20,443 bases of DNA, taken from a virus. Each line of letters opens with the position of its first letter. Within the stretch, counting starts at the first letter, position 1. Both the position numbers and the translations under genes were made by a program. Below are positions 1 through 20,443 of the stretch, in pieces. Below the pieces are notes generated by a model. It was not told the DNA's origin and did no database searches. It worked only from the letters and a program-made list of their open reading frames with translations. The stretch is taken from the IMG/VR virus record IMGVR_UViG_3300044981_000140, positions 1-20,443 of that record. One strand, given 5' to 3'.

Positions 1-8
1 TGCTCTCC
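1..8 (-). promoter_or_regulatory. Ribosome-binding motif of a leftward gene starting outside the window
   Basis: The minus strand reads GGAGAGCA here, the same extended Shine-Dalgarno octamer found 2-4 nt before many start codons in this window. Any start codon would lie just left of position 1. This suggests the leftward unit that begins with the repressor-like gene continues beyond the window. The next gene itself cannot be seen. Confidence 0.5.
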
Positions 9-14
9 AATGCA

Positions 15-51
15 GCGGGGCGGGTGAAGAGGAATAAAGCACCCGCCCCGC
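15..51. repeat. Perfect 12-bp G+C-rich inverted repeat (hairpin)
   Basis: GCGGGGCGGGTG (15-26) and its exact complement (40-51) flank a 13-nt A-rich loop. The hairpin lies 32 bp past the stop codon of the leftward repressor-like gene and just before the GGAGAGCA motif of the next leftward gene. No T-run follows on either strand, so it is not a standard intrinsic terminator. An RNA-stability element or partial terminator between two leftward genes is possible. Confidence 0.6.
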
Positions 52-83
52 CATTCAGGACGCCTGTGTGGCTTGAGGCGCCC

Positions 84-455
84 TTAGACCGGTAACCTCT
101 TTTTGGAGTTGGGCGGCGGTGACGGACGCGGGGCCGGTGTCGTCACCGCCGCGACCGGTTCGGGGACCTTGCTTTCCTCACCGGCTGCGACTAATTTATC
201 CCGCTGTGGTGGAGATGTCAAGGTCCACCCAATTATATCCCACGGAGCAACCCGGAACAGCCGCGCAAATTGTTCGAGCCGCTCGGTCGACATCGACACT
301 TCCCCGATCTCGTATTTGTGGACGATCTGCATCGACATCTCGATCGCCTCTGCGACCTCTTCGAGCGTCATGTCGGCTTCTTGGCGCAGGAAGCGCAGTC
401 GGTTGCCGATGCGCTGATCGCGGGTGCGGGTGGCTTCTGTCTTCTTGCGGGGCAT
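84..455 (-). CDS. XRE-family helix-turn-helix repressor-like protein
   Basis: The 123-aa product has a Cro/CI-type helix-turn-helix at about residues 14-72 (IGNRLRFLRQEADMTLEEVA, then IVHKYEIGEVSMSTERLEQF, then LFRVAPWDIIGW). A Pro/Ala-rich tail ends in KKRLPV. The family binds operator DNA as dimers and commonly controls phage early genes or lysogeny; that role is inferred here. The frame is open further upstream, but residues before MPRKKTEATR would lie across the resolvase gene and look non-coding, so the ATG at 455 is chosen. No good Shine-Dalgarno precedes it, and the candidate promoter puts the transcript start at about the ATG, so the mRNA may be leaderless. The gene is divergent from the resolvase gene, 28 bp away. 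Confidence 0.85.
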   Translation of the reverse strand: MPRKKTEATRTRDQRIGNRLRFLRQEADMTLEEVAEAIEMSMQIVHKYEIGEVSMSTERLEQFARLFRVAPWDIIGWTLTSPPQRDKLVAAGEESKVPEPVAAVTTPAPRPSPPPNSKKRLPV

Positions 456-460
456 GCTCA

Positions 461-490
461 AGTAAACCGGGAAAGGGTGTGATGTGTCAA
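461..490 (-). promoter_or_regulatory. Candidate sigma70 promoter of the XRE gene
   Basis: On the minus strand TTGACA (485-490) is followed after 18 bp by TTTACT (461-466). The start codon of the XRE gene lies 5 nt further on, so transcription would begin at or beside the ATG. The -35 box overlaps the first codons of the divergent resolvase gene. The sequence ACCGGGAAA next to the -10 box resembles the shared CATATACGGGAA motif of other promoters in this window. Confidence 0.5.
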
Positions 491-840
491 GTGAAGTAAT
501 TCTGGACCTGCCGGTACCGCCATCGGTCAACCGGTCGCGGCGGGTCAACTGGGGCAAGAACGGGTTCGCAAAGGTGACGGCATGGCACGAGGCATCCGAC
601 CGGCTGCTGCTGGCAGCCCGGTTCAAGCCGCGGAGGATCGACCGGTTTGAACTGCACGTCACGGTGTCGGAGAAGCACACCAGGTCTGACCTCGATAACC
701 CAATAAAATCGCTGATCGACTACCTGCGGCGGATCGAGGCCATTGTGGATGACGGACCGCAGCACCTGCGTAAGCTTGTGGTCGAGTGGGGCGATGCACC
801 GGAAGGTGTGAGAGTTCAGATCGTACCCTTGACAGGATAG
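484..840 (+). CDS. rusA: RusA-family Holliday junction resolvase
   Basis: The 118-aa protein matches the RusA fold: a short N-terminal strand with VPPSVNRSRR, then RSDLDNPIKSLIDYLRRIEA and VDD. In E. coli RusA the catalytic aspartates are D70, D72 and D91; the equivalents here are D69, D71 and D90. The enzyme cuts four-way junctions symmetrically and in phages resolves recombination or replication intermediates. The length is normal for the family. The start is GTG at 484, preceded by GAAAGGG. An ATG two bases earlier runs into a stop after five codons. The gene opens the rightward replication block. Confidence 0.9.
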   Translation: MSSEVILDLPVPPSVNRSRRVNWGKNGFAKVTAWHEASDRLLLAARFKPRRIDRFELHVTVSEKHTRSDLDNPIKSLIDYLRRIEAIVDDGPQHLRKLVVEWGDAPEGVRVQIVPLTG

Positions 841-855
841 TTCTCCCGGTATAGG
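829..855 (+). promoter_or_regulatory. Candidate sigma70 promoter after rusA
   Basis: TTGACA (829-834) is followed by TATAGG (850-855) with a short 15-bp spacer. The -35 box lies on the last codons of the resolvase gene. The spacer ends in CCCGG; read on the other strand this gives TATACCGGGA, related to the CATATACGGGAA motif at other promoters. It could drive the gene at 942 and the replication genes. The short spacer lowers confidence. Confidence 0.35.
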
Positions 856-892
856 TGAGTGTCGATGACTGACCCGACAGTCAGAGCCTCAC
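855..892. repeat. Two-part inverted repeat upstream of the 942 gene
   Basis: An inner stem TGACTG/CAGTCA (866-871 and 878-883, 6-nt loop) lies inside an outer stem GTGAG/CTCAC (855-859 and 888-892). It is in the 101-bp gap after the resolvase gene. If the candidate promoter at 829-855 is used, the hairpin falls at the 5' end of the transcript. It could be an operator or an RNA hairpin. Confidence 0.4.
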
Positions 893-941
893 GTAATCAG
901 ATGCCTCGGGTAAGTGTTTCTGGTGCAAGTGAGGTTCCAGA

Positions 942-1184
942 ATGTACTGCGTGATGGTCAAGCATGCCGGTTCGAACAGCGACGCTCACGCGGTGGAGTT
1001 CTGCCGCGTGGGTGCCCGCGACACGGCTGAGAGGATCGCGGCGACGCTTCTCAAGGAGCGCATGAAGTACTATGCGTTGTCGCCCAAGAGCAGCAAGTCA
1101 CCGAAGTATCGCTCGGTGGCGCGGTATCTGCGGGCCTACGTCGAAGAGTTTCCGAGTTCTCCACCGGGTCCCCCACAGACCTGA
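942..1184 (+). CDS. Small protein of unknown function
   Basis: The 80-aa product is not recognised. It is basic and mostly polar, with no membrane segment and a Pro-rich end (SSPPGPPQT). The middle (ARDTAERIAATLLKERMKYY) looks helical. GTGAGG seven bases before the ATG is a good ribosome-binding site. It lies between the resolvase and DnaT-like genes, so a replication or recombination accessory role is possible, by position only. Confidence 0.65.
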   Translation: MYCVMVKHAGSNSDAHAVEFCRVGARDTAERIAATLLKERMKYYALSPKSSKSPKYRSVARYLRAYVEEFPSSPPGPPQT

Positions 1185-1317
1185 TGGGGATTGACGCCTA
1201 CCCCTCCCCGGAGTAGCGTCGGGGTCGTCGGCTGTTCATCCCGGCTGACGACACCCCACACGGGCCGCTGGGGGTGTCGCTACCACTCCCGGCGGCCCTG
1301 CCTTGTAGCGAGGCTCG
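1185..1317 (+). other. Structured leader upstream of the replication gene
   Basis: This 133-bp gene-free stretch holds three consecutive hairpins: CCCCG/CGGGG (1206-1210, 1220-1224), an imperfect GTCGTC/GACGAC stem (about 1225-1252) and a perfect 9-bp CGACACCCC/GGGGTGTCG stem (1249-1257, 1271-1279). The second and third share bases 1249-1252, so they cannot both form fully. A TTGACG box lies at 1191-1196 but no convincing -10 follows at the right distance. Mutually exclusive hairpins before a replication gene suggest control by RNA structure. Confidence 0.4.
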
Positions 1318-1869
1318 ATGCCCTCCAAAATCCTCGACGACCTTATTGTCGCTGGTGTGCCCAGCGACACGATCTTTGCTGTCAAGCAACTCATCGACGA
1401 TGCCGAAAAACTCGCCATCCGCAGGGAAAAGAACCGGCGGTATCAGCAGGCCAGCCGTGCCCGAAAAGCTGACATGTCAGCACGTGTCAGCACACGTCAG
1501 CACACGTCAGCTGACAGCGTAAAAACCCTGCAAATTCAAAGATCATGTCAGCACACGTCAGCTGACAGCATAGTTTCCCCTATAGAAGTAAGTAAGAAAG
1601 AAAGAAAGAAAGATAGGGCTTGCAGATTGTCAGCTGACTGGAAACCATCGTCAGCCGACCTGGAATACGCCAATCAGCGCATCCGATCACCGGAACTTGT
1701 TCTCGTAGAAGTTGAGAAGTTCAAAAATCACCACATCGGCAAAGGGACGCTCATGGTGGTGTGGTCTCGTGCATTTCAAAATTGGATTTTGAATGCCGTG
1801 AAGTGGAACACCAAACCCAACGGTTTGGTTCCCGGTGTCGTCTGGCATGGAACGGGAGGGATCGTATGA
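1318..1869 (+). CDS. DnaT-like phage replication protein (putative replisome organiser)
   Basis: The 183-aa product has a helical, charged N-terminus (1-50), a repeat-rich low-complexity middle (about 50-102) and a C-terminal domain (about 104-165) with LSADWKPSSADLEYANQR, FKNHHIGKG and WSRAFQNWILNAV. That tail pattern (LP.DW.PS..DL.FA... then W...F..W) is typical of phage replication initiators with a DnaT-like DNA-binding end, which help load the replicative helicase. The middle is built from decamer DNA repeats listed separately as the likely origin; they encode STRQHTSADS twice. The start ATG follows GCGAGGCTCG. The stop overlaps the next ATG (ATGA at 1866), so translation is probably coupled to the primase zinc-ribbon ORF. 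The exact family assignment needs a profile search. Confidence 0.7.
   Translation: MPSKILDDLIVAGVPSDTIFAVKQLIDDAEKLAIRREKNRRYQQASRARKADMSARVSTRQHTSADSVKTLQIQRSCQHTSADSIVSPIEVSKKERKKDRACRLSADWKPSSADLEYANQRIRSPELVLVEVEKFKNHHIGKGTLMVVWSRAFQNWILNAVKWNTKPNGLVPGVVWHGTGGIV
1468..1659. repeat. ori: Iteron array, probable replication origin inside the initiator gene
   Basis: Four tandem decamers of the form ACRYGTCAGC fill 1472-1511. Two more units lie at 1543-1562 (the first reads TCATGTCAGC). An exact 23-bp repeat occurs at 1496-1518 and 1547-1569, 51 bp or 17 codons apart. GTCAGC also forms palindromes: GCTGACATGTCAGC (1468-1481) and GTCAGCTGAC (1506-1515, 1629-1638), with a variant at 1650-1659. 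A/T-richer DNA (1519-1546) and a purine run based on GAAA (1585-1619) lie between and after the clusters. Iterons plus an adjacent purine-rich A/T tract inside the initiator gene is the arrangement of the lambda origin in gene O. Origin function is inferred. Confidence 0.65.
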
Positions 1870-2138
1870 CCGCATCGGAAATCCTTTCCGCCGAACGGAT
1901 TACTTTCCGCGCCCGAGATCGGTACTACACGACTTGCCCTCATTGCTCGCATACGAGAAAAAAGAAACGCAATGCGTGTCTTGCTGTTTCTGTCGATCGT
2001 GATGGCGTTCAGTGGTTCTGCAATCATTGCGAATGGAGTGGAGGAAAGTTCTATGATCAGCAAGATCGCATTGGATTGGCTGGAAAGCAGAAGCATCAGC
2101 GCAGAGATCGCCGTTCGGCACGGGATTTTTACGCCTGA
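1866..2138 (+). CDS. Primase zinc-ribbon domain protein (N-terminal part of a split primase-helicase)
   Basis: The 90-aa product has a zinc ribbon with CPHC (Cys24, Cys27) and CNHC (Cys52, Cys55), the arrangement of T7 gp4 and bacterial primase zinc domains that recognise the priming template. After CEWSGG the frame loses similarity to a primase and ends at 2136. The rest of the enzyme continues in another frame from 2053. GGGAGGG five bases before the ATG is a strong ribosome-binding site, and the ATG overlaps the previous stop (ATGA). Either the zinc domain is a separate subunit, or a +1 frameshift in the 2053-2138 overlap makes a full-length protein, or there is a mutation or sequencing error. 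Confidence 0.7.
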   Translation: MTASEILSAERITFRARDRYYTTCPHCSHTRKKKRNACLAVSVDRDGVQWFCNHCEWSGGKFYDQQDRIGLAGKQKHQRRDRRSARDFYA

Positions 2139-3483
2139 TGCATCACGTCCGCATGTGATCGCGTTCCCGTATTTCGAGAACGGCAATGTTGTCGCGGAAA
2201 AGTACAGAACACCGGACAAGAAATTCTGGCAGAAGCCAGGTGGAAAGAAAACGTTCTGGAATGCCGATGTGCTGAACGATCCGGCGCTTGAACGTGGCGA
2301 TCACCCGTTGGTAATCACTGAAGGCGAGATGGATGCGTTGAGTGCGCTTGAGTGCGGATTTCCGTTTACGATGTCGGTGCCGGACGGTGCGCCGGCACCG
2401 GGCACGCAGAGCGACGTCGATGCCGACAGTTCCGGCAAGTTCGAATTCGTCTGGAATAACCGCGAACGCCTTCAGCGCATCAAGCGCTTCATCCTCGCCG
2501 TTGATGCCGATGCGCCGGGACAGCATCTCGCGAGCGAACTGGTGCGGCGCCTGTTTGCGTCTCGCTGCCTGTTCGTCGAATATCCCGGCAACTGCAAAGA
2601 CCTCAACGATGTGCTGCGTACGCGCGGCAAGGCCGCTGTAGCGGCCGTTCTGAATTGCGCCAAGCCCTACCCGGTGCGCGGCCTCTACCGCCTGGAGGAC
2701 TATCCCGAAGCCGAGCCGCTCCAGACTTTTTCGACAGGGTGGCAAACGCTTGACCAGCACATCAGGCTGTTCCGTGGTGAATTCATGGTTGTGACCGGCA
2801 TTCCATCGCATGGCAAAAGCACGTGGGTGCTCAATCTGCTGGTCAACGCCGCCAACCTGCACGACTGGCGGTCTGCGGTGTTCTCGCCTGAGATGCCGAC
2901 CGTACCACACATGCGTGACAAGCTGCGCCGCATCAAGAACGGTTACCGTGAGTACGGCGGCTCCGGCCCCGATGCCTGGATCAACGATCATTTCGTATTC
3001 ATCGACGCCGATCCGGTATCGCGTGACGATGAAGAGTTCAATCTGGATTGGATCATTGACCGTGCGACTGATGCAGTACTGCGTGATGGCATCAACGTGC
3101 TGGTGATCGATCCATGGAACGAGGTTGAGCACGGTCGCCTGCATGGCGAGAACATGACCGACTACATCGGCCGCTCGATCCGGGCGCTGAAGAGGTTTGC
3201 CAGACTGCGTAACGTGGCGGTGATCGTGGTTGCCCACCCAACCAAAGAGGTAGGGCGAGACGGAAAGACACGAACGCCGACCCTCTACGATATCGAAGGG
3301 TCAGCACATTGGTTCAACAAATGCGACCATGGTGTAATCGTGGAACGTGACCCCGAAATCACCAATCAGACGACGATCTGGATAGCCAAATCCCGCTTTG
3401 AGGAAGCCGGCCTTCGCGGTAGGGTGCTGATGAAATTCAAACCGGTGTCGGATCGCTATGAGACTCTGATACCTTTGGACTAG
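2053..3483 (+). CDS. TOPRIM primase-DnaB-type helicase (T7 gp4/Twinkle-like)
   Basis: The 476-aa protein has a TOPRIM primase domain (ITEGEMDAL, Glu90; FILAVDADAPG, Asp151 and Asp153) and a RecA-type hexameric helicase domain. The helicase has Walker A GIPSHGKS (249-256), a catalytic Glu in FSPEM (280), Walker B INVLVID (Asp353), the H4-like VVAHPTKE (395) and an arginine-finger candidate in KSRFEEAG (Arg448). Such enzymes unwind the fork and prime lagging-strand synthesis. The frame is open upstream to 1972, but GGAGG at 2040-2044, eight bases before the ATG at 2053, marks a strong internal start. The zinc ribbon lies in the preceding overlapping ORF. T7 also makes a short form without the zinc domain, but there the internal start is in frame; here it is not. 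Confidence 0.9.
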   Translation: MISKIALDWLESRSISAEIAVRHGIFTPDASRPHVIAFPYFENGNVVAEKYRTPDKKFWQKPGGKKTFWNADVLNDPALERGDHPLVITEGEMDALSALECGFPFTMSVPDGAPAPGTQSDVDADSSGKFEFVWNNRERLQRIKRFILAVDADAPGQHLASELVRRLFASRCLFVEYPGNCKDLNDVLRTRGKAAVAAVLNCAKPYPVRGLYRLEDYPEAEPLQTFSTGWQTLDQHIRLFRGEFMVVTGIPSHGKSTWVLNLLVNAANLHDWRSAVFSPEMPTVPHMRDKLRRIKNGYREYGGSGPDAWINDHFVFIDADPVSRDDEEFNLDWIIDRATDAVLRDGINVLVIDPWNEVEHGRLHGENMTDYIGRSIRALKRFARLRNVAVIVVAHPTKEVGRDGKTRTPTLYDIEGSAHWFNKCDHGVIVERDPEITNQTTIWIAKSRFEEAGLRGRVLMKFKPVSDRYETLIPLD

Positions 3484-3494
3484 GAGAGCATGTG

Positions 3495-3815
3495 ATGAAG
3501 ATCGTAATCGCGCTGGCGAGCCTGCTGGTGGCCCTGATGGCCTGGACAGCACCTACCCTAGCCGCTGACCTCAAAAACGCACCAGCGGTGCCTCCCAGCC
3601 CCAGGACGCTGCCATCCCTGGGGCCACCGACCGGCAGCTTCTCCTGGTACAAGCCGCAGGTGCCGGTTTTGACCGAGATGCCGCAGTTCGGCATCAACTT
3701 CCAGCCGACGTTTCCGCAGGTTACAACCCATACGCTATGGCCGGCATCATGGTACCCAGCGACGGGACGGACCGTGTGGTGCCCGTCGCTGGGGGTGATG
3801 GCTCACTGCTTTTGA
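3495..3815 (+). CDS. Small secreted proline-rich protein
   Basis: The 106-aa product begins with a clear Sec signal peptide (MKIVIALASLLVALMAW, cleavage near APTLAA, residues 22-24). The mature part is rich in Pro, Trp and aromatic residues (FSWYKPQVPVLTEMP, FQPTFPQ), with no known domain. GGAGAGCA sits just before the start; ATG 3495 is preferred over GTG 3492 on spacing. It closes the rightward replication block. Its last codons overlap the end of the convergent gene at 3803 by 13 bp and contain a perfect inverted repeat. The role is unknown; a periplasmic or envelope location is expected. Confidence 0.7.
   Translation: MKIVIALASLLVALMAWTAPTLAADLKNAPAVPPSPRTLPSLGPPTGSFSWYKPQVPVLTEMPQFGINFQPTFPQVTTHTLWPASWYPATGRTVWCPSLGVMAHCF
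3755..3793. repeat. Perfect 12-bp inverted repeat between convergent genes
   Basis: CCCAGCGACGGG (3755-3766) and CCCGTCGCTGGG (3782-3793) are exact complements with a 15-nt loop. It lies in the last codons of the secreted-protein gene and 10 bp beyond the stop of the convergent leftward operon, where a bidirectional terminator would be expected. No T-run follows in either direction, so intrinsic termination is uncertain. Confidence 0.55.
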
Positions 3816-4012
3816 AGGTCTTTGCTCTGGCCGGCCCCGACCCGTCCGGTCGGGACCTCGTAGCTGTCAAGGGATGGCCACCGGGTATTCTCGGTGGCCT
3901 CCCAGTGGTCGATTTCGGCCCGCATCGGGATCACCCACTTGACGTAGACGATGGCGGCCATGCAGCCGCCGCCGCAGATGAAGCCGAACACGGCACTGAA
4001 GACATCAATCAA
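3803..4012 (-). CDS. Small membrane protein
   Basis: The 69-aa product has one N-terminal hydrophobic segment (about residues 2-28, FSAVFGFICGGGCMAAIVYV) followed by a polar tail. It is the last gene of the long leftward operon. The start appears to be TTG at 4012: GGAGAGCA lies four bases upstream, and the TTG overlaps the previous stop as TTGA. No in-frame ATG lies near it. The function is unknown; a one-span inner-membrane protein is likely. Confidence 0.65.
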   Translation of the reverse strand: MIDVFSAVFGFICGGGCMAAIVYVKWVIPMRAEIDHWEATENTRWPSLDSYEVPTGRVGAGQSKDLQKQ

Positions 4013-4350
4013 TGCTTGCTCTCCGTTCCATGGGTGATCGCATCGAAGATCTTCGATGGATTGTTGGGGTGCGCAGGGTTGGAGAATTGCAGTTTGGAGG
4101 CTGCTGTTTCCATCATGAAGCCCATCATGAATTCACCGGGATCGGGTGCGGCGGCGGCAAGGAAGCCGACGATGCGGGCAAGGGACGACCCCAGTTCCTG
4201 GCAGTTGATGCCCGATACCTTGCGGCCATCCTGCGACACGGCGCCGGTCTCGAAGTAGGTGGTGACGGTCTTCATGATGGCCTGGGCCAGCTTGTCGTCC
4301 TGCGACTCGTGGTAGCCCCCGCAGTCGGGGCAGCGTTGTTTCTCGGTCAT
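4009..4350 (-). CDS. Hypothetical protein with N-terminal CxxC
   Basis: The 113-aa product starts MTEKQRCPDCGGYHES; Cys7 and Cys10 with a nearby His could form a half zinc knuckle. The remainder is helical and Met/Ala-rich (IVGFLAAAAPDPGEFMMGFM). GGGAG is eight bases before the ATG. The start overlaps the previous stop (ATGA), and the end overlaps the TTG start of the next gene. No family is recognised. Confidence 0.7.
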   Translation of the reverse strand: MTEKQRCPDCGGYHESQDDKLAQAIMKTVTTYFETGAVSQDGRKVSGINCQELGSSLARIVGFLAAAAPDPGEFMMGFMMETAASKLQFSNPAHPNNPSKIFDAITHGTESKH

Positions 4351-4796
4351 TGGTTGTGCTCCCTTGTACAGAATGATGGATCGACGAAAATACGCTCCAG
4401 GCGGTCCCAGCAGCGGTATGGTGGACGGCCCTCCTGGGGGCGGTAGACAGCGTCTCCAAGCCCGCCGACAGGCGCACCGGAGGGCACCGGCATTGCCTTG
4501 CCGTAGGAGTTTCGGGCAGCCTCCAGCGGGTTCATGATCTTGCCGCCGAACGCGGTATAGCCAAGCACGGCGGCGCCGACGAACACGGCAGTGATAGTGA
4601 GGTAACGGGTGTTCTGGTTCATCTCACTTGACTTTGGTGGTGGTGACTTGGATTTCGAGGGAGGAGGATCATCATCCTCCTCCCATTCAGCTTTGGCTCG
4701 TTGTTTCTTGAGGCGGTCGAGGTGTTCGCGGGCCTGCTTGTTGTACGGGTTCTTGCGGAGATACGCCTCCAGGCGCTCGATGGCGAGATCGCTCAT
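4347..4796 (-). CDS. Membrane-anchored hypothetical protein with helical N-terminus
   Basis: The 149-aa product has a charged helical region (LAIERLEAYLRKNPYNKQAR, then EHLDRLKKQRAKAEW), a Ser/Pro/Lys linker (PPPSKSKSPPPKSS), one transmembrane segment (YLTITAVFVGAAVLGYTAF) and a C-terminal domain containing PPYRCWDRLERIFVDPSFC. The ATG at 4796 follows GGAGCA and overlaps the stop of the 41-aa gene (ATGA), so it is chosen over a longer in-frame start. No known family. A membrane-spanning host-interaction protein is plausible. Confidence 0.7.
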   Translation of the reverse strand: MSDLAIERLEAYLRKNPYNKQAREHLDRLKKQRAKAEWEEDDDPPPSKSKSPPPKSSEMNQNTRYLTITAVFVGAAVLGYTAFGGKIMNPLEAARNSYGKAMPVPSGAPVGGLGDAVYRPQEGRPPYRCWDRLERIFVDPSFCTREHNQ

Positions 4797-4918
4797 CGAA
4801 ATGCTCCAAACAAAGTGGCGACGATGAAGCAATCACCGCCCATTGCTGCCAGAAAAACCAATACCGGCATGTCGATATCTGGTCGTCTGAGTAGATACAC
4901 CACAGCCCATGTCAGCAT
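4793..4918 (-). CDS. 41-aa membrane micro-protein
   Basis: The product begins MLTWAVVYLLRRPDID and continues with a hydrophobic stretch (MPVLVFLAAMGGDCFIVATL). TGAGGTG five bases before the ATG is a strong ribosome-binding site. The stop overlaps the next gene's ATG (ATGA at 4796-4793). Fitting exactly between two coupled neighbours argues that it is translated. It has one or two membrane segments. A holin or superinfection-exclusion role is conceivable, but nothing specific shows this. Confidence 0.6.
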   Translation of the reverse strand: MLTWAVVYLLRRPDIDMPVLVFLAAMGGDCFIVATLFGAFR

Positions 4919-4927
4919 GACTGCACC

Positions 4928-5017
4928 TCACCAGTTAGAGGGGCCGATGGCGAAGACGGCCAAGAGGAAGAACATCAGACCGACGCCCAGGCCGATCAAT
5001 CCAACTGCCTGTTTCAC
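4928..5017 (-). CDS. 29-aa membrane micro-protein
   Basis: A GTG start at 5017 overlaps the stop of the preceding gene (GTGA). The product MKQAVGLIGLGVGLMFFLLA plus VFAIGPSNW is a single glycine-rich transmembrane helix with a one-lysine N-terminus. GGAAGAAG lies upstream, rather far, so coupling to the preceding gene is likely. Its stop lies in the TGAGGTG ribosome-binding site of the next micro-gene. Phage genomes often carry such one-helix proteins. The function is unknown. Confidence 0.5.
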   Translation of the reverse strand: MKQAVGLIGLGVGLMFFLLAVFAIGPSNW

Positions 5018-5259
5018 TTCTGCGCTTCTTCCAATTCGGCATTTTCGCGTAATGCATCTTCATGGTCGGCATCGATGCGGTCCTGCGTCCAGATCGGCGG
5101 GGCTTTGCAGCCATACAGCGTATCCACGATGTGGGCGGCCATCTCGTCGCGGGTGATCAGGCCATCACGAAAGTGGACGATGTGACCGAGAAGGTGTTCA
5201 GCCATCACACGGTTGCCGCTGAAGTGCTCGGCAATGATGCTGTCGAGGATGTCATTCAT
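5014..5259 (-). CDS. Small acidic hypothetical protein
   Basis: The 81-aa product is acidic and His-rich (IIAEHFSGNRVMAEHLLGHI, HFRDGLITRDEMAAHIVDTL) and ends in a charged helix (DADHEDALRENAELEEAQK). The perfect GGAGAGCA motif precedes the ATG by four bases. It probably folds as a small helical bundle. No family is recognised. Its stop overlaps the GTG of the 29-aa gene. Confidence 0.7.
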   Translation of the reverse strand: MNDILDSIIAEHFSGNRVMAEHLLGHIVHFRDGLITRDEMAAHIVDTLYGCKAPPIWTQDRIDADHEDALRENAELEEAQK

Positions 5260-5301
5260 CTCGTGCTCTCCTGATTTTTGCGGATGTGAAAGACGCCGAA
5301 G

Positions 5302-5523
5302 TCAGACTTGCGTGGCGGTAACGACGACTTCGCATTCGATCTTTTCCGGGATCACGACCTTGACCTCCGCGACCGGTTCCGGTGCGGAGACGTTGAGGAG
5401 GATCATGCGGGACGGACCCTCATGGTTCTCGAGATTGAACGTGGTCTGTGCATCCTCGGCATTGTCATCGACAATGAAGTCGCCGTTCTCGTTGTAGCAG
5501 AGGTAGATTTCCAGATTGACCAT
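5302..5523 (-). CDS. Small beta-rich hypothetical protein
   Basis: The 73-aa product is acidic with alternating hydrophobic residues (NLEIYLCYNENGDFIVDDNA, then VAEVKVVIPEKIECEVVVTA) that suggest beta strands. GGAGAGCA lies two bases before the ATG, and a good promoter lies 23-51 bp upstream, so this gene probably begins its own transcript. No recognised family. Confidence 0.7.
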   Translation of the reverse strand: MVNLEIYLCYNENGDFIVDDNAEDAQTTFNLENHEGPSRMILLNVSAPEPVAEVKVVIPEKIECEVVVTATQV

Positions 5524-5545
5524 GGTGCTCTCCTGTTGTTATCTA

Positions 5546-5574
5546 CATATACGGGAAAATCAAAAGACAGTCAA
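5546..5574 (-). promoter_or_regulatory. Sigma70 promoter with CATATACGGGAA operator-like motif
   Basis: On the minus strand TTGACT (5569-5574) and TATATG (5546-5551) are separated by exactly 17 bp. The plus-strand 12-mer CATATACGGGAA (5546-5557) covers the -10 box and its upstream edge. Eleven of its 12 bases recur at the 6908-6936 promoter and ten at the 9041-9069 promoter. It would drive the genes from 5523 leftward. Confidence 0.6.
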
Positions 5575-5591
5575 GAACTATTTTCTACCTT

Positions 5592-5918
5592 TCATAGCAT
5601 CCTGTCGAGGAACCTTAGGGCTGGCAGGGTGGGGTTGTAACGGGCGACGTAGGTGGACTCGGTGCCATCGGCCCGCAGCACGGGGTCCTGCCAGTGTGAC
5701 AGCATCGATCCGGCAGCCCGTCGGTGGGTGTACCAGTAGCTGTCACGGTACCATCCACTCACAATGGCCTCAGACGGCCGTCCGCCGGCCTGTGGTGCGG
5801 GTTTGGGCCTGGTCCGTAGTCTGGGAGCCAGACCATTGGCAACCCTCTCAGCGGCCCGCGCCCGGTCTCTGGCGCGGCGGGCCGCCTTCTGTGCGGGTGT
5901 TCGGGGTGTGCTGCTCAT
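5592..5918 (-). CDS. Basic hypothetical protein
   Basis: The 108-aa product has a very basic Arg/Ala-rich N-terminus (TPAQKAARRARDRARAAERV) and a C-terminal part rich in Trp/Tyr (SGWYRDSYWYTHRRAAGSML, then SHWQDPV). It may bind nucleic acid through the basic region; that is inferred from composition only. The ATG at 5918 overlaps the previous stop (ATGA). A longer in-frame start would run through the neighbour and is rejected. It ends 18 bp before the internal promoter at 5546-5574. Confidence 0.6.
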   Translation of the reverse strand: MSSTPRTPAQKAARRARDRARAAERVANGLAPRLRTRPKPAPQAGGRPSEAIVSGWYRDSYWYTHRRAAGSMLSHWQDPVLRADGTESTYVARYNPTLPALRFLDRML

Positions 5919-6130
5919 ATTGCAAAGTTGTCCGCCAGCGCCTGTTGCGCGGCCTCGTCGGAGGTTTCGGCGCGCACGTGGTATGTGAGTTCGCGTTCTG
6001 GTTTGCCGGGTGCCGCGATGTTGAGGAACACGCACCACAAAGGTGCGTCCACTCCCCAATATGACCCATTGTCGTCATAGCCGCCGTCGTCCAGTTCGAC
6101 GGGCCTGACTTCGATGATACGGTTGTCCAT
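5915..6130 (-). CDS. Small acidic hypothetical protein
   Basis: The 71-aa product (MDNRIIEVRPVELDDGGYDD at its start, ELTYHVRAETSDEAAQQALA near its end) is acidic and mixed alpha/beta. The C-terminal piece resembles the strand-then-helix of small phage proteins that convert one residue pattern per unit, but no family is recognised. AGAGAGCA, one base from the common motif, lies two bases before the ATG. Confidence 0.65.
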   Translation of the reverse strand: MDNRIIEVRPVELDDGGYDDNGSYWGVDAPLWCVFLNIAAPGKPERELTYHVRAETSDEAAQQALADNFAI

Positions 6131-6157
6131 TATGCTCTCTTTTCTGACTTGGCCTTA

Positions 6158-6391
6158 TCAGTCGGCTTTGAAGGATGGGCGTGCGAGAACTGCAACCTCG
6201 CGGATGGCCGTCTCGATGCGCTGATAGCGATCACGTGCATCGGCATATTTTGATGCGGCGTTGGCGTCGGCAAGCTGCTTGGCAAAGTCTGCGATCGCGT
6301 CAAGAGCATCCGTGATGGTTATGCCGTTAACCGCAACCATCCGGGTAACGTCGTTTTTGGTCTTCAGCCGGCGAACTTCATTCTGTTTCAT
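6158..6391 (-). CDS. Small helical hypothetical protein
   Basis: The 77-aa product is predicted mostly helical, with a basic start (MKQNEVRRLKTKNDVTRMVA) and long Ala-rich helices (ALDAIADFAKQLADANAASK). GGAGAGCA lies three bases before the ATG. The preceding gene stops next to the start (TAA at 6392-6394). No family is recognised. Confidence 0.7.
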   Translation of the reverse strand: MKQNEVRRLKTKNDVTRMVAVNGITITDALDAIADFAKQLADANAASKYADARDRYQRIETAIREVAVLARPSFKAD

Positions 6392-6667
6392 TTATGCTCT
6401 CCCTCTGATATAGGTATTGAAGTAGCGACCGACCGAGTGGGCGGTAACGAGGTGATGGAAGTCATCCTGGGAGATGACACCGGGCGGATAGTCGTAGGTC
6501 TGGCCATCGGTAAAGGTGACCGAGAGGACGCCATCGGCGGAATAAGAGGCGCTTGATAGTGCTGTGGAGTTGAGGGTGACACCGACGGTGCCCTCACGGT
6601 TGAGTTCGTCGGCAATGGCGCCCGCCACGTCTTCGAGGGCGAGCGCGGCCAGATCGATCAGTGCCAT
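6392..6667 (-). CDS. KTSC-domain protein
   Basis: The 91-aa product has a helical start (1-22) and a KTSC-type domain at about residues 35-88: STALSSASYSADGVLSVTFT, GQTYDYPPGV, then the conserved A-S-G-YFN core as AHSVGRYFNTYI. KTSC is a small domain found alone or fused to lysyl-tRNA synthetase-related and phage proteins; its function is poorly known. ATG 6667 overlaps the previous stop (TGATG) and follows GGAGC; GTG 6670 is an alternative. Confidence 0.75.
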   Translation of the reverse strand: MALIDLAALALEDVAGAIADELNREGTVGVTLNSTALSSASYSADGVLSVTFTDGQTYDYPPGVISQDDFHHLVTAHSVGRYFNTYIRGRA

Positions 6668-6885
6668 CACATACGCTCCAGTGTGGAGCTCATGAAGCGC
6701 CGGAACATGTGGTCATCGAACCTGTCACGCTCCTGGACGTTCTCGTACCGGGACACCCTGCGTTGGTTGCAGCCACAAGCTGGGCAGTCATGGGCCTTGG
6801 CATAGTCGGGGCCTGACGGATCGGACAGGGCATGGCCCCATTCGGTTCCGCAGGTGCAGCGGTGGTAGTGGTTGATGTCGCTCAT
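6667..6885 (-). CDS. Zinc-ribbon hypothetical protein
   Basis: The 72-aa product has cysteines at 10, 12, 34, 37 and 39 (CTCGTEWGHA and CPACGCN) plus several histidines, consistent with a small zinc ribbon. The C-terminus (ENVQERDRFDDHMFRRFMSS) is charged and helical. GGAGAGCA is four bases before the ATG. It is the first gene of the long leftward operon, just after the strong promoter at 6908-6936. The function is unknown. Confidence 0.75.
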   Translation of the reverse strand: MSDINHYHRCTCGTEWGHALSDPSGPDYAKAHDCPACGCNQRRVSRYENVQERDRFDDHMFRRFMSSTLERM

Positions 6886-6907
6886 GATGTGCTCTCCATG
6901 TACGGGA

Positions 6908-6936
6908 ATTATAGTGATTATTGATGACTTTGTCTA
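6908..6936 (-). promoter_or_regulatory. Strong sigma70 promoter of the leftward operon
   Basis: On the minus strand TAGACA (6931-6936) and a perfect TATAAT (6908-6913) are spaced by 17 bp. Transcription would start near 6901, giving a leader of about 16 nt that contains GGAGAGCA. The plus-strand sequence CATGTACGGGAA (6897-6908) spans the start point and matches the 5546-5557 motif at 11 of 12 bases. This probably drives the genes from 6885 down to 3803. Confidence 0.75.
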
Positions 6937-7024
6937 GAGCCATCGGCATAACTTGCATGCATGACACAATCTCGCCATGTATGCTGATCGGTTGCCAATC
7001 GTCATACTCCACTCTCGCAGTGAC

Positions 7025-7056
7025 TTGACAAGGCACCTTGACAGAGGGTATACCCT
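7025..7056 (+). promoter_or_regulatory. Rightward promoter with 12-bp palindrome over the -10 box
   Basis: TTGACA (7025-7030) is followed by TATACC (7049-7054) with an 18-bp spacer, or GTATAC with 17. The -10 box lies inside a perfect palindrome, AGGGTATACCCT (7045-7056), that looks like an operator. CTTGACA occurs twice (7024-7030 and 7037-7043). Both flanking genes run leftward, so the promoter would make RNA from a region without rightward genes. Confidence 0.55.
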
Positions 7057-7059
7057 ACC

Positions 7060-7250
7060 GAAGCCCCGCGCAACCGTAGGTAAGCACACAGCAGCCAGAA
7101 GAGAGGGGCCGCGTGCGACCACAGCGGAGCAAGACCTTGAAGGGGAAGGAAGAAAGAGGCTGCCAAGAGGCGCTTGGTTCAAAGTATGAGCTATGAGCCG
7201 TAGCTCATCGCTCGCTTGCTTGCTTGCAGAGACTACAGTGTCTCTGAGTT
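7060..7250 (+). ncRNA. Candidate structured non-coding RNA in a 455-bp gene-free region
   Basis: The stretch 6886-7340 has no credible gene. Downstream of the rightward promoter it holds consecutive hairpins: CCAAG/CTTGG (7163-7177), a perfect 8-bp ATGAGCTA/TAGCTCAT (7186-7208) and a 7-bp CAGAGAC/GTCTCTG (7227-7246). A run of eight or more G follows at about 7257-7264. Short open frames here lack ribosome-binding sites and have unusual composition. The ends are guesses from the promoter and the last hairpin. A small phage RNA, or a long untranslated or antisense RNA, are the main options. Confidence 0.3.
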
Positions 7251-7284
7251 CTCTAAGGGGGGGGTCGGCGCCCAAGAGAGCAAA

Positions 7285-7332
7285 CAGCTAGTTGTTTGTC
7301 AATCCCGAATATTGTCACGGGACAACTAGCTG
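7285..7332 (-). terminator. Possible terminator of the 8213-7341 leftward operon
   Basis: CAGCTAGTTGT (7285-7295) and ACAACTAGCTG (7322-7332) are exact complements. An inner CCCG/CGGG pair extends the stem past a bulge. It lies 8 bp after the stop of the leftward gene ending at 7341, and on the minus strand it is followed by TTTGCTCTCTT, a weak T-rich tract. Confidence 0.5.
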
Positions 7333-7340
7333 AAATTGCT

Positions 7341-7739
7341 TCATTTCTTGCGGCCGTAGTAGAGTTTGGCCAGCAGAGCATCCCTGGTCTCGGTCGGCTC
7401 CAGAGCCAGTGCGGTCAAGTTGGCCGCCCATTCATAGCCCCAGATCTTCCTCGCAACATCGTGATCGAAGATCAAAGTATCGGCTGCCGGGTATTCCTCG
7501 ACAACTTCAACTTCCAATTCTCTGCCGGCATTATCCTTGACGACATCCTGGAGGACGACGGTCAGGTGATGCGCTACCATGGCATCATCGGGGTCCGGCA
7601 TGCGGTCACCATGAACCTCCCGCATGATCGCAAGAAACAACTCCTTGCTGGCCCGGTTGCGCTTGTTCTCGGCTGCCCCTTCGATCTTCAGGGCGCCCAC
7701 GGTGGTGTCGGTCCGGTTGGTGAAATCAAGCTTGCTCAT
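7341..7739 (-). CDS. Hypothetical protein
   Basis: The 132-aa product is acidic and mixed alpha/beta (GRELEVEVVEEYPAADTLIF, then ARKIWGYEWAANLTALALEP). It may be a compact soluble domain; no family is recognised. GGAGAGCA precedes the ATG by two bases, which fixes the start over an in-frame ATG 36 bp upstream. Its first codons overlap the end of the previous gene by 14 bp. Confidence 0.7.
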   Translation of the reverse strand: MSKLDFTNRTDTTVGALKIEGAAENKRNRASKELFLAIMREVHGDRMPDPDDAMVAHHLTVVLQDVVKDNAGRELEVEVVEEYPAADTLIFDHDVARKIWGYEWAANLTALALEPTETRDALLAKLYYGRKK

Positions 7740-7911
7740 GATGCTCTCCAGTCTTGGGATGGGTCTTCGTGGCATGCGGCCGCCGGCACAGCAGACACCG
7801 CTTCTTGTGGAACTCTCGCAGCTTCACCACCATGTGGTGAACTGCACCCCCGGTGAACACGGCGACAATCTCAACCGTGAACGACTGGGCAAAGTGGAAG
7901 GCGTGCTCCAT
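7726..7911 (-). CDS. Small His-rich protein with CxxC
   Basis: The 61-aa product has a hydrophobic stretch (SFTVEIVAVFTGGAVHHMVV), then CLLC (Cys39, Cys42), and a His-rich tail (HATKTHPKTGEHHEQA). Cys and His could bind metal. The ATG at 7911 overlaps the previous stop (TGATG) with no strong ribosome-binding site, so coupling is likely. An in-frame ATG at 7950 is possible but would lie inside the J-domain gene. Confidence 0.55.
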   Translation of the reverse strand: MEHAFHFAQSFTVEIVAVFTGGAVHHMVVKLREFHKKRCLLCRRPHATKTHPKTGEHHEQA

Positions 7912-8213
7912 CACGCCGCCGCCTGGTAACGGGCTTCCGCCTGCTTCCACTGCTTGTAGCTCGCCCGGAAGGCTTCTGAGGTGCCACCGTGATCCGGGTG
8001 GTCAGCCTTCATCCTCTCCTTCGCTGCATCCGCCGCCCGCCGTGCACTCTCCTTCGTGGTGTCCTGCGGCTTGCGATCCTCCGCCTTGGCTGACTTCGCC
8101 TTGGCGTTCTCGGCACGAACCTGTGCCATCTCTTCGTCCAGCAGCTTGGCTGCCGCACGGTAGGCCGCGTGAAGCTTCTTCTTTTCCGCCTGGATGTCTT
8201 TGATCTTTCTCAT
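7911..8213 (-). CDS. J-domain-like (DnaJ-type) small protein
   Basis: The 100-aa product is helical and Lys/Ala-rich. Its C-terminal part reads AAKERMKADHPDHGGTSEAF and continues RASYKQWKQAEARYQ. The HPD tripeptide (72-74), the basic helix before it and the GG-[TD]-xEAF turn after it match the J domain, which stimulates Hsp70 (DnaK) ATPase. The N-terminal 50 residues are a charged helix. The ATG at 8213 follows GGAGAGCA; GTG 8216 is an alternative. It is first in a three-gene leftward operon. It could recruit host DnaK for phage replication or assembly; that is inference. Confidence 0.75.
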   Translation of the reverse strand: MRKIKDIQAEKKKLHAAYRAAAKLLDEEMAQVRAENAKAKSAKAEDRKPQDTTKESARRAADAAKERMKADHPDHGGTSEAFRASYKQWKQAEARYQAAA

Positions 8214-8239
8214 CACGTGCTCTCCTCTTCAACGATCCA

Positions 8240-8268
8240 AGTATCTCATAAACTATGATCCAAGTCTA
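8240..8268 (-). promoter_or_regulatory. Candidate promoter with two GATCCAAGT operator-like repeats
   Basis: On the minus strand TAGACT (8263-8268) and GATACT (8240-8245) are 17 bp apart. GATCCAAGT is repeated exactly at 8234-8242 and 8257-8265, 23 bp apart, so one copy overlaps the -10 and the other the -35. That geometry suits a repressor. It would drive the J-domain operon. Confidence 0.45.
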
Positions 8269-8376
8269 GTCACAAGTCTGTGATCAAGGAATTAATTACG
8301 GTTCACTCCTTGGGGTGCACGCGGGTGCAACTCAGGGCATGGACGCACAACCTGGGAGGGCGGGCGCCCCTCACAT

Positions 8377-8466
8377 GGTCCCCCCCAGATGAAAAACCTG
8401 CAATCACCGTAAAACTAGAAACGGTCCCCCCAGAAAAGGAAACACCACTTGTACCAAAACTAGAAA
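8377..8466 (+). repeat. Two tandem 45-bp imperfect repeats upstream of the rightward operon
   Basis: Each unit starts GGT plus six or seven C plus AGA and ends AAAACTAGAAA (8411-8421 and 8456-8466, 45 bp apart). They lie between the J-domain operon and the rightward gene at 8500, in a 273-bp gene-free gap (8227-8499) without a clear rightward sigma70 promoter. They may be binding sites or duplicated promoter elements. In one frame the units are exactly 15 codons each, so a remnant coding repeat is another reading. Confidence 0.55.
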
Positions 8467-8499
8467 TGTATTACATGTTGAGAAACATGGAGATGTCGA

Positions 8500-8718
8500 A
8501 TGTCATTCAAGGTCGTAAAGAACATCAAGATACCAGAGCGAACATATGCGCAGCGGGACTTCCCGTTCGACGAGATGCAGGTGGGTGACTCGTTCGAGGT
8601 GCCCGCTGAGGCAGTCGCATCAGCCCGGCAACTGGTCAGTCGGTTTGCCAGGAAGACCGGTCGCAAGTTCTCAGTGAGGCGGTACATGAACAGCCACCGC
8701 TGCTGGCGTGTGAGTTGA
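8500..8718 (+). CDS. Small conserved-type phage protein (PFDxMxVGDSF family)
   Basis: The 72-aa product contains YAQRDFPFDEMQVGDSFEVP followed by a helix and GRKFSVRRYMNSHRCWRVS. The PF..M.VGDSF...P core with a C-terminal basic strand ending in a Trp-Arg-Val is a pattern seen in many small phage proteins of unknown function. GGAG lies seven bases before the ATG. It is the first gene of the rightward middle region; its stop is near the next start. Confidence 0.75.
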   Translation: MSFKVVKNIKIPERTYAQRDFPFDEMQVGDSFEVPAEAVASARQLVSRFARKTGRKFSVRRYMNSHRCWRVS

Positions 8719-8732
8719 TGGAGGCGATCCAA

Positions 8733-9035
8733 ATGACGATGGAAGTCCAGATATTGAGGGCACGACTGAAGGCCAACGAAGACCTCGCCCAAAAGCTGGT
8801 GCGGCGGTGCCAGGAGAAGGACACCCGCATCAAAGAACTGGAGGACATGGAACGCGAAGGTATTGCCGTCTGTAACAGCTATGCCAGCGAAAACCAACGC
8901 CTATCGGATGAACGCGATGCCATCAAAGCGGAGACGATCGAGCGGTGCATGAAATGGCTGGCCGATGGTGGGTTTCCGGAGGTCGCATCTCTGATGATGG
9001 CCCACCTCAAGATTGCCGCGGCAGACAAGAAATAA
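8733..9035 (+). CDS. Coiled-coil hypothetical protein
   Basis: The 100-aa product is almost all helix with heptad-like spacing (LRARLKANEDLAQKLVRRCQ, then ENQRLSDERDAIKAETIERC), ending in a short Ala/Met-rich helix. It probably forms a dimeric coiled coil. ATG 8733 is chosen because GGAGG sits eight bases upstream. ATG 8718, overlapping the previous stop as TGATG, would add five residues. The function is unknown. Confidence 0.65.
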   Translation: MTMEVQILRARLKANEDLAQKLVRRCQEKDTRIKELEDMEREGIAVCNSYASENQRLSDERDAIKAETIERCMKWLADGGFPEVASLMMAHLKIAAADKK

Positions 9036-9040
9036 TGCTC

Positions 9041-9069
9041 TTGCACTTACACGGGAAACATGATATGTA
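9041..9069 (+). promoter_or_regulatory. Candidate promoter with extended -10
   Basis: TTGCAC (9041-9046) is followed after 17 bp by TATGTA (9064-9069), with the extended element TG at 9061-9062. The spacer contains CTTACACGGGAA (9046-9057), which matches CATATACGGGAA at 10 of 12 bases. It lies in the 60-bp gap before the zinc-finger gene at 9096. Confidence 0.45.
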
Positions 9070-9095
9070 GTGGATGAAGATCAACGGAGAGCGTA

Positions 9096-9434
9096 ATGCC
9101 GGGCAGGGATTACGGAAAGACATTCCTGAAGTGCAAGTTCTGCGACTGGAAGACACCGAAGTGGGCTGGGAGGAGTGATCGGATCATCGGTCCATTCTCA
9201 CGGCTGAAGCAGCATATCGAGAGTGAGCATCCGGAACATCATGCCCGGATCGCCCCCTATGACTGGTTCGATGACGGAGAGTATGAGATGTGGGTGGTTG
9301 AACAAGAGATCGATCGTGACCAATGGGTCGAAATCGGCAGCTATACGACGGAACGGGAGGCGGATACCGTGAAGGCATTCATGGAACTGCATAATACCGG
9401 CGACCGTTACCGCAAGCGCGAGGTGACGGAATGA
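9096..9434 (+). CDS. C2H2-type zinc-finger hypothetical protein
   Basis: The 112-aa product has C-x2-C (Cys13, Cys16 in CKFCDWKTPKW) and H-x4-H (His40, His45 in LKQHIESEH), a C2H2-like finger with a long loop. A second part (EYEMWVVEQEIDRDQWVEIG, then SYTTEREADTVKAFMELHNT) resembles the strand-helix fold of small proteins with an EADTVKAF-type end, common in phages and plasmids. GGAGAGCG lies two bases before the ATG. It may bind DNA or RNA. The name and function are unknown. Confidence 0.7.
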   Translation: MPGRDYGKTFLKCKFCDWKTPKWAGRSDRIIGPFSRLKQHIESEHPEHHARIAPYDWFDDGEYEMWVVEQEIDRDQWVEIGSYTTEREADTVKAFMELHNTGDRYRKREVTE

Positions 9435-9661
9435 ACGATAATCATCCGCTGGAGTTTGCCGCCCTTGGTATCGCTGAAGGCGAAAGCGTCGTCATCTCCC
9501 GTGCACAGCACGAAACCCTGATGCTGGCGGCGAAGGCGCTCAAAGCGGTAAAGCATTGGCACGATTTCGCCGACGAAGGATTACCGCACCATGTGGAAAT
9601 CGTCGTGGATGATGCTCTCGCGGCCGTCCGTGCCGCCGGCATCGATATGGGGGAGAAGTAG
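9431..9661 (+). CDS. Small hypothetical protein
   Basis: The 76-aa product is acidic and Ala-rich, mostly helical (ISRAQHETLMLAAKALKAVK, then VVDDALAAVRAAGIDMGEK). A perfect ribosome-binding site (GAGGTGA) precedes the ATG, which overlaps the previous stop (ATGA). No family is recognised. Confidence 0.7.
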   Translation: MNDNHPLEFAALGIAEGESVVISRAQHETLMLAAKALKAVKHWHDFADEGLPHHVEIVVDDALAAVRAAGIDMGEK

Positions 9662-9855
9662 TGATCGAGATTGCCCTGGTCATTCTGGCGCTCGCTGCGG
9701 CCTGCCGGTTGGCGCCTGACTTCATGCGGGAGGTGTGGCGGGTGACGAAGGTCACTGTCGGCGTGGTGATCGCTTTGGCCATTGTGTTCATGGCGATCGG
9801 ATCGATGCATGCGCCGGTGAAGGTGGAAACCACACACATCGAGGACCGTCGTTGA
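9661..9855 (+). CDS. Small two-span membrane protein
   Basis: The 64-aa product has two hydrophobic segments (IEIALVILALAAACRL at 2-17 and VTVGVVIALAIVFMAIGSM at about 31-49) joined by a short basic loop. The GTG start overlaps the previous stop (TAGTG), with GGGAG just upstream. Size and topology suit a holin-like or other small phage membrane protein, but there is no lysis gene beside it, so the role is open. Confidence 0.65.
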   Translation: MIEIALVILALAAACRLAPDFMREVWRVTKVTVGVVIALAIVFMAIGSMHAPVKVETTHIEDRR

Positions 9856-10145
9856 TGGCAAGCGAAGTGGAGATCGAAGCGGCGGCGAGAGTTTTATGCC
9901 CTTATCAATTGCGGCCATGCCCTGGTGATGCATGCGGCTGCTGCACGGGGATAGCCAAAGCCGCCCTCGAAGCCGCCGAGCGCGCCCGCTGGCAGCCGAT
10001 AGAGACGGCGCCGAATGAATACTGCACGATTGTCGTTGCAACAGTAGATGGCGACGTGTGGGCGTGGAACATGAAGAATGGTCCTACTGCGACCACACTC
10101 ACCCACTGGCAACCATTTCCATCACCTCCGGAGAGCAAAGCATGA
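9855..10145 (+). CDS. DUF551-like protein
   Basis: The 96-aa product has a Cys-rich helical N-terminus (ARVLCPYQLRPCPGDACGCC) and a DUF551-like C-terminal domain: WQPIETAPNEYCTIVVATVD, then the end pattern THWQPFPSPPE. The domain occurs in many phages and its function is unknown. ATG 9855 overlaps the previous stop (TGATG). The WQPIETAP form is familiar from alphaproteobacterial phages, one basis for the host guess. Confidence 0.75.
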   Translation: MASEVEIEAAARVLCPYQLRPCPGDACGCCTGIAKAALEAAERARWQPIETAPNEYCTIVVATVDGDVWAWNMKNGPTATTLTHWQPFPSPPESKA

Positions 10146-10555
10146 GAGATGTCTCTGACCGCATGGCCAAGGCAGCTTTCGACAAGCTGCTGGAGCATCT
10201 GCCGAAGGTGCTGGAGATCGACGACAAGGGAGTGTGGAGCGGTTTCGTCACCCCCAAGGCATACGATCTGTCGATCCTGATGGTGCAGGCTGCCCTCAAT
10301 GCCGCCCCTCCAGACCCCCCGATGACATCTCCTCCACCACCATCTCCTCAGCCTTTGGCTATCCCTCCAGACGTTGATCGCCTTGCCGGCATCGCTTCCC
10401 TGGTCCGCGCGCTGACCTACGGCGAGATGATGGAGATGGTGTCGGGGCTGTACGGCCGTGACAAGAGCGATCCGGCAGCACCGATCGGCTATAGCAACAT
10501 GCCGGACATCCTGCATGACTGGGCCACCAAACCAAAGGAGAGCACCAATGGATGA
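10142..10555 (+). CDS. Hypothetical protein with proline-rich linker
   Basis: The 137-aa product has a helical N-terminal region (DRMAKAAFDKLLEHLPKVLE), a Pro-rich linker (PPDPPMTSPPPPSPQPLAIP) and a second helical segment (DVDRLAGIASLVRALTYGEM). This two-domain layout is seen, with no known function recognised. GGAGAGCA lies four bases before the ATG, which overlaps the previous stop (ATGA). Confidence 0.7.
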   Translation: MRDVSDRMAKAAFDKLLEHLPKVLEIDDKGVWSGFVTPKAYDLSILMVQAALNAAPPDPPMTSPPPPSPQPLAIPPDVDRLAGIASLVRALTYGEMMEMVSGLYGRDKSDPAAPIGYSNMPDILHDWATKPKESTNG

Positions 10556-10730
10556 CGACATCACCGACGAGTTCGGAGGCGATGAACCAAAGCGTATCAC
10601 CAAGGACGGGAAGGTCGATCGCCGCGGTGCCATTCCGCCCAAACGACCGAAGTGGAAGCGGCAGTTGGGTTCCGCCAAGTCACACGACACCGCCAAGGCC
10701 CGTGGCACCAACAACAAGAAGGGTTACTGA
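10548..10730 (+). CDS. Small basic protein
   Basis: The 60-aa product has an acidic start (MDDDITDEFGGDE) and a strongly basic remainder (KDGKVDRRGAIPPKRPKWKR, ending RGTNNKKGY). It looks disordered and could bind nucleic acid. GGAGAGCA lies three bases before the ATG. It overlaps the previous gene by 8 bp. Confidence 0.65.
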   Translation: MDDDITDEFGGDEPKRITKDGKVDRRGAIPPKRPKWKRQLGSAKSHDTAKARGTNNKKGY

Positions 10731-10731
10731 G

Positions 10732-10908
10732 ATGAAGATCGTATGGGAAGCCCGCATCCCGTCGCTGCATGGCTGCGTGATTGAGGGATCGTTCGAGTGT
10801 GAAAAAACCAGAAACACAGATGCAATAGCAGGTAACGTTGAAGGCGAGATTATAGGTCAGCTACAGATCAAATGGTCGGTAGTTGACGACGATCCAAAGA
10901 CAGACTAG
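10732..10908 (+). CDS. Small hypothetical protein
   Basis: The 58-aa product (MKIVWEARIPSLHGCVIEGS at its start) is strand-rich with an acidic end (WSVVDDDPKTD). The frame is open well upstream, but the ATG at 10732 comes just after the previous stop and gives a natural-looking protein. GGGTT is a weak ribosome-binding site. The codon composition is slightly richer in A than in its neighbours. Confidence 0.55.
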   Translation: MKIVWEARIPSLHGCVIEGSFECEKTRNTDAIAGNVEGEIIGQLQIKWSVVDDDPKTD

Positions 10909-10933
10909 ATAACATCCAACAATGGAGAGCACC

Positions 10934-11362
10934 ATGAAAATAAACGGCAAGAAAGTCATCGATGCCAAGAAGGGCTTGATGATCGAGATCACCAAAGCCG
11001 ATTGCAAGGCTAAGACCAAAGACCCATCGTCCTGTGCTGCCGCCAAGGCCCTGCTGCGTGAATACACCGAATTGCTGTCGGTCCGTGTCCATCGTGGCCG
11101 GACCTACCTGGAGTATGAGGACAAGTGGGTCCGCTACTCGACATCACGCTCCTTGAGCTTCGAACTGGCTGTCTTCGATCGCGAGAAGGGGTTCGAGCCG
11201 GGTCTTTACTCGATTGCGGCGCCATCTCCTGCCGCCCGACTGGGTGCGGAGAAGGCAAGACTGGAGAGCCTGCCGGATGATCGGGTGCGACACGACAACA
11301 ACAAGACCCGACTAAAGCGGCATGAGATCACCAACATCCGACCACGGGGAGCCAACCGATGA
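10934..11362 (+). CDS. Hypothetical protein
   Basis: The 142-aa product is basic, with strands in the first half (KKGLMIEITKADCKAKTKDP) and a strand-rich centre (RTYLEYEDKWVRYSTSRSLS), then a Lys/Arg-rich tail. No family is recognised. GGAGAGCA lies two bases before the ATG at 10934; the in-frame ATG at 10922 overlaps that motif and is rejected. Confidence 0.75.
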   Translation: MKINGKKVIDAKKGLMIEITKADCKAKTKDPSSCAAAKALLREYTELLSVRVHRGRTYLEYEDKWVRYSTSRSLSFELAVFDREKGFEPGLYSIAAPSPAARLGAEKARLESLPDDRVRHDNNKTRLKRHEITNIRPRGANR

Positions 11363-11820
11363 AATTCGAATACGACCGCATGAATGCGGTGTTGGTGAAG
11401 ACCGCCGTCGAAGCCATGATGGATGGATCTCTGCCGTTATCCAAGGTCCATGCGAGGGCGGTCGGCAGCAAGGTCAACGAGTTGTTGCTCGACAGCATGG
11501 AGCATTCGACCAGTGCTGCACAGAACCTCCAGACCGCACTGGCGGCCTGTGCATCAGCGATTGCTGGCCTCTATGCCGTCCTGGAAATCATGTGCGACAC
11601 CGATCTTAAGGCCCTTCACGCCAAGGCCATGCAGGCAAAGAACGGAGGGGCAGAGCTTGGTGCGCCACACGACAACATGATGCTGGTCGCCCTGCTGGCT
11701 ATCCGTTCTGCGATGAAGGGTGATGACAACCCGCTCAAGGAGGCGTTTGACGACCTCGCTGTTTTGCGCAATGGTGGCCGCCTCAAGGAGACCGTTGCGT
11801 GTCCAGTGCCCGACGCCTGA
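11359..11820 (+). CDS. Helical hypothetical protein
   Basis: The 153-aa product is Ala/Met-rich and mostly helical (VKTAVEAMMDGSLPLSKVHA, AQNLQTALAACASAIAGLYA, MLVALLAIRSAMKGDDNPLK). No transmembrane segment is certain. GGGGAG is seven bases before the ATG, which overlaps the previous stop (ATGA). No known family is recognised. Confidence 0.7.
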   Translation: MKFEYDRMNAVLVKTAVEAMMDGSLPLSKVHARAVGSKVNELLLDSMEHSTSAAQNLQTALAACASAIAGLYAVLEIMCDTDLKALHAKAMQAKNGGAELGAPHDNMMLVALLAIRSAMKGDDNPLKEAFDDLAVLRNGGRLKETVACPVPDA

Positions 11821-12029
11821 TGCGAATGATGGCCGGGGACCTTGCGTCTCCGGTCGATCGCTATATGGTGCGCCTCCAGCGCCGGCTGGAACGCGAACAA
11901 CTCCAGATGAAAGAGATGATGGAATGGGTAGACCAGGTAAAGCGGCGGGAACAGGGGGCGGACGACTTGCCGCCAATGCCGCTCAACTTCGCGGAGATCG
12001 AACGGCGGAGAAAAAGGGACCAGCGTTGA
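11799..12029 (+). CDS. Small charged helical protein
   Basis: The 76-aa product is a basic, Met-rich helix (MVRLQRRLEREQLQMKEMME, then WVDQVKRREQGAD) with a Pro-containing end. It is probably coiled coil. GTG 11799 has GGAG eight bases upstream; ATG 11820, overlapping the previous stop as TGATG, would shorten it by seven residues. It may assemble with its neighbours, but nothing shows this. Confidence 0.6.
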   Translation: MSSARRLMRMMAGDLASPVDRYMVRLQRRLEREQLQMKEMMEWVDQVKRREQGADDLPPMPLNFAEIERRRKRDQR

Positions 12030-12361
12030 AGAACGGTTCCAAGATGGAATTCATGGGTGATCACCGTGAGGTCTGTCCGGAATGCGGTCAGAGGGTGCGT
12101 CATGAGATGCGCGGCGGTGTCCGCATGGGTCCGGTCAAGTCCACGATCTTCGATCTGATCGACGCCAACCCCGACATCAGCATGGATGCTCTCCATGATA
12201 AACTGTCTGACACACGACCGATCAGTCGGCAGACCTTGCGCTCCCATATCAACCAGATCAGGTCATCCCTGATGTCGGTGAATTCCGGGACCAAGCTGAT
12301 CACACTGTCCGAGCGTGACGGCTCCACCAATGTCACCCGGCTGCGCCTGCTGGAGGTCTGA
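12026..12361 (+). CDS. Zinc-finger/winged-helix-like DNA-binding protein
   Basis: The 111-aa product has CPEC (Cys17, Cys20) near the start, then a winged-helix-like region (STIFDLIDANPDISMDALHD, SRQTLRSHINQIRSSL, a strand KLITLSERDGS, and TRLRLLEV). The layout suggests a small regulator. TTG 12026 overlaps the previous stop as TTGA and has AAGGGA upstream; ATG 12044 would give 105 residues. It lies in the middle region, about 0.8 kb before the terminase gene, and might control late genes. This is inferred from fold and place. Confidence 0.65.
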   Translation: MKNGSKMEFMGDHREVCPECGQRVRHEMRGGVRMGPVKSTIFDLIDANPDISMDALHDKLSDTRPISRQTLRSHINQIRSSLMSVNSGTKLITLSERDGSTNVTRLRLLEV

Positions 12362-12363
12362 CG

Positions 12364-12849
12364 ATGCGGATGGGAGACCTCGCCTTTGCAGTGTGTGTGT
12401 TGGCGGCGGTCATCCTGATCGCCTGTCTGTCCACCTGTGCTCACGCTGCTGATTGCGCGACGAAATCAGGGATTACAGGCAGCCATCATGCCGTGTGGTC
12501 GGGGCGGGTCCCCGGCCACCGCGGCTCCCACTGCTGGTTTGCCTCCAGGGAGGAGCGTCATGTCAGCCTTGCCCATGGGTCCGGGATGGTGGGCTCAAAT
12601 TCCAAAACTGTCGCCATTCGTGTGGCACCTGATCGGCATTCACGATCCGCGATGGAAAGACATCCGCGTGGCGCCGTGGAACCGCAAGAGAACACCAAAG
12701 CGGATACTCTCACGGCGTTCGATCGCGCCATCCCAACCGCGTCGTCGGTCTACATGACGGCGGTCACGATTGCGGTGTGGGACTGGCGTCCGCCGGACTG
12801 GACACCGAAGTTCAACGACCTTGTGGAGAGCGCAAATGCCAGACATTGA
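12364..12849 (+). CDS. Secreted or lipid-anchored hypothetical protein
   Basis: The 161-aa product begins with an N-terminal signal: a hydrophobic core (LAFAVCVLAAVILIACLS) then STCAHAA. Signal peptidase I could cut near AHA; LIAC (18-21) also fits a lipobox. A Trp/Cys motif (HAVWSGRVPGHRGSHCWFAS) resembles short motifs in rhizobial envelope proteins. The C-terminal half is less regular. GGAGG is seven bases before the ATG. Its end overlaps the next gene by 14 bp. The function is unknown. Confidence 0.65.
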   Translation: MRMGDLAFAVCVLAAVILIACLSTCAHAADCATKSGITGSHHAVWSGRVPGHRGSHCWFASREERHVSLAHGSGMVGSNSKTVAIRVAPDRHSRSAMERHPRGAVEPQENTKADTLTAFDRAIPTASSVYMTAVTIAVWDWRPPDWTPKFNDLVESANARH

Positions 12850-12991
12850 AGAATTGACCATCGTGGAAATCATGGAAGAGGCTCCATCTACATTGGAGGA
12901 ACTTCATGTTGAGATGAAAAAGATGCCACCGGAACATCAGGCCATCTGGGAGCCGATGCTCAGCAGACTCAGAAAGATGCTGGGGAATTGA
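12836..12991 (+). CDS. 51-aa acidic helical protein
   Basis: The 51-aa product is acidic and helical (MPDIEELTIVEIMEEAPSTL, ending LSRLRKMLGN). GGAGAGCG lies three bases before the ATG. It starts within the last codons of the preceding gene. No family is recognised. Confidence 0.65.
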   Translation: MPDIEELTIVEIMEEAPSTLEELHVEMKKMPPEHQAIWEPMLSRLRKMLGN

Positions 12992-12992
12992 G

Positions 12993-13190
12993 ATGCCGGT
13001 CAAAGTCATCGCCATCGAGAAAGGCAACGGAGCCCAGTGGGCGCTGCTGGGGGTGGCCGGCAAGGTCTTCAAGGAGATCACCAAGTCCAATCCCAAGGTG
13101 GGTCGTCCGATATATTACAACGAGGAAGACAGGACTCAGGTCCACCCGGCACCGTCGGCGGACTGGACCATCAAGATCGAGATTGCATGA
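12993..13190 (+). CDS. Small beta-rich hypothetical protein
   Basis: The 65-aa product (MPVKVIAIEKGNGAQWALLG at its start, DWTIKIEIA at its end) alternates strands and loops. GGGAA precedes the ATG. It overlaps the terminase start (ATGA), so it is probably translated together with it; being next to TerL, a packaging accessory role is possible but not shown. Confidence 0.65.
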   Translation: MPVKVIAIEKGNGAQWALLGVAGKVFKEITKSNPKVGRPIYYNEEDRTQVHPAPSADWTIKIEIA

Positions 13191-15040
13191 CCGATCTTGA
13201 CAACCTCACCTTCAAGGTCGAGTTCCAGAAGGTTGCGCCGTTCCCGCGCGAGAAGTTCCTGCGCTTCCTATCGCACCTTAAAATCCAAAGTAAAGACCTA
13301 GGGCTCGTGCCATTCAGGCTGCTGGGATCGCAGGTCTACGTTCTCGATGAAGTGTGCAAGGCGCTTGAGGAAGGCACAACGACGTTCGTCATCCTCAAGG
13401 CCCGACAATTGGGCATGACATCATTCTGGATCGCCGTTGATCTGTTCTGGGCCTTCGAGCATTCTGGATTGCTGGGTGCCTTCATCCTCCACAAAGAGGA
13501 GGCGCGTGACGACTGGCGAACGGCGATCGAAGTATTCTATCATGAAATACCGAACACGATCATGTCCGGTGGTGCCAAGGTCAAGTTCAAGATCAAGAAG
13601 ACATCGCACAACCGCAATGTCCTCTCCTTCGCCAACGGTTCGCGTTTCCGCTACCTGATCGCAGGCACCGCAGAGCATCGCAAGGGTGGCCTCGGACGCT
13701 CGGGTGCCAGCAACTTCGTTCATGGCACAGAGGTTGCATTTTACGGCAACGAGGAAGACATCGCGGCCTTCAAATCGAGCACCAGCAGCCGCTACGCGCA
13801 TCGCATGCAGGTGTGGGAGAGTACGGCAAACGGCTTTAATCATTTCTATGATACCTGGGAGTCGGCCAAATCGTCGAAGACGATGAAGGCGATCTTTGTG
13901 GGCTGGTGGCGTGACGAACGCAACCAGTTTTCAGAGGATGACCCGCGGTTCCATCACTTCGTCGATGGTCGCTCGCTCTCCAAAGACGAGCGGACTAAGG
14001 TTCGTCTTGTCAAAGACCTCTATCAATATATCATCACCCAAGGCCAGCTTGCGTGGTACCGATGGAAGTTCGAGGACGAGTTCAACAACGACCAGGCCAC
14101 CATGGATCAGGAGTATCCGTGGACGGAGGATGATGCGTTTCAGGCGACGGGATCGCAGTTCTTCACGACACAGAGCCTCACCGACGCGACCAAATTCGCT
14201 CGCAAACAGCCCTACCAGGGCTTCCGGTACAAGATGACCTCGCGGTGGGAGGAGACCGAGGTCCACGGTTTCGCCGACCCGCGGGCCGAACTGCGTGTCT
14301 GGGAACACGCCAGTAAGTTTGGCTATTACGCGATAGGGTGTGATCCGTCTTACGGGTCCAGCGACGAGGCCGATCGCAACGTAATTTCCGTGTGGCGTTG
14401 CTATGCTGACGGCTTCGTGCAGGTGGCCGAATTCTGCTCTCCGGTATTCTCGACCTACCGCACCGCGTGGGCCTTGGCTCACCTCGCCGGTTTCTATGGT
14501 GCCAACGAAAGCCGGGTACTGCTGGAATTGAATGGCCCTGGAAAGGCGGTATTCACGGAGCTTCAAACCGTACAGCAGCATCTGCGCGAGATGAAGCCGG
14601 GGGATGACAATTTCCATATACGCAACGTCCTCAAGAATGTACGCGACTTCTACTACAAACGTGTGGACTCAATGCAATCCAATCTGGTGTATCACTGGAC
14701 CACGACGGCCGATCTGAAGCGTGGTATCATGAGCCGGTTCAAGGATGCACTGGAACTCAACCGCATCACCATACGGTCAATTCCTCTTTTAGAGGAAATG
14801 CGCCGCATCGTCAATGACGAAGGACACATTGCCGCAGAAGGTGCTCATCATGACGACCGTGTGATGGGTGCAGCACTTGCATACGAGTGCTATCGAGCTT
14901 GGATGTGGCAGAGGTTGCGGGCGATGAACATGACGCAGGCTCATAATTACAAGGTCGAGAGCCAAGGTGGTGAGCTTCCGCTCGACCGCCACCTGATGAA
15001 TTACCTCCGCAGCCAAGGGATCGCACTCCATGACCATTAG
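13187..15040 (+). CDS. terL: Terminase large subunit (TerL)
   Basis: The 617-aa protein has the two usual domains. The ATPase part has a degenerate Walker A, KARQLGMTS (71-79), an acidic strand with VHGTEVAF (Glu182, Walker B-like) and the coupling motif WESTANG (210-216). The RNase H-like nuclease has Asp386 (GCDPSYG), Glu447 (LLELNG) and Asp556/557 (AHHDDRVMGAALA). TerL packages DNA into the prohead with ATP and cuts it at the end of packaging. ATG 13187 overlaps the previous stop (ATGA). The frame is open 150 bp further upstream, but that part covers the small neighbour. Confidence 0.95.
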   Translation: MTDLDNLTFKVEFQKVAPFPREKFLRFLSHLKIQSKDLGLVPFRLLGSQVYVLDEVCKALEEGTTTFVILKARQLGMTSFWIAVDLFWAFEHSGLLGAFILHKEEARDDWRTAIEVFYHEIPNTIMSGGAKVKFKIKKTSHNRNVLSFANGSRFRYLIAGTAEHRKGGLGRSGASNFVHGTEVAFYGNEEDIAAFKSSTSSRYAHRMQVWESTANGFNHFYDTWESAKSSKTMKAIFVGWWRDERNQFSEDDPRFHHFVDGRSLSKDERTKVRLVKDLYQYIITQGQLAWYRWKFEDEFNNDQATMDQEYPWTEDDAFQATGSQFFTTQSLTDATKFARKQPYQGFRYKMTSRWEETEVHGFADPRAELRVWEHASKFGYYAIGCDPSYGSSDEADRNVISVWRCYADGFVQVAEFCSPVFSTYRTAWALAHLAGFYGANESRVLLELNGPGKAVFTELQTVQQHLREMKPGDDNFHIRNVLKNVRDFYYKRVDSMQSNLVYHWTTTADLKRGIMSRFKDALELNRITIRSIPLLEEMRRIVNDEGHIAAEGAHHDDRVMGAALAYECYRAWMWQRLRAMNMTQAHNYKVESQGGELPLDRHLMNYLRSQGIALHDH

Positions 15041-15117
15041 ATCGTGCGCGTGTCCTTGGGCTGGAAAATGTGTCGGACAAATTACACACCGATGGTGTGG
15101 GCTTTACGAGGGTTCTG

Positions 15118-15765
15118 ATGTGGCTGCGAAAAATCCAGGATCGGGCACAGGACCCGGCGCACCGCGAAAACCGCCATGCGGTGCGGCCGATGACGCCGAT
15201 GCAGGTGGTGCGCGGCATAAGGATGCGGCATTACGCGTGGGGAAAGCCATTCCAGACGATTGCTGATGAAGCCGGCGTCACGGCGGAGACGATCCGCAGG
15301 GTCGTCAATGGCGAACCGTTCAATGATACCACGTGGGCACTGCTGGTCGGCTATCTGCGGACACCGCAGAGCCCTCGCGCCCTGATCAAGAACAGGTCCA
15401 AGGGGAAGGTCAGCCACGGTCCGCGCCGGGCACTGGAGAAACGGTTGTGGAACCTGCAACGCATCGCTCTTAAGTTGGGGTTCCGCTGGCAGGACAAGAC
15501 CCGGCTGGACGAAATGACGATCGGGGAACTGTGGGCGTTCTTCTACCAGCTTGAATATCGCGTCAAAGAGCGCATCATCAGGGAGCGCATCGACCTTGCG
15601 CGCCGCTTCATCATCCCGGATCACCTTCAGGCATTTGAATGGATCGAGCGCTTAGACCAACTCGCGGAGCGCACGATGACATCCGGGAACGTTCTAAAGC
15701 CCTCACACCCCTCGGAGGCTTTGAGGCAGTACCGGTACACGAAGCGAAAAACGCCGTCCCGCTGA
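15118..15765 (+). CDS. Helix-turn-helix protein, possible terminase small subunit
   Basis: The 215-aa product has a helix-turn-helix at about residues 42-68 (PFQTIADEAGVTAETIRRVV, then NGEPFN) and a long helical, Arg-rich C-terminal half (ALEKRLWNLQRIALKLGFRW, then RVKERIIRERIDLARRFI). GAGGG five bases before ATG 15118 favours this start; GTG 15070 would add 16 residues. The gene directly follows TerL, and no other good TerS candidate lies just before it. DNA recognition by HTH plus an oligomerising helical region would suit TerS, but a regulator is equally possible. Confidence 0.6.
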   Translation: MWLRKIQDRAQDPAHRENRHAVRPMTPMQVVRGIRMRHYAWGKPFQTIADEAGVTAETIRRVVNGEPFNDTTWALLVGYLRTPQSPRALIKNRSKGKVSHGPRRALEKRLWNLQRIALKLGFRWQDKTRLDEMTIGELWAFFYQLEYRVKERIIRERIDLARRFIIPDHLQAFEWIERLDQLAERTMTSGNVLKPSHPSEALRQYRYTKRKTPSR

Positions 15766-16121
15766 TGATTGCGACCGGGATCGTTGTCGAGGTCATTGCA
15801 GGACGCAACCATACGGTGGTAAGGCATTCCCGGTGCCGGGTCGAGGTGAAGTGGTTCAAGAATGTCCTGCCACCCAAGGTGAAGATCGGCGCCCGGATCA
15901 CCGTGCTGGGCAAGGTGATGACATTCTCCAACGGCCGCAGTTTCCAGTTGACGGACTCGGTGCTGTTGACCAAGCGGCCGCGGGCGATCCAGGCAGCGTT
16001 AGCTGAGTTGCTGGAGGGATTGGTGGTCGATCCTCAGACCTACTTGAGCATGATGGACGAATACGACCATGAGTTACGTTCTACGCAGTTGGAGTTGCCT
16101 CAACCGAAGGTGTCGCCATGA
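15765..16121 (+). CDS. Small beta-rich protein, possibly OB-like
   Basis: The 118-aa product has about five predicted strands (MIATGIVVEVIAGRNHTVVR, RCRVEVKWFKNVL, GARITVLGKVMTF, GRSFQLTDSVLL) followed by a helix. This order resembles a small nucleic-acid-binding OB barrel; similarity is by eye only. ATG 15765 overlaps the previous stop (TGATG). Its end overlaps the next gene by 53 bp, which is long. Confidence 0.6.
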   Translation: MIATGIVVEVIAGRNHTVVRHSRCRVEVKWFKNVLPPKVKIGARITVLGKVMTFSNGRSFQLTDSVLLTKRPRAIQAALAELLEGLVVDPQTYLSMMDEYDHELRSTQLELPQPKVSP

Positions 16122-16551
16122 GTTCGACAGTGGTGAACCCGCCCCCGACTGCCCCAAGTGCGGTAATGTCCGTGTTTCTTACGTTCCCGGCGGCGGGCAC
16201 GTACTCTCCGGACGAACCCGTTCACTTGACAGCACCGTTCGGCAGCAAGCTGATCGCTACGGCTTTTCGGACCTTAATTCCCCATCTGCCTCCAGGCTCA
16301 ACCGGGCCGCACCGCGTGCGCGCGCTCCCAATCCAGCTACTCTCATGGGCACCAAGCACTTCGCCCCAGGATTTTCGGCTGACGTGTATTCCGGGAATGC
16401 AACTTGTGCGCCGTCGTTGAGCGGGCCGACCAACTTCCGCGCTACGACGTCGCTGGTCGGTGACCATGCCCAGCCGTTCGGCCGGGCCGAAACTGTGCCT
16501 GGTCCAGTCGCCAATGCCGTGTTCCACGGTCGTCATCGGGGTGCGACATGA
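16069..16551 (+). CDS. FmdB-type zinc-ribbon protein
   Basis: The 160-aa product starts with a zinc ribbon: Cys10 and Cys15 (SWSCLNRRCRHEF), Cys28 and Cys31 (PDCPKCG), then VRVSYVPGGGHV. Small FmdB-like ribbons of this type lie next to portal and terminase genes in several phages. The rest is low-complexity and Ser/Ala/Pro-rich, so it is probably flexible. The start overlaps the previous gene by 53 bp; no start further right would keep the ribbon. The stop overlaps the portal ATG. The role is unknown; a DNA or protein contact in packaging is inferred from place. Confidence 0.65.
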   Translation: MSYVLRSWSCLNRRCRHEFDSGEPAPDCPKCGNVRVSYVPGGGHVLSGRTRSLDSTVRQQADRYGFSDLNSPSASRLNRAAPRARAPNPATLMGTKHFAPGFSADVYSGNATCAPSLSGPTNFRATTSLVGDHAQPFGRAETVPGPVANAVFHGRHRGAT

Positions 16552-18305
16552 TCTTTCCGTCCAATGCAGAACAGCTTGAATATCGCGTCAAGTGGTTGAT
16601 CGATCGCTGCATGGACACCCGTGAGGATCGTAATCGACTCTATGACTGGCGAGAGAAATACTACCTCTACGGCACTGCCGGCTATCAGCAGGCACGTTAC
16701 AATCGCATCCGATCACATATCGATCTGGTGAAGTCGTTTCTCTACGCGCCGAATGGTGCATTCTACAATATCGCCGCGGAGAACAACGCCGACGATGTGG
16801 TGATCCGGCAAGCCATGGCACTTGAGGACTCGTTCAACGAGGATTTTTTCGACACCTTCATTTCATCGAAGTTCAGCGACAGTCTGGAGTGGGCCATCGC
16901 CTACGACTCGATGCTGCTGAAAATGGGGTGGAACCGTTCCCGTAATCAGTTGTTCGCAGAAATCGTCCCGCCACACCATTTCGGGGTCTACCGCGAGGAC
17001 CTCCAGCTTGAAGACCAGACCTGTTTCGTCCACAAATATCCGCTCGACTATCAGGAGGCAGTAGAAGCCTGTATCCGGGCCAAACGCCCGGACATGATTG
17101 CGCGCCTCACTGTCGTACAAAGTCCGAAACTATCGAAATTCCCGCTGATGATGCAGCAGCGCATGATCATCGCTTCGACGGGCGGCACCAATCTTTCGGG
17201 CAATATCTTCGGTCAGGTAAATCCAGACTATTCCCCAGTGGCGACTTACCAGCCTGAAACGGAGGTGCCAATGGTGTGGTTCTCCGAATTGTGGGCATGG
17301 GACACTTTGGCGGGTGATTGGCGCATTTTCCATATGCTTGATCCTGACGTGATGATCGGTGACAGCATGAAAACCATCCAGAAAATCCAGGATGCCCAGG
17401 AAAAGTCAATCGGTCGCAAGCAGATTTGGGGCACTTTGGCCGAAAATGAGGATTTGCGGGTTTCCGAGACAAATTACTTCATTCCAGGAGAACACCCGTT
17501 TGTTCATATCTGCCCATTCCCTAAATATAACTACTTCTGGGGCATTTGTCATCTCGATAGTTTGATCCCACTCCAAGAGTGGATGTTGGAGCGGCTGGAA
17601 CAGATTGCCGACATCCTGGAGAAGCAAGCCTACCCGGCACGATCGTTCTCAGGGTTCGGTGGCCTTACCGATGAGCGTGCGGCGGCGTTCGGCGGTGCCG
17701 ACTCCTATGTGTTCGACCAGTTGCCGGGCGCCAAGGTCGAAGAGCACGCCCCCACCATGCCGCCGGACATCTTTGCTGAATTCAACAAGATGGAGAACAT
17801 GTTTCTGGAGGCATCCGGGCTGACCGAGCTTCTGGGCGGCAAGGGTGAGCAAGGAGTGCGATCTGGCAGTCATGCCCAGCAGTTGAAAAAGACCGGCGGC
17901 GGCCGCATCCAATCGACGGCGGAGAAGTTGAAGCCCGCCTTGGTCCGCATGGGCGATCTGGGTCTGAAGCTGAAGATGATGCACGACGACGGCGACATCA
18001 CGCCGGAGGATGGCGAGGATGGCCACAAGCAGAAGTTTCGGGCCTCCGAGATGGCCGGGCCGGTGAAAATGCGGGTGGAGGGGCACGAATACTCGCCGTT
18101 GTTCTCTGACGAGAGTGAGGCCAAGGCGATGGCGCTGAAGAAGCTGGGGGCGATCGACGAGGAGATGCTGGTACGGGCGCTGCGGCCCGGCGCCCAGGCC
18201 AACATCATCCATCGGCTGAAGCAGAAGGCCAAGAAGGAACAGCAGTTGATCGCCCAGCATCCGGAGTTGCTGACCCAGAAGAAGGGTGGACGTGGGCGGC
18301 GGTAG
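16548..18305 (+). CDS. Portal protein
   Basis: The 585-aa product has the size and charge of a podovirus-type portal. It begins with a helical region (LEYRVKWLIDRCMDTREDRN), a central part rich in strands and aromatics, long helices (CHLDSLIPLQEWMLERLEQI, then ADILEKQ) and a Lys/Arg-rich end. The portal is the dodecameric ring at one capsid vertex through which DNA is pumped. It follows TerL and precedes structural genes, as is usual. The ATG overlaps the previous stop (ATGA) with GGGGTG upstream. The identification rests on context and general pattern more than on one motif. Confidence 0.85.
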   Translation: MIFPSNAEQLEYRVKWLIDRCMDTREDRNRLYDWREKYYLYGTAGYQQARYNRIRSHIDLVKSFLYAPNGAFYNIAAENNADDVVIRQAMALEDSFNEDFFDTFISSKFSDSLEWAIAYDSMLLKMGWNRSRNQLFAEIVPPHHFGVYREDLQLEDQTCFVHKYPLDYQEAVEACIRAKRPDMIARLTVVQSPKLSKFPLMMQQRMIIASTGGTNLSGNIFGQVNPDYSPVATYQPETEVPMVWFSELWAWDTLAGDWRIFHMLDPDVMIGDSMKTIQKIQDAQEKSIGRKQIWGTLAENEDLRVSETNYFIPGEHPFVHICPFPKYNYFWGICHLDSLIPLQEWMLERLEQIADILEKQAYPARSFSGFGGLTDERAAAFGGADSYVFDQLPGAKVEEHAPTMPPDIFAEFNKMENMFLEASGLTELLGGKGEQGVRSGSHAQQLKKTGGGRIQSTAEKLKPALVRMGDLGLKLKMMHDDGDITPEDGEDGHKQKFRASEMAGPVKMRVEGHEYSPLFSDESEAKAMALKKLGAIDEEMLVRALRPGAQANIIHRLKQKAKKEQQLIAQHPELLTQKKGGRGRR

Positions 18306-18315
18306 GGGCTATATA
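18287..18315 (+). promoter_or_regulatory. Candidate promoter at the end of the portal gene
   Basis: TGGACG (18287-18292) and TATATA (18310-18315) are 17 bp apart, the -35 lying in the last portal codons. Transcription would start near 18322. Two hairpins follow, ending in a strong terminator at 18552-18585, so the unit would be only about 260 nt long. Confidence 0.45.
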
Positions 18316-18366
18316 AGGACACGGAGCCCGGTTTCCTCCAGAAGAGCCAAACACCAGGAGATCACC

Positions 18367-18417
18367 ATGGATATGCTCGTTCGCAATCGGCGCGGTCGTC
18401 GGCACCGTCGTCGGTAA
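18367..18417 (+). CDS. Possible 16-aa arginine-rich micropeptide
   Basis: AGGAG before the ATG is a good ribosome-binding site. The reading frame MDMLVRNRRGRRHRRR stops at 18415 and is nearly all Arg. In the frame one base further on, the same DNA reads ICSFAIGAVVGTVVGNQL, a glycine-zipper membrane pattern with normal codon use but no start codon. Either the Arg-rich peptide is real, or a small membrane gene has lost its start by a frameshift, or neither is translated. Confidence 0.3.
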   Translation: MDMLVRNRRGRRHRRR

Positions 18418-18448
18418 CCAGTTATGCGGGGCGGCAACGTCCTGATCT

Positions 18449-18491
18449 GAGGGTCCCTTTTGTGTGCTCTCCAGCTTCAGGCTGGACCCTC
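18449..18491. repeat. Hairpin with nested stems in the gap after the portal gene
   Basis: An outer 8-bp stem GAGGGTCC/GGACCCTC (18449-18456, 18484-18491) encloses an inner stem CCAGC/GCTGG (18471-18475, 18481-18485); the two share two bases. The loop also contains TGCTCTCC, the GGAGAGCA motif on the other strand, with no start codon following. Except for the possible micropeptide, no gene lies in 18306-18631. Confidence 0.5.
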
Positions 18492-18551
18492 TCACACCGG
18501 AACCGACCGGTGGCCCCGCTCCACCTATCACCGTGCTGGGTGTGTGCAGAA

Positions 18552-18585
18552 CCCTCCTTCTGGAAACGGAAGGGGGGTTTTCTCG
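18552..18585 (+). terminator. Rho-independent terminator
   Basis: A CCCTCCTTC stem (18552-18560) pairs with GAAGGGGGG (18569-18577, with one G-T pair), and is followed by TTTTCTCGTTTT. The stem and the T-rich tract make this the clearest terminator in the window. It separates the portal transcript, or the short unit after it, from the next promoter. Confidence 0.75.
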
Positions 18586-18588
18586 TTT

Positions 18589-18597
18589 TGGTATAGT
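18589..18597 (+). promoter_or_regulatory. Candidate extended -10 promoter after the terminator
   Basis: TG-G-TATAGT (TG at 18589-18590, hexamer 18592-18597) fits an extended -10. No good -35 box precedes it. It would start transcription near 18604 and produce the genes from 18632 on. It would re-start expression right after the terminator. Confidence 0.4.
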
Positions 18598-18631
18598 TGA
18601 TTTCTAGTTTCGCTCGCGCCATTGATTGCAT

Positions 18632-19147
18632 ATGGCGCTCCCTCCTTCCCCAATGCCAAAGCCTCCCGGAATGGGTGGCGGAATGCCCCCAATGCCGGGG
18701 CAGATGCCGCCCGGTGCCGGAGCGCCGCCGTCTCCGGGTCCGCCGGGCAACCTGAATATGCCGAAATCCCCCATTGGGGGACCATCAGGCCCCGGTGCAA
18801 CCCCGATGGTGTCACCAGGGGGCGGCGCCGGCATGAAGGCGCGGGCTCATGACTCGATCAAGGCGATCATGGGGACGCTGTTGGCGGAGATGAAGAATTT
18901 CGAGCCCGGCACGACCGAGTTCAATGCACTGTCACGGGCGATGACGGCGCTCAACGGTGTGTTTGGCAAGGCGAGTTCGTCCGACACCATGGGCGCTGCG
19001 GTGGCACAAGGTGCTGCCCTTGGGCGACCGGGTGGTCAGATGCCTGGGGCACCGCCGGCCGGCATGGCTGGACCTGCACCGTCGATGGCGGGACGGGGCG
19101 CCCCATCGGGAATGCCCCCGGGCGGCTCGATGGGGCCGGGCATGTAA
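18632..19147 (+). CDS. Pro/Gly/Met-rich putative structural protein
   Basis: The 171-aa product has a disordered N-terminal part (MALPPSPMPKPPGMGGGMPP and more of the kind), a central helical segment at about residues 70-120 (AHDSIKAIMGTLLAEMKNFE, EFNALSRAMTALNGVFG), and a Gly/Pro/Met/Ala-rich tail. The position between portal and capsid suggests a head-assembly or structural protein, but no family is recognised. No good Shine-Dalgarno lies before ATG 18632; a TTG two codons earlier is a weaker start. Confidence 0.65.
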   Translation: MALPPSPMPKPPGMGGGMPPMPGQMPPGAGAPPSPGPPGNLNMPKSPIGGPSGPGATPMVSPGGGAGMKARAHDSIKAIMGTLLAEMKNFEPGTTEFNALSRAMTALNGVFGKASSSDTMGAAVAQGAALGRPGGQMPGAPPAGMAGPAPSMAGRGAPSGMPPGGSMGPGM

Positions 19148-19163
19148 GGTTTCACGTGAAACA
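19148..19163. promoter_or_regulatory. parS: parS-like ParB-binding site
   Basis: GGTTTCACGTGAAACA differs from the chromosomal parS consensus TGTTTCACGTGAAACA only at the first base. It contains the perfect 14-bp palindrome GTTTCACGTGAAAC (19149-19162). It lies in the 27-bp gap between two structural genes, just before the ribosome-binding site of the next. Chromosomal ParB proteins load on this sequence and spread along DNA. No parA or parB gene is in this window. Binding by host ParB is inferred. Confidence 0.7.
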
Positions 19164-19174
19164 GGAGAGCCATC

Positions 19175-19375
19175 ATGGCTGAGGACTTTCTGAAGCCCAA
19201 GGGTGTGTCCACCAACAAGCTGGATACCCGCCGCATGCAGCACGGGCAGTTCCACAATCCGCCGGAGTACATCCAACTTGGCGGCTTCTCGGACGCCGGC
19301 AAGGCCAAGTTCGACCGCAACAAGATGACCCTGGAGAAGGGTGGTCCGTCTTCGGTCAAGGGGAGGCCGATCTGA
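19175..19375 (+). CDS. Small hypothetical protein in head module
   Basis: The 66-aa product (MAEDFLKPKGVSTNKLDTRR at its start) is basic and soluble, with a Gly/Ser-rich end. GGAGAGCC lies three bases before the ATG. Its start is 27 bp after the Pro/Gly/Met-rich gene; the parS-like palindrome fills the gap. Its position in the head region suggests a minor structural or accessory protein. Confidence 0.65.
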   Translation: MAEDFLKPKGVSTNKLDTRRMQHGQFHNPPEYIQLGGFSDAGKAKFDRNKMTLEKGGPSSVKGRPI

Positions 19376-19581
19376 TGGCGAACTGGAACGACATGCCCAA
19401 GAAGATCGGTCGTGACCGTGTGCTGGCGATGATCAATCCAGAGGGCGGCAAGCACTGGCGCAACCCGGCGATCATCGAACACGCTGCGGAGGGGTGGCCG
19501 CGACCGCAGAGCCCGCTGGCCCGCGAGCGTGCCGATCTGATGTCGCTGGAGAAGTCCATCACCGGAAAAAGCCCGTTCTGA
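19375..19581 (+). CDS. Small hypothetical protein in head module
   Basis: The 68-aa product (WNDMPKKIGRDRVLAMINPE, then HWRNPAIIEHAAEGWPRPQS) is basic with conserved-looking Trp and Pro. GGGGAGG lies upstream of the ATG, which overlaps the previous stop (TGATG). No family is recognised. Confidence 0.65.
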   Translation: MANWNDMPKKIGRDRVLAMINPEGGKHWRNPAIIEHAAEGWPRPQSPLARERADLMSLEKSITGKSPF

Positions 19582-19769
19582 TGACCACCCTGGAGAAGAT
19601 CGCCGCGCTGAAGGCTGCCCATGACGCCGCAGTTACTGAATTCGCGGAGATGGGTGTGATTGAGCAACCCGACCAACCAGTAGGCGGCTTCAAGATGACG
19701 GAAGAGGACGTTGCTCTGTTCTTCCATTTGAGGCGCCACGAAGCAATTGAGAGGCTGAAAAATGCCTGA
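19581..19769 (+). CDS. Small helical hypothetical protein
   Basis: The 62-aa product is acidic and helical (MTTLEKIAALKAAHDAAVTE, then EDVALFFHLRRHEAIERLK). The ATG at 19581 overlaps the previous stop (TGATG); no strong ribosome-binding site precedes it, so coupling is likely. The frame is open upstream but non-coding in appearance. Confidence 0.6.
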   Translation: MTTLEKIAALKAAHDAAVTEFAEMGVIEQPDQPVGGFKMTEEDVALFFHLRRHEAIERLKNA

Positions 19770-20361
19770 TCCTGTCCGTCCTGTTACGCCGCCGCGTCCG
19801 CCGCTGTTGCTGCCCCAGGAGATGGAGCGGCTGAGTACGCTGTTTCATCAGTTGGCGCACCACAAGGACACCCGCGGGCCGCTCGCCCGCATGGTCAAGC
19901 ATGTCGGCTCTCCGGTGGCAGCGGCCTTTACCGATGTGACCCTGGAAGACAAGTTCGCCCAACTCAACAAGAAGCTGGACGACCGTCTCCTTCAGGATCA
20001 GATCAACGCCGCCAGTAATGCCCAGGCTCGCCAGCGCAACACGCTGAAGGAGGCGGGGCGCTCGGACGAAGAGATCGCCAACATCGAGAAGGTGATGTCG
20101 CGGGTCGGGTTGGGCGACTACGATGCCGGAGCAAGACTGTACGACTCCTACAATCCGCCGGCCGATCCCTCGGATCATGGCCCGGATGCCTGGAACGAGA
20201 CCGGGGTGTGGGAATTCCCGACCCTGCCGGGCGCCGATGGCAAGCCGATGGCGTTCAAGGACTTCGCCAAGGACCCTGCCAAGGCCACCCGCGCTGCTGC
20301 TTACACCGCCATCGACGAATTCAAGCGCTCGCGGTTGCCGCGGGCTTTCGCACGGGCATAG
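19762..20361 (+). CDS. Putative scaffolding or head-assembly protein
   Basis: The 199-aa product is highly charged and helical in the centre (LEDKFAQLNKKLDDRLLQDQ, then EIANIEKVMSRVGLGDYDAG), with a Pro-rich start (MPDPVRPVTPPRPPLLLPQE). It lies directly before the probable capsid gene, the usual place of scaffolding proteins, which are mostly helical and charged. No protease motif is seen. GAGG precedes the ATG, which overlaps the previous gene by 8 bp. The role is inferred from position and composition. Confidence 0.6.
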   Translation: MPDPVRPVTPPRPPLLLPQEMERLSTLFHQLAHHKDTRGPLARMVKHVGSPVAAAFTDVTLEDKFAQLNKKLDDRLLQDQINAASNAQARQRNTLKEAGRSDEEIANIEKVMSRVGLGDYDAGARLYDSYNPPADPSDHGPDAWNETGVWEFPTLPGADGKPMAFKDFAKDPAKATRAAAYTAIDEFKRSRLPRAFARA

Positions 20362-20371
20362 GGGCTAACAC

Positions 20372-20443
20372 ATGCCGCAATTCGGTTCTGGTATCATCCC
20401 GGCGCAAGGGCCGATCGCAACCGAGTTGTCGGCGGTCGTCAGG
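20372..20443 (+). CDS. Probable major capsid protein, 5' end only
   Basis: The frame from ATG 20372 is open to the window end (24 codons: MPQFGSGIIPAQGPIATELS then AVVR). GGGGC lies six bases before the ATG. It follows the scaffold-like gene, and its N-terminus resembles podovirus major capsid proteins with a GIIP.QGPIATEL start. Only position and this short stretch support the call. Confidence 0.5.
   Translation, partial: MPQFGSGIIPAQGPIATELSAVVR

Follow-up and report, generated by a model that had tools for sequence, protein, structure and literature searches.

A putative phage replication origin within its own initiator gene, with iterons that may be read by an adjoining basic helix

The window, a 20,443-base IMG/VR fragment, encodes a putative replication initiator, a primase zinc finger and a Toprim-DnaB helicase, in that order. 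Part of the initiator coding sequence is an array of short direct repeats, which we treat here as candidate iterons. The features are:

1318-1869, plus strand: putative initiator gene, 183 aa, encoding an N-terminal helical hairpin, a basic helix, an iteron-encoded disordered linker and a C-terminal DnaT-like domain
1420-1467, plus strand: codons of the basic region (aa 35-50, RREKNRRYQQASRARK), the proposed iteron reader, on the long helix and directly before the iteron-coded residues
1468-1515, plus strand: iteron block 1, with GTCAGC at 1476, 1486, 1496 and 1506 and inverted GCTGAC at 1468 and 1510
1543-1566, plus strand: iteron block 2, with GTCAGC at 1547 and 1557 and inverted GCTGAC at 1561
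1580-1618, plus strand: purine-rich simple-repeat tract (purine content 85%; one run of 28 bp with period 4), a candidate unwinding element
1629-1659, plus strand: two further GTCAGC sites, at 1629 and 1650, helically in phase and within codons of the DnaT domain
1866-2138, plus strand: primase zinc-finger ORF with a CPHC...CNHC motif, overlapping the next gene in another frame
2053-3483, plus strand: Toprim-DnaB primase-helicase, with a likely start at ATG 2053 (listed ORF 1972-3483)

The C-terminal part of the initiator matches the Pfam DnaT family (PF17948) with an E-value of 3.6e-5 and 23.8 bits, just under the cut-off of 25, and the protein matches phrog_1408 (replication initiation, E 4.7e-7). 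An AlphaFold model predicts a helix at residues 2-11 and then a single long helix spanning 16-71, with high pLDDT as far as residue ~55; beyond it come a disordered linker and the DnaT helices. The model contains no winged helix, and Pfam gave no helix-turn-helix match. In structure comparison a DnaT-ssDNA complex (4ou6_B; DnaT residues 84-153) ranked first, with Z 6.7 over 64 residues (3.1 Å), and sigma-factor rows came close behind (Z 6.4 and 5.8). The C-terminal domain may resemble DnaT in predicted fold as well as in sequence. To our knowledge, DnaT has not been described as an origin-binding protein. A Foldseek search with the whole model found no significant match, a whole-protein sequence search of the PDB gave no useful match, and a direct search of viral contigs found no close relative of the 183-aa protein. 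The pattern ACGTCAGCWSACRYGTCAGC returned two matches, both unrelated; among 289 genomes of a single class a profile search had few matches, confined to the DnaT part; and a GTCAGC triple had a single match in 754 genomes, to an unrelated repeat.

The downstream helicase ORF matches phrog_239 (DNA primase/helicase, E 2.4e-80) and, in Pfam, both DnaB_C and Toprim. The methionine at its likely start, M28 of the listed ORF, is invariant. In 101 of 117 scored cases the zinc-finger and helicase ORFs overlap with an identical offset between their frames, and in 13 they share one frame (mostly fused); the arrangement may reflect either conserved gene overlap or programmed frameshifting.

Block 1 is composed of four tandem ACRYGTCAGC decamers (1472-1481, 1482-1491, 1492-1501 and 1502-1511) and block 2 of two more (1543-1552, TCATGTCAGC, and 1553-1562). 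The palindrome GTCAGCTGAC occurs at 1506, 1557 and 1629, with an imperfect copy at 1650, and a fourth GCTGAC lies at 1633. Together, GTCAGC and GCTGAC occur 12 times in the gene, against 0.4 expected from a Markov model and 1.2 from synonymous recoding of the protein; the recoded genes held at most 7, and none of 20,000 reached the observed count. Outside the gene, nearly 20 kb of sequence contains 14 occurrences. A three-unit iteron match was found twice in the window, against 0.02 expected from window shuffles. A single helical repeat of ~10.25 bp accommodates all eight plus-strand GTCAGC sites (coherence 0.98; p = 0.009 when block offsets were jittered). The role of those at 1629 and 1650 is uncertain; their codons specify LSADW-PSSAD, where the DnaT domain begins, and may be constrained for that reason.

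The array could in principle be a protein-level repeat in a disordered linker, with the DNA repetition as a by-product, and block 2 does repeat the residues QHTSADS. That residue repeat comes from block 2 only, 51 nt away, and the four tandem units of block 1 fall in codon phases 2, 0, 1 and 2. Because all three phases are used and each copy encodes different residues, it is the DNA that is repeated and not the protein. The 10-bp period, the recoding result and the use of several codon phases in relatives likewise contradict a protein-level origin, which we regard as very improbable. The array is under DNA-level constraint within coding sequence, and offers a clear example of a DNA signal selected within the codons of a protein. 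An earlier note on this DNA had described the decamers, palindromes and purine-rich tract within a DnaT-like replication gene and had proposed that the DNA signal is selected above the protein; all of these features were located as described, and the recoding and codon phases bear out the proposal. Its further claim that the repeats force a repeat-rich linker holds for block 2 and fails for block 1, which produces no periodic protein repeat. The strand also folds with a z-score of -4.7, which we discounted as evidence for a structural RNA because it arises from the inverted iteron units; an Rfam search gave no match.

Similar arrays recur in other phages. Three helicase scans yielded 141 loci including the window, with 122 non-redundant upstream regions. 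In about 15 of 17 cases, clusters of a 7-mer present in at least five copies lay inside the initiator gene, indicating that origin-like arrays recur in initiator linkers. The iterons at these loci are mostly unrelated in sequence, and the N-domains differ. Two annotated phages, a Microcystis phage and a Sphingopyxis phage (L367 and L368), have DnaT-like initiators whose linker repeats differ and share a spacing of 17/17/22 bp. Some other initiators have 11-12 bp iterons and no basic region, and a hairpin relative of the window protein (L009) carries 11-bp CCACCGGAAT repeats.

Scanning DNA for GTCAGC at 10-bp spacing identified many initiators of a winged-helix family, whose N-domain is unrelated to that of the window protein. 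Immediately ahead of the array, these initiators and the window protein both have RRxxNRx6R, a motif that in the window protein forms part of the basic region. To avoid selection on the iteron, we recollected the winged-helix family by protein alone. Decamer arrays were present in 36 of 65 linkers and in none of 65 control regions; decamer calls were anchored on GT, and in an unanchored search nearly all strong arrays had GT-led units. Arrays of 10-bp, GT-led iterons recur in the linkers of many unrelated phage initiators.

In the winged-helix family each basic motif has its own iteron: QNR is found with GTMAGC, YFR with GTYCAA or GTCAAA, YLR and YHR with GTCAAC, YMR with GTWAAM, and ADRER with GTCGC. 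Fisher tests of the pairs gave p = 2.7e-6 (NR with AGC), 2.1e-8 (YFR) and 1.0e-6 (YMR), values inflated by shared ancestry because pairs were counted by sequence, and the motifs were chosen after the sequences had been inspected, which weakens the test. Of the 124 protein columns, basic-motif positions 0 and -1 were the most informative about the iteron. In a partial Mantel test, the iteron tracked the basic region when winged-helix similarity was controlled for (r -0.43, p 0.0005); with the roles exchanged, the winged helix gave r -0.12 (p 0.0145). Residues -4, -1, 0 and +3 track iteron positions 5-6, and residues +4 and +10 track position 3. This ordered polarity, with upstream residues following the outer bases and downstream residues the inner ones, suggests a single helix lying in the groove in the orientation of a bZIP protein. 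AlphaFold places the basic region of this family on one long helix as well.

The pairing extends across N-domain families. When DNA was scanned for GTGACG units 10 bp apart (CGTCAC in coding-strand orientation), 45 usable ORFs were obtained. The motif AxRx3[YWHQSLK]R precedes the array in 29 of these 45 and in none of the 21 GTCAGC arrays; conversely, RRxxNRx6R is present in 16 of 21 GTCAGC arrays and in 0 of 45 CGTCAC arrays. The 29 motif-bearing CGTCAC ORFs fall into 14 N-domain sequence groups, two of them doubtful groups of a single ORF. A recognizable basic motif is missing from 5 of 21 GTCAGC and 16 of 45 CGTCAC arrays (several of the 16 are doubtful ORFs). In loci with the hairpin and DnaT layout of the window protein (L405, L424, L425 and L432), the CGTCAC arrays occupy several codon phases, and the basic helix of L425 reads AERTRRWREN; the joint difference in helix and iteron thus extends to proteins of the window type. 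The motifs of this comparison, too, were picked once its sequences had been seen, which lessens its weight. When the 13-mer of the window's basic region was matched to its nearest neighbours in another N-domain family, GTCAGC users ranked first. These comparisons suggest that iteron sequence follows the short basic helix encoded just upstream, across decamer arrays in the linkers of otherwise unrelated initiators, which we consider the new point of this analysis. Across more than 100 other phages, they further suggest that a short, exchangeable helix may decide which iteron word is used.

We also considered an intragenic origin whose iterons are read by the hairpin, the DnaT domain or another phage protein, with the basic helix adding only affinity. 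Three winged-helix loci (L053, L069 and L143) have related winged helices and the same CTGTCCC-type iterons with differing basic regions, and the winged helix retains some iteron signal within its family, predicting the iteron nearly as well as the basic region when close relatives are allowed. Against this, a winged helix is missing from the model of the window protein, and iteron type tracks the basic motif over several unrelated N-domains. We judge such a reader unlikely, at roughly a minor share of the probability, and favor the basic helix.

Array orientation on the coding strand is fixed, in 45 of 45 CGTCAC and 21 of 21 GTCAGC arrays. Together with the location of arrays inside the initiator genes of many relatives, this makes it improbable that the sites are operators or silencers for a regulator, such as the helix-turn-helix repressor encoded at 84-680 (minus strand), and not an origin. 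The palindromic GTCAGCTGAC sites and the nearby repressor-like gene would suit such a regulator; no promoter-like site was found at 900-2200.

The proposed reader resembles the basic regions of bZIP proteins (Maf, BZLF1, GCN4) in having N39 and R47 eight residues apart in a basic helix. The window iteron contains a GTCA half-site, and GTCAGC occurs in Maf elements. Unlike a bZIP protein, the window protein has no leucine zipper (residues 51-85, the iteron-encoded linker, lack heptad leucines), and its sites are direct repeats rather than paired half-sites. A Maf model matched the window protein with E 0.005, below the model cut-off, and six of nine matches in a profile search of the PDB were bZIP proteins, all weak. 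The likeness is statistically weak and suggests a helix that may work like a bZIP basic region rather than one that is a bZIP. A literature search, mostly of papers available without subscription, found the lambda and Stx phage origins and no bZIP-like reader in phage initiators.

In lambda and Stx phages the origin lies in gene O, with iterons and an AT-rich tract in mid-gene, and more iterons give a longer protein (PMC7466680). The window shares this layout, with its array inside the initiator coding sequence and a tract beside the iterons that is purine-rich and a candidate melting element. It departs from lambda in its asymmetric 10-bp direct repeats, which form palindromes only where units are inverted. 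Lambda iterons are inverted repeats of ~19 bp. The window initiator also differs from O in its DnaT-like C-domain and missing winged helix, and the primase-helicase is phage-encoded. Because it has neither 19-bp inverted-repeat iterons nor a winged helix, we do not regard it as a lambda-O member. The earlier note had rightly set the decamer apart from lambda iterons and had seen a separate use of the lambda design; the layout agrees, and the likely reader, a basic helix in place of a winged helix, does not. Its expectation that iterons stay in related phages while the linker drifts is correct for array position and 10-bp spacing and incorrect for iteron sequence, which changes with the basic helix.

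We therefore favor, with a probability of about two in three, a phage origin embedded in its own initiator gene, with decamers read by the basic helix and helix and iteron forming a matched pair. Gene order and the many relatives fit an origin inside the gene, with a lambda-like layout; the window is a fragment, so the origin may lie in another part of the phage genome. Initiator binding, melting and origin activity are deduced from sequence. Initiators would sit side by side on the GTCAGC decamers, one per helical turn, each making contact through the basic helix projecting from the short N-terminal hairpin. The adjacent purine-rich tract would melt, and the DnaT-like C-domain, on its iteron-encoded disordered linker, would handle single-stranded DNA and recruit the phage helicase encoded just downstream. 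Basic helix and iteron sequence appear to change in concert.

We lean, by a narrower measure, towards a general form of this arrangement, in which many phage initiators use an exchangeable bZIP-like helix to read decamers in the codons directly behind it, as one cassette with a simple residue-to-base code. Proposed reader and target adjoin in the gene: the codons for the helix immediately precede the sites, at a distance of a few dozen bases. Such a code, if true, predicts that changing a few helix residues changes the iteron. The pairing, if true, would account for the puzzling abundance of VT, SQ and RH in the linkers of phage replication proteins, allow origins to be located by sequence alone in many uncultured phages, and represent a compact, predictable DNA-recognition module in bacterial viruses, comparable to the bZIP basic region.

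Other repeats were observed during these scans. Among loci L198-L277, some linkers have period-6 repeats after the basic region (GAAGCA, AGATAC, GAAGTA and similar), encoding AEAE, TDTD or EVEV. Period-6 runs of at least 21 bp occur in the linkers of 26 of 58 comparison-family genes versus 0 of 58 sets of control codons, and are candidate unwinding elements. A large replication protein (L028:7853-10933, minus strand) contains a VSADVSADVSAD segment derived from GTCAGC-type repeats in one frame. Three loci (L173, L185 and L188) carry three tandem GTCAGCAACT copies in a gene resembling a small terminase subunit, a possible packaging site.
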